Shown here: positions 1 to 64,000 of the stretch, one piece after another | Layout: each line of letters starts with the position of its first letter | Numbering within the stretch: the stretch's first letter is position 1 | DNA from: Edaphochlamys debaryana | Taxonomy: Eukaryota; Chlorophyta; Chlorophyceae; Chlamydomonadales | NCBI GenBank assembly: GCA_016858145.1 | Contig: JAEHOE010000116.1 | Coordinates: 126,501-190,500, forward strand | Length of the DNA stretch: 64,000 nucleotides | Reading direction: 5' to 3' | Translations under genes and position numbers: made by a program | Notes under the pieces: model-generated | Seen by the model: only the letters and a program-made list of their open reading frames with translations | What the model was told of the DNA's origin: nothing | Databases searched by the model: none

Positions 1-763
1 AAGATATTATGTAGGGTTTGGGGCAGGGCGAGTCCTGGAGTTGTCACTCCTGGCCAGCCCGTCACACGGCTTGTGACACAGGCTGGCTGCCGCCAAGACA
101 CTTGCCCCGCTATGTTGGAGCGAGGTTGGTAACTGTTGACGCACGGCTGCATGGTGAGAGCAGGCGAGTGGGCCGTGAAGCAACGTCGTCTCGCTGTGAG
201 AAGCTGAGAACCCAGTCCACCTGATGCCGATGGGGACGGCAGCAATAGCACTAACCCGAGTCTGCGTCCAGGAGCCCCGCTATCAAACTGTTAAGAGAGC
301 AGGCCAGTGGGCCGTATGGGGAATCCATCCATCCGCATGCCAGGACGGCGGAAGGCGCCGGGGTTCGTGCCGCAGCAGTTGGTGCAACTCTTCGCGTTCC
401 GGAAACCCCGTTGGATCACCACGGCAGGAAGCTTGATAGCGCTTCCCAGAGCTTTGATAGCTTTGATGTCGGCGAACATGCACAGGCGGCCGACTGTTTC
501 CAGGCACCCCAGAGCTCTCAGTATAGGCCCCCTACTGCATTCGGAACACATAGACTTCCTTTTCAGGTGGGGACTGCGAGGGCACTAGGCGGGCACGAGG
601 GGAGTACCCGCCTGAGGCCGCGTCCCTGCGACTTCCTCGAGCGATGCAGTCTTCGTTGTTAGCGTAGCCGCTCCCAGTGACCAGCTACCCTGCTGTCAGC
701 GTACGCACAGCACCTCGCAACACCAGTGATACATAACAGCAGCTGCAGACACCGTGCGGTGCA
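1..763. other. 5' flank without a confident gene
   Basis: I see no gene I can support here. The least random-looking frame is a minus-strand stretch at about 291-551 with a Cys-rich segment (residues CTNCCG). It has no recognisable family, no clear splice sites and no partner exons, so it could be a transposon relic or chance. The 3' part of this interval must contain the promoter and 5' UTR of the 14-3-3-like gene that starts at 764. No TATA box or other motif stands out. Confidence 0.4.
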
Positions 764-1911
764 ATGCCAGCGGCCATGATTGCTCGCAACGCGAGGCTCG
801 GCGCCAGCAGCCGCGCTGTACCGCCTGCCACCAGGCCGTTGACGTATCGGCCAGCACAAGCTCGTGGACCTTGCTTCCAGCAGAGCCGGCGTGCGCTGCC
901 CGCGACGCCGTGTCCCCTCGCGGCTCGTGGTCTGCCCCGCGTCGCCGTCGCCGTTAGCAGCCCCATCGCGGCTCCTGAGAGCGCCCCCCGCAGCCTGGCG
1001 CTCTACACGGCCAAGCTCGCGGCGCAGGCGGAGCGCTACGCTGACATGGTGGCGGCCATGAGGGGGCTGGCGGTGCTGGCGGGGGAGCAGGAGCTGTCCC
1101 GCGAGGAGCGCAACCTGCTGTCGGCCGCCTTCAAGAACCACGTGGGCGCCCGGCGCAGCAGCTGGCGCACCCTGGAGGCCATCGAGGAGGCCGAGCGGGC
1201 CAAGGGCAACGGGGAGCACGTGGCCCGAATCAGGGCCTACCGCGGCGAGGTGGCGGCGGAGATCGAGGCCTGCTGCGGGGAGGCGCTGGCCCTGCTGGAC
1301 GCGCACCTGCTGCCCAGCGCCTCCAGCCCCGAGGCCGCCGCCTTCTTCGCCAAGATGAGGGCCGACCACCTGCGCTACCGGGCCGAGCCGCTCGAGGGCG
1401 GCGCCAGGGCGGCCGCCGTGGCCGCGGCCCTGGCGGCGTACAAGGCGGCGTAGGCGCAGGCCGCGCAGCTGCCCACCACCCACCCCGTCAGGCAGGCCGC
1501 ACGCATGGCGAGAGCACTGGCAGCACGCATCAGTGCCTTCGGGCAGTTTGGGCTTCGGGGCCTAAACCCGGAGGGTCCTGCTCGCTCGGTGTGTGGTGCT
1601 GGTAGCACAACCCCATGCATGCGGGCCCAGGCCCTACCTGACCCCGCCCCCCCCCTGCTGCCCATGCGCCGCCCCCACGGTCCGCGCGCGCACGCAGACT
1701 AGGCCAGGCGCTCAACTACTCGGTCTTCTGCTATGAGATGCTGGAGCAGCCCTCGCTGGCCTGCGTGGTGGCGGCGGAGGGCTTCAAGGCGGCCATCGGG
1801 GAGCTGGACTCGCTGGGGGAGGGCGCGTACACGGACTCGGCGGTCATCATGCAGCTGCTGCGGGACAACCTGGTGTTGTGGGCCGAGGGGGCCAGGCGCC
1901 CGCAGGACTAG
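764..1911 (+). CDS. 14-3-3-like protein with N-terminal extension and an in-frame TAG
   Basis: 14-3-3 proteins are dimeric phosphoserine/phosphothreonine-binding adaptors. The 14-3-3 fold starts near residue 80 ([17 protein letters not shown]) and keeps the signatures [11 protein letters not shown] and ARRSSWR. The second exon encodes [23 protein letters not shown] and [12 protein letters not shown]. About 75 Ala/Arg/Ser-rich residues precede the domain and look like an organelle transit peptide, unusual for this family. Exon 1 ends at 1491 if a GC donor is used (AG|GCAGGC). Exon 2 is 1698-1911 and ends in TAG. With that splice the frame is correct and the conserved [10 protein letters not shown] is kept, but a TAG at 1451-1453 interrupts it just after AYKAA. 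A GT donor at 1450 would skip the stop in frame but lose the LPTTHPV segment. This is either a pseudogene, a gene with a recent splice shift, or a sequence error. Family assignment is firm; functionality is doubtful. Confidence 0.8.
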
Positions 1912-2756
1912 CCCCGGCTAGCCAGCTGGGCGAGCCAGCGGGAGGAGCGGGTGTGGCTCCAAACCCCAGGGGAAGGCCACGGGGCAGACCAGGGTGTGTG
2001 GATGCTGGCACGCGATGAAGGGCAAGAGCGCAACTCGAAGGACAGGGCAGAGCATGGATGGGCGGGGCAGTCGGCATGTCACGGGCAGACCTCAGTGCGT
2101 CAGTGGGCGTGCGAGGCGGTGCTTTGCTCAAGCAATTGCGCTGAGGGCGGTGGTGGGCACTAGACCTGACGGCCTACATGGCGTCAAGACGCCGGCCTAC
2201 CGTGAGGGGACTACACAGCTTGTGCAGCTGAGCCTGCTAGAACCACTCCACGCGGGCCAGCCTTTACGGGCATGTGAAAAAGCGAGGCTGGCTGCTACAG
2301 GGAATGGAAACGAAGAGGGCTGTAAGCCGCGTATCGACTGCGCACTGGCAGAGCCCTGGCTTGGCCTCGTCATGCGATAGCACGGACTGGCGGACTCTTG
2401 TTGTTACACGGACAGGGGCATCGGCCACCAACCTGCGTACGGGCCTGGCCGTGGGCCCCAGGCGGTGTCCAGTGAGGCGCCAACAGATGTCCCCGAGAAC
2501 GACAGCGCTGGCCCTCTGCCGGCCCTCGTCCCGAGTGTGTCGTGCCCAGGTCCCCTCCTCCCAGCGCACCGCACCGCCGCTCAGCCACACGCCGCACCCC
2601 AACCGCCCCCGCCTCAGCGACCGGCCCCACCGCCCCGCCGCCTTGCCAGAGCCTGCCGCTGCCCCAGCCGCCCTCGCCGGCGTGCCCCGCCGGCCCCAGC
2701 CGCGAGGGCCCCTCCTCCCCCCCAACCCCACACAGGGCTGCCCCCCCCCCGCCCCC
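1912..2756. other. Convergent 3' spacer between the 14-3-3-like gene and BBS2
   Basis: No gene seen. The two flanking genes point toward each other, so this holds both 3' UTRs. The proline-rich open frames at about 2460-2760 are low-complexity C-rich sequence and have no family signature. Confidence 0.5.
2404..2408 (-). terminator. Possible UGUAA polyadenylation signal of BBS2
   Basis: The plus strand reads TTACA here, which is TGTAA on the BBS2 strand, about 350 nt past its stop codon. TGTAA is the usual green-algal poly(A) signal. The distance is long but plausible. Confidence 0.35.
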
Positions 2757-5700
2757 CTACACGGGCCCGTCCCCGTCCCGAATGATCTTGAACAGCGCCG
2801 CCATGTTGTTGGCCTTGATGGCGGCGCGGCACAGCGCCACCACGCGGCCCTTGGGCCCCCCCACGCGCAGGCGGGCCGCCCGCTGGATCATCTGGTTGAC
2901 CTCGCGCAGGGCCTCCAGCAGCGCCGCGTGGTTGGTGGCGCGCTTGTCGTGCTCCACAATCAGGTCCCTGTGGGGGGGGGGAGGGGAGAGGGGAGGGACA
3001 CATGAGGGCGTTGAGTAAGGGGCGGAGGGGGCTGGCGAGTGCGGGGGCAGGGGCAGGGGGCGGCGGAGTGAAGGGCATGCACGCCGAGCCCTCGACCAGG
3101 TCGCCCTTCCCCCCCTTCCCTTCCCGCTCCCCTGGCCCCCCCACCTGTTCATGTCCGCCAGCTGGCGGTAGTACTTGCGCATGGGCCCCATGGCGCCCAG
3201 GATGCGGGCGTCCTCGGCGCGGATGATGAGCGACTTGAGCGCGTTGGAGGCGTCGGCCATGTCGGCGTTCATGCGGAGGCGGGTCACGTTGTGGGCGTCC
3301 ACCTGGGGTGGGTGGGGTGGGGGGGGATGGGGTGGGGTAGGAAGGGTTGGGGAGCAGGCAAGAGTGTCCTGCAGCTATGTGGGCAAACGGCGGCTTTGGG
3401 GCCCGTATGGCGACAGGGCGGACAGCCAAGGCGACTGCCCCCGCCCCGTCTGCACCGCGTTGCGGGCTTAATGCAAGGCCGGGGCGCACACCTCCCCCCT
3501 CCCCCCCCACCTGGTCCAGCACCTCCTTGAAGGCCCGCATGGCCCCCGGGAAGTGCGCCGTCGAGGCCAGGTCCCCCAGGCCCAGGTAGGCCGCCAGGTC
3601 CCCCACCAGCTCCCCCGCCATGTCCATGGAGTCGGTGGCCAGGGTCACCTGGGGGGGGAGGGGGAGGAGGGGGAGGAGGGGGAGGAGGGGTGATTTTCGG
3701 AGCATTGGAGAGCGAAGGAAGAGATAGAGCGGCAGCCAGCGAGCCCGATGCGCCCGATGCCCGATGGGGGAGGGGGGCAAGTGAAGGGCAGTAAGCGCAG
3801 CAAGAGTACGCACGTCTGCCGCACCATCCACCGTACCAATGACCCGCCTCACATTGTACCCTGCAGTATCCTCTTGCCCACCAGCCCCAGACCCCCCACC
3901 CCCCCATCCGCCCCCACCTGCACCCTCCCCTCCACGGGCGTTGCCCGCACCAGCAGCGGCGCCTTGTCCCTCAGGCACAGGAAGTAGGCCTCCAGCGTGT
4001 CGGCGCGGCCCGCGGGGGGGGCCTTGAGGTTGAAGCGGGACTCCAGCCAGGCGCACAGCCGGGGGATGCGCTCGGACACGCTGGGGGGAGGGGGGGGAGG
4101 GGGGGTCGGGACAAACAGGGGTGCAGTGGGGTTTTGCGGGGCGGGAGGCGTTCAGCCGCAGCTGAGGCTGGAGCACGCCTCCTTCCTCCCCCTCAAGCCC
4201 TCCCCATGCCCCACTCTCCCCCCCTCCCCATTCCCCCCCCACCTGAACTGCACGTTGGACTCTGGCTCCGCGAAGGCGCCCTTCTCCACCGCCGCGTAGA
4301 GGCTGAACTTGGGCAGCTCGATCTCCAGCTCGAACACGTGGAACAGGGAGGCGGTGCGGCCGCCCACCAGCACCTGCAGGGGGAGGGGGGGTGGGGGTGG
4401 GGGGGTGGAGTGGGGATGTTGGGGGTACGCGCGTGTGGGTGAGGGTGCCACTGCACGCAGCGCCGGGCGGTGCCCCCAACACCCCCCCCCCTCCCCCCCA
4501 CCTTGATCATGAGCACCACCGCCACGTCCTTGAGCGGCTTGAGGGGCACAGCCAGCTGGGGGGGAAGGGGGAAGGGGGGGAGAGTAAGGCAAGGGGGCGA
4601 TCCGCAGTGAGGAAAGGGTATCTGGCAGCCGCCCCCCCCCTCCCGCCCACCCCGGCACATCCCCACACCGCGTACATCCGGCCCCCCCAACCCCACGGCC
4701 CCTTCCTCCCGTCCCAGTCCTCCCCTCCCTCCCCCCCCCCCCCCCCCCCACCTGCATGTCCGGGTTCCTCGGGTACACGAACAGCGACTCCTGCTCAAAG
4801 ATCTGCTCCCCGAACACCACCACCCCGCGGATGACGGCCTGCTCGTTGGAGGTGCGCAGGACCTGGGCGGGGGGAGGGGGGGGAGGTGTGCGCTGAGCGG
4901 GTGCTCGCCATCGCGGCCAAGGCCCCCCATGTGCTGCCCCCTCGCAGAACCCTCCACCTCCCAGTCCCCTCGACACTTCCCACACCCCCCCTCCCCCCCC
5001 CACAGGCCCCCACCAGGTCGCACGTGCCCGCCTCCCTGTTGACCGCTATGTACGAGTCCACCCGCGTGTCGGGGGGGATCACGGAGCCGCGCTCGGGCTG
5101 GGGGGGGGGAGGGGAGGAGGGGGTGAGGAACGTGTCGGAGCGGGGCAGAGGCGGCTGGAAGGCAGGGCACGGGTGGGCACTCGGGTGGGAGCACAAGAAG
5201 ACCCGCATCTCCCTCCACTGCTACCCCCCACTTTCCCCCCCCCCCCTGCCCCTCCATCCCCACTTCCCCCCTCCCCCCACCGGCGCCTCCTTGGCCTGCG
5301 CCCTGCTGTTGGCGTAGCTGGCCAGCTCGTAGGCCAGCTCCTGCTTGCGCTGCGCCAGCTCCGCCAGCAGCGCCTGCTGCTCGGAGAAGTCGGCCTCGGA
5401 GGCGGCGCCGGGGCCGGCGGCCTCCAGGTCCAGGGGCAGGTAGCCGCGGACCTGGGGAGGGGTGGGGGTGGGGGGAGGGGGAGGAGGGGGGGTAGACGTG
5501 GGGGCCCGCGCAGCCCCTGGCCCTCCCGTCCACCCGCAGATACCCCCTGTCCCCTCTCCCCCCTTATCTGTTGCTCCCTGCATGATTCCCCTGCCTACAC
5601 GCCCCCCCTCCCCAGCCCCCCCCCCCCCCGCTCACCTCCCCCTCCACCCCGCACACCACCACCTGCTCCAGGCCGTCGTTGCGGTAGTCCGCCCGCAGGA

Positions 5701-7988
5701 TGGCGGCCACGGGGCAGGACAGGTGGTCGCGGTACACCACCTCGCCCGTGTCGGCGCGGCGGACCTCCATCTGGGGTGGGTGGGTTGGGGGGTGGAGGGA
5801 GGGAGGGGCGACGGGGTCTGGGAGCGAGGCCTGGGGTAGTGTGGAGCTGCCACACACTGCAGCCATCACGCCCATACCTCCCTCGCCCTTCCTCCCTCCT
5901 CCTCCCCGCCCCTCCCCTCCCCCTCCCCCCCTCCTCCCCCCCCACCCTGCCGTTGCTCCAGCCGCTGATGAGCTCCGGCAGCCCGTCCCCGTCCAGGTCG
6001 TAGCTGGCGATGGCGCACACGCTGTGCTTGGACTTGACGCGCCACACGCGGTCGAGCCTGGGAGGGGAGGGAGGGGGGGAGCAGGGGGGCAGGGGGGCAG
6101 GGGTGGGGGGGTGACGATGCTACCTTCAAGGCACCCGACCTCCCTCCTCTCGTGCCCTCCTCTCCCGCCCCAATCGCCTCCCCCCCCCCACCCTCCCGCT
6201 TCCACCCCCCGCCCCCCCACCTGTCGTACAGCCCGATGGTGCCGTTGACCAGGGCGTACCCGAAGCGGGGCCCCACCACCGCCGCCAGAGCCACGAACGT
6301 GTCGGCCTCGGGGACCTGGGGTGGGGGGGGTGGGGGGGTGGGCAGGGGCTGGTGCAGCAGTGTGCGCCCCTCCGCAGCCCTGCGGGTGCGGGTGCAGTGC
6401 CCGCAGCGCCGCTGTGCCCCTCCCACACTCGGGGCGCCCCAAGGTACCCCCGGGCACACACACTCCCCCCTCCTCCCCGCCCCCCCCCACCTCTGCCACC
6501 ACGTCCTCCCCCGCGAAGATGCGCACATCGAAGTCGTCAGACCCCACCTGGGGGGGGGGGAGGGGGGGGAGGGTCAGGGGAGGGATGTGCAGGAGTGTGC
6601 CCGGTGGGGCCGAGAGCGGGAGCAGGGAGACGCGCCGCCAGGTGCAAGACGCCCGCCGCACACCACTCACGCCCGGTAGCGCCGCGCCAGCAGAGGCCCC
6701 CCCACGAGAGCAGCCCCCCCTCCCACCACTCCCACCAAACCCCTCCCCCCCCCACCAGCAGCTCGTTGCGCCCGTCCTGGTCCACGTCGCAGAAGGCCAG
6801 TGCCGCCACGTTGTCGCCCGTGACGGTCCAGAACACCTCGGAGCCGTCGGCAGAGTAGCCCTGGGGGGGGTGGGGGGAGGGGGGGAGATGAGGGTTGGAG
6901 AGGGCGCCGCCTGTGCCCGCGTGTCGGCTCACGCCCCCCCCCCCACCGGTCACCGCCACCTCCACGTCAGGCCTGCAGGCACACGCACCACCTCTGCCCC
7001 CCAGGCCCCAGCCCCAGGCCTCAGCCTGCTCCCCCTCGCCCTCCCACCCCCACCCCCCCCACCTGTATGGAGCAGTTCCCCCCCACTATGGCCAGCTGCT
7101 GGTCGAAGGACGCGTAGGGGCCCACCAGGGCAGCGTTCACACCGTCCTGGGGGGGGGAAGGGGGGATAAAGGATGTAGAGGGGGAGGGGCGGGCGAAGGA
7201 GCTGGGCGCGTGCAGCCGTCGGTCCAGCTTCTGGGGTGTGGCGGCGGGCCCCCCCTGCCCCCCGCTCCCGGCAAGAGGCGCCTCCCCCCTCCCCCTCCAC
7301 CTGCACGTCCTTGTAGAACAGGTCCCTGTTGAGCTCCACGTCGTAGGCCTGCAGATTGGCGGAGGTGCCCACCAGCAGCACGTCCTTGCTGGGGGGGGAG
7401 GGGGGGGGGAGGGGGGAGGGGAGGGGAGGGGGGGGGCCTTGAAATGGAGGTGCGGCCGCATGCCTCCGCACCATCACCCGCAGGCACCCACGCGGCACCC
7501 GCATACACGCTCGGAGCCCGTGTCCCCACCTCCTCCGCATCATCGCCTTCAGAAGGGCCCCGCCCTCCGCCCCGCCCAGCCCCCTCCCAACCCCTGCCCC
7601 CCCAGCGCCTAACCTGCTCAGCAGCCGCCCCGACACCACGGCCGAGATCTGCTTGTTGATGTTGAGGTAGGCGATCTGGTTGTCCGGCCCCCCCGCCTGC
7701 TGGTGCGGCTGGTGCAGGAACACCTTGCCGCCCACCGTGGCGCAGGCCAGCGCGGGGACCTTGCCATCGAAGCGGCCGATGGTGGCCTGGGCGCGCTGGA
7801 TCTTCTCTGTGAAGGGATGTCCCGGGTTGGGTAGTGAGTGAGGGTGTGTGTGCGGGGGGGGGGGGGGAGACAGGGGTTGCGTGTGTGTACGCAAGGCACC
7901 GGGGGGCGAGGTAGGGGAGGTAAGGGGGCATGGGCATGGCAGCCTCGGGCTCACCGTTCAGGTGGAGCTGAAAGGCGGGGACCAGCAT
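2757..7988 (-). CDS. BBS2: BBS2, BBSome subunit (18 exons)
   Basis: BBS2 is a core subunit of the BBSome, the coat complex that moves membrane proteins through cilia with intraflagellar transport. Exons in coding order are 7988-7955, 7806-7614, 7388-7301, 7146-7063, 6860-6756, 6547-6491, 6315-6221, 6057-5946, 5770-5636, 5451-5281, 5097-5014, 4862-4752, 4555-4502, 4373-4243, 4080-3918, 3648-3511, 3302-3145 and 2967-2757. All phases agree and give 707 residues, close to the roughly 720 of animal BBS2. The N-terminal beta-propeller has [42 protein letters not shown] and [10 protein letters not shown] short coiled coil ([17 protein letters not shown]) follows. The C-terminal helical part has [20 protein letters not shown] and [16 protein letters not shown]. 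Nearly every intron starts with a G tract and ends with a C tract. The start is the first in-frame ATG, matching the family N terminus ([11 protein letters not shown]). Confidence 0.95.
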
Positions 7989-8564
7989 TGTGCCAGCCCT
8001 GCGCTTCCACGGCCCTTCAGGCGGCTACCGGTGTCGTCAGCGGGCGCCCCGCTCCGAGCGCGAAAGCGCCATTCCCGCTGGATTGGCCGCGTGAGATCAG
8101 GCCAACCCTTTAAGCTGATGTGTTGTCTTCACTAGCTACTGGAATTACCGGAACAGGCTAGGAGCAGGCAGCCTGGGCGCGCCAGGCCTGCAATGGAGGT
8201 GCGACCTAAGCCCTTGCGTCGATGAGGGCAGGGAATGTTGTATTCAGGGCCTCGTGCACAGGTAATTCGGTTGTTGGCGCCCTCGAATGGGTGGGGAGGT
8301 GTTCTCTCGAGAGCGTGTCGCTACCCGGGTGCGCCAGCTTGGAGTGCAGTTATGTGTCCTGTCACCCGTATTCCTGCTGAACTGACCTATGCGGGCAAAC
8401 GCTGCGTGCGGCATGCGTTCTGCCGTGCACATGCGTACTCGCAACTTTGACTGTCCACATCCCTATTCGCCCTCCGCCTGCATACGCGCGCTTCAGTAGC
8501 CCCCACAAGCATGCCATAGCGCCCCGGTCACCTATCCGTAGTAGATAGCATAGGGGGTAAAACA
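7989..8564. promoter_or_regulatory. Divergent intergenic region, BBS2 / beta-helix gene
   Basis: This 576-base spacer separates two divergent start codons, so it should carry both promoters and 5' UTRs. GC content falls toward the right-hand side relative to the flanking exons. I see no TATA box at a convincing distance and no X-box-like motif that I would call for the ciliary gene. Confidence 0.4.
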
Positions 8565-11500
8565 ATGGCATCCTCAGCGCTGCCGCTCGCTCGCCGAGCA
8601 GGCGGGTCCCTGCGCTACACGAGTCAACTCTTGGCGCTGCTGCCCGAACTGGCGGCGGCATGTGGCTCGGCTCTGCTCGGCGAGCGGCGGGCGGTTGCCG
8701 GGCTGCGGCGTTGCTTCAGCACGGATGCTCCTGGCGAGGGGCCCCTGCCCCCGCAGCGGGCCCCCGCGCCCCCGCCCGCTGAGGCTGCCCCGAGCGAGCT
8801 CCTGTCTCCCAGCGGCCACCGCTGGACCCACGGAGCCCCGGGCGCCTCCTCCGCGTCCCACGCCCACCCCGGCCCTGGCTCCGGCGCCGGCAGCAGCGGC
8901 TGGGAGCACGTGCCCCTGCCCCACGACGCGCAGGCGCCGCTCCGCTCCGCGGGCCTGGGCCCCCACGTGGCCTCCCGCCTGGCCCGGGAGCTGGGGTACG
9001 CCCGGGCCACGGACCTGGCGCTGCTGCCGGAGGGGGCGCTGGGCGCGCTGGCGGGGCCGGGACCGGGCGTACCCCAGCCCGCCTCCGCCCCGGGAGCCGG
9101 GCAGCCGGACACGGGCTCGGGCGCAGCGGGGGGTGGAGCGGCTGGGACGGGCGGCGGCACGGCCGGGCTGGCAGGGTCGGCGGCTGTGTCTGCAGGGCTG
9201 AACGCGGTGGAGCTGGCGAGGCTGGCCGCTGCGTGCCGGGAGGCGAGGCGGGCGAGGGTGACGCCGCTGTCGGGCAGCCTGCAGGTGGGGGGTGGGGTGG
9301 GGTGGGGGGTTCGTGGGGCCAGGGGCAGGACGCCGGGCGCAGGGATCAGGAGGCCATCCCCGTGGAGCCCTGCTCCCGCCTGCCCCAAACCTTGCCCAAC
9401 TCCTCCCCCCAGGAGCTGGCCGAGCTGCTCCGCTCGCTGCGGCAGGCGGCCGTGGTGGACCTGGGGGGCATGACGTGGTCGGGGCCCATAGAGGTGGGGG
9501 GGGGGGAGGGGAGGGGAGGGAGGAACGCAGCCGTTGACAATAACACAAGCCTGGTCCGCAAACTCAGCACCCGCCTGCGAACTCTCCCATCACCACCCCC
9601 GCCGCCCTCCCCCCTCCCACCACACGCCCTCCCCCCCTCCCCCCAGGGCCCCGACCCCACCCTCCGCCTGGCCCTCAGCAACTGCGCCCTGGTCAACGGC
9701 ACGCTGCTGCTGGCGCCCGGGCAGGCGCTGCGCCTGGGGGGGCGGGGGGCGGGGCTGGCGGACCTGAGCCTGCGCTGCCTGCCTGCACAGCCGGGGGGGC
9801 AGCAGCGGGGGGCGGAGGGGGCGGGGGCCGGGGGGGGCGGGGGCGGGGGCGCCTCCCCACCCGCCAGGCCGCCCCCCCGCGCCCGCGCGCAGCGTGTGGA
9901 CCGGGGGCTGGTGGTGGTGGAGGCGGGGGATGCGCACGTGGCCCGGTGCTCCATCGCCAACGACTGGCCGCAGGTGGGCAGGGGGACTAGGTTTGGGGGG
10001 AAGGGGCAATGGGAGGGTAGCCCGCTGGCTCCTGCATGCACTGTTGCACGCCACCTGCCTGCCTCGCCCGCCCTACCCCCACCCCCACCCCCGCCCCACC
10101 CCTCCAGGTGGCTCTGCTGGTGTCCGCGGGGGCGCGGGCGGCGCTGCACGACTGCGAGCTGAGCTCGGGGGGCGCGGGGGTGCTGGCGGCGGGGCCGGGG
10201 GCGGAGGCGGAGCTGCGGGGGTGCACTGTGCGGGACACGACAGGTGGGTGGCGGGGAGGGGGCGGCGCGGGGAAGGGCCGGGGGGCAGGCCCAGAGCAGC
10301 ATTCGGGCTTGCAGGGGGCGGGGTAGAATGCGTCTCAGCTCGGCAGCAGCAGCGGGGCTGTGTCGCGGTGCGGCCGCAGCCCACGTGGCCCCGTGTCGAC
10401 ACACGCCCCTGCGCCCGCCCACACACCCAAACAACTTCATGCCTCCCGCCCCCCTTTCCCCCCGCTTGCAGGTCCCTGTGTGGCCGCCACGGGCGGTGCG
10501 CGCGTGTCCCTGCGCGCCTGCTCGCTGCTGCGCTCGGGGGCCTCCAGCGGCCTGGCGGTGGCGGGGGGGGGCAGCCGGGCGGAGGCGGAGCGGGTGGTGG
10601 TGGGGGGCTGCGCGGAGAGCTGCGTGGCGGTGGGGGAGGGGGCGGAGGCGGAGCTGCGGGATTGCAGGTGCGGGTGGGAGGGGGGAGAAGGGAGCGCTGG
10701 AGGAGGGGTGGCGGCCAAGAGGGCACCCGGGGGCCTGGTGCACCACCCGAGGGAGTGGGGCTCGTGCAGGAGCTTGCACACACGCCCCCGCTACCCCTGA
10801 CCTGGGGCTCATGCGAGCCTTCAAGCACCCTCCTGTGGCCACTCGCAGCCTCCCAATGACCTCGCACTGTCCCAACCCCCGCTCCCCCCCCCCCCACCTC
10901 CCAATGCTCCGAAAATCATCCCCCCCACCTCCCCCCCCCCAGCCTGTCCGGCAGCCTGACCCGCCAGGCGCTGCAGGCCTGGGGCCGCGGCGCCCGGGTG
11001 GCCCTGGCGGGGTGCGAGCTGGCGGGCAGCGCGCAGAGCGGGGCGTACGTGCGGGAGGGGGCCGAGGTGGAGATGCAGGTGGGGCGGAGGGGGTGAGGGG
11101 GATGTTGGTTGCTGGTGGGGTGGGTGGGCTGGGGGGCCTGGGAGGCGGGCAGGCCCGCGCGGAGCACCGAGCGCGGGGGCAGGGGCGTCGCACGGGGCTG
11201 GAGGCGGACTGGGGTCGGACTGCGCTCATGGGTGGCCGGGTAGGCGGCCTTGACCGGCACTGGCGCTGTCAGGGAAGGGCCGGCAGCGAGCATCTGACGC
11301 CGCCAGATGCGCTATCATCATCATCCTGCCCCTCACCCCCACACCCCCTCCCCCCAGGGCTGCACGCTGGCCTCAAACGGGCTGGCGGGGCTGGTGGTGG
11401 CGGGGGCGGGCAGCCGGGCGCTGCTGGCGGGGACACGGGTGGGTGCGGGCGGGGCGGGAGCGGGGGGGGGGGGCGGGAGAGTGGGCAGGGCGGCGGGCAG

Positions 11501-12103
11501 GGCAGCTGCTGTACGGAGCGCTCCGCGATCCTGCCCGCGCTCCTTCGTCGAAGCCTCCCGCGACCACTTCGCTCTGTTTACGGGGCCCCAACCCCGTCTC
11601 CGTCTCACATTGCCCCCACACGCACACCCTACCGCCACCACCCCCGGCTGCAGATTCTAGGCAACGGTACCGCGGGGCTGCACGTGTGCGGGGGCGCAGC
11701 GGCGGAGGCCGAGGGCTGCACGGTGAGCCCGGGGAGGAGGGAGAGGAAGCGCATAGGGTTGGAGCCGCCTGGGGTTCGGCCTGTAGCCTGCGGTGCTGCG
11801 CTCTCTGTACCGCTCGGGATGCAGGCCGGGGCTGGGGACCTGCGTCTTACCGGGCCCTCACCCGCCCCTGCCCCCGTGTCCGTGCTGGCGCCGTCCTCGC
11901 CCCGGCCGCAGGTGGCTGGGCCGCCCAGCAGCCAGGAAGGCAGCAGCCCTGGAGGGGAGCCCGGCTCGGAGCCGGGAGCGGAGCCGGAGCCGGTGCCGTT
12001 GCTGGTGCGGGCGGTGGGGGAGGGCAGCCGGGTGGCCCTGCGCGGCACGGCGGTGGCGGGGGGCGTGGAGGCGGAGGCGGGGGCGATGGTGGAAACGGAG
12101 TAG
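8565..12103 (+). CDS. Right-handed beta-helix repeat protein with mitochondrial-type presequence
   Basis: Exons are 8565-9284, 9413-9493, 9647-9973, 10108-10243, 10472-10667, 10943-11078, 11358-11438, 11654-11722 and 11912-12103. The start ATG sits in a good context (AAACAATGG). The first 50 residues are Arg/Ala/Leu/Ser-rich without acidic residues and end in LRRCFSTDAP, a classic mitochondrial presequence cleavage pattern. From about residue 240 the protein is built of imperfect repeats of about 22 residues: short beta strands, a turn with Cys, then Gly, for example LALSNCALVNGTLL, ARAALHDCELSSGGAG, ARVALAGCELAGSAQSGAYV and ILGNGTAGLHVCGGA. This is the pectin-lyase-like beta-helix pattern (PbH1 repeats). 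No lyase catalytic residues are recognisable, so a binding or scaffold role is as likely as an enzyme. The family is a fold-level call; function and substrate are unknown. Confidence 0.75.
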
Positions 12104-12828
12104 CGGGACCACCGGTGCAGCCGCTTCTGCCTCGCGTCGAGCGAGGGCCTGCGGGCGCAGAGTCCTGGCAGCTCTCTGCTGGTGCGGCCCTTCGCTGTCG
12201 AGCCGGGCGGAGACGAGGGCACGCGCCAGGGACAGAGCGATGGGCATTGGGCTGCAGTTGCTGAGGCCTTACAGCTCCAGGCGTGTTGCCGGTCCCATGT
12301 CAAGGCTATCCTTCCTCACACCTGAGCGCCCACGATGCAACCCAAGCTCAAATCGAATCGCAGCCCCGACGAGCCAGCCAGCACCTGCCCCTGCCCACCC
12401 GCCACGCGCATGCAGGCGCCAGCGGGCACCTGGGCAGCCCCTTGACCCCTGCGCCCCCGCGCCTTGTTCACTGCCTGCTGTGCCAAGCACCATCCACGCA
12501 GGATCTACGCATGCCTGCAGACCCTGCATGCCGGCGTGCTCCATCTGAGTGAGCACGGAATCCGGCCGCGCTCGAGCCCGCAGTGTATCTCCGCCGGCCG
12601 CACTGCTGCGGTGCGGGTGCCCATCCGCATCTGCGGTACCTGATGCGTGGGCACATGCAGATTACTAACAGTACCTCTCACCCTCCCCGCCATCGTCTCC
12701 ACCTGCCTGTCCCTCCACCTCTACAATTGAAGCCTGCATATGCTCTCGAGCCGGCAAAGGGCCACATGAGGACTTGCCTGGCGCAGCTACCCCCCCCCCC
12801 CCCGCCCCCTCCACATCCATATCCTGCA
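12104..12828. other. Convergent 3' spacer
   Basis: No gene seen. The interval lies between the stop codons of the beta-helix gene and the membrane-protein gene and should hold both 3' UTRs. It is less GC-rich than the flanking exons. A C homopolymer lies at about 12789-12803. Confidence 0.5.
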
Positions 12829-13785
12829 TTACCAAAGTAGCCGCTCTACATGCTGCGGTGGCGGCGGCGGGGGTGCGGCCCGTTGCGCGCGGCGCTCTCT
12901 CCGCTTGGCCGCCACGGCGGGGGGCACCGAGATGAGCGTGCGGGGCAGCGAGGCCGCCACGGCGAGGAGCACCACCAGGCTCAGCAGGGTGACGGTCGCC
13001 TCCACCTCCTGCGGGGACACGGCGGAGGGGCGTGTTGAGGGTCGGGGGTGAGGTAGCAGGATCAAGGGGGCCGACGGAGGCCCAGCCGGCGACCGTCCGG
13101 AGGAGGGTGACATGCCCCGAACCACACCCCGGACACCCCCGGCGGACGGCGCTGCACGCATCGATGTTGCCACACCGCCCCGCCCCCCCCCCCTGGCCCC
13201 CTGCCCCCTCCTCCCCCTTCCGCTCACGTCCTTGGCCGCGTACGCCGCCTCGGGCGCCAGCAGCAGCAGCGGCCGCCCCCCCGGCCCCGCCCCCGCCAGC
13301 AGCGGCAGCATGGGCGCCTCGAGCAGCGCGGAGCCGCAGCCGGAGCAGCGGCCGCCGTCGTAGAGCGTCACCCAGGGGCTGCGCGCCAGCCGCACCAGCG
13401 GCCGCACCGATAGGTAGTCGCCGTCACCGTTGGTCGACATGCCGACGGGCATCAGCTCGTCCTGAAGGCATGGAGAAGACAAGGTGTGAGGGCGTGTGGA
13501 GGGCCTGGTGGCCGTGTGGGGTCGCGGCATGTTTGGCATGGCTTCCGACCTGGCCCAGCTTTCAAGCTGCACGCTGGCACACTCACGTGGTCACTTGATC
13601 CGCAAGCGATTGGCGCCCTCCACATGAGGTAGAGGCTGGCAGCGACGGTCGCAGCGGAAATGGCCGTCACGGCCACCTCTGTGACCTACAAGACGGGTTC
13701 AGCAAGCGCCATAACCCCTTGCGATCTAGTATACCATCGGTGCGGTGGTAGCCCTTACCTCGCTCCAGAAGCGGTCGTGGACCAT
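12829..13785 (-). CDS. Small predicted membrane protein of unknown family
   Basis: I do not recognise this gene. Exons are 13785-13759 (MVHDRFWSE), 13685-13587, 13461-13228 and 13008-12829. Phases join cleanly to 179 residues ending in TAA. Exon 2 encodes a hydrophobic segment (VAVTAISAATVAASLYLMW), a likely transmembrane helix. Exon 4 encodes a second (ATVTLLSLVVLLAVAASL), followed by a basic tail (AKRRERRAQR) and a proline run. Between them lies a soluble stretch with a Cys-x2-Cys pair (GRCSGCGS). Two helices with a basic C-terminal tail suggest an endomembrane or organelle membrane protein. Intron ends here lack the strong G/C tracts of neighbouring genes. The start is the first ATG giving the full reading frame, but an upstream exon cannot be excluded. 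Confidence 0.6.
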
Positions 13786-14520
13786 GTTGACAAGCTTGCG
13801 GGTGCGTTGTGTGCCCTGAGTCGCGATTACTGGCCCTACCTATTGCACAGTTAATATAAAAGCTATACAGGCCGAGCAATACCCCGCATTTATGTGTGGA
13901 GCCGCGCCCGGCCCTTGGCCTTCCGCCTCTGTCGCTTCGCGGGTGGACAAGCCGGCCGGGCGAATTCATGCATGCGCATCCTAGCCGGCTACTTGAACTT
14001 ACGTCTGCTACTACAGCACTGAGTCTGAGGCCTGCTCACGTTGCTGAACAGGCGGGGACAGGCGAAAAGCTCCACACCTGGCTCATCGACAGCACAACGA
14101 ACACTTCGCGTCGGGGCTGCGGCATGGTGAACGCGGGCGTGCACACGTGTACAGGCCGAGGGAGAGCCTAGGCTGACCACGGATGATCCCACGCCGGCTC
14201 CTCCCTCCTCCTCCCCGCTTCCTGCTGGCTGCCTCAACTGTTCCAGGACTGCGGAAAGCGTGTGCACGCGGTCATGGGGGGCCTTGGGTTCCGTGACGAC
14301 CAGCAAAGGGGCTGCGGCCACACCCCGCACGTGCAGGACGCCGCTGGCTGATGGCATCCTGTGCCCATGCACTTCTCCCTCTGCTTCCTCCGTGCCCGCT
14401 GCCACGCATGCCCGCGCTGGTGGCGGAACCGCCCATGCTCACCCCTGCCCGTATTGGCCCTGCACCGCACACGGCAACCTGGTCTGTATATTCGCGACCG
14501 ACGGCCGACGCGCCCCCACG

Positions 14521-14583
14521 TCCCTTTGGCCCACGTTCCTGAAGGGAGTTCACGGCTGATGCCCTTGCGCGTGTAACAACAAC
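14521..14583. repeat. Dispersed 63-bp repeat, copy A
   Basis: Starts TCCCTTTGGCCCACG and ends GTGTAACAACAAC. It matches 23210-23272 at about 55 of 63 positions by eye, in the same orientation and without gaps. The differences cluster in the central 13 bases. It probably belongs to a mobile element or a short interspersed repeat, but no coding part or terminal duplication is visible around it. Confidence 0.7.
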
Positions 14584-14838
14584 ATGCCCCGCCTGCTGCG
14601 CTGCTTGCTGCGCCGCGCTGCACACCGCCAACCTACCTTGCCCCCGACCCTCCAACGACTCCTGGATTCGTCCGCACAGGTTCCGAAGCTGCGCCTGTGC
14701 CGCTGTCGGCACTGCTACTGCCACTGCCCAGCCTCGCGCCGGCACCTGGCACCCGATGGGGCAGCGCCGCCGGGCGCTGAGCTGTGCTGCGCTGGGACGG
14801 GACAGGTGTGAGTCCTCGGGCCGCGGCGGTGCGTCACA

Positions 14839-14843
14839 TTACA
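14839..14843 (-). terminator. UGUAA polyadenylation signal of RPL37A
   Basis: TTACA on the plus strand is TGTAA on the gene strand, 34 nt beyond the RPL37A stop codon. The position suits the green-algal poly(A) signal. Confidence 0.55.
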
Positions 14844-14876
14844 TCCCTGGCCCCCTCGGGCCTCCACGCAGGCGCT

Positions 14877-16432
14877 TTACGCCTCAACCTGCTCGCGCAG
14901 ACGGCGGATGGTGGAGCGGACAGTGACCGACGAGGCGGTGCTGGGGGGGGGGGGGCAGGGAGGGCGGGGGGACGGTGGTCAGTGGTTGCAGCGGGGGTGG
15001 CGTGGAGCTGGTCATTGGGGCATACGGTTGTGAGGCCCCCAGCGACGGGGCAAAGGTAGGGCCCGCGAAAAGGGCTCGCCAGCAGATGCCACGCACTAGG
15101 CCCTACATGCGACCAGGCCGGCCAGGGGCGTCCGCTGCGCTTCGCCAGTCCCCTCCCAATCGTGGACGTGCCGCTTGAGCACGCCACACACGAGAGCTCC
15201 CCAGACCCGCCTCCGCGGCTTCCATGCTGCCTCCAGTCATCCCCAACCCGTCACGGCCCCAGCCCGACAGAGCCCATTCCCTTACAGAGGGAAAATGCCA
15301 CAGCGACTACCCCCGTAGCCGACCCGCACTTCCCCCCCACCCCGGGCTCGTCACTCACTTGAGCGTGTAAGCGCCGCCCGCCTGCACCTTGCCGCAGGCC
15401 TTGCAGCCCCAGATGCCCACCGCTTGGCGCTTCATGGAGAACTGCGGGGCGCAGCGGGGGGTGCACAGGGGATGGGTCCCAAGGCCAAAAGTGCAAATGC
15501 TCCAAGACGTACTCAATCCCCAGCCTCAAGCTCCCCGTGGAACCGCAGGCGTCCCGTGGGAGAGCAGATGGCCTTAGACGGTTGATGGGCTGGTGGGTGG
15601 CTGGTAGTTGTGCTCGCTGAAGCTGGGCCGCCCAGGGGGCGTGACTATCGCGAGGTAGTCCGTCCGCTGTTGGGGGAGGCCCACGCTCCCCCAGCCCACG
15701 CGGACCCGCGTCAGGGGACTCCTCCCCGCGCTGTCCCGGTGGAGGGAAAGCGGGGGCTGGGCTGCGCCACACGCAGCCCCCGCAACGCCGGAGGTGGCGC
15801 TGCTTCGCCGGACAGGTCAACGCCGGGGGCTGAAGCGGGGGCTGGTCGCCCACAGCATTTGCTCTCCGCGGCACGGGCCGACTCCAGCCCTGACGCCCCC
15901 AGGCCTCGAGCAGCCTCCGTGACGAATCGCCTGTGCTGTGCTCCAGAGCTGCTCGCACGCGTCCGTGCTCCAATTGCAGCGAGAAAGCCACTTTGCGCCG
16001 GCGGCAAAGAGCCAGTCGCCAGAGGTAAGTCCGGCGACAAGGCATCATGCTGAACTCCTCCACCGTGCTGCAGAAGCGAGCTCCGACCGAGAACCAGCTG
16101 GGTGCCGGCTGCTGCACAGGCCGCCCTCGGCCAGATGGTGACGGCCGCCCCAAGCCCGCGCTGCAGGCTCATACCATGGCATAGGACAAACCCAGGCAGA
16201 GCCCACGAAGCAACGCACCTTGCCGCAGAAGTGGCAGAAGTACTTGGAGTGCTGGCTGACCTCCATCTTCTTAATCACCTTACGGAGACTCGCACCATAG
16301 CGAGTACCGTACTTGCCAACAATGCCGACCTTCTTCGTGCGCTTCGACTGCGGGCGGAGAGAGGACCGCGGTCAGGCGCCGAGCGATGCGGCGGCTGCTG
16401 TCTTCGCTGCTATTGCTAGCTGTGCCTACCAT
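14877..16432 (-). CDS. RPL37A: 60S ribosomal protein L37a (eL43)
   Basis: eL43 is a zinc-binding protein of the cytosolic large ribosomal subunit. Exons are 16432-16430 (the ATG alone, ATG|GTAGGC), 16347-16219, 15441-15359 and 14940-14877. They add up to exactly 92 residues, the normal family length. Exon 2 gives [20 protein letters not shown] and [13 protein letters not shown]. Exon 3 gives [16 protein letters not shown]. The last exon gives [18 protein letters not shown]. The four zinc cysteines (CHFC and CKAC) are present. A first exon consisting only of the start codon is common in ribosomal protein genes. The introns lack the long G and C end tracts seen elsewhere in the window. It shares a divergent upstream region with U2AF1. 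Confidence 0.96.
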
Positions 16433-17285
16433 CTTTGCGGCCGCTCAACACACAGCAGGAGAGAGGGAAGAGCGTGGGCCCGCTGCTGCAAATGTCCCCC
16501 AGCCCCTGCAGTACGGCAACATTGCGCGCTCGCGCTTCCCGCTACCGCTTGGGCCTTGCTGCGACTGCTCTTATCAAAAGCCACCAAAGCAGGACATGCA
16601 GGGGGCTCAGGTGTGCAGGCAGCCCGCGTGCCAATAACCCCACGCGTGCACCATCCTCGGCTCCCCTGGCCCCTCCAAGGCGTCGTCGCGTGTCTCTTCC
16701 TATGCCTACACAGCCAGCGGCCAGCAACAAACCAAGCGCTCTCCTCATGGGTTTGCGCGTACGCTTGCTGCTTGTCGGCGAGACCATTTCTGTGCACATG
16801 CGCCTTTCAGGGCAGTCCCGGTCAGGGCAGGGAGCGGTGCGGCCCCCACACCCGCCTCACACAACGTCAACGCGTAATAGCAAACGTTTGTGCCGGGGGA
16901 TATGCGGGATGACGAGACTTGCACATGGGCGCTCAGCGTGGCGTCGGTGGAGCCTCCTTCGAGAGCCCACGCGTGGGCTCCATCTTCCTGCCCTTCTAAA
17001 AGAGTTGCTTGCGCAGCTCATTGACTAGGAGGCGCGTGGGGGCCCGGCTGGCTCGGGCGTCGGCGGGACTCTTCCGGGGGGCGAAGGGGGAAACGTACGG
17101 GATGGCGGTGTATGCGGCACGCGAGGGCAAGCGCGGCAACGTTAGACTGGGTTCAGCCTTCCCATACCTCGTGCTCAGGCTGACGCCGGTCTATAGAAAG
17201 GCACGCTCTGCACATAGCGGGCTCACATAGCCATGCGCTCTTGACGGGCCCACCTGAGCTGACTGCCGCGAGTTAGTTCGCAACC
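16433..17285. promoter_or_regulatory. Divergent promoter region, RPL37A / U2AF1
   Basis: This 853-base spacer lies between the start codons of a ribosomal protein gene and a splicing factor gene, two housekeeping RNA-related genes. A pyrimidine-rich stretch near the U2AF1 start may contain its 5' end. No specific factor site is called. Confidence 0.45.
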
Positions 17286-18614
17286 ATGGCGGAGCACTTA
17301 GCTAGCATCTTCGGAACCGAGAAGGACCGCGTGAACTGCCCCTTCTACTTCAAGATTGGGTGAGCCTCGGCTCTGCATCCACTGCTACTCCTTGCGCTTG
17401 CCTCGGCCTGTTGCAACTCTAGTATTGATGTCTGCACGCTGCTGACACCTGGTCTTGCTTGCAGAGCGTGCCGCCATGGCGATCGCTGCTCACGTCTACA
17501 CAACCGGCCTACGATTAGCCCGACCATCCTAATGGCGAACATGTATCAAAATCCGCTCCTCAATGCCCCCCTGGGGCCGGACGGGCTGCCCATTCGGGTG
17601 GATCCCAAGGCCGCGCAGGAGCACTTCGAGGTGGGCCTGTTAGCGAGACGCGTCGGGCATTATAGGACACGGAAGCGATGGCGGGTGGTTGGGTGTCGGG
17701 CATCCACAGCAGCACTCTGTGGGCATGCTGAGGGGCGCCCTTGGGCACCTGCCCTCTGCCTGGGCTCCCGTGCGCCTGCTCTCACCCCGCCCTTGCCCGT
17801 GTGCCCCCGCCCCTCACACCGCAGGACTTCTACGAGGACGTCTTCGAGGAGCTGGCCGCGCACGGCGAGCTGGAGAACCTCAACGTGTGCGACAACTTCG
17901 CGGACCACATGGTGGGCAACGTGTACGCCAAGTTCCGGGACGAGGAGGACGCGGCGCGCGCGCTGCAGGCGCTCACGGGGCGCTACTACGACGGCCGCCC
18001 CATCGTCATCGAGTTCAGCCCCGTGACGGACTTCCGCGAGGCCACGTGCCGGCAGTACGAGGAGAACACGTGCAACCGGGGCGGCTACTGCAACTTCATG
18101 CACCTGAAGCCCATCAGCCGCGACCTGCGGCGAAAGCTGTTCGGCCGCTACGGCCGCCGCGGGGGCAGCAGAAGCCCCAGGTGCGTGGGCCGCAGGCGGG
18201 GCCGGGCTTGGGCAGCAGGGGGGGCTGGGACTCTGCGCGCGGCAAGCTTGGGTTGGGCGTGGGCGTCCCGCACCCGGGGCTTCGCCTGCGCTCCACTGAC
18301 ACTGCCAGAGAGACATCGGTACGCGCTCACCCCCTTGGCCCCCATCTCTGGTGCCTGCGGTGACTGACCCCTCCACCCTTGCCCGCACCCCCCGCAGGCG
18401 CAACGACCGGGACCGCGATCGGGACCGGGGCCGGGACCGCAGCCGGGAGCGGGACCGGGGGCGGGGCCGCAGCCGGAGCCGGGAGCGGGGCGGCGGCGGC
18501 GGTGGCGACCGGGGGCGGCGCGAGACGTCCGAGGAGCGGCGCGCTCGGATTGCGTCCTGGAACACGGAGCGCGGGGGGGACGACCGGGGAGGGGGCGGAT
18601 ACGGCGGCTACTAG
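17286..18614 (+). CDS. U2AF1: U2 snRNP auxiliary factor small subunit (U2AF35)
   Basis: U2AF1 recognises the 3' splice-site AG with U2AF2 during early spliceosome assembly. Exons are 17286-17359, 17465-17630, 17825-18180 and 18398-18614, giving 270 residues. The first CCCH zinc finger is split by intron 1 (NCPFYFKIG / [12 protein letters not shown]). The U2AF-homology RRM follows ([46 protein letters not shown]). The second zinc finger is [11 protein letters not shown]. The C-terminal tail is RS/RG-rich ([20 protein letters not shown]) and ends GGYGGY. The start codon matches the family N terminus ([18 protein letters not shown]). Introns are ordinary GT-AG without long homopolymer ends. U2AF1 reads 3' splice sites, so its own gene lacking the C-tract acceptors common elsewhere in the window is worth noting. 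Confidence 0.97.
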
Positions 18615-18942
18615 CGGCCGGGCGGGCGGCGTATCGAGAGCGGCTGACGCAGGGCACGTCCTGTTGGGATGAGAGCTGGGCGTGGGTCGCCCTGCGCGGG
18701 GCAGATGCCGGGTATGAGCATGGATGTGGGTGTGGGTGTGGGCGCTCTCAGTCAGGGAGCACGCGGTGGCGATTTTGGAGGGGCGGATCGGACCTGGTGG
18801 CATTGAGCCGCTGTGGGCTTGGGGAGCAGCGAGGCAGGGCAGGGCGAGGGCTATGGTTGCGGAGGGCAAGGCTCGCTGGATGGGCTGCTCGCAGTGTGTT
18901 GGGGCCGTGGCGGTGACGGAGGCGGTGGCCTGGATTGAGGGT

Positions 18943-19002
18943 AGGAGCACGTTTAGGAGCACGTTTAGGAGCACGTTTAGGAGCACGTTTAGGAGCACGT
19001 TT
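18943..19002. repeat. 12-bp tandem repeat, five perfect copies
   Basis: The unit AGGAGCACGTTT occurs five times head to tail without a mismatch. Perfect identity points to recent expansion by slippage or unequal exchange. Confidence 0.95.
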
Positions 19003-19128
19003 GCTTGCCTGCGTAGGCTGGAAGCGTGGTATGCAAGTTTGTGGCATTTCGGCTCGCCGCCCGTTTGCTCGTGTCCCCTTGACCTCCCTCGGTCGGCACA
19101 AGTTGCGGGGTGTACCCTCGTGCCCAGC

Positions 19129-19182
19129 CCCGGCGGACGGCGAGGGGGCCGGTGGGCATAGCCCGGCGGACGGCGAGGGGGC
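19129..19182. repeat. 21-bp direct repeat, two copies
   Basis: Copies at 19129-19149 and 19162-19182 start CCCGGCGGACGG and end GAGGGGGC. The repeat period is 33 bases. Confidence 0.8.
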
Positions 19183-19578
19183 TAATATGAAGACGGAAGC
19201 GTTGCTTCGGCGCAGCACATTGTCGCAACACATTGTCACAGCACTCTGGCCTGCACGGGGCGCAGGTGATCCAGCTCCCGCCCCAGCGCTCGGTGCTCGC
19301 TGGCGGAGCGGTGGGTCCAGGTGAGGGGAGCAGCCTGACATGGTGACCGCACGCCCAGACGGCGCCCCCTAACGCCTGCCCTTTCAGGAGCCCCTTTCCT
19401 CGCCCTCTCATTACCCGCCCCCTCGCCTGCCGTCACCTGACAGGTAACAGTCTACTAGCTGGGGACGCTGGGAAAGACCGCCGCACAAGACAGCGACGAG
19501 TGGCGTCACAGACTCGCACAGACATGCGTCTCGTTGACTCCCGCGCACCTATCCTCCACCATTTCCAGCATCAGCAAC

Positions 19579-19746
19579 CAGCTCGGCGCGCCGGTGGCCG
19601 GTCGGCCCTGCGTCGCAGACATGCGTGAGTCGTTAGTTCCCCCGCCCCTCCCCTTTCGCGGTCCCTGCACCCACTTCTAAAACCTACATCACCACACAGC
19701 ACCAACCCCAGCATAGCTAGTCAGCTCGGCGCGCCGGTGGCCGGTC
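19579..19746. repeat. 25-bp direct repeat with GGCGCGCC core, two copies
   Basis: Copies at 19579-19603 and 19722-19746 are identical, starting CAGCTCGGCGCGCC and ending GGCCGGTC. The core GGCGCGCC is palindromic. The copies are 143 bases apart, upstream of the OMA1-like gene, so they could be paired regulatory sites or a simple duplication. Confidence 0.75.
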
Positions 19747-20157
19747 AACTTCGGCCGTGTGGCTCTTCGTTCCCGACGACCCGCCTACGCCGATGCGGAG
19801 CTCTCCCCTTCTTAGCTCGTTGGCCCGGTCGCATAGCCATTGACCCTGTTCATAAGTGACATTGACATAGGCGTCATAGACTCCAACTGGTGCCATCCTC
19901 GGCAAACTTGCGAGGCCGACGACTCGGCATTCAGCCGAGCAATCCTCGCGCTGCACTGGCGCTCTGAGCGCCGGTCTCCCGCCCGAGCGGTGCAGCTCGC
20001 TCAGTTCTTCCATCACTCACGCGCCAGTAGCGCTGTCGTTTAGCTTCCGCGCCAAAGCCTCGTTCGAGGCAGCGCCTCGGGCCTGGGCCCTGGGCCTCAG
20101 TCCGCAGCGCGCTTCGCTACAGCGGGTCTCTGTCTCGCTTCGCAGGCCAGCGGAGCT

Positions 20158-22359
20158 ATGTTGGCAGCAGGGAGGCTGGCGTCCAGGCTGCTGGGTGGAC
20201 CCCTGGCCTCGTGCAGCGCTGCCACTGGCGCCGCAGGAGGCAGCGGTGTTGGGGGCTTTGCGGCGGCGGAGAGTACCGGGGCGTCCCTCTGGGGCGCGGG
20301 CCGCGCTGCCTGGCGCTCGCTTGCGGCTGAGGGGGCGGGGGTACCACCGCTGTTGCAGCGGAGGCCCCTGTCCCCGGTTGCGGCAACAGGGGCAGCACGG
20401 GCGGCGGCCGCAGGGTGGTCGCTGCGGACGCTGGGCGGGCCGCTGGCGGCGACGGCGCCTGTGAGCGGCAGCGGCGGCTCCCTTGCGGCGGCGCGGCGGA
20501 TGGCGACTGAGGCGGTGTCGGGGCTCGGCGGCGGTGCGGGCCTGGCTGCACGGACCGCGGCTGCGGCAGAGAGCAGGTGAGCAGGGGCCATGCACCTACC
20601 TTTCAGATCATGTCCCTCCGCAGCCCCGTCGGCCTTTCGACTAACGGGTGTTGAGCATCCACATCCTCCTCAGTTCCGCTGCTGCCTTGTACACTGGTCT
20701 CACCGCCTGGCTCCGCGCAAAGCAGAGTGCTCTTCTCGTGCTGGGGCTGCTGAGCGCGGCCTACGGAGCGCTGTTCCTGTGCTACGCAGACAAGGTGCGG
20801 AGGGGCGAGGCAACTGACATGAGCCGTCTACGGCGCAACCTAACTAGGACGGTCCCCATCGACGGCGTCTGACAGCCTGCCCCGCTGCACACTGCACTGC
20901 ATCGTCACAAATGCAGGTGCCGTACTCGGGCCGCCAGCGTGCCATCTTGGGGCTACCCTTCCTTTCAAAGTGGCGTGTAGACTATTACGCCGCTGAGTAC
21001 AAAGAGGTAAGGCGGCTGCGGCTGTGTCCTCGTTCGGCGCGGCCATTGCGCCTCTCGTAACCAGCCACTTTGCGCCCTGTGCCCCACCCGGGCAGACCAT
21101 GGAGCTCGCCGCCTCCGAGGGACGGCTCCTGCCCGACGACCACCCCTCGGTGCAGCTCGTGCGGCGGTTGGGGACGGCCATGGTTGCGGCGGCAGCTGAC
21201 GGCGGCGGCGGCGGCAGCTGGGAGCACGTCAAGAGCCTGGACTGGGAGTTCCACGTGGTCGAAGAACCGACCAAGTTGCACCAGGCGTATGCGTACCGCA
21301 GCGGCAAGGTCAGTACTCTCGAGGGCCACCAGGCTGCCACCATGCATGTCACGTCACAAACCAACATGGTATAAAAAATTCCTCTGTTGAACGCCTCCTC
21401 TGGGCACCAGCGAACTGACTGAGCTGACTGGGCGTGTTGTTCCCTCCAGGTTGTGGTCAACACGTACATGCTCACGCTGCTGGGCGTCCACCGCAACCCC
21501 GAGGAGGCCGAGGCCGCATTGTCATTCGTGGTGGCACACGAGGTGGCGCGGCACAAGGTAAGCAGGCTAGATGAAAGACTGGGGCCGCCCTCTTCCCGCT
21601 GCAACGTCAAGCCTCCCTCCCCGCCTGATCCATGCACCATAGGATGAGGAGCAGACCGTCCTCGCCGCTCCCCTCACCAAGTGCGTCCACATGCTCCCCT
21701 TGTGTCGCGTCTACTTCGCCCCGACGTTTGGGCTCGCCGCCTTCGCCACCGCCATGCTGGGCTCTGCCGTGTGAGCCACGGCCGGGTTGAGCGCAGAAGT
21801 GTGATGCGTGGCCCCAGCGCGCAACGGTGCGATGCCATTGTACGAGATCGTGACCCAAAACCTGTTGCTATGCCTAATGCACCATCCCTTCATTTATACC
21901 CAACAGTGCAGGATTTGTATTTGCGCGGTTCGAGCAAAGGTCAGATGGGGCGGTCGTGGGGGCCGCGACTCCTGGTACCGGTAAGCACTCCATCCACCCC
22001 ACACACCCCCAGGCAGCGCGAGCACGAGGCGGACGTCATTGCGCTGCACCTCCTGGCGCGTGCCGGCTACAGCCCGGTATGGTCCCTGGCCTACTTCCTC
22101 GCTGCCTCCACGTTGATGGCCCGGCTGGAGCAGGTGAGTGCTGCGGGGTGTGGGGGAGAAACCGCGTCAGGGGTCCAACCGGTTGAGCACATCTGCCCGC
22201 CCTGGTCCCCGGCAGACCGGCTACATCAACCGCACGCCGGCCTTCCTGCGGACCCACCCCACCCACAGCGACCGCGTGGGGGTGGTGTTTGAGCACCTGC
22301 CCAACATCCTGGCGGCATCCATGCCGCAGCAGCGGCAGCAAGGCACGCAGGGCGCGTAG
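20158..22359 (+). CDS. OMA1-like M48 metalloprotease homologue, altered zinc motif
   Basis: OMA1 is a stress-activated zinc protease of the mitochondrial inner membrane. Exons are 20158-20576, 20674-20794, 20917-21006, 21096-21308, 21450-21557, 21643-21770, 21907-21939, 22013-22133 and 22216-22359, giving 458 residues. The first 140 are Ala/Gly/Arg/Ser-rich, fitting a mitochondrial presequence. A transmembrane segment follows (LLVLGLLSAAYGALFLCY), then PYSGRQRAILGLP and DWEFHVVEE, then the active-site exon, a second hydrophobic hairpin (YFAPTFGLAAFATAMLG), the third-ligand motif REHEADVIALHLLARAGY and the C-terminal RTHPTHSDRV, all typical of M48. The active site reads VVAHEVARHK: His-Glu is present, but the residue that should be the second histidine of HExxH is Arg, as if four residues were lost. 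Catalysis is therefore doubtful unless the next His substitutes. Family membership is firm. Confidence 0.85.
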
Positions 22360-22597
22360 GGCTGGGGTGGCGGAGGGGTGGAGGGGCCCCGGGTGGTGGG
22401 GGAATCGACCGACAGCTGTGCCGCGTCCCACATAACTCGCTCATCCTCCCTGCATTCTTCCGCCCGGAATTGCTGGTCCACAGACCGGGCGGTAAGCGAG
22501 GGCGCGACCGACACGCCTGCCGGCCAGGAGGAGGCAGTGCCCCAGCCCTACCCCTAGCGGCTGCGCGCGAGAGGAGGCCGCCTGTCGGTCGTCCGGA

Positions 22598-22924
22598 ATG
22601 GTGGTGGAGCCCCTTGCTGGGGCGCCGTGGGACTGCATGTCCGCCGTGTCCGCCATGTCTGCCGTGGGACTGCATGTCCGAGCCTGGCGGCGGAGCGGCA
22701 GCAGCGCCTGGAACGTGGTGCTGGCGGTCAACGCGCAGCAGCTGACCTGCCTACGGCAGGCGGCGGTGGAGCTGAAGCAGCGGACGGGCATCGTTGTCTC
22801 TCCGTATCTGAGCAAGGCGCAGCGCGCGCAGCGGCAGGCCAAGAGGAGCACCTTTGCCGCCATTGAGCAGCAGGGCCTCCGGCCCTGCTGGCGCGAAGCC
22901 TGCGACATAGTTCTGGCTGGATAG
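22598..22924 (+). other. Possible ORF fragment of unknown origin
   Basis: An ATG-started 108-codon frame whose second half has a balanced, non-repetitive composition (VNAQQLTCLRQAAVELKQRT, then SKAQRAQRQAKRST) ending CWREACDIVLAG. I do not recognise a family. It has no visible splice signals or partner exons. It could be a remnant of a transposon-encoded protein or chance. The first 40 codons overlap a 19-bp duplication. Confidence 0.25.
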
Positions 22925-23209
22925 CTGAGTGATTGGCCAAGTGCAGGGTGGTAGAGCAATAGATCGCATAGATGGGCCAAGCATAGCAGGCAGCTGTGCG
23001 TTGGCCTGCTGAAGCGTAGTGGATAGCGAGTGTCATGGGCCGTTGGAGCACGCCACATGAGGCGCCCAACGGGTGTGCGCACCGCCGGAAGATGTTGGAC
23101 GCTCAGTAGTGTTTCCTGCAGTCTGTGCCCGCATGCATTGCCTTGTCGCCCTTCGTAGGGGTAGCAAGTTCCCCAACATTAGACCCGTTTGCGCCTCACT
23201 GGACACACA

Positions 23210-23272
23210 TCCCTTTGGCCCACGGCCCGTACGGGATTTCACGGCTGATACCCTTGCCCGTGTAACAACAAC
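23210..23272. repeat. Dispersed 63-bp repeat, copy B
   Basis: Same orientation and length as copy A at 14521-14583, about 87% identical by eye. The variable centre here contains a perfect 10-bp palindrome, CCCGTACGGG, which is degenerate in copy A. The right end is followed by extra ACAA units. Confidence 0.7.
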
Positions 23273-25105
23273 AACAATGAGTGCGAGTGCGTGTTGAGAG
23301 CCACGTGCCGTGGGCCGGCGGGGCCATGGCCGTGTGCTGATGGTATGGCATGTACACCCTTACGAGTGCTGCACCAGAACAAGGGGCTGCGTGTTTCAGG
23401 TGTTGACCCAACCCGCACGCTCCGTTAGGGCCGTGGACGCGGCGGGTGGGGCTAAATGTGGTGAAGGGGGTCTGACGGGTTGGTCTGGCAGGGGCACGAC
23501 CAAGGCTGGGAAGGCTTATTGAAGGAAGTGGAGACGCTCTGGATGGGGCTCCATTGTGCGGAGTACGATTAGAGTCTGAAGATATGGGCTGGACCACTCC
23601 TGGACCACGCCCCACATGGCTGCCGGCGCACGGCTCGCTTCTGAGTAGGGCGGTGTGTAAATGGCTGCTCGATTGAGCCGGGGAAGCGTAGGGCAGTGTG
23701 TATGAGGAAGCCCGGACTGGGCCAGTACCTTAGTGCTGCTGGTTGCTGGCGGATGAGAAGCAGGCCCTCAGGAAGGCGTAGGGTTGCTGGCCGAGCTGGA
23801 GCGGGCTTCACTCTGGGGCCGCGCTTTGCCTGGGGCTGACGGTGCCCGCTCTTGGCGGCTACCCCACGTGATGTGGGCACGCGAGAGGCCCAGAGATGGC
23901 TTGTGTCATGGCTGGCTTGCACGTCTGGGCTGGCCGCCAATCCCGCAACTTCATGCCCCACCCAGCTGCCCCAACCTGCTCACTTCTGACGACACGGTCC
24001 ACGCGGACAAACGGGTCCACAGGGCCAACCAACCAGAGGCAGCACTGCATTACACAGCCTGACTTCAGCACCAGTTCTTCATCCAGGCCCGATCCGAGGG
24101 TCACAGGGCGGCATTAGCCCTTCACCACGCAGCAACACATGCAACCACCAGCACAGAAAGCAGGATAGCAAAGGCTCAACACAAATTGCAACCCGGTCCG
24201 GTAAGCACTCTCATCACTTCACGTCACTTTTCGTCAAGGCAGGCAGCCACGCACCGCTGGGCGCCGCTCCCGCTGCACGATGCCGGCTCCCCGAGGGGCC
24301 AGCGCCAGCCCTGGTGCCCGGCAAAACCGCTCCCTGGGCGCTGCTGCGGGGCGCTGCGGGGCTGGGGGCTTGGTTGGTGGGGGCGTAGGCGCGTGGGCGA
24401 CACATGGCGCTGGTCAAATGGGGCGTGGACACTACAGCACCTATACTTCGCTCTGCCCCGTCCGTCCCCTCCCAACCCCGGCGCGCAAGCAAGTCAGCCA
24501 CATGCGGGCAGGCAATTCATGCAGGACAGCGGTATCAACAGCAGCAGCATCAGCAGCAGGGCTCTAAGGCGTCGGCAGCACAGCAGCACTGGAAGCAACA
24601 GCGGCAAAGCAGCAGCTGGGCAGCGGCAGTTGAGACGTAGGCGAGGCGGCAGCGGGGCGTCGGCAGCGGCAGGCGGTGCGCAGCAGCAGTGCACGGCAGC
24701 AGCAGGTACCGGTGGGGTGCCGCGGACAGCAGGCGCAGGCAGGGCAGGCGCTCGGGCATCCAAGCACACTTGAGCACAGCGGACTGGGGCGCAGCCTTAC
24801 GTGCGTGTCGCCAGGGCTCCTCTGCGCAGCCACGGCGCTCTCCTCACCCTCCACGTCCTCCACACAGCTCCTCCGCGCCTCGGTGGTAGCGCCAGCTCCC
24901 CAGAAGCGCGCCGGCTGGCCTGACCGCCATCCTCCTTTCGCCTGACCGCCATCCCGCTGAGCCGCCCGCTCCTCCGTCATAGAAGCGCCCGCCTTCCCTC
25001 GGCTGGGCCCCAAACCCGGGAGCGCCGAGCGTTCCGACCAGCCCGGCGCCCCCCTCCGTCCGCCCCCCTTCCCCCTCCCTCCCCAGCTCCGCTCCTCCCC
25101 TCTGC

Positions 25106-27469
25106 TCAGGGCATCTCCGCGGGCTTCTCCCACTGGCTGACGCCCGTCTGACTGTTGTAGTAGTAGGTGCGGCCCTGGTCGTCCTGCAGCGCCTGCCACA
25201 CAGAGGGCGGCGGAGGGGGGGCGCCCGAGCCAGTGCCGGGGGCGCCCGACGAGGGGGCCGTACCGGGGGGCGCAGTGGACTGCTGGGAGGAGCCCGGAGC
25301 GCCGTAGCCGCCGCCGCCGTAGGTGCCCGGCGGGCCGTACGGGTCGGCGCCCGGCGGGCCCTGCCCGTAGCCGCCGTAGCCGCCGGCGGGCGGGTAGCCC
25401 GAGGGCGGGTAGCCGCCGTACCCGCCGTACGGCGGATAGCCGCCGCCCCCGTAGCCCCCGCCGTAGCCTCCGCCATAGCCGCCTCCGTAGCCGCCCGGGC
25501 CCGGGTGCGGAGGGCCACCGCCGTAGGGGCCGCCGCCGTACGGCCCCGGCGGTCCGCGGCCTGGCCCTGCAGACAAGGCAGCACATGCAAGCACAGGCCG
25601 AGAGGGTTAAGGCACTGCCTGGTGAGCACCATGGTCAGGGCTGCGCCAACTGCCACAAACGCCGCCCTGCGCCGCCCCGTTCCCCCAGCGCGCGCTCCCT
25701 CCTGCTCACCTCCCATGGGCGGCCCCATGCCCGGGGGCCGGATGAGCTCCTCGATGGCGTGCCGCGCCGCCCCGATGGCCTCCTTGGGTCCGTTGACCGT
25801 CACCTTGCAGGGCGCCACGTTCTGGTCGATCTGGATGCTGCAGCTGTAGCGCTTCTGCAGGTCCTTGATGGTCTCCCCGCCGCGGCCGATGATGCGCCCA
25901 ACCATGGACTTGGGGCACTCGAGCACCTCGGTGGCGCCCACGCCGTGCTGGGAGGGGGGAGGGAAAGGGTGAGGAGAGAGCGAGAGGAGGTTTCAGCGAG
26001 CGGGAGCAAGGAGCCGCAGCCAGGGCACCTCCGCAAGCAGGGGGATGGGCCAACGAGGCTGTAGCCGCTGGGGCTCAGCCCACGCGCAGATGAGAAGTCT
26101 GGTTTTCCCCGCACCTCACTCCCCCGCCCCCGCCTCAGCCCTCTCGCCCTCCCGGCGCTCACCCTCTGCACCACGGTCTGCGTGCTTGCGTGGTCCCCCC
26201 GGATGAGCTCCTCCACCATGGCCGCCGCGCGGTCCACCGAGTCCTGGTTGCCCGTGATGGTGATCATGCGGGGGGTGCCCTCGGGGAACTCCTGGTTCAC
26301 GTGGATGTGCGCGCCGCTGGCCTGGGGGGAGAGAAGAAGGTAGGAAGAGAGCGGAGGTCAGGGAGTTGGGGCGGGGCACAGAGAGCGTGGGACGAAGGAT
26401 CGTGGAGGCCGGCAAGGCCAGGGGAGAGGCGGGTCTGCAAGGGTGCCAGGCACGTGGGGGCACGTCCGGGTGCTGAGCGCCTCAGCTCTAGGGCACCAGC
26501 TGTCTGACCGCAGTGGAACCCCGCCCCACGCCCTCCCCACCTGCTGCAGCGTGCGGATGGTCTCCCCTCCGCGGCCGATGACGCGGCCCACCACCGAGTG
26601 GGGGCACTCGATCTGCTTCTGGGCCTCGCCGGCTGCGGGCGGTGCGTCCGGGTTGGCAGAGCGGCCCGCGATGAGGTCCTGCACCGTCCGCTTGACGCGG
26701 TCTACGTCCTCGCGCTTGCCCGAGATCGTGACCTGCGGGAAGGAGGGGGGAAGAGAGGGGGTTACGGTTAGCTCCCAGGTGGCGGGACTCTGGACTGCGC
26801 AAGCAGGGTGGTGGGGGGCTGAGGGGAAGCATGGGCGCCGCAGCCACAGGTAAGGCCCGCGCGCGGGAAACGGCTCACCGGCTTGTCGCCCATCGCCTTG
26901 TGGTCAACCTGGATGCGGCAGCCACTGCTGCCCTCCAGGTCGCGGATAGTGGCTCCGGCACGCCCAATGACGCGCCCAACGCGATCGGGCGGGCACATGA
27001 CGACTTCCACAGCCGAAGGCAGATCGAGGCCGCCCAGAAGGGCGGGCGATAACATGCTTGGCACCTCGCTGCCCCCGGACGGGTAGCCCTGCGACAACAC
27101 ATAAGCATTCCGCTCGCGCGCTGGATCGCCGACAGCGCCTCAGCGCCCAGCGGGCAGCCCATGAGCACGCACCGAGCCATGCGAATCCGAGGCCAGGCGC
27201 TTGTAGTCCGGCACATCTCCGTCATCGTCAAACTTGCGCTTGAGGCCGCTGTCCGGCGCGGGCGCAACCGCGCCGGCTTGCTGCGCGAAACGGCTAGCGA
27301 GCTCCAGGGCACGGTTGCGGCCAGCGTCAATGATGGCCTCGGCCGTCACGCCGTGAACCGCGGGCGCGGGCTGCTCGGCGGGAGGCGGCACATCATCGCG
27401 AGGCGGCAAGTCGCTGTACTGCGGCGGCTGCCCCGCATCAAGCGGGGGTGGTGGATAGTCGCCGGACAT
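25106..27469 (-). CDS. Multi-KH RNA-binding protein with C-terminal WW domain (FUBP/KSRP-like)
   Basis: Proteins with several KH domains bind single-stranded RNA or DNA and act in splicing, mRNA stability or transcription. Exons are 27469-27173, 27088-26879, 26732-26541, 26321-26163, 25947-25710 and 25566-25106, giving 518 residues. Three KH cores carry the GxxG loop: DRVGRVIGRAGATIRDLE, HSVVGRVIGRGGETIRTLQQ and KSMVGRIIGRGGETIKDLQK. Their C-terminal halves are in the following exons, and one strand-helix unit (MITITGNQDSVDRAAAMVEE) completes the second. A long Gly/Tyr/Pro-rich stretch of GYGG units follows. A WW-like domain ends the protein (WQALQDDQGRTYYYN, then SQWEKP) with both signature tryptophans. 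The N terminus is Pro-rich with a KRKFDDD stretch like a nuclear signal. It is divergent from the LRRIQ1-like gene. Domain calls are firm; the RNA targets are unknown. Confidence 0.9.
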
Positions 27470-27854
27470 GGCAGGAAGCGCTCTACGCTAGGGCGACCGA
27501 CACGCGGATGTCACGCAAGCTTTCGGCGCCTTGTGCAAGCGCAGGTTTGATGTGGGCGGTACGTAGAGAGCGCTAAATGTATACCTCTGCAGGCTATGTA
27601 GTCTGCGGGCGTCGCCTCTCGCCTTTGGCCCCGCGCGCGATCACACGGCACACCGAAATGACAAGCGCTCCCAGCAGCCCTGCCATTGCTTGTAACAGCC
27701 AACGTGTATATGCCCGATACGCACAGCACGCCGGAATGTTGTAGACTGCTAGGGCGTGTTGCAAATGTCGGTCAATGCAGCCTACGTCTGAGCGGGCCTT
27801 GATAGGCGGTAAATGCGACGAATTCATAGCTTTCACCCAACTATGTAGCGAACT
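27470..27854. promoter_or_regulatory. Divergent promoter region, KH-WW gene / LRRIQ1-like gene
   Basis: A 385-base spacer between two divergent start codons that must hold both promoters. It is noticeably richer in A and T than the surrounding exons, particularly around 27570-27850. No specific box is called. Confidence 0.45.
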
Positions 27855-30800
27855 ATGGACGCAATGCCGGTGCCGGGGGACGCGGACGAGGACGCGGACT
27901 TGGAGGAGCTCTTCCTTGCGGAGCTTGCAGCGCTTGACGCCAAGGATGCCGCGGCGGCGAGTAGCCACATCGGCAGCATGGATGATCCGCTGGGGGATAC
28001 AGGTGCGTGCAACTCCAGAAGCACAGCGGCACCCCGCCCCCCTGCTCACGGGCGCTCTCCCCCGGCAGGAAGCGTGAGTGACGCTGACGACGATGAGGAG
28101 GAGCCCGAGTCTCTGCGGGTGCTCCGGGAGGCCCTGGCGCGCCGGGACCGGGCTCTGGAGGACTTTGGGGAGGAGCTGGCGGCAGGGTTGGAGCCAGCTG
28201 CGGGGACCGCAGGCTCCCCAGGGCCGGGTGATGAGGCCGGAGCTGCCCCTCAGCCCCCGGCAGCGCCAGGCAGCGCTGCCGAGGAAGACGAGCCCCTGAC
28301 CAGCGGGGGAGCCTTCCTGCCCTCCAGCGCTGCAGCCCGGTCGGCGCTTGTGAAGGCGCTGTTCCCTCCCGGCGCCAGCTCAGGCACGCCCTCGCAGCGG
28401 GCCCCGCAGCCTTCCGCTGCGTCCCCACGGGCCGGAGAGCCCTCTGCTCCCGGCGGTGTGCACCCGGAGCCGGAGGGGGCTGCGGCCGCCGAGCCGGTCA
28501 GTGCCCTGGAGGCTGCGGCTGACGAGCGGCGGCGGCTGCAGGTGAGGCGGGGCACTGGCGGCACTGACCTGCCCCCGGCCGAGGGTCCAAGCGGGGCGCG
28601 GAACCTTCTCCCCGGCTGCACTGGACCTGGGATGGGGGCCTGTCCGCATCGCCTGGGCCCAACGTCCCTTTGACATGGTGGCGCCTCCCCTTTCCCCTTC
28701 AGGACGAGTACCGAGTCCAGGAGGCGGAGCGGCAGGTGCGGCATGGACGGGGCGGCGGGGGGGCAGGCCGTCAGCGCGCATGCTGTTGCCGTGGCTGGGT
28801 GGAGGCCAAACCCGGCTGATGGGGGGAGCCCTGAAGGTGCTGACGGCTCCCTCTACCCGGCTGCAGGCGGAGCGCGAGCGGCAGCGGCAGGCGGCGGAGG
28901 CAGAGGCGGCCCGGGAGGCGGAGGCGGAGGAGGCGCGCAGGCGCAGGGCGGGGGAGGAGCTGGAGCGCCAGGCGGGTGGTGGGGGTGGGGTCTGGGGGTG
29001 GTCACGCAGGGGGGCGGAGGGCTGGGCGCATTGGGGATGTGGCGCCCTCGCCGCGTGGCATCATGCGGTCTTGAACTGCGAACCGCTCCCCACACTCACA
29101 CCCGCAGGCTCGCGAGGCCCTGGCCGCTCTGGAGGCGGAGCGCGCCGCCGCCGAGGCCGAGCGGCAGCAGCTGCTGCGGGCGGCGGAGGCGGAGGCGGAG
29201 CGCATGGCGGCGGAGCAGGCGGAGGCGCGGGCCCGCATGGAGGCGGCGGCGCGGGAGGCGGCGCAGCGCGAGGCGGAGCGGGCGGTAGCGCAGGCTGCGC
29301 TGGCGGCGGAGGCCCTCCGGCTGGTGGGGATCGGGGCCCCGGGGCTGGGGTGCTGAGAAGGAAGCCCGGCCCGCCGCAGTGCGAGCACACAACTGCCATG
29401 CTCTTACCCTGTGGAGTGCCCCATCCCTCAACTGCCACCACGGCCCGTGCTCATGGGCACGTCCTGACCCTCGAGCCCCTGGCCCTCGCCCCCCCCTCCC
29501 CGCGCCGCAGGCCATCCGCCACATGGCCGCGTGGCGCATCGCCCGCGCCTGGCGCCGCTACCGCTCGGGGCCCGCCCGCGCCTCCCGGCTGGAGCGGGTG
29601 ACGCGGCTGCAGGCGGCGTGGAGGGGCTGGCTGGACCGGCGCAGGGCGGCGGCGCTGCGGGAGCGGCGGGAGGCCATGCGGCGCCTGGAGGAGGCCGCCA
29701 GCCTGGGGCGCATGGACGAGGCGCGGGAGGCGGCGCGGCGGGCGCAGGAGCTGGGTGGGTGGGGGCGGGGGGGGCAGGGCAGCGTTGGGGGGGGACTGGC
29801 AGGTGGCCGGGTGTCGGGTCAAGGGGGCTCGGGGGCACCACACCTGTCTGCGACGTGCAAGCTCGACCCGCCTCCGTGCCTCCCCACACTGCCTCCCCAC
29901 CACCACCATCACCACCACAGGCCTGGGCGAGGCGGCGCTGCAGCGGCTGGGGGCGCTGGAGGCAGCAGCCGCGGAGGCCGCCGCCGCACTGGCCTCGGCG
30001 GCCGCAGGGGGCTCGCTGCTGACGTGGCGAGCGGCCCTGGCGGCGGCGCAGCGCTTCCCGCAGCTGGCGGTGCAGGCAGCGGAGGCGGCCGCGCAGTTCG
30101 AGCGGCGGCGGGCCGAGGCGGAGGCGGCTGTGGCATCGGCCGTGGATGGTGAGCTCTCCGTGGGGTTTGACCTGCAGCAGCTGCGGGGTCCAGAACGACC
30201 GCATAGCCGGTGGGGCAGTTTCGTTTTGCCCCCGTGAAATACACCGCCCCTGTCTCACTCCCCTCCCCTCCCCACCCCCCGCAGACCAGCCCCAGCCCGC
30301 GCTGACCCGGCTGCTGGAGGCCGCTGGGGCGCTGGGCATGGAGCCGGCCCGCATGGCGGTGGCGCTGGAGGCGGCCAGGCGGAGGGACGCGGAGCTGGCG
30401 GCGGCGCTGGCGGGGGCGGGGGCGGGGCAGGGGCTGGAGCCGGCGGCCTTCGTGGCGCTGACGGAGCGGGCGGCGCGGCTGGGGCTCAAGGTGAGGGTGG
30501 GGCGGGTGACGGGGCTGGAGCGGGCCTGAGGGGCTGCACAGGCCTTGCCACGGCACAGGCCACGGCATGCAACAATGAGCGACCAGCCTCTTGCTTCCAC
30601 CGCGTTCCTCACCCCACCTCATGACTGCCCCTTCCACCCCCGTCCGTGCACCCCCATCCCACGCCTCACCCTGCAGGGCGACGTGGCCGCCGCACGGCTG
30701 GCGGTGGAGCGGCGGCGGCGGGCTCTGGCGGCGGAGCTGCGGGCGGCAGCGGCAGCGGCCTCGGGGCGGGAGGTGGCGGCGCTGGCGGCGCGGGCGCGGG

Positions 30801-33800
30801 CGGCCGGGCTGGAGGGCGAGGCGGAGGCGCTGGAGGCGGCCCTGGCGGAGCGGCAGCGGAGGCTGCAGGTGGGGCGCGGGTGATGGGATCTGTCTACTGG
30901 GGAGGGCGGCAGAGAACAGGGGCAATGCGCGTGCACACTGTGCACGGGCGGGGAGCAGGAGCCGCATGCTCTCGTGGGCAGGGGGCGGGCTTCCCCGCCT
31001 GCCGGGTCCGGGCCACTGCTGACGCGCTGCCCTCTCCCTTCCTCTCCCCTCCCCCTCCCCCCCCCAAGGCCGCGCTGCTGCGTGCCGCCTCCTCCGACGG
31101 CGCCTCCCGCTTCGCTGCGCTGCTGGGGCGGGCGGAGCGCCTGGCGCTGGGGCCGGAGCGGCTGCAGGTGGGGCTGGGGGGTGGGGGCGGACGGGCGTGA
31201 TAACGGCAGCGGCTGCGTTCCGGTCAGCGGCCTTCCTGCCAGTGCTGACGCGCTCACCCGTCCCCACGCCCCCGGTTGCACCCCGCAGGAGGCCCGTGCG
31301 GCGCTGGCCTCGCGCCAGGCCGCCTGCCGCACCGCCCTGGCCTCCGCCGCTGCCACCGGCAGCCTGGCGGCCTTCCTGGAGGCGCGGGCCGCGGCGGTGC
31401 GGTCGGGCGTGGGCCTGGGGGAGCTGCTGGCGGCGGACGGGGCGCTGGCGGCGCGGCGGCGGGCGGCGGCGCAGGGGCTGCCGGCGGCCGTGGCGGGGCT
31501 GGCGGGGGCGGCGGCGCCGCTGCCCGCCTCTGCGCGCGCGCTGCAGGGGGTGGTGGAGGCGCTGGGCGGGGCGCTGGGGCTGGGGGACCCCGCGGCCCTG
31601 GTCCGCGGCGCAGCGCCCCTGGGCCCTGCGGCGCCACCCCCCTCCCAGCCCCCGGCACCAGGAGCCGCCCCGGGGGCCCAGGTGGGGGCGGGGCTGGCGT
31701 CCGCCAAGGCCGCCGCTCCTGCGCCCCGCGGCGGCCCCGGGCGGCCTCACCACGCGGACGGCCTGCCCCCGCAGCCCCCTCCGGCGCTGCTGGCGGCCCT
31801 GGATGCGGCCCTGCAGCGGGGGCTGCAGCCGGCGGGGGGCGGCGGGGGGGCGGGGGCCGGCGGGCCCCTGCGGTCCGCGCTGTCGGGGCTGTGGTCTGCG
31901 GGCGTGGGCTCCCTGCGCCTGGGCCTGCAGGCACCCGCGTGCGTGGCCCTGTGCGCCGCGGGGCTGCACTGCCGCGTGCGGGCCACACGGGGTGAGCCGC
32001 GAAGATACAAGAGGGGGGACACGCTTCTGCTCCATCGCTTTGCCTGCAGCCGCCGATTGTCATGTATTGTCGCCAGTCACTTTCCAAAGCCCTTCTCCCG
32101 TCTCTCTCTTCCCCCTTTCCTGCCTGCAGCCTGGCACGAGCTGGGCTCCGTCGCCGTGGCCCGGGACTACTGGGGCGTGCCGCAGCTGCCCGCATGGGGG
32201 GCCGCGGCGGCGGGGGAAGCAGGGGCAGTGGGGGGGCGGCAGGGGCCTGGCCCGGACGAGCTGGCGGCGCGGGCGGCGGAGGCGCTCCGGCGTGGAGGGC
32301 TGGGGGTGGCGGGGGCGGTGTGGCTGGGGTGGTGGGGCGCCGCGACGGGGGCGGGAGCGCCGGGCGTGCCGCTGGGCGCCTGGAGGTGCCTGCTGGCCCC
32401 CCCGCCGCCCCCGCCACCCGCCCTGCCCGAGCCGCCAGGCCAGGGGTCGCAGCCCTCCCCGCCGCGGGCCCCCTCCCGGGCAGGCGGGGCCGGGGCCGGC
32501 TCGGGGCCGCTGCCGGTGCCGCTCACGCGCGCCCTCATCGCCCGCAACGCCCACGCCCACGCGCCCCCCGCCTCCACCCCCACCCCCTCCGCCCCCTCCG
32601 CCCCCGACCTGGCCCGCCTCACCCGCCTGGACCTGGGCCTGGAGCGGCTGAGCTCGCTGGCGGGCCTGGACGTGGCCTGCCCGGGCCTGCGCCGCCTGGC
32701 CGCCCGCTCCAACGCGCTCACGGCGCTGGCGGGGCTGGCGGGGCTGGGGCGGCTGCGGGAGCTGGACGCGGGGGACAACGCACTGGCCTCGCTGCAGGGC
32801 CTGCCGGGGGGAGGGGGGAGAGAGGGGATGGAGGGGGGAGGGGCAGGGGCAGCAGGAGGGGGTGCGGGGCGGCCGCCCGGGTGCGGGCTGCGGCGGCTGG
32901 TGCTGGACGGCAACGCGCTGGCGGGGCGGCTGGAGGGGCTGGAGGGCTGCAGGTGCGGGGGGCTGTGGGGTGGACCGGGGCAGCAGAGCGGTTTGCAGGG
33001 TGGGAAGCAGAGCTGGGATGCACCTCAGGACAGCAGGAGGGAGCTCTTCCCAAACTCATGTTTGTCCAGTCGCCGGGGTTTGAAGGAGGGGTCCAGCGTC
33101 AGGGCAGGCAGGGAGCGGGTGCTGTCTCGGGGTCTGCAGTCATGTCCGCATTGCCACCACTTATCCCCGCACGCCTTTTCTCGCCCTATCCTCACCCGCT
33201 CCCCAGGTCCCTCCGCAGCCTGAGCCTGGCCGACAACCGCCTCACGGCCCTGGGCCCCGCCCTGCTGCCCTGCGCCCCCGCCCTGGCCGACCTGGCGCTG
33301 CCCCGCAACCGCCTGGCCGGCAGCCTGGCGGCCGCGGGGGGGCCCTCGCTGGCGGCCTGCAGCGCCCTGCAGCGACTGGACGTCAGCGGCAACCGCCTCA
33401 CGTCGCTGGAGGGGCTGCAGGCGAGGCCGGGAGGGAGAGGGGGAGGGGGGCCATGGGCCTGGCCGTGCCTCCCTACTGCTGCCCCCTAGTCCTCCACCCT
33501 CCTCTAACCCTCCTCTACCCCTCCTCTCTCCTCCACTGTCCCCCCCCCCCAGGGCCTGGTGCTGCTGCAGTCCCTGTGCGCCCGCGCCAACCAGCTGGCG
33601 CACCTGCCCGTGCCCCTGGCGCTGCCGCACCTCACCCGCCTCGACCTAGCGCAGAACGCCCTCACCGCCTGGCCGCCACCACCCTCCCCCGCCTCCTCCC
33701 CCGCCTCCTCCCCCGCCTCCTCTGCCCCCTCCCCCCTCCTGCTGCTGCCCAGCCTGCTGGCCCTGGACCTGTCCGAGAACCGCATCGCCCGCCTCGCCCA

Positions 33801-36800
33801 CCCCGGGCCCTGCCCCCGCCTGGCCTGCCTCGACCTCGCCCTCAACGCCCTGCCCTCCCTGGCCGCACTGCTGCCGCTGCAGCGCCTGCAGGCCCTCACC
33901 CGCCTGCGGCTGGCCGACAACCCCGCCACCGCACACGACCCGCTCGACGAGCCCGAGGGTCAGGGCCAGGGGCACGGGGCGGGGCTGCCGGGGCGCGGCG
34001 GGGCGGGGCGGTGGCGGGTGGCGGTGGGTGCGCTGCTGCCGGGGCTGGCGGAGCTGGACCATGGGCCGCTGGGGCGGGGCAGGGCGGCGGCGGCGGCGCT
34101 GGGCGGAGCGGCGTGCTCCCCCGAGGCGGCCGCGGGCGCCATGCGGGCCCTGCGCGCGGGCTTCGGCGGCTGCGCGGGCGCAGGGGCGCTGGTGCTGTTG
34201 AGGGCAGGACCCCGCGCCGCCTCCGCGTGCTCCTCCTCCTCGACCTCCTCCTCCTCATCGTCGTCCCGGAGGGCCGGCAAGGGCCAGGCGGGCGCCCGTG
34301 CGCCCCCGCGGCTGCGCTGCGTGGGCCTGGCCGCCGCCGCTGCCTCCGGCGCCGCCGCCGGCCCCCTGAGGGCGCTGCTGGCGGCCCTGCCCCTCGGCGC
34401 CTGCCCCGAGGGAGCCCGCGCCCCCGCACTGCTGCCGCCCGCCGCCTGCCACCCGCTGGACCCGGCCCGGGGCGGCCCCTTCGCCACGGGGCCGGAAGGT
34501 GAAGGTAACAGCAAGGCCGGGGTATCGGGCGGCTGGCTGCGGCACGCGGAGGCTCGCTGGTCCGCCGGCGCCCCCTCGGCCCTGGCGCTGCGGCAGCGGG
34601 GGCCGCTGGGCGCTGCGGAGCGGCTGGGGGCGGCACTGGAGGCGGGGGGGCGGGGGGGGCCGGGGACGGCGGGGCGGGGGGGGCCCGAGGCGGTGTCGGC
34701 GGCGCTGGCGGCGGCAGTGGCGGCCGCCAGCGCTCCGTCGGGGGTGCCGGTCCCGGCTGCTGGCGGCGGCGTTGCGGTGGCGCGGGCGGCTGCCCCCGGG
34801 GGCGGCCCCGGGTCCTGGGAGGCGCTGGCGGATGCGGAGGCCGCTGGGGGGGGCGCTCGGGCGCTGGGGCAGGCGGTGCGGGCGCTGGCGGCGCTGGGGC
34901 GGGGGCCTGCGGGGCCCACCTGGGCGGCGGAGGCGGGGGGCGCCGGGGGCCGGCTGGCGCCGCCACTCGCGGAGGCGGTGCTGGCGGAGGCGGTGGCAGC
35001 GGCGGAGGAGGGCGAGACGGCACTCCGGCGGCAGGCGGCGGCGGCGCTGCTGGGCCTGGTGCGGCACCCGCCGGGCCCCGCCTCCGCCCCCGCCGCCACC
35101 GCGCCTCCGCAGCCCCAGCCCTCCTACTTCCGGCGGCGCCTGGCTCTGGACGCGGGTGCGGCGGCCAGCGCCATCGCTGCGGCCTGGCGGGGGCTGCAGG
35201 CCAGGAGGCTGGCGGCGCTGCTGCGGAGCGGAGCCTACCAGGTGGGGGGTGGGGGCGTGAGGAGGAGAGGGGTGGAGTGCGAGGGCGACTGTCTACGGTA
35301 TCGGCTGTTTAGGTTTTGGTGCGAGTCCTAACTTCCCATCCGCCCCATCATGGCCCACCGCACCCCTCCCACCCCTCCCCGCCCAGGAGCGCTGCCACGC
35401 CGCCGCCACTCGCATCGCCGCCTCCTGGCGCGGCCACCGCGTGCGTGCGGGCGGGCAGCTGGGGGCGCTGCGGGCGGCGGCGCGGGCGGAGCGGGAGGCG
35501 AGGGAGCGGCAGGAGGCGGCGCGGCGGAACGCGGCGGCGGTGGTCATACAGGTGGGTGGGCCATAGGGAGGGGCAAGGGCCTGTCAGAGCTCCGTGCAGG
35601 TACGGTACACCCGCCCCAACATCGTTCGCCGCCCCACCCCCACCCCCCACCCCCAGGCCCACGTGCGCGGCTACCTGGTGCGCGGCCGCCTGACCCGGGC
35701 CCTGGCGGCGGCACGGCGGCGCAGCGGCCCCGCGGGCGCCTCCGCCAAGCGGGGTGGCGGCGGGGATCCAGATCTGGATTTTGATTTCGACATGCCGGGC
35801 AGCGGCGATCTGGACGACATGCTTGCCTTCCTGGGCCCCGTCGAGAAGCTGCTGGGGATGGGCGAGGAGCCGGGGCCGGCGCCGCTGCGGCCCGGGGCCG
35901 GGGGCCACGGGGCCTGGTCGGGAGGGGCGGCGGCGGCGGTGGCTCTGCCGCTGCCCCCCGCCATGGCCTGGGCCGCACCCGCACCGCCCGCCGCCTCCCC
36001 CCAGCAGCTGCCACCCGTTGGGCTGCTGGGGGGACAGGGCGCCTCGCCGCCACCGCACCCGCAGCAGCACCAGCGGAGCCCGCCGCTGGGGCCGCCGCAC
36101 CCCCCGCCCCGCATGCCGCCGCCCGGGGCCGTAGCGCCCGAGGCCTCCCCCGGCCGCAACGGGCTCCGGCCCCAGCCCCTGGCAGTGGCGTCGGACCCGT
36201 ACGCAGGGCACTCGTACGACGGCGGGCGCCGCAGCAGTACGGGCGGCACGGGTTACGACAGCGAGGAGGACGGGTACGTCGAGTACGGCAGCTCGGCAGC
36301 GGCCGCCAGCACGCCTGGCAGCATGGCGCACGGGCACCCCGGCAACGGCCTGGGCCACAGCCCCCACAGCCTGGAGGAGAGGTGCGCGGGGGCGGGGGCA
36401 ACTGGGTGAGGGAGGAGGGAGGAGGGACCGTGCGACGCTTCCGGCTCGACAGGCCTAGAGGTGCTGTCCCTACCCGGGAATTTCCGAGGAGGGGCGGATG
36501 GGAGTCGGAGCCGCCCTGCCCTGAGCCCGCGCACGTCTTGTTGCCCACATGCGCAACTCTCTCACATCCGCCCTTCCCGCCCGCCCCGTCTACCCCGTCC
36601 TCGTCCCCACGCTACCTCCTCCCCCCGGCCAGGCAGCGGCGGCACCTGGAGAAGCTGCACCGGCTGATGGCGGAGTGGGGCTTCAGCGACCTGGCCACCG
36701 CCGAGGCCTACTACCGCCGCACGCTGCGGCAGCGGCAGGGGCAGGCGCGCAAGAAGATGGCGGTGAGCGGATGGGGGGGAGGGCCGGGAGGCTGGGCGGC

Positions 36801-37812
36801 CTCGTTTCTTGTTTCAGCGTTCCGCCCGCGTTGCCTAAACGCCAACAGCCCGGTCCCCCAGCTCAAGCACTGCCCCCCACCCCTACCCCCCATCACCCCT
36901 AAGCCCCACCCACCCACCCACCCACCCCCCCAGGACAAGTACCGCGACCCCGCCCAGCGCCTGGCCAAGCTGCACCAGGCCATGGAGGCCCGGCCGCCCC
37001 CCCGCCCCGCAGAGCTGCCCAGGCTGCCGGGGCAGGGCAGGGGCCGACCGCTGCAGATGCTGCCGGGCTCCCTGCGCGGGCCCCCGCACCGGGCCAGCGG
37101 CGCAGGCAGCGACAGCTCCCCCGGGGCCAGCCCCCCCGCAGCCGCCGCCGCCCGGGCCCTGCGCAACCTCAACAGCGCCGACGGAGTGTTGGGCCTGGGG
37201 CCGGGCGGGGGCGGGGGCGGGGGCGATCTGCTCCCCCCGCTGCCCCAGGCCCTGCTCCGCAGCAGCTCCTCCTCACACGCCTCCGCCGCCTCCGCGCCGG
37301 GGCTGCTGGCGGGGGGCAGCGGAGCGGCGGCGGCGGCGCTGCTGCGGGCGGCGGCGGGGCCGGGGTCCACGGACGGAGAGCACCCGGGTCCGCAGCCCGC
37401 GCGCTACGGGGGCGGCTACGGGGGCGGGGGCGGCGGCCCGCAGCGGCTGCTGTCTGCGCTGCCACACCGACCCCAGCCGCAGGGGCAGGGGCAGGGGCCG
37501 CTGTCGGTGGCGGGGGTGGGCTCGCGGGCGGCCGCCCCGGGCCCCCACGGCGGCGCTCCTCGTGCGGGCCCGGGCACCGGCACCGGCGGCTCCCCCTCCC
37601 CCGGCTCCCCCGCGCTTCCCTCGCTGCTGCCCGCCAACAACTGGCTGCGCTCGCCCAGCAGCACACCGCCGGGGCACGGGGGGGGAGGCAGGGGGCAGGG
37701 GGGGCAGGTGCTGGCGCTGGAGGGGGGGGCGGGGCGGGGCGGGGGCAGGGGCGGGGGCGGCGGGGTGCAGAGGCAGGCCGCCAGCTTCGGGGGGCGGGCC
37801 AGCGGGCGGTGA
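27855..37812 (+). CDS. LRRIQ1-like protein: coiled coil, IQ motifs and leucine-rich repeats
   Basis: LRRIQ1-type proteins are large, calmodulin-binding and linked to cilia. I read 18 exons: 27855-28002, 28069-28541, 28703-28735, 28867-28971, 29108-29323, 29511-29754, 29921-30148, 30285-30490, 30677-30868, 31069-31167, 31289-31991, 32130-32952, 33207-33420, 33553-35241, 35387-35551, 35657-36381, 36633-36762 and 36934-37812. All phases agree, giving 2,423 residues. Order: acidic N terminus, Ala/Glu/Arg coiled coil, an IQ region (VTRLQAAWRGWLDRRR), more helical sequence, leucine-rich repeats (LTRLDLGLERLSSLAGL, LRSLSLADNRLTALG, LQRLDVSGNRLTSLEGL, LLALDLSENRIARLA), three more IQ motifs (AIAAAWRGLQARR, RIAASWRGHRVR, VIQAHVRGYLVRGR), then HRLMAEWGFSDLATAEAYY, which resembles a C-terminal motif of LRRIQ1. 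A disordered Gly/Pro tail ends it. Two introns (after 28971 and 33420) use GC donors. Architecture is clear; orthology is likely, not proven. Confidence 0.8.
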
Positions 37813-37864
37813 GGGGTGGGGCAGGTGCGCCAGGCCAGAGGCAATCCGTGAGGCAGGTGCAGGC

Positions 37865-37869
37865 TGTAA
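37865..37869 (+). terminator. UGUAA polyadenylation signal of the LRRIQ1-like gene
   Basis: TGTAA lies 53 nt past the stop codon at 37812, a normal spacing for the chlorophyte poly(A) signal. Confidence 0.5.
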
Positions 37870-38242
37870 CATGACGGTGTTTGAGAGCCGCGCCGTGCCC
37901 CCGCGGTCTTCCTCACGCACCCCATGGCATATGAGACAAGGAGTTGCCGCAGCTTGGACCCTGCCTTCCCCTACGCGCATGGCAGGATGTCCCCTTCCCA
38001 GGGCCCAGGACCAAGAGGGCCGTCAGGCTGCCCCACCCTGCGCGGTCCCTTCCAACCGCTCCAGCTGTGTCCGCTGTTGGCTTTATGGTCAAGTGTTTGC
38101 GCCTGGGCCCTCGGCGCGCGTGCGAGTCGCGGTCGCGACCAGAGTCGCTGCATGGGCTTCATTCCCCCGAGCTCGGATTTGGCAGCCCCGGTTGCAACTG
38201 AATTAGCCCACTTTTGCTCTTGCTCCACACACGACTGTCACG
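37870..38242. promoter_or_regulatory. Spacer upstream of leuD
   Basis: Tandem spacer between the LRRIQ1-like gene and leuD, presumably holding the leuD promoter and 5' UTR. Nothing else is recognised. Confidence 0.4.
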
Positions 38243-40879
38243 ATGGCGATCGCTATGAAGCAGCAGCGCGCTCTGGCCGCTCGCCAGGCACGGCCGGCTC
38301 GCCGCTCGACCGTGCGCGTGTGCGCCAAGGTGGACAAGAAGCCTAACGAGCCGCGCATCATCCGGGGGAAGTGCTTCGTCACGAAGGATGTGAGTGCGGT
38401 GGCTTGAGGGCCGCATGGAGGCTTCTGCGGCACGTTCCCGCAGGCGCAGCCCAAAGCTGACGCGCTGAGTCCGCCAATTGCCCGCAGAACATCGATACTG
38501 ATCAGATCATCCCCGCCGAGTACCTGACGCTGGTGCCCAGCAAGGTGGGGCCGCCCGTCGGCGGGTGTCGATTGCCAGTCGCAACACGCCGCGGATCGGC
38601 CGACCCTTATCGCTGTCGCTTGCCTGCAGCCCGATGAGTACGAGAAGCTGGGTAGCTACGCGCTCATCGGCCTGCCCGACGTTGAGTACCCCACGCGGTG
38701 AGGATGCGCACCATCAGCTTGGGCCTTGAGGTCTCTGCGCTCTTGCTTAAGTTCCCAGTAGTAACCGTTATCCATCCGCCTTTAGGTACGTGAATGATGG
38801 CTCTATGAAGACCGAGTATCCGGTCATCATCGGGGGTCAGAACTTCGGCTGCGGCTCCTCCCGCGAGCACGCCCCCGTGGCCCTGGGCGCTGCCGGTGGG
38901 TGCAGCGGGGGAGGGGGCAAGGGGGAGGGGGGAGGGAGGGGGCCAAGGCCCAGGGTGCAGGTGTGGGGGCTTGTCGTGTGCTGGACCGGCAGCGCGTTAA
39001 GCAGCCGGGTCACCGACCAGCTCCGCGGCCCAGCTGAGAACGGAAAGGCTTGCGAGGAAGGGCTGCCAGGCTCTGCAGGCGGGCTCCGAGACTTGTTGCC
39101 CCGAGCCCCTGTATGGCCGGTGCGACGCTGCTGGGTGGGAGCGGGGCCCTGCCCTGGGCTGCCGAGCTGGGGGGGGGGGGGTTGCACGGCCGCCCGCAGG
39201 ACTGCTGCGCACACGAGAGGGTGGGGTGGGGCAGGGGCATCCAGCTCGGAGCTCTGAGGCCGCACAGCCAGGGGGAAGGCAAGGCGCAGGACCCCCGGTG
39301 TGGGCTCGCCCGAGTGACCACCCAGATCTGGAGACCCGGATCAGCGGGTTGCGGGTGGGGATGACGCTCAGCTGCGAAGCCACCTCTGGGGCTGCTGCGG
39401 CCAGAGGAGGCGGGCCTCTGGGGCGGAGAGGTGCCGGGCCTTGGACGGGCGGTCCACAGCAGCTGGGGGGATGGGGGGAGGTGCGGCGGCTGGCCCCTGC
39501 CCGCACGTGTGCACACGCCCAGACAGCTGCGGGACACTCCTCAGGGTGCCGCCCATGCCCACACGTCCTTCCTTCCCCTTGCACGCCCTGGCTCACCCCC
39601 TGCCCTTCTCCCTCCCCGCCAGGCGCCAAGGTGTGTGTGGCTGAGTCGTACGCCCGCATCTTCTTCCGCAACTGCATCGCCACGTAAGGCCGCGGGGGGG
39701 CGGGTTGTGGGGGGGAGGGGGCGGGGGCGAGCTGCATGCCGGGCAGGACCCAGGTGGCAGCTTCCCTGCGCGGTGGGAGCTGGCCGGCCAGCGGGCAGAT
39801 GGGTATGCGCCAGCACGGGCGGCCCTCCAGGCCGCCTCCGGGGCCTGGGGAGGCCCCTCGGTGCGGGCTGCACGCCGAGGAGGTGCGCCCGGGGCCCTCC
39901 CGCTCCGCCCGTGGGGGCAGCCGACCCCCCTGTCCTCACGTCGCCTGCTGGGCGGCTGCAGCTCCGGAGGGCGCACTCGTGGGGAGGGGGAGGCGAGCAG
40001 GGGGCCGCAGGTGCAGCGAAGGCGGCGAGGCCCACCTGTGGGGCCGCAAGGGAGGTTGCGGAGCAGCAGGGTGCCTGGGTGGGGCCGCTGCTCCCGAGGG
40101 CCTGGCTGGGGACCAGACCGCCCCACTCCACCCTCGGCCCCGTCTGCGCGCTCCTCCCCTCTACCTCCCCCCCAGCGGCGAGCTGTACCCGTGCGAGACC
40201 GACGTGCGCCTGTGCGACGTGCTCAAGACCGGTGGGTGCCAGGGGACCTGGGGGGGTGGGGGGGAAGGGGGGGATCCCGGGGCAGAGGGCCACCGGGAGA
40301 CCTGGGGAGGCCACCGGTCCCGGCAGTGGGACTGAGAGAGGTGTCCCGGGGTGGGGCAGCACTGGAGACCGGCTGCCGCCCCCGCCTTGGGCACCACCAG
40401 AGCGCGCGCCCTGCAGCCAGCGGGGACCCTCATGCTCCTTTGCACCCCCCCTCTCACACCCACTCCCCCCCCAGGCTCCGAGGTGACTGTGGACATGGAG
40501 GCCAACGTGCTGACGGACCACTCCACCGGCAAGACCTACAAGCTCCAAGACATTGGCGACGTAGGGGCGGGGGGGGAGGGGGGCAACCTGCGGGAAGTAA
40601 GGGTGGTGGGTGGGGAGCGCAGGGCACCATCCCCGGCCGTTGCCTCCGTCCCCCTCGCTTATCCCTGCTTCGTTTACGTTTTCCTCGCCAGTCCAGCGGC
40701 TCTGAGCTGAGGCCCCTGGACCTTAGCGCACCCAGCACGCCCCTCCCCCGCCTCTGTAACCCCCTCTGTGCCCCTCCTTCGGTCCATCCCCCCCCCCCCC
40801 TCCCCAGGCCGGCCCCGTAATCGACGCGGGCGGCATCTTTGAGTTCGCCCGCGCGGCGGGCATGATTAAGACCGTCTGA
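38243..40879 (+). CDS. leuD: 3-isopropylmalate dehydratase small subunit, plastid-type
   Basis: The small subunit of isopropylmalate isomerase converts 2- to 3-isopropylmalate in leucine synthesis together with the Fe-S large subunit. In plants and algae it acts in the plastid. Exons are 38243-38389, 38488-38544, 38630-38697, 38786-38895, 39623-39683, 40176-40231, 40475-40560 and 40808-40879, giving 218 residues. The first 30 residues are Ala/Arg/Gln-rich (MAIAMKQQRALAARQARPAR), a transit peptide. The swivel-domain signatures follow: NIDTDQIIPAEYL, GGQNFGCGSSREHAPVALG, AESYARIFFRNC and FEFARAAGMIKTV. Introns 1-3 are short and ordinary. Introns 4-7 carry G-rich starts and C-rich ends, and intron 4 is 727 nt, larger than the whole coding sequence. 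Family and role are firm. Confidence 0.95.
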
Positions 40880-41851
40880 GCGCCGGAGCGCCGGAGCGGG
40901 GCTGATGGGAGGAGACAGGAGGCAGCGGCAGCCGGAGGACGACGGGGCCAGGGGGGAAGGCCGCAGGAGGTAGTGGTGCGAGCGAGCGATGGAACGAGGA
41001 GGAGGTCGGAGGGTGACGGGGTGGCAAGGGGCTGCCGAGGAGGCAGCGTGTGGAGGTGGGGGGCGGATGGGCGGCGCAGGGAGCGGAGCAGCAGCCGCCG
41101 AGGGATGGGGCGCTGGGACCAGGGAGCCGGAGCGCCCGGGGGAGTGACGGGGCGCGCTGCTGCGGAGAGCGCAGTGTAACGTGACCACACAGCCTCCTGC
41201 CCACAGACTCCTGCGACCCCCGCTGGCTGCAGCGTGCTCGCCTGTCTGAGCCAGTGAAAGTCCCAGGGGTGACGCGACTGACGCCCTGCTCGGGAGGGGG
41301 GCCGGGGGATCAGCGGGAGTGCTGTTGCGGGGCGGAGAGGCGGACCTCCCTGGTGCTCCCTGGCGCGGGAGCCAAGTTGCGATGAGGGCACGGTCCTGCA
41401 TCAAGGCTGCATGCTCCAGAAGGCTTCTCCCTTCCCGACCGGGAATCCCGAGGTGGAGTGGCTGGACAGGCAGCCTGGGGCTTTTGAGCACCTTGAGCTT
41501 GCATTGCACTCCTGCTCTTTACCTTGGGGACGTCACGTTGGTAGCGGGCAGGCGGGGGCGGGGAGGGCAACCGCGTGGCACGGGGATGGAAGGGGAATGC
41601 GGGATCGGCCCCGCCGATGTGAAGCGGCGTGCACAGCACGCCCTGCGCGACTTTTGTATCTGCTCCGCAGCGGATACACGCGTGATACCCTATGAGTTCA
41701 CTGCAGCAGCTCTGCTCACGGCGCTGCTAAGCAGGCTGCCAAAGCCCTCGCGCACCGGCCAGCTCGCGTAGTTGACGACCAGCGCGCTGGCCGCTGGTGC
41801 CCGTGAATCCATCCTGTAGCCCTGGGCTTGTGAAGAAGAGCGTGGAGAAGA
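40880..41851. other. Spacer between leuD and BRF1
   Basis: No gene seen. The left half is G-rich leuD 3' UTR ending near a TGTAA at 41175. The right half should hold the BRF1 promoter and 5' UTR. Confidence 0.5.
41175..41179 (+). terminator. UGUAA polyadenylation signal of leuD
   Basis: TGTAA about 296 nt past the leuD stop. No closer match was seen. Confidence 0.45.
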
Positions 41852-44800
41852 ATGTGGTGCGCACAGTGCGCGATGGACGTGGAGGTGGAGGCGGACGAAG
41901 CCAATGGATTCAGCTGCTGCGTTCAGGTGGGTCAAGCCGCAGACAGGAGAGCGGAGGCCTCGCTTCCGTGCAGATAACGGTGGGAAATGGCGCGCCACGG
42001 CACTGGGGCGAGGCTTCGACGCCTCGCAGCCCGCGCCCGCGCGACGCCCTGAGTGCTTGGTGCCCACTTCCTGGGCCCTCGCCTCGCGCGTTGACCAACT
42101 GTCTGCCGGAAAATCGCCGCACCAACCACCCCCACGCCCCCCGACCCTCCCAACCCTGCCTCCCCCCCAGTGCGGCCGTGTGGTGGAAGACTCGGCCTTC
42201 TCCTCCGACCTCATCTTCCAAAAGGGCGGGGACGGCGAGGGCGAGATGGTGGGCCAGATGGTGGGCGCCAGCGGAGAGGCGCGCGGCCTGGGGCGCTACA
42301 GCGGCGGCCGCATGTGGGCCGGAGGGGTGAGTCGGGCGGAGGGGGGTCGGGTTTGGTTGGGGTGGGGGCGGGGGGCTGGGAGCTGGGAAGATGAGTGGCA
42401 GGTGTGGAGGGTGGAAGCGTGGGTGGCGGACGCTCCTGCAGGGTCCTGGGGGGTCCGAGCGACCACGGGGGGGCCACAACTCACCGCGCCGGGGCGGATG
42501 CGGTGGAGCCTGTAGCCTTACTTCCCCCCTCCCCCTCCCTCCCTCCCCCCCATAACCCCACCCCCACCCCCACCCCCACCCCCAGGCCGACAGCCACGAG
42601 GCCGCCGTGTCCCGCGGGCGCTACGAGATCGTGGCCCTGGTGGAGGCGCTCCGCATCTCCCCCGCCTCCGAGGCCACCGAGGCCGCGCACCGCCTGTACC
42701 GCCTGGCGCTGCAGCGGGGCTTCACGCGGGGGAGGAGGGTCAACCAGGTGGGGGGGGGGGAGGGGAGGGTGAGGGTGAGGGGGGGGGGTAGGGATTGCGG
42801 ACGGGGGCAACAGCACGGGGACTAACGCTCACGGGCAGCCTGGAGGGGTTGAGGGGTGCTGAACCACCCCGCTGCCGCCCCTCACCCACCTCACCCACCT
42901 CACCCACCCATCCACCCACCCATCCCACCCCCCAGGTTGCCGCCGTGTGCCTCTACATCTTCTGCCGCCTGGAGAAGCGCCCCTACATGCTCATCGACTT
43001 CTCCGACCACCTGTCGGTCAACGTGTACGCGCTGGGTGAGGGGGGGGGGAAGGAGGGGGGCTGAGGGGGCGGGGAGGAGGGGGGGGGAGGGGGGGTGATG
43101 GGAGGGGGCTTGAGGTGGGAGGGGGGCGGGAGCGCAGTTGGGGGCTGGTGGGGGGTTTTCTGGATGACTCCAGGACCATGGCATCGGCCTGTCAGCACCA
43201 CCCCGCGCTCCCCGCCCCCCCCCCCCCAGGCGCCGTGTTCCTTCAGATGCTGCGCCTGCTGCGGCTGGACGAGCACGCCACCTTCACCCGCCCCATCGAC
43301 CCCTCCCTCTTCATGGCGCGCTTCGTGGACCGACTGCGACTGCCCACGCCCGAGCTCAAGCAGGTGGTGGGGGGGGGGAGGGGGAGAGCTGTCATGGGGA
43401 GCCCGGCGGCCACCTGCTCTCACCTTCCCTCCACACCCTGCCTCCACCTCCACCTCAAGCACCCTCCCCGCCACCTCCATCTCCCCCTCCCTCCCCCCTC
43501 CCCCTCCCCCCCCCCCCCCCTCCCCCCCCCCCCCGCAGAAGGTGGGCTCCACCGCCATGCGCCTGGTGGCCTCCATGAAGCGCGACTGGATGCTCACGGG
43601 GCGGAGGCCCTCGGGCATATGCGGGGCGGCGCTGTTCCTGGCGTCGGCCATACACGGCGTGGAGAAGACCAAGCGGGTGGGGGAGGGACGGTGGGGGGGG
43701 GAGGGCGGGGAGGGGGGGGGCGGGAGCTACGTGAAGAAGGGATGGGTAGAAAACGGCCTGGGAGCTGGCGGGGGCTGCTGTGCAGGCAGGGGGCGATGAA
43801 GCGAGGCCCTTGCCCTTACGCCCCCTCCTTCACCTCCCCCCTGCCCCCCCCCAGGACGTCATCTCCATCGTGCACATCGGCTGGTCCACGGTGGAGCGCC
43901 GCGTGCTGGAGCTGGCGGACGCGGCGGACGCAGCGCTGACGCTGGGGGAGCTGGAGCAGAGGGACCGCTCAGCGGAGGCGCAGAGGGTGAGGGGGGGCTG
44001 GGGGGGGGGGGGGAGGGGACCAGGGGGGCGGGTGGAGGGCAGGGCCACGCTTACCATGGCCTCCCGTAGCCCTCACGTCAGTCGCATGGGGGGCTGTGTG
44101 AGGGCCTGGAAGGTTGGACGGGTGAGGGTTGGGGAAGCGGAAGGAACAAGCTGCACCTCTCCTGGCCCTCACCCCACCTACCGGTATGTCACGCCCAACT
44201 CTCGCTCCCCCCTCGCCGCCCCAGGAGCAACTCCTGCTCGAGTACGAGAGGGCCGCGGCGGAGGGGCGAGCTCCCGCACTGCCCGCCCCCGTCCTCGCCC
44301 CCGCCCCCGCCCCCGATGCTGGCGGCGAGGGCGGTGCGCTGGTGGACTCCAGCGGCGCTGGGGCGGTGGCGGCCGCCGCCTGCGAGCACGTGCGCGCGGG
44401 CGCCCCCCTGCTGGCGCTCGGCATGTGCCGCACGTGCCTGGCGGACTACCTGGTCCTGACCAGCGCGGGGGGGAGCCTGGGGGGGGAGGTGAGGGGGGGG
44501 AAGGGGGGAGGGGGGGGAGGGGGGGGAGGGGAGGGGTAGGGGGGGGGAGGGAGGGGGGGGGGGAGGGGAAGCAGGGAGGGAAGGGCAGGGCAGGGACCTG
44601 GGCAGGTGGTACCGGTATGTGGCTGCTGCCGCCACTCCGTCGCGGGCGGCCCTGGCCCCTGTCCAGGTCCTGACACCTCCACTCCCACCTGGCGCCCCAA
44701 CACCCACCATAACCACCCCACCCCTTACCCCCCCACCCGCCCCCACCCCCAGGGCACCTCCAACCCCCCCGCCTTCACGCGGGGCCTGCGCAAGGCGGTG

Positions 44801-47437
44801 ACGGAGCGAGTGCGCGCGCAGCTGGCGGGGGAGAAGCGCCTGCTGCTGGGGAACGTGGGTGGGGGGGCTTGGGGGGGTGTGTGGAGGGGGGCTGCGGGGC
44901 TCTTGAGCTGTGGGAGGGAGGGGAGGGGAAAGGGCAGGCGCTCGAGGGGCTGTGCGGCAGGGGCAGAGCCGCGCCCGAGGTCTTATTGGGTCGTCCTGTC
45001 CCTGGGCGCGTGCGGATGCGCACCCCGGCCCCAGCCTCCTCCTTCCTCCCCCCCCCCCTCCCCAGGGCTCTGGCGAGGGCAGCGAGGGCGGCCCCCCCCT
45101 GCTGGCGCTGGAGGGCGCGGGCAGCCCCCGGCCCCGGGCGCTGGGTGCGGGGCCGAGCTACGAGGAGGACCTCAACACACGTGAGGGGGGGCATGGGGGG
45201 GGGAGGGGGGGGAAGAGGGGGGCTACGGGGAGGGAAGAGGGGGGACGGGCGGGCATGCGGGGCCCGGGGGAGACAGTCATTGGGGCGGCGCAGGCGGCAC
45301 AGTGGGCGCTGGGCAAGGTGGGCAAGGAGCATGGCGTGACGCGGGCATGAGGCCCCGCCCCGACGTCCTCTCCACCCTGGCCCCTCCTGGTCCCCCCCCC
45401 CACACACACACACGCACACAGAGCGGCACCTGGACATTGAGGCGGCGGGGGAGGCGGGCGTGCGGGCGGCGGCGGCGGAGCGGGGGGAGGGGGAGGCGGC
45501 GGCGGGGGCGGGGGCGGGGGGGGCGGGGGAAGCGGGCGAGGGCGGGGCGGGCGCCAGCGGCGAGGCGGGGGCTGCGGCCCCCTCCGGCCCCACGCTCGAG
45601 GGCGCTGAGGAGGAAGAGGCGGACTTTGACGCAGCGCTGCACTCGGCGGAGCTCAAGCCCCTGGCCACGGCCCTGGGCGGCGAGGCGGCGGCGGTGGCGG
45701 CGGCACCCCCCCGCCTGGTGGCGCTGCCCAACCTCATGGACCCAGCGCCGGAGCCCGAGCCCCTGGGGGGAGGCGGAGGCGGGGGCGGGGCCGGGGGCTT
45801 CGCGGGCGCCCTGGCGGAGGCGGAGCGCCCCGGCAAGCGGCCCCGCCTGGACGACCTCGCCGCCGACCTGGCCGCCGCTGACGCCGCCGCCGCCGCCGCC
45901 GTCAAGGCCGCCGCCAACGAGGCCACCGTCGCGGCGCTGCGGGAGGCCGAGGAGGCCGCCGCCGCCGCCGCGTCGGGCGCCGCCGGCCCCTCCACCGCCG
46001 ACGCTGACGGCGCCGCTGCTGCCGCTGACGCTGCTGCTGACGCCGCCGCTGACGCCGCCGCCGCCGAGGAGTCGAGCGACAACCTGAGCGACGTGGACGA
46101 CTCGGAGATCGCCGGCTACCTGGCGTCCAGCGAGGAGGCGGCGGTGCGCGGGGCGCTGTGGGCCGAGATGAACGCCGACTGGCTGGAGAAGCAGGCGGCC
46201 AAGAGGGCGGAGGCGGAGGCGGCGGCAGCGGACCCGGCCAAGCAGGCAGAGGCGCGGACCAAGCGCAAGTACACGCGCAAGGTGGGGGGGGGCAAGGGGG
46301 ATGCGGGGCGGGGTGGGGCGGGGCGGTGCGGGGTGGAGCGGGGATGCAGGCCTGGCTGCTCGGCGGCCGCTTGCTTGCGTGTGGCAGCCTGGGCTTCAGC
46401 CTTTCCCCCCTACCTCACTCTCACCCTCAACCCCACCCTCCACCACCCACCCACCCCTCCCCCCCCAGGTCAAGGCCGACGCCGCCCCCGCCGAGGACGC
46501 CGCCGGCGCCGCCCGCGCCGTGCTCGAGGCCAAGAAGCTGTCCAACAAGATCAACTACGGAGCGCTGGAGGAGCTGTTCGGGGGGGAGCCGGGGGGGGCG
46601 GGGGGCGGGGGGGGAGGTGGTGGAGGGGCGGGGGGAGGGGGCCTGGGGCGCATGCGCTCCTCCTCGCCGCCCCGCGCCAGCCCCGCGCCGCAGCTCACGG
46701 GCCGGGGCCGCGCGGGCGCTCGGGCGGGGGCGGGGGCGGGGGGCGTGCGGCCGTCGCCGTCTGAATCGGGCGGGCGAGGGGGCGCGTGGGACGGCGGGGG
46801 CGGGGGCGGCGAGGCGGACGGCCGCAGCGAGGTTGCGGCGGCTCTGGCCCGCAAGGCCGCGGAGCGGGCGCGGGTGGAGGCGGAGAAGGAGGAGCGGTAC
46901 GCGGCGGCGCTGGAGGAGGAGACGCGGCGGCGGGGCGGGGGCGGCGGCGGGGGCCTGGGCGGGGGCTTCCTGGACTCCCTCACATTCGCGCGGCGGGAGG
47001 GGGGCGAGGGCGGGGGCAGGGCGCGGCCGCAGGGGCTGGGGCTGCGGCCCGCGCGGTCGCTGAGCCCAGCGGCGGGGGGGGGCGGGGTAGGTATACTGTG
47101 TGGGCTTGTGGGGGCAGGGCTCGTAGGGTACGGGCTGCAGCTGGGTGGGTGGGGATCGGCTCTGCCTGGTTGCGTACTGGTGTTTGATGGAGCGGGGCGC
47201 ATGCACCAAGCAGCCGGAACATGGTGTGCATGTCTGGTGTGCCGGGGGCCGGTGGGCTGCGTTCTGACCTATGGAACCTTGCAGTTTCGTGCCCGTGTGG
47301 GTGTTGAGCGGGTATTGTATACATATGCGTGTGGGCGCGAGGCTCAGTCAGTGACTTTGCAACCCCGTCTGCTGGCCCAGGAGTGGGACTGGGGGTCGCA
47401 CGTGACAGCGGCCGGTACTGGACATGACGGGGGGTGA
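41852..47437 (+). CDS. BRF1: BRF1, TFIIB-related subunit of RNA polymerase III factor TFIIIB
   Basis: BRF1 recruits RNA polymerase III to tRNA, 5S and U6 promoters together with TBP and BDP1. Exons are 41852-41926, 42171-42326, 42586-42747, 42936-43035, 43230-43363, 43539-43676, 43855-43986, 44225-44488, 44753-44854, 45066-45180, 45422-46281 and 46469-47437, about 1,068 residues. The first exon encodes the zinc ribbon MWCAQC, then [11 protein letters not shown] across intron 1. Two cyclin folds follow ([40 protein letters not shown], then [18 protein letters not shown] and [19 protein letters not shown]). The Brf1 homology block II is clear: [15 protein letters not shown] and [29 protein letters not shown] comes later. 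Gly/Ala-rich insertions make the protein larger than usual. The last part after about 47080 changes composition and may be a retained intron or 3' UTR, so the C terminus is uncertain. Confidence 0.9.
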
Positions 47438-47719
47438 TAGAGGCGCCAAGTGCGACCAAGCGCAGTGAGGACTGGGAGCTAGGGGGGCCTTGGACCCTTG
47501 GTGCGCGGGCTGCTGGAAGCGAGGGAAGCCGTGCGTGCGTGTTGAAGCTCGCCAACAACTTGTTAAGGGCCGCTCAGTTGAGGCTCAGTTGCCAGGCTGA
47601 ATGTGGAGAGCTGCAAGAGGAAAGGGTGCTCTCAGTACTGTGCGTGCTGGCGGCAGCGGTTTGGAGCACTTGACACGCGCTGGGCCCTGTAGCCGTGTAG
47701 GAGGGGGTGCGCCCAGGGC
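47438..47719. other. Short spacer or undetected 5' exon region
   Basis: Lies between the BRF1 stop and the open frame of the next gene. No ATG exon could be assigned with confidence, although the downstream gene needs one from here or nearby. Confidence 0.35.
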
Positions 47720-49210
47720 TTGGCCCGAGTCGAGGGCACGGGCAGGAGACGAAGGGAAGTGGGGATTGTGCAGCAAAACCCACACGCGGCGTCGCGCAGT
47801 TGCTTATGGAAGGGAACTCAAGTCCTCGCAACTGCAGGGAGACTGTCGCGTCCGGCGTCCGAGGCCGCGAATTTCACGGCGCTCCAATATGCAGATCGAG
47901 GCAGGCTAAGCCTTCAACGTGGACCGTGCGCCCGCCTCGTGTCCCGGGCGCCACCCCTGTGGGCCGCGGCTGCCTCGCCCAAGCGCCGGGTCGTGTCGCC
48001 GGTTGCAGCGCTGGGGCCTCCAGAGCCTGCCGACCCCAGCCGGCCCCGCATACTGCGCCCGCGCATCGCCCCCAAGCCGGCAGGAAGGCCGCGGACTCAG
48101 CCCAGCGCCCCTCCCAGCCCCGCCCCGAGCCCAACACCCCCGGCCCCACGCCCCGGCGCCCCCGTCGGCCGCCCCACGACCCGGCCCTCCCCGGACGACG
48201 ATGAGATCGGCGGCCCCCCCGCCCCGGGCGCCCGGTGCGTGGGCCAGCTCCGCGTCTACCTCCGCCCCGCCAACGGTGTGGCCTACCTCACCGGCGCCGC
48301 CACCATCCGGGCCGCCTTCCCCGCCGCGGCCGCGCGGGCCGTGGAGCAGGGCCTGCGCTCGCAGCCCCTGGGGCTGCTGGCGGAGGGGCGGGCGGGCGGC
48401 GGCGTGCGGCCCCACCCGGGCGAGCTCTACTTCAACCCCGGCAAGGGCGAGTGGCGCATCAGCCAGGTGGGGGGCCTGATCCGGGAGCTGGGGGCGGCCG
48501 CTGCCGACAACCTGGAGGCCTGGCTGCTGCCCGACGGGCGGGTGCTGCTGCGGGCCTCGGAGCTGGCGGCCGCAGGGGGGCAGCCCGCCACCGCGGGCCC
48601 GGGCGTGCCCCGCCGCCGCGTCAACGCCGCCACACGGGCCGCCGGCCCCGAGCCCCAGGCGCAGGCCGCGCAGTCGGGGGCCGGTGGTGGTTACCGCCGC
48701 CTGGGCCCGGTGACCCTGACGGTCAACAGCAAGCGCTACCTGGCGGGGGCGCAGGCGCTGGCCAACGCCTTCCCGGCCGCGTGGGAGGCCGCGGGGGCCA
48801 CGGGGGAGAACCAGGAGGTGACCCTGCTGGCGCGCAGCCCCGCGCACGGCAACACGCTGCTGGCGTACAACCTCAAGCTGCTGGGCAGGCAACGCTTCCT
48901 GTCGAGGTGCGTGTGGGGCGTGTGGGGGGTAGAGGGTCCAACACCTGGGTGCTGGGTCTGCGGGGGGTGAGCTCTTGCTGGGGCGAATGAAGGACTGGGG
49001 TGGGATGCAGGCCGGCTTGTTGCGCATGTGCGGGCTAGCTGTGGGTACAACACCTCTAAACCTCTCCTGTCTCCCCCCCTCCTGCCCCCCACGCCCTGCC
49101 CCCGCAGCGTGTCCGCGCTCATGAACGATCTGGGCCTGGAGGCGGGGGACGCGCTGGAGCTGTGGCGGGACCCGCACGACCGCGTGGAGGCGCGGGTGGT
49201 GGAGACGTGA
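47720..49210 (+). CDS. Unidentified protein with two related C-terminal domains (5' end unresolved)
   Basis: I do not recognise the gene. The frame is open from about 47720 to 48906, spliced by GT-AG to 49108-49210, and ends in TGA. It has no in-frame ATG before residue MNDLGL in the last exon, so the true start must lie in an unseen upstream exon. After a basic, Pro-rich region (possible transit peptide or disordered tail) there are two domains of about 100 residues with the same pattern: VGQLRVYLRPANGVAYLTGA to EAWLLPDGRVLL, and LGPVTLTVNSKRYLAGAQAL to ALELWRDPHDRVEAR. The second ends LMNDLGLEAGDALELW, reminiscent of the end of plant B3-type DNA-binding domains, but this is only a pattern impression. 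The protein may bind DNA; function is unknown. Confidence 0.55.
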
Positions 49211-50763
49211 GCGGGGCTCAGCAGGCCTGCGCGAGTGGAGGGACGGCGGACGGCGGAGCCACACGAGTGCGCTGACTGTGCTTGTTGCGAAGTAGGATCC
49301 TTGAGGACGGGTGGGCGTGCCTTACGTATGCTGGTGGGGGGCGCCTGTGATCAAACCAGCGGCGCTAACTGCTTGCAATGAATGCCTGGGTCCGTGTCTC
49401 CTTGACTGAAGAGTAAGCGCAAGGGCGCGGCTGGCGAGGGAAGCAGAATTGAGGACGGAGCGGAGAGGAAGCAACTTGGGGGACGCTGCACCTGCATGGA
49501 CCGCGGGGGCGCAGTAGGTGCTGGAGGATCGCATGGGCGCGCAGTGGCGTGGGGCCTGACTGCAGTGAACGCCTGCTCGGCTGTATGGCATTATGGCTGG
49601 GATCAGAAGTGAGGATGGGGGCCGTTGCATGTCGGCACACGCTGCATGGAACAAGGCCAGGAGGCGCATTCACAGAGGACGTGTGCAACAGGGCCGGCAC
49701 GGTAACCTCCGCTCCAGCGCCCACATCCGACTTGTGGCCATACCAAGCCTTCCCGACACACACCGGGGCCCCTCGTCGCGCTTCCACACACACCCGGCCG
49801 CCGCCGTCCATAGCTAGGCAGCCACCCCCACCACCCCCAGGCAGACGCTGGGGCCATGCCGGCGGGGGGCGACCACGTGGGTGCATGCACCGCTGCGTGC
49901 CCAACCGCCAGCGAAGCCGCCGTGGCCTCGCCCTGTGCACTCTCCCTCGGCCCGTGCAGCCGTCGCTATCGCCCTGGCGGCACGTAGGCACTCGCCGCTG
50001 CCGCACAGGGCCCACACCGACTAGCCCCCCCACTCCCCCAGCCAAAATCCCAGCTAGCTTGGCCCCAACGAGCGTGCCTTGGCGAGTGGACCCCGTGCTT
50101 GCCCGCTGCCAGTTCTCCACGCCCCCCCTTGCCCATGCCGGTAGTCTCACGTAAACTCTCGTGCCGCCGCCCCGCTCCCAACCGCAGCACACGGGGCAGC
50201 CTGTGGGTGGGGCATGGCACGAACCCGGCCTGGTGGTTGGTGGCAGAGGCCGGCAGGCAGGGCGTGGTGGGCCCGGTCCCCCAACGCAGGAAGGTGCGCC
50301 TGTACCAAGCGTCGTCCAGGTCCCGCCGAGCCCCTCCTCACCCGCTGTGTGTGCACCAGGCACAGCGCACAACGGCGGCCGTATGCAGGCCCCCTGCAGG
50401 GGCGTAGGGCCCCCCTCACGCAGGGAGGGAGGGAGGGACCGGGGCCGGGGGGCGCGCGCACTGCCCTACGGGGAGGGGACCAGAGGGTGGCAAGTTGGGG
50501 AGGGCAGCCTGCTCACGCGAGTGGTTCAGTTGCATGCGCTCCCCGCCTCTCCAGGCTCCACCAATGCCCCACCGTCGCTGCAAGGGGTGCGCGGGGTCCG
50601 AACCAGAGGCAGAGGCCCCGCCCCCGCCCGCCCCTCCCACGCCACGCACCTCGTCACAACGGCGCTAGGGACAGCACCCTCCGTGCCCTCCAGCCCCGCT
50701 GACGCCCTCGTAAGGCGCCATTGAGGCTCCCCTCAGGCCCGCCGGGCCCGCTGGGGCCCCGCC
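49211..50763. other. Convergent spacer between the two-domain gene and the TET/JBP gene
   Basis: About 1.5 kb without a gene I can support. It holds two 3' UTRs. Several short open frames exist on both strands, but none has a family signature or coding-like composition. Confidence 0.5.
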
Positions 50764-53700
50764 TCAGGCCCGCCGGGCCCGCTTGGGCCCAGCCTTCTTG
50801 GTCCCGGCCTCCTTGGGCCCGGTCTCGGCCTCCTGCAGCCGCTCCGCCTCCCCCGCGGCGGCCTCTGCGGCCCCCGGCGCCGCCACCACGCCCCAGCAGC
50901 CCGCCTCCTCCTGCACCCCCTCGGGCCGGAACAGCCCCTCCACCGCCCCCCCGGGCGCCTGGCTCATGGCCAGCTTCCTCAGAGCCTTGGCCCCGGCCTT
51001 GTCCTGGGGGGTGGCGAGGGGGGGTTCAAGAAGAGGGGGTTCAAGAAGAGGAGGAGCGCACGCTTGGGGGGGGGCGCCACCAGCCCGAGCACTGCCCCTC
51101 GAGGGGCCCCGTGGAGGACGGAGGGACGGCCGTGAGCACAGGCGCAGGCGCGAGGGATGCACAGCCGGAAAGCCGTCTGCTCCCAGCCCAGCCTCATGCA
51201 AACACAGTTGAGGCCCAAGCTGGGCCCCCCGCAGGCCCACCCCCAGGCCCACCCACCTGGCGCATGCGGCCGAGCACGTACTCGCTCGCCTCCGCCTCCC
51301 CGCACTCCGCCAGCCGCCGCTTGCGGTTCTTGGCCATGACGCGGCGGGAGCCCTCGGCGAAGCCCCGCCACGCCGCCACCACGCCCCGCCGCAGCCACAG
51401 CGCCGAGCCGATGCGGGCGGCGCTGCCCGAGGTGGCCGTGATGGGCTGGGGGCGTGGCGGGGGGGGAGGGGGAGGTAAGGGGAGGGGAGGGAGAGGAGGG
51501 CGGGTGCTTGGCCGCAGGCTGCAGGCGTCAGGCTGCAGGGCAGGGGGCTGGGCGCGGGAAGGGAGCGCACACTGCACTCGGGCGCACAAATCACCCGCCG
51601 CACCCATTCCCTCCGCCCCCACCCCCCATCCACCCCCACCCCCCATCCACCCCCCCACGCCCCACCTCAGTGCCGTGCACCACCACGCGTGTGGCCAGGA
51701 GCAGCGTGGTGCCGTGCAGGGGCGTGAACTGGGGGGGGCAAGGGGAAGGGGGGAGACAGGGGGCCAGGGGAGGCAGGCTGTTGAGGGTGCTCTTGCCCTG
51801 GGCCGACTGCGAAGTCCAGGGAGGCTGCAAGGCAAGGCAGGAAGGGGCGGCAGAGGCAGCGGCAGAGGCAGCGGCAGAAGCAGCAGCAGCGGCAGCGGCG
51901 GCCAAGACGCGGCGGAAGGGCGCCGCCGCAGCCCTCAGGGGCGCCACCCGCGCTCGCAGGGGCGCCACGGGCGCAGGCGCTGGGCCCAGCGCTGCGCCTG
52001 GGGGCGCTTGCGGAGCCGGCGCGAGCACGGGGGCGGGGCCGAGCGGCACGTGCCCACGCGCCGGCGCGGCTTCGGCCGGCGCTGGCCCGAGCGCTGTGGC
52101 CGGGAGCGGAGCCGCGGCCGGGCTTGCAGGCGAGGCCGGGCCGAGCTCCGCTCCAGCGCCGGCCGCTGCTGCGGGCGAGGCGGCGCTTCCGTATCCCGTG
52201 GCGGGGAGCGAGGCGGCGCTGCGGCTGCTGGGGTGCTACCCGTTTCGGCTGGGCGCCTGCGCTCTGGTGGCGAATCACCTGGCCCTGCCCCTGCCCATCG
52301 ACGAATGGGAGCGCCTGCAGCGCGTGCCTCTGGGCGGCGGCTCGTCCTGGGAGGAGATCGAAGGTGGGTGCGCGGGGCTACTGGAGCACGGTTCAGCAGG
52401 TTGGGGGTCGGGTTGGGAAGGTGGACACGCCATGTCATAATGCCGGAAGGGCCATGATTGTTAGGCAGGTTGAGGGCCCGTCCCGAGCCTTACAGGCCCT
52501 CATGCCTCCCTCTCTCGTGCAGGCGCACCCAACCTGGGTGCAGAGCCAACCACGGGTGGCGTGTCGCGCTACACTAAAGCACCCTCGCCCCCATCCCCAG
52601 CCCCCCCCCCACCTGGATGCCCAGGCTGGTCAGCACGAAGGCGCCCCCCTCGATGCGGCCCTCCCCCGCCAGCGCCCACAGGATGAAGGACAGGGGGGGG
52701 TCGGCCTGGTCGATGTGGGGGCGGTTGTGGTAGTTCTGGGGGCGGCGGAGGGGCAGGGGGGGGAGGCTGGGGTTACTCGGAAGCGGGGATTACTCGGAGG
52801 CGGAGGTTACAAGGGCAGACACACGGCGAGTGTGGCACGGGCACAGCGCAGGGGCTGGAGCCGGAAGGGGGCGGGGCCCAGAGCAGGCCCGGCCAGGCCC
52901 GGCAGGCGGTCGCCCCTCCCCCTGCCCCACCCCTACCTTGGCGTACGACAGCGTGCCGAAGGGCCCCAGCCGCCCGCCCGCCTCCCCAGCCGCCTTCGCC
53001 GCCTTCTTTCCCCCCTGCGCCGCGGCCCCCTGCCCCGCCTCCCGCCCCGCCCCCGGCGCCAGCAGCTCCCGCAGCAGCGGCCCCAGGCGGGGGCAGTAGG
53101 CGGTGAGCAGGGCGTGGTGGTGGGGGTGCCGCGCCGCCAGCAGCGCCGAGGCGGAGCCCAGCACTCGGGCCAGGGCGGCGCGGGCCTTGCCCCGGTGGGC
53201 GCCCAGCAGGTGCGCGTAGCTGGGGGGGTGGGGTGGGCGGTAGAGGGGGGAGGCGGAGGGGGGCAGGGGAGGAAAGGGCGGTGTGGAGGGGTGCGCGGAG
53301 CGGGTGGAGCCGAGGACACGACACAGGGGGAGGGGAGGGGCGCCCGCCCGCAGGCTGCATGGGGCGCTGCCCGTGCAAGTGAGCGCCGTCTTGCCCTTGG
53401 CGCCTGGCACCCAGGGGCCCCTTCGCGCCTGGCACTTCCCCCACCAACACCAGTCTTCCCGCCCCCCGCTCACAGTCCGGGGGCCGATGTGTGCGTGGAG
53501 GGCGCGTAGGTGAGGCCGGCCGTCTTCAGCGGCACCGCCCCCGCTGCGGTCTTGGAGCGGCCGCGGGGCTGCGCCGCAAAGGCCTTGGCCGCAGCGGCCG
53601 CCTCGAAGTCCCCCGCCACTCGGTCAACGCGGGCCTGGGGGGGAGGGGAAACATGGGTTCAGCGCACGTGGGGGAAGCGCGCCGGGGTCAGGCCGGGGTG

Positions 53701-54375
53701 TGGCACAGCGGCCCCCGCTTCACCAGGGCGCCCCTGTCCCCGTGTTCCCCCCCCCCCAGACCCCGGCCCCGCCTCACCCTCTCCGCCGCCTCTGCGGGCG
53801 TCTCCGTGCACACCGCCACGGGGGACAGGCGCCGCTGGCCGTTGGCGCCCCGCCAGGTCATGAGGCACACAAAGCCCTTGCCCGTGTAGTCCACCAGGCG
53901 CGGGTGCTGATGGGGCTTGCGCGCGCGGTCGGTCAGGTGGTCCCACGTGAACAGCAGCACGTCTACGTCAGCAGGCGTCTCTGCGTCCATCCCCACGGCC
54001 TGGAGCAGAGCCGCGCGCTGCTTGGGGTCGCGGACGAGGTGGGGATGCTCATCGCCCGGCGCCTGCGCTGACTCCGCGAGGGCAACATCCACGCGAGTTA
54101 TCGCCTCGCCCAAGGTCTCATTGACTTCCCTCGAGACACTGTCGGGGGCCAAGGGCGCCAGTCAGCTCGGTTTTGGTCGGGACGCAGTTTGGCGCCATTT
54201 CGCGCAAGGCGAGATTCCTGCCAAGCAACCGGCGCCGAGCAACTGACCAGCATCCCACTCACATAACAACCACTTGCTCCTTTGCGCCCGACGTCGTTGG
54301 GCGTCGCACGTCGGGTTGCTCGCGGGCTTTCTCCTTGGCCGTCGCCTTCTTGGAAGGAGCCTTCTTCGACTTCAT
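50764..54375 (-). CDS. TET/JBP-family 2OG-Fe(II) dioxygenase, CMD1-like
   Basis: TET/JBP dioxygenases oxidise methylated bases in DNA; algal CMD1 instead adds a vitamin-C-derived glyceryl group to 5-methylcytosine. Exons are 54375-54263, 54138-53778, 53634-53474, 53219-52937, 52735-52613, 51728-51666, 51445-51257 and 51003-50764, giving 510 residues with all phases consistent. The iron site is visible: NYHNRPHIDQAD supplies His313 and Asp315, with Asp318 three residues on. GGAFVLTSLGIQFTPLHGTT leads to the distal His365 in RVVVHGTE. This layout fits the algal/fungal TET/JBP group and, as I recall it, CMD1. The N terminus is Lys-rich (MKSKKAPSKKATAKEKA) and the C terminus basic (KKAGPKRARRA), as expected for a nuclear protein. 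Intron 5 is unusually long (884 nt). The gene lies just downstream of a DNMT1-type gene on the same strand. Whether it oxidises 5mC or acts as CMD1 cannot be told from sequence. Confidence 0.75.
51790..52370 (+). other. Antisense open frame inside intron 5 of the TET/JBP gene
   Basis: On the plus strand a long frame runs through the 884-nt intron. Its last part has non-repetitive, coding-like composition (EAALRLLGCYPFRLGACALV, then LPIDEWERLQRVPLGGG) and ends at a donor-like GAAG|GTGGGT near 52363. The upstream part is Ala/Gly-rich repeat, including GGCAGAGGCAGC units near 51848. No family is recognised, and no start or partner exon is assigned. It may be a nested gene, part of an inserted element or chance. 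Confidence 0.25.
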
Positions 54376-55317
54376 TGTGTCCTCTTTACGCAGAAGACAA
54401 TGTGGACGACGCCTGGAGCAGGCTACGTGATCTGCAGAGCTCTTGAAATGTAATTGCGCTTGCTAGTACGACGAATTCCCCCCCGCAGGCCGCAGCCCCC
54501 ACTGCCCCCCGCACGCGCAGGGGTCCGCTGCTCACGCCCATCACCGTCAATGCGTGTACCAGCTGGTCGCTGCGTACCAGCCCACGCCTGCTTAATTTTC
54601 TGCCGCCGCTACAGACCATGCCGCGGAGGTGCGCTGACTGCAAGCGACGACTCCATGCCCGCCGAGGCGACGGCCCGCAGCGTCAAGTCATCGGTGGTCA
54701 GAATGAGGGACCACCAAGCACCCCACAAGGGCGGTGAGCCGACCGCAAGGGTGACAGCCACACGCCACGCCCCCTCCACGCATCCAGCCGTCTCCCTCTG
54801 TCAAGACCCAGAGTCACCACCAACCCCACCGCCACCCACGTGCCTTGAGGCCACTGCCCCTGCCCCCGCTGCACTCAATCGTTTGCGCCACGCGCTCGAG
54901 TGACAGTCCCTGAAGGAGCTGAAGCCCCGCTGCTCTGTTTCCGCATGACTCCCGTGACTCCCAGACAGCCGCCCGCTTGCTCCCTTCCCTACCTCCCTGC
55001 ACCTCGTCCCCTCCCCCCCCCCCCCCACCGCCATGCCACGTCGTGTCCGTGCGCCCCGCCGTCCGCGCCACCCCCCAGCATCGGTGCCCCCGAGCAAGGC
55101 CAACCGCCCCAAGTCGCACCCCCGGCAGGGCCCCGAGCAACCATCGATCCACACAGGGCTCCTGGCGGGGTCGGCGCTAAGGAGAGGCGGCGCCATGGGG
55201 GCCGGCAGCGGGGCCCGCGGGCGGCGCAGTTGGGGGCGTGGGTGCCTGCTGTGGGGGTGTCGGCAGGCGAAACGTCAGGAACCGGTTCAGGCAACGCACC
55301 AGCTCGACACGGCCCCA
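54376..55317. promoter_or_regulatory. Spacer between DNMT1-type and TET/JBP genes
   Basis: This 942-base interval separates the 3' end of the methyltransferase gene from the start of the dioxygenase gene on the same strand. It should hold the DNMT1 3' UTR and the dioxygenase promoter. It is C-rich in the middle (a run near 55014-55027). No motif is called, and no exon is recognised, although a further DNMT1 exon cannot be excluded. Confidence 0.4.
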
Positions 55318-58300
55318 TCACTGCACAACCATGGCTTCCCCATCTAACGATGCACACGTGTGAGCCCCCGCCCCGCCCCTCACCTGCTGCCCCGCCGCCT
55401 TCTTGGCCCCTCCGGCCGCCGCCCTCCGCAGCTGCTCGCCAAGCGCCGCCGCCAGCGGGGGCGGCACGGCGTTGCCCACCTGGCGAATGCGGGCGTCGGG
55501 GGGGCCGGTGAACACGTGGGCGTCGGAAAAGCCCTGGGGGTGGGGGGCAGGAGGGATGGGCAGACGTCACGTTGATGCGGCGGGAAGGGCGGGTACGTGC
55601 GTGAGGGAGGGATTCCGGGGTGGCGCGGCCTGTGCTGCAGCCTCACTTCGAACCCCTCCCCTTGCTTGCCGGGCAGGCCGTGCAGTACCCGTGTACCAGA
55701 GTGCAGCCCTGGTCCCTGCACCGCTCCCCCTCGCCCGCTCTCCCTCGCCGTCCCCCCACCCCATGCCTACCTGCCCCCTCGCCCGCTCCCGCACGCTGAG
55801 CATGCGGTGCTGCCCCCCCTCTGCGTCGGGGTGCACCCAGCCCCGCGAGCCGCGGGCCTCGGGCTGCGCCCCCGTGGTGGCGGTGGGGAGCAGGCCGCGG
55901 TAGGAGCGCCTGGGGGGGGGGAATGGGGGCAGGGCGGTATAAGGTGGGGGGCAGGTCGGACGGCCGCCCATCAGGCTTGCCGTGAGGGCGGGTGGGCTAG
56001 CGCAATGCAGGTCCGCCGCTCGCTGACCCCACTCCACCCTCGGCCCCGGCCGGTCCCCTCGGCCTGCCCCGACCCCCGCGGCCCACCTGCTCAGTAAGTT
56101 CTCCCCATATTTTTTCCCCACCGCCCGCTTGGCCGCCGCCTTGCCCGCCCAGGTGGGGTCGAGCAGGGGCTCCAGGGGGGTGCCCAGGAGCGCGGTCCAG
56201 TCCCGGCCGTTAGGGATGCCGCTAGAAAGGGGATGCGGGTGGGTGCGGGGGCGGGGGTGGGGGGACACGGGCAAGCGGGGAGGGATGGAGGGCTTCCAGG
56301 CAGGCGGGCACAATGCCACCGTCTGCTACAGAAAAGGGGGTCCCGGCACGGGTGTGGCGGCCAGCCAGGCCAAGGCCCCGCGGTTGCCGCGTCAGCAACA
56401 GCCCACTCACGCCAGCATCCGCCGCTCTCGCTCCTCGGGGGTGATGTCCTCCAGGCCGGCGGGGGCCTCGCCCTTCCACGGCAGCTTGCTGGGCGGCATC
56501 AGCACGTGGTCCCGCAGCAGCAGCCACGCCCCCGTCCCCGCCGTCGCCCCCGACTCATCACCCTGTGCCCCGGTCCTGCTGGCAGCCTCGTCGTCAGCGC
56601 CGCTGCCGCCTGCCGCCGGCCCGTGCGCTCCCTGCGCCGGTGCACCCTGAGCCCCGGGGCTGCAGAGCTCGGGGCCGGGCCCGGCGGCCGTGTCCGCTGC
56701 GGCGGTGCGGGGCTGCCGCATGGCGGCGGCGAAGGGGGAGTGGGGCGGCATCGTGTGGGGCATCACGGGGCTGGGGGAGGGGGGGGCGGGAGGCGAGGGG
56801 GGTGAAGGGTGTGTGGGAAGAGGTGTGGAGTAGGCGGAAAGCGCACGGCAAAGCAGCTCAACAGTCCACGCACAGGGCCCGCGGGCGCCCCTTCCCTTTC
56901 CCTCCATGCACAGTCTAGTGAGCACCCCTTCATCCCCCGCACTCACGCGCCCCGGTCACTGCCCCCCTTGAGTGGGGGCAGGTCAGCGATGGCCTCACGG
57001 ATAGTGACCGTGGGGGCGGGGGCGCCGTGGCAGCGGCCCGGGTGGGCGGAGGCCACGTACTTGCCACCGGGCAGGTCCAGGCCGGTGGGGCACGCGGGCG
57101 CGGCGGTGCGGGGCGCGGGCCAGCCGGGCAGGGCCTCACCGGGCGCCGCCGCCCACACGAAGGCGCGCTGGCGTACCTGGGGGACGCCGTAGTGGGAGGC
57201 GTTGAGCGCTCCGATGCGGGCCTGCGGGTGGGGGCGGGGGTTGCGGGGGGTTGCGGGGGGTGGAGGGGAGGGAGCGAGGGCGGCGGAGGGCGGCGGCGCG
57301 GGAGGGAGGGAGGTCAGTGAGCAGTGGGAGCCCATGAGCCGTGCCATGCTGCACGGCCTCGTCCCGCACGTGTGGGGCCATCGCCGGCCACCACCTCTGC
57401 CCTTGTCCGCCAAGATCTCCCGCCCCCGGCCCCGCCCCCACCTGGTACCCCATGGCCAGCAGGGAGGCGAGCGTAAGCCGGGCATAGTAGTTGAGCGGCT
57501 TGGGCGGCGGCTTGGGGGCCTTGGGGGACTTGCGGGCCCGGGAGGCCTTGGCGGGAGCCGCCGAGGGGCTGGGCTCCGAGCTGGAGCTGGGACCGGCGCC
57601 TTGGCTGGCCTCAGCCTCCGCCTCCGCCTCCGCCTTGGCCTCCTCGGCGTCCGCCCCCGCCACGCCCACCTTGTCAGTCCCCGCCCTCAGCTCCTCCCCA
57701 GCCTCGGTCCTCAGCTCATTCTCAGCTCCCGGCTCCGTGCTGCTCTCCTCCTCGGCCTCCGCCGCCGTGTCCGGCTCAGGGCCGTCCGTGCCCTCCGACT
57801 CTGACACGCTGCCGCCCTCAGCGCCGTCCTCGCTGCCGCCGCCGCCGCTGCTTCCGGCCTCGACCTCGCTGCCGCCGCCGCTGCCGCCCTCCCGGTCGCT
57901 GGCGCTCCGGCTCTTGTCCTCGCTCCCGCCCTCCCGGTCGCTGCCTCCGGCCTCGCCGCCCGCCTCCTCGTCCTCCTTGAAGGGCTGCAGGAAGCCGACG
58001 ACGTTCTCCAGCAGGAAGAAGCGCGGGCGGTAGAAGTCCAGGTACGAGAGGAAGGCCAGGACCTGGTGGGGAACAGGAGAAACAGGCAAGGGTAGAGCGG
58101 GGCTGTAGGCGTGCTCGGAAGAGCGGGGCACAAGGATGGACTGTCGGGTGCGGGGGGCAAGGCGTGATGCAGCAGCACGAAGCGCCGACTGGACTCCTAA
58201 CTGGACTGGACTCCTAATAGTATAACCAAGAGTCGCTGAACGGCGAACAGGTCAATGTCTCTTCGTGTTTGGCGTTTGGGGAGTTCAAACTCGCCAGCCG

Positions 58301-61300
58301 CGACAGCTAGGACAGAAGAACGACAGGCTCACCGATCAAAGCCTACTCCACCTTCTACAATTATTGAGCATAACTGTAAAGCGGTTACTGAATGTTCGTA
58401 AACCTGAGCGCGATGGCATTGACAAGCTACTGCCGGGCTTGTGCGGACAAACTAAGAAGCTCCGCAAGTTCAGCAGTGTGAGCGTGTATCGCGACGGCGG
58501 CAGTACCCACCATGGCGTTCTGGCTCATGGCGTCCGCGGTGATGCCCCGCCCCTCGTTCAGTCGGCTGAAGCCGGGGCATGGCGGCCCCCCCGCCAGCAG
58601 CTCCACCTCCCCGGGGGCCGGCAGCCGCGCCGCCAGCTCGGGCGGTATCTCCCGGGCGCCCTTCTGAGCCTCGGGGGAGGCCACACAGCTGGCCTGCACA
58701 CCCGCACGTGTCATGGCGGCCTGGGGTGGCGGGGGACAGCAGGAGGGACACGCCTTTGGCGTCAGGGACGGAGGATGTGGAGAAATTGCTGCCAGTGTTA
58801 GGGGCTAGCCATTTGCGGCTTCCGCAAACGCTACGTCTACCGCAGACGCTGGTCCTGGCCCCCGCCGGCCCCCACCAGCAGCAGGTGCGTGCAGTCCCGC
58901 ACGAACAGGCCCACGGAGGGGAAGTTGGCGCTGAATGCGGCGGCGGCTTCGGGGTCCAGCTCCACGGCCCAGCGGGTGCAGGCGGCGCCGGACTGGCGGA
59001 GGTGGAGGGGGGGGGGGGTCAGAGGGGAGCAAGGAGCAGGGCAGGGGTCAGCTGGGGCATGCAGGGAGGGCAGGCCGGGCCGTGCGGAGCTCCAGTCAGG
59101 GCCCTACACCCGCCCCTCCCCCGCCCCTCCCCACCTGGTGCAGCCCCTCGCTGAGGCCCCCCACTCCGGCGAACACGTCCATGGCGGCCAGGGGCGGGGG
59201 GGAGGGGGCGGGGGGGGGGAGGGGGCGGGGGGGAGGGGGGCGGGGGGGGGGACGGAGGGGGGGAGGGGAGGGGAAGAGGCATGTGATGAGGAGGGGCTGA
59301 AGCGGCCTAGCCCCTGACCGTGTCCCCTCTCCCCTCCTTCACCTCACTCACCCTCCGCCTCGCCGGGCCTCTGGCAGCGCCCTGCCACGCGCGTCGCCGG
59401 CACCTCCTCCTCCTCTCCGCCCTCGTCCTCGTCCTCCCCCGCCTCCTCAGCGCCGAACGCGGGTGCGGACAGCGGGCGGACCTGGGTAGCAGGGCGGGCA
59501 GGAGCGAGGGGGAAGGGCGCACGTCAAAGGACTGCCGTGGCCCCAAGCGGTGTCCGCTAGAGGCCATACTGCACGGCCCTGACCCTGGCCCACCCTCTAC
59601 TCCCTACCATGCCCCCAACACCCGCGGCCCAAGGTCTCCTCCCCGCTTCACCCGCAGCGTGGGGCAGGCGTAGCTCTCATCGTTGTTCCCCTTGCCCGCG
59701 AATGCGGGCTCTGCCCCTGCCTCCGCCCCCTCTGCTTCAGCGCCGCCGGGCGGCAGTACCTCCAGCAGCCGCGCCCGGGCCCACACACCCCCGGCGCTGT
59801 CTTTCCCTGGGAGAGATTCGGAGGTGGAGGGCAGGGGGGCGGGCTGGGGGGCCAGCCACAGCAGGTCGCCAACCTAAGGGGGGGGGAGGGGGAGGTACAC
59901 GAGGGGAGTGTCAGGGCAGTGGGCAGGCGGGCGCCTTGAGTGTGCCACCAAGACCCCTGGCCTGACCACCCATCCCCAGCCCCCCACGCACCCTGTACTC
60001 CACGCCGTCCAGCTCCAGCCCCTCCCCGGGCCCCCCCGGCAGCAGGCGCCAGGCGGGGCCGGGCGGGCGCTGTCCGGGCGGCGGCACGGGCACACCCGTG
60101 GGCAGCTCCTCGGGCAGCGGGTTGCGGAAGGCGGCCTGGCGGGGCGCGTAGGTGAGGCGGTAGAACAGCCGCGGGGGCAGGCCGTTCCTGTGGCGGTCTG
60201 TGTTGTCCTCACGGCGCTGCCGGTCGGCCTGGCGGGGTGGGGGTGAAGGGAAGGTCGACGAGGGCCAACTCATTGTGGTGTTACGATTAGCAGGTTCGAG
60301 CGGCAGAAGTAGAATGCCCCAAGCAAAACCGTAATTGGCATCCCAAAGCGATAAATCCTGTATTGTAGCACAACCACCTCTGCCCCCCGCTGACACACTA
60401 CCCCTGCCCCCGCAGAGACCCTGCATGTCCCCCTCCCCCCACGCACCTGGTGGTTGGGCGCCCTGGCGGTGTGGCCGGCGGCCCGGGTGGTGAGGGGCTC
60501 GGCGGGCAGCAGTCCGACCACCTCGGCGCACACCACCGGGGCGCCGCAGGGGGCCAGGGCCACCTGTCGGGCGCCGGCCTTGGACTTGGACTTGGACTTG
60601 GCCTTGGGCTTGGGCTTGGAGCCGCCCTGCCCCTGCCCCTGCTGCTGCTGGGGGTTGAGCCGCGCCGCCAGCAGCGTGTGCTCGGGCAGGCAGCGGTAGG
60701 CCGCCTCCTTGGGGCCGTGCAGGTGGCCCGCCAGGCCCCCGACCGCCCCGTGCGGCGCGGGCGGGGGCAGGGCCGTGTCCAGGATGAAGAGCTCCGCGGG
60801 GTCGGCCGCATCGCCCAGGAGCGTGGCGTCGCCGGGCACCAGGCGCCGGAGCTGGGGGAGAAGGAGGAAGGAGGGGGGAGGGGAAGTGGAGGGAAGAGAA
60901 CTAGAGAAGGGAAGCTGTTGAGGAGATGCACACGAATGAAATTAATAGCGTCCTCGAAAATCCCGAGCCTCTCCCGCTCACCTGCACCCACAGCTCCTGC
61001 TCGGCGCCCTCCCCGCCCTCCGGTGCCGCCCCGTAGACCGCCATGACCAGGGCCACCTCGCCCTCCGCCACCACGGGCGGATGCGGGGAGCGCTTGCGCC
61101 AGGGGGTGGGGCCCAGGTCGGGTGCCTGCACCGAGGGCCGCAGCACCACCACACTGCCGGGCCGCAGCTCCTCGCCCTCGCCCCGCGCCGCCGCACCGAA
61201 CAGCGCCAGAGCGGGGGAGGAGCTGGGGCGGGGGTCGAGCGGCAGCCAGGCGGGGCCGGAGGCGGGAGCGGGCGAGGAGCCGGCGGAGGGGGAGGCGGTA

Positions 61301-63360
61301 TCGGCGACGGATCCGGAGGGCGAGGCCGGCTCGGTGGAGGATGTGGAGGGTGAGGCGGGGTCGGCGGCGGGCTCGGCGGCGGAGGCGACGGCCGAGGCGG
61401 CGGGCTCGGCGGCGGAGGCGACGGCGGAGGTGGGCTCGGCGGCGGAGGCGACGGCGGAGGTGGGCTCGGCGGCGGAGGCGACGGCGGATGACGTGGGTTC
61501 GGCGGCGGAGGCGACGGCGGCGGAGGTGGGCTTGGCGGCGGAGGCGACGGCGGCGGAGGCGACGGCGGAGGCGACTTGCTTGGAGCGGGCGAGCAGGAGG
61601 GCCACCGCCTCGGCCACTCCGGGCTGTGGGGGGGTGCATGGCGAGCGAGGGGAGGGGAGGAAGCGGGAGGGGCGGGCGGGCGGCGCTCTTCAGTGCTTGA
61701 CGGTGCATGCGGGGTGGTGCGCACTTGGGCCAAAGGAAAGATGGCACCGCTGCGAGGCTCACCGGCCGCTGCCCGGCGCCCCCCAGGCGGAGGGCGAAGT
61801 AGGCGCTCCAGATGAAGGCGACCTGGGGCGGGAGGGGGGTTGGGGGCACGGGTGGGTAGGAGGCCTGCCTGCTCCTGGCGATTTACCGCACGCAAGCCGC
61901 TCCATCCCTTGGGGCCCCCACTCCCTCAGCCCCTGGCCCCACGCACCAGCTCGGTGCAGGCGGCGGGCAGCAGCGGCGCCGCGGGGCCGGGGGAAGCCTT
62001 GGACGTGCTGACCTGCACGCGGGGGGGAAGGGAGGGGACAGGCTTGGCCGAGTACGAGGGCCGAGCCAGGCAGCCAGGTGAAGGAGTGGACAATCAACGG
62101 GGCTTGGGGCGACTGGTGGGAAGGTGCAACGTGCGGCGGTCCGGGCGTTGCTACACCCATACATGTGGTGTCCGACCCACGCACCCCGCGCAGGCGGCTG
62201 CCGCGGGCCCTGCCCGAGCCCTTGACCCGCACGGCCCGCGGCTGCTGCGGCGAGGGCGGGGCGGGCAGCAGCACGCGGTGCACCAGCCGCTCCCCGGCGG
62301 ACGTGGGCAGGGCTGCAGCGCAGGCAGGGGGCGGGCAGGGGCTCCTCAGTGCAGGGGCGCAAGTCAAGTTGCCGCAGCTGCGGAGGTCCGGCCAGGCAGG
62401 AGCGGTAAGTGTCCCAGCAGCAGGCGCCGCTCTCTCACCCTAGCCCCCACCGGCCCACCCCCACTCACGCAGGTGCACCAGCCGCAGGCGCAGGCGCTTG
62501 AGGTGCGCCTCCAGGGACACGGGGGCCGCAGCCTGCCCCTGCCCCCGCCCCCGCCCCAGCTGCCCCGGCAGCACCTGCACCGGCTCCAGCCAGGGTTGCC
62601 CGCCCAGCCGCAGTGCACCCGGACCCACTTCGTCACCCGCCACAGCCGGCCGCCGCCCTCAGCGGGGCCCCAGCTGCCGTCCGTGCGGGCCCCGCCCCCC
62701 GCCTCGCCCTCCGCCCCATCGGCGGTGCATGCGGTGCAGGTGCAGATGATCATCCAGGTCTCCGCCCACCGGCCGTCGTCGCCCCTCCGCGCCTTCCCGC
62801 CCTCCCCGCCATGGGGCACGGGGATGCCCATGCGCAGGGCGCCGCGCTTGCGGGGGGCGGAGGCGAGGTCGGGGCTGGCGGAGCGGTCCCGGCACTGGAC
62901 CTCGAGCTGGAGTGGGGGGAGGGGGGAGGGGGTGGGGAAGTGAGCAAGGCTGTGAAGCAAGGGGGTGGGGTTTGGCGGTGAAGACGGCTGTGCTCCCAGC
63001 CAGTGCGTGCGGCATACGGCTCACCTGGCTGGGGAAGTCGGGGACCTGGGGGGCGGGGGGCACCCAGCAGTCGCCTCCGTCGGTCAGGGGCCCCAGCCCC
63101 GCCGCCAGGGCCGCCATCAGCGCCGACCGCTGCGCCCGCGCCCCGCCACCCTCGCCGTCTTGGCAACACCCCCGTCCGCTTTCAACGCCTTGGCAGCACG
63201 CCCGGCCCCGGTCCTGGCGGCTGCTTTGGCCGCCCTTCTCCGGCCCTCGCCCTGCGCCCGAGCCCCAGAGGCTGCTTTGGACACCTTTCCATGGCCCTCG
63301 TCCCCAGCAGGCTCCGCCTCAGCTGCGCCCTTTCCCGCCGCAAGGGCAGAGGCCGCGGAG

Positions 63361-63391
<31 letters not shown>

Positions 63392-63757
63392 GCAGCTGCT
63401 CGGCAGGCGGACCCTCGGGCGCTCGAGCTCGAGCCACTCGCGAGGACGGCCGCTTGCGGGAAGCGCCCGAGCCGTCGCCGGCCTGACGAGGGGTAGCAGG
63501 GGCACGGGGGCAGGAGGCGGGGTGAGGAGGCGGAGCTCAGGTCGGGTCAACGCCAGCGCGTCAGCGCCCTCGGAACGCGCCGCCGCCCCGCCGCCAGCCC
63601 AACTCACCGCACGCAGAGGGACTAACCGGTCGACCCTGCCCCTCAGCGGAGGAGGCGGTGGGGGAGCCAGGGATCGGGCGCGAGGCGCAAAGCTGACTAC
63701 CGGGGCCGCGGGGCGCGCTTGCGGCCGCGCGCCGCTGAGCACCCTGCCGCCGAACAT
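55318..63757 (-). CDS. DNMT1/MET1-type DNA (cytosine-5) methyltransferase
   Basis: Maintenance-type methyltransferases copy CG methylation after replication. From 62312 down the exons are 62312-62185, 62012-61947, 61822-61763, 61623-60982, 60851-60447, 60228-59992, 59873-59652, 59481-59352, 59187-59135, 58992-58876, 58720-58511, 58062-57442, 57221-56947, 56770-56411, 56221-56087, 55909-55771 and 55533-55318. The N-terminal part (63757-63608, about 63489-63025, about 62910-62456) is less certain. BAH-like regions include RPGSVVVLRPSV to DPAELFILD, and VGDLLWLAP onward. Catalytic motifs: I MDVFAGVGGLSEGLHQ, II WAVELDPEAA, IV GGPPCPGFSRLN, VI RFFLLENVVGF, VIII VRQRAFVWAAAPGE, IX-X HRMLSVRERARGQGF and RQVGNAVPPPLAAALG. 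Oddities: Pro replaces Gln in motif IV, an acidic insertion of about 145 residues follows motif VI, and the motif I exon lacks an AG acceptor. Total is roughly 1,600 residues. The C terminus may be altered by an intron after KKAAGQQ. Confidence 0.88.
61366..61580. repeat. Coding minisatellite in the DNMT1-type gene
   Basis: A unit of about 30 bases (GGGCTCGGCGGCGGAGGCGA, then CGGCGGAGGT on the plus strand) is repeated with variation, encoding repeated VASAAEPTSA on the minus strand within exon 61623-60982. Unit length varies by multiples of three, so the frame is kept. It forms a disordered Ala/Ser/Glu/Pro linker before the BAH-like region. Confidence 0.8.
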
Positions 63758-64000
63758 CTTGATGCCCGCTCCAGCTGAGAGGAGAGGAAAGCGCACGCCG
63801 CTATCCGGTACTGCTCCAGAAGGCCATAGTGGTGCCACTAGTGCTTCAGGGCTCTGCGCCGCGTGCGAGTTGGGGCCGACGTCAGGTTATGTCGGTCCAG
63901 TCGAGAGGAACGAGACGCAACAGCTTTTGCAATCGCCGGTGCACCTGGGACACACAGCATATAGTTCTGCATACTTAGACCTGAGCCAAGCCAAGTCGGA
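63758..64000. promoter_or_regulatory. Upstream region of the DNMT1-type gene
   Basis: The window ends 243 bases before the DNMT1 start codon. This is presumably 5' UTR and proximal promoter. It is less GC-rich than the gene. The reading frame stays open upstream of the chosen ATG to about 63838 but without another ATG. Confidence 0.35.

Follow-up and report, generated by a model that had tools for sequence, protein, structure and literature searches.

The window, a 64,000-nucleotide stretch of an Edaphochlamys debaryana contig, carries a gene for a TET/JBP-superfamily Fe(II) dioxygenase (HYH03_015142) and, directly upstream of it on the minus strand, a gene for a methyltransferase derived from DNMT1/MET1. 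With a probability of roughly 0.58, we read these as two separately transcribed nuclear genes that are neighbors by happenstance, the first encoding an enzyme of a little-known TET/JBP group sister to CMD1 and the second a duplicated methyltransferase. CMD1 is the Chlamydomonas reinhardtii enzyme that places a glyceryl group derived from vitamin C on 5-methylcytosine (5mC), giving 5gmC; its structures are PDB entries 7cy4–7cy8. The nuclear location of both genes, their separate transcription, and their independence of one another are what we infer. The dioxygenase would most likely bind a flipped-out cytosine or 5mC in DNA, and most likely oxidizes or derivatizes its methyl group, using Fe(II), O2, and some co-substrate. 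The methyltransferase, provided that its transcript is spliced, would produce 5mC. Since 5mC produced by any of the cell's methyltransferases could serve such a dioxygenase, adjacency of the two genes would not be needed.

Organization of the Locus

That the two genes adjoin on the same strand, as the first-pass annotation had it, is confirmed (modeled methyltransferase, 61822–55177, then dioxygenase, 54375–50764; Table 1). Its separation of 942 bases should be corrected to 801 bp, counted from the methyltransferase stop at 55177 to the dioxygenase ATG at 54375. This value is measured between the coding regions and takes in the untranslated ends, whereas the median of 555 bp given in the genome paper (PMC8226300) is an intergenic distance; a gap of this size is unremarkable in this alga. 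Since the genes are arranged head-to-tail, they have no divergent promoter in common. Linkage of the dioxygenase to a transposon was also considered and is not supported, because the gap between the genes is non-repetitive and protein queries found relatives at C37 and C59 only.

Table 1. Features of the methyltransferase–dioxygenase locus (positions in the window)
Feature	Position	Strand	Remarks
DNMT1/MET1-derived methyltransferase	55177..61822	-	16 modeled 3' exons
Methyltransferase 5' part, provisional	61823..63757	-	ATG 63757
Motif-I exon (DVFAGVGGLSEGL) of methyltransferase	59135..59191	-	No AG directly before
Inter-coding gap	54376..55176	.	801 bp; sole genome match besides itself, 59 bp at 83%
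TET/JBP-superfamily Fe(II) dioxygenase gene HYH03_015142	50764..54375	-	8 exons, 510-aa model
HxD exon (H313, D315), base-reading D318, W326	52613..52735	-	Aligned with CMD1
Distal iron ligand exon (H365), T367	51666..51728	-	Aligned with CMD1
Exon with R379, W385, R387	51257..51445	-	CMD1 R410, F416, R418
Intron-5 insert of HYH03_015142	51849..52549	.	701 bp, 100% identical to C28:155732-156432

The Dioxygenase Gene and Its Relatives

The exons of HYH03_015142 are joined across seven GT-AG introns into a single open frame. The annotated protein (P0001) corresponds to residues 88–510 of our model and starts at its Met88; the ATG of the model is provisional. A second annotated isoform (P0002) has 102 additional amino acids between the HxD motif and the distal histidine, and these are read on the minus strand inside the intron-5 insert. 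A plus-strand open stretch in this intron was rejected as a gene of its own; it belongs to the duplicated piece in common with C28. The protein has Lys/Arg-rich stretches at both ends.

The iron ligands of the TET-like core were placed by sequence, the predicted structure (mean pLDDT 36.6) being too poor for use. When a profile of the subfamily was searched against the PDB, CMD1 was the best match (E = 1.9e-19) and a photosystem protein the next (0.007); comparison of profile against profile gave an hhalign probability of 97.9. Neither AlkB/JmjC entries nor any TET structure other than CMD1 was found among the 56 PDB sequences up to an E value of 10. The best-scoring Pfam family on HYH03_015142 was PF12851 (Tet_JBP), at 26.4 to 26.8 bits, yet below its cut-off of 34.9; PF20515 and PF13640 were weaker, and no AlkB/JmjC family matched. 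The protein database assigns PF12851 to P0001, and an NCBIfam search of P0001, P0003, and P0004 returned nothing. The original assignment to TET/JBP rather than to AlkB/JmjC agrees with these Pfam and PDB matches.

In a tree of six sequences, HYH03_015142, the C37 protein, P0004, and P0006 (HXX76_011079 of Chlamydomonas incerta) are separated from P0003 and CMD1 with a bootstrap of 100. HYH03_015142 consequently lies outside the CMD1 group in this tree, in a sister subfamily with a C. incerta member, and the earlier description of it as CMD1-like is right for the superfamily and wrong for the CMD1 group. Another TET/JBP-superfamily gene of the same genome, HYH03_010914 (P0003, contig C59), does group with CMD1, at 42% identity, and the N-terminal half of its product is unlike that of HYH03_015142; a partial second copy of it (P0005) exists. 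With one gene grouping with CMD1 and two in the sister subfamily, E. debaryana allows one to ask what the other TET/JBP enzymes of algae make.

Protein searches with the full-length dioxygenase (8000 scored candidates) and with its catalytic region (1756 candidates) returned its own two isoforms only, and no relative turned up among the viral contigs scanned. A four-row profile matched 6 proteins among 8000 scored candidates; CMD1 and the C37 protein were missing from the six, and the search should therefore not be taken as a census. Neither PF00145 nor PF12851 matched when run on the E. debaryana genome, presumably an effect of introns interrupting the domains, and PF12851 was silent in the control genomes too. 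Loci were counted with protein queries instead.

Active Site of the Dioxygenase

Across the aligned core, HYH03_015142 and CMD1 are 29% identical. The three iron ligands (H, D, H) are kept as H313, D315, and H365. The two residues that hold the base in CMD1, D350 and R418, are retained as D318 and R387, and F416 of the base pocket is replaced by another aromatic residue, W385. Also retained are W358, I356, F371, T399, S335, and R410 (CMD1 numbering), while V342 is changed to Asn. In the vitamin C pocket, S335, W358, and T399 are kept and both T337 and S414 have become Ala; the stretch of CMD1 with R244 and H249 gave no reliable alignment. The position of Thr337, which is essential in CMD1, deserves particular attention: it is Thr in four of the six sequences, Ser in the C59 protein, and Ala in HYH03_015142 only, which makes the co-substrate and the activity of this enzyme uncertain.

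One could build on these changes (Ala for T337, Asn for V342, and Trp for F416, with Trp358 kept) a nuclear writer–modifier locus, in which the methyltransferase would feed a TET/JBP enzyme that is not a CMD1 and that makes an undescribed cytosine modification with some other co-substrate. We consider this very improbable.

The Methyltransferase Gene

The first reading of this gene as a DNMT1-type methyltransferase is upheld by PF00145 (112.3 bits; cut-off, 22) and by its best PDB matches, which are entries named DNMT1 (E = 2e-75); some of the matched entries we take to be plant MET1. A further group, with 4fsx, matched at 3e-28; the printed name of 4fsx is also DNMT1, and presumably it is a plant chromomethylase. 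Motifs I, IV (PCP), VI (ENV), VIII, and X, in what we assume to be their usual numbering, are present in the same order as in DNMT1/MET1. The gene differs from DNMT1/MET1 in having PCP rather than PCQ in motif IV and a long acidic stretch inserted between motifs VI and VIII; another E. debaryana gene, on C30, carries PCQ together with a MET1-like block at the C-terminus. The methyltransferase gene in the window is a recent duplicate, with a dS of about 0.22 to the C24 copy. An intron (58063–58510) looked repeat-like, an impression that was rejected when bases 58120–58460 proved to be single copy.

Ahead of the methyltransferase domain there is a weak alignment to a DNMT1 chain (1.3 bits), and neither BAH nor RFD was found by Pfam in the parts searched, which exclude the exons between 61823 and 62636. 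Such an architecture might suggest that the gene is of the plastid kind, like DMT1a and DMT1b of C. reinhardtii, in which case the two enzymes would work in separate compartments and have no substrate in common. C. reinhardtii is described as having two chloroplast DNMT1-related enzymes that lack conserved N-terminal motifs (PMC9861306), the first 50 residues of the provisional N-terminus here include 11 Pro, 9 Arg, and 8 Ala with 1 acidic residue, and the dioxygenase has basic ends. However, the 5' exons are provisional and the leader was judged by its composition alone, the C24 copy has no clear leader by eye, and the BAH negative is weak because Pfam likewise detected no BAH when given ten open frames from the region on C30. 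We regard a plastid enzyme as unlikely and keep to two nuclear genes.

Splicing Before Motif I

The junction that precedes motif I should be treated with caution. To join the methyltransferase frame, the motif-I exon had to be forced to begin at 59191; before this exon the C24 copy carries an in-phase CAG, whereas the copy in the window has no AG there. For the conserved donor there is no plausible in-frame acceptor in the assembly: the frame is restored only by introns of 5, 23, or 38 nt, and the 5-nt intron leads to a stop. From other donors, with introns of at least 60 nt, four joins give an open in-frame proline-rich linker before motif I. The junction sits in a poly-C tract, and an assembly error may be involved. 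The earlier statement that both active-site motif sets are present is accurate as to the motifs themselves and needs qualifying on two counts, the Ala at Thr337 in the dioxygenase and the motif-I exon of the methyltransferase that has no plausible acceptor.

Is one or both of the genes decaying? In that event, a splice acceptor would be gone from the methyltransferase, and the dioxygenase would have given up an essential Thr and gained a large intron insert. The very short introns demanded by the conserved donor would fit, as would the in-frame TAA of the C24 copy, the Ala seen in HYH03_015142 alone of six sequences, and the dN/dS between the window and C24 copies, which is 0.46 over 800 well-aligned codons and 0.64 with all 1030 codons counted. 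Against decay, the annotated dioxygenase frame is open across its eight exons, the methyltransferase exons are open and resemble those of C24, the four joins from other donors keep the frame open, and the poly-C tract may offer a technical cause for the missing acceptor. Decay is improbable in our judgment, and unconnected genes are still the reading that we prefer.

How Often the Genes Are Paired

Among the E. debaryana loci found, with 16–20 kb examined at each, the pairing occurs at one of four methyltransferase loci and one of three dioxygenase loci. No dioxygenase lies within the 20 kb examined around the C24 methyltransferase copy, and no methyltransferase within the 16–20 kb examined at either of the other two dioxygenase loci, where the methyltransferase scan had a control. 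From the 19,228 genes given for the species (PMC8226300) and these four and three loci, we calculate about 0.00125 chance adjacencies, a figure to be read in the light of a pair picked after being seen and of locus counts that are lower bounds. Adjacency is improbable by this simple counting, which leaves room for a link between the genes. The comparison of gene order covers one genome, that of E. debaryana.

The link proposed in the first-pass annotation was a functional module, co-inheritance, or co-regulation. In a module of this kind, 5mC made by the methyltransferase would be converted by the neighboring dioxygenase, and selection or shared regulation would hold the genes together. Their adjacency on one strand speaks for it, as do two known systems. 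In C. reinhardtii, enzymes of the same two kinds, Dnmt1 and CMD1, are reported to act in series, 5gmC being undetected in a Dnmt1 knockout (PMC12458080), and in phages a C5-methyltransferase gene is described as often combined with a TET/JBP gene (PMC12730594). The module is nonetheless unsupported at this locus, and we think it quite unlikely: the pairing was seen once and is missing, in the stretches examined, from the other copy of the methyltransferase and from the remaining two dioxygenase loci; the order is head-to-tail across a gap of ordinary length; one splice junction of the methyltransferase is doubtful in the assembly; and the dioxygenase falls outside the CMD1 group.

The phage sets resemble the E. 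debaryana pair in having writer and dioxygenase in one genome, with serial action (PMC12730594); they differ in belonging to a viral hypermodification pathway with glycosyltransferases. Should the neighbors prove to be a unit, they would be a eukaryotic parallel of these sets. According to the 5gmC mapping paper, there are no reports of 5gmC outside C. reinhardtii (PMC12458080). The window itself shows a CpG deficit (0.763) and an excess of TpG/CpA (1.259), a pattern in its own composition that would fit deamination of 5mC.

Gene structures and neighbourhood

The genome used here comprises 141.9 Mb in 502 contigs, with the window lying within contig C116; the published Edaphochlamys debaryana assembly has 19,228 genes and spans 142.14 Mb across 527 contigs (PMC8226300). 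The first-pass annotation placed a DNMT1-type methyltransferase next to a TET/JBP dioxygenase on the same strand. This neighbourhood is real, both gene structures being read on the minus strand, but the coding gap is 801 bp and not the 942 bases originally given.

All seven dioxygenase introns are GT-AG. Since the annotated isoform P0001 equals only residues 88-510 of the 510-aa model, the start of the model is doubtful. The 16-exon methyltransferase frame is conditional on the exon carrying motif I starting at 59191, a site without AG.

Coordinates of the genes, related loci and insert (window positions unless a contig is named)
Feature	Position	Strand	Remarks
Dioxygenase HYH03_015142, E. debaryana	54375-50764	minus	8 exons, joined frame of 510 aa; also a locus in the genome search (protein query, E up to 1)
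Dioxygenase locus, contig C37	C37:617080-618639		protein query, E up to 1
Dioxygenase locus, contig C59	C59:581035-581262		protein query, E up to 1
Insert in dioxygenase intron 5 (L067)	51849-52549		701 bp, 100% identical to C28:155732-156432
Methyltransferase (METHYLTRANSFERASE)	stop 55177, 16 exons from 61822 onward	minus	joined in frame
Methyltransferase 5' part	back to ATG 63757	minus	provisional

A CAG/GGC-rich repeat marks the start of the intron-5 insert, and by eye its two ends show no target-site duplication; the insert is explained either by a templated insertion that happened very recently or by the assembly. Isoform P0002 is annotated as translating part of the insert, which adds 102 aa after the HxD and before the distal His; the Tet_JBP score of this isoform drops to 14.4 bits.

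The dioxygenase

CMD1, the Chlamydomonas reinhardtii enzyme, is the one PDB sequence that matches the dioxygenase well (E 2.8e-13 with the single protein, 1.9e-19 with a subfamily profile); the profile search of PDB returned no other TET structure, and neither AlkB nor JmjC. Its Pfam Tet_JBP score lies under the cut-off, yet this is the top family.

Residues were mapped by alignment to CMD1, with roles taken from the CMD1 paper (PMC7854593; CMD1 numbers in brackets). The iron ligands (H313, D315, H365) and base readers (D318 [D350], R387 [R418]) are retained, as are W326 (W358), I324, F339, T367 (T399), S303 (S335) and R379 (R410), and CMD1 position 416 is again aromatic (W385). Three residues are lost: T337 (Ala305), V342 (Asn310) and S414 (Ala383). 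Alanine at position 337 occurs in one of the six sequences compared, the window's own. T337A abolishes CMD1 activity, but W358 is kept, and this residue occupies the site at which the far carboxylate of 2-oxoglutarate is bound in TET enzymes (both PMC7854593); the evidence on co-substrate is therefore mixed.

Against its own genome the protein gave 12 matches (E up to 1) at three loci; a CMD1 fragment matched C59 alone. Over the alignment, the C37 locus shares 45% identity with the window protein; the C59 gene (HYH03_010914, P0003) shares 42% with CMD1 across their common core. In a six-sequence tree (192 columns), a split with bootstrap 100 places the window protein, C37, P0004 (source lgn) and P0006 of C. 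incerta on one side and P0003 and CMD1 on the other. The label "CMD1-like" is right for the superfamily only, and we read the protein as a real but uncharacterised sister enzyme of CMD1. Support within its group is low (51, 74), which makes any orthology there tentative. P0006 (HXX76_011079) lacks the HxD stretch, probably through a gene-model fault.

P0001, P0004 and P0006 share a conserved C-terminal F...V....GCW.V motif, where the subfamily profile aligns weakly with photosystem I PsaH (E 0.007), probably by chance. By eye, the N-terminal half of P0003 (L035) is Cys/His-rich and zinc-finger-like. This gene also has a partial second copy (P0005, HYH03_010680), which would be in keeping with a mobile element.

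The methyltransferase

All 32 PDB sequences matching the methyltransferase at E up to 0.001 are named cytosine methyltransferases, DNMT1 entries foremost. Matches fall at four loci: the window, C24, C101 and C30. We infer that the C30 gene, which has PCQ and, at the C-terminal end, a block resembling MET1, is the best candidate for the maintenance enzyme. Judged by sequence, the window and C24 genes are duplicates, with 85% identity, dS ~0.22 and dN/dS ~0.46 over 800 well-aligned codons, a filter biased toward conserved codons; dN/dS is 0.64 over all 1030 counted codons. A long, acidic low-complexity insert between motifs VI and VIII (57500-58000) is shorter in C24.

Both genes had been credited with their active-site motif sets. 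The motifs stand in both, but the dioxygenase has Ala305 in place of T337, and the integrity of the DNMT1-derived methyltransferase gene is doubtful. C24 has an in-phase CAG before this exon, whereas the window has CG in a longer poly-C tract (by eye). For the conserved donor, no acceptor farther away than 38 nt keeps the frame; other donors give four open joins. Assembly error, different splicing or a damaged gene could each account for the junction. The C24 copy itself has TAA in place of a glutamate codon (C24:549744). The poly-C tract (59191-59296) lies where a linker before the DNMT1 catalytic domain is expected and, via the other donors, would be a proline-rich linker if translated.

Module or chance

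That the two genes form a functional module had been suggested, and we consider this improbable: the neighbourhood is real, and we found no evidence for a working unit. Around the C24, C101 and C30 methyltransferases, 17 to 20 kb were scanned and no dioxygenase was found; around the C37 and C59 dioxygenases, a scan of 16 to 20 kb found no methyltransferase. As controls, the dioxygenase query recovers C37 and the methyltransferase query recovers C24 (14 stretches). Pairing in this genome is thus seen at one of four methyltransferase and one of three dioxygenase loci (16-20 kb examined per locus). The head-to-tail spacing is ordinary, since intergenic distances in this alga have a median of 555 bp (PMC8226300) and the 801 bp include untranslated ends. 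A plain count gives ~0.00125 expected adjacencies, for a pair chosen after it was seen, when numerous pairs of functionally related genes might have been chosen instead. Chance neighbourhood is the leading reading.

Two chloroplast DNMT1-related enzymes are described in C. reinhardtii (PMC9861306). The provisional methyltransferase leader looks transit-peptide-like in composition only, and the basic ends of the dioxygenase could be nuclear signals; were both readings right, the enzymes would be kept in separate compartments.
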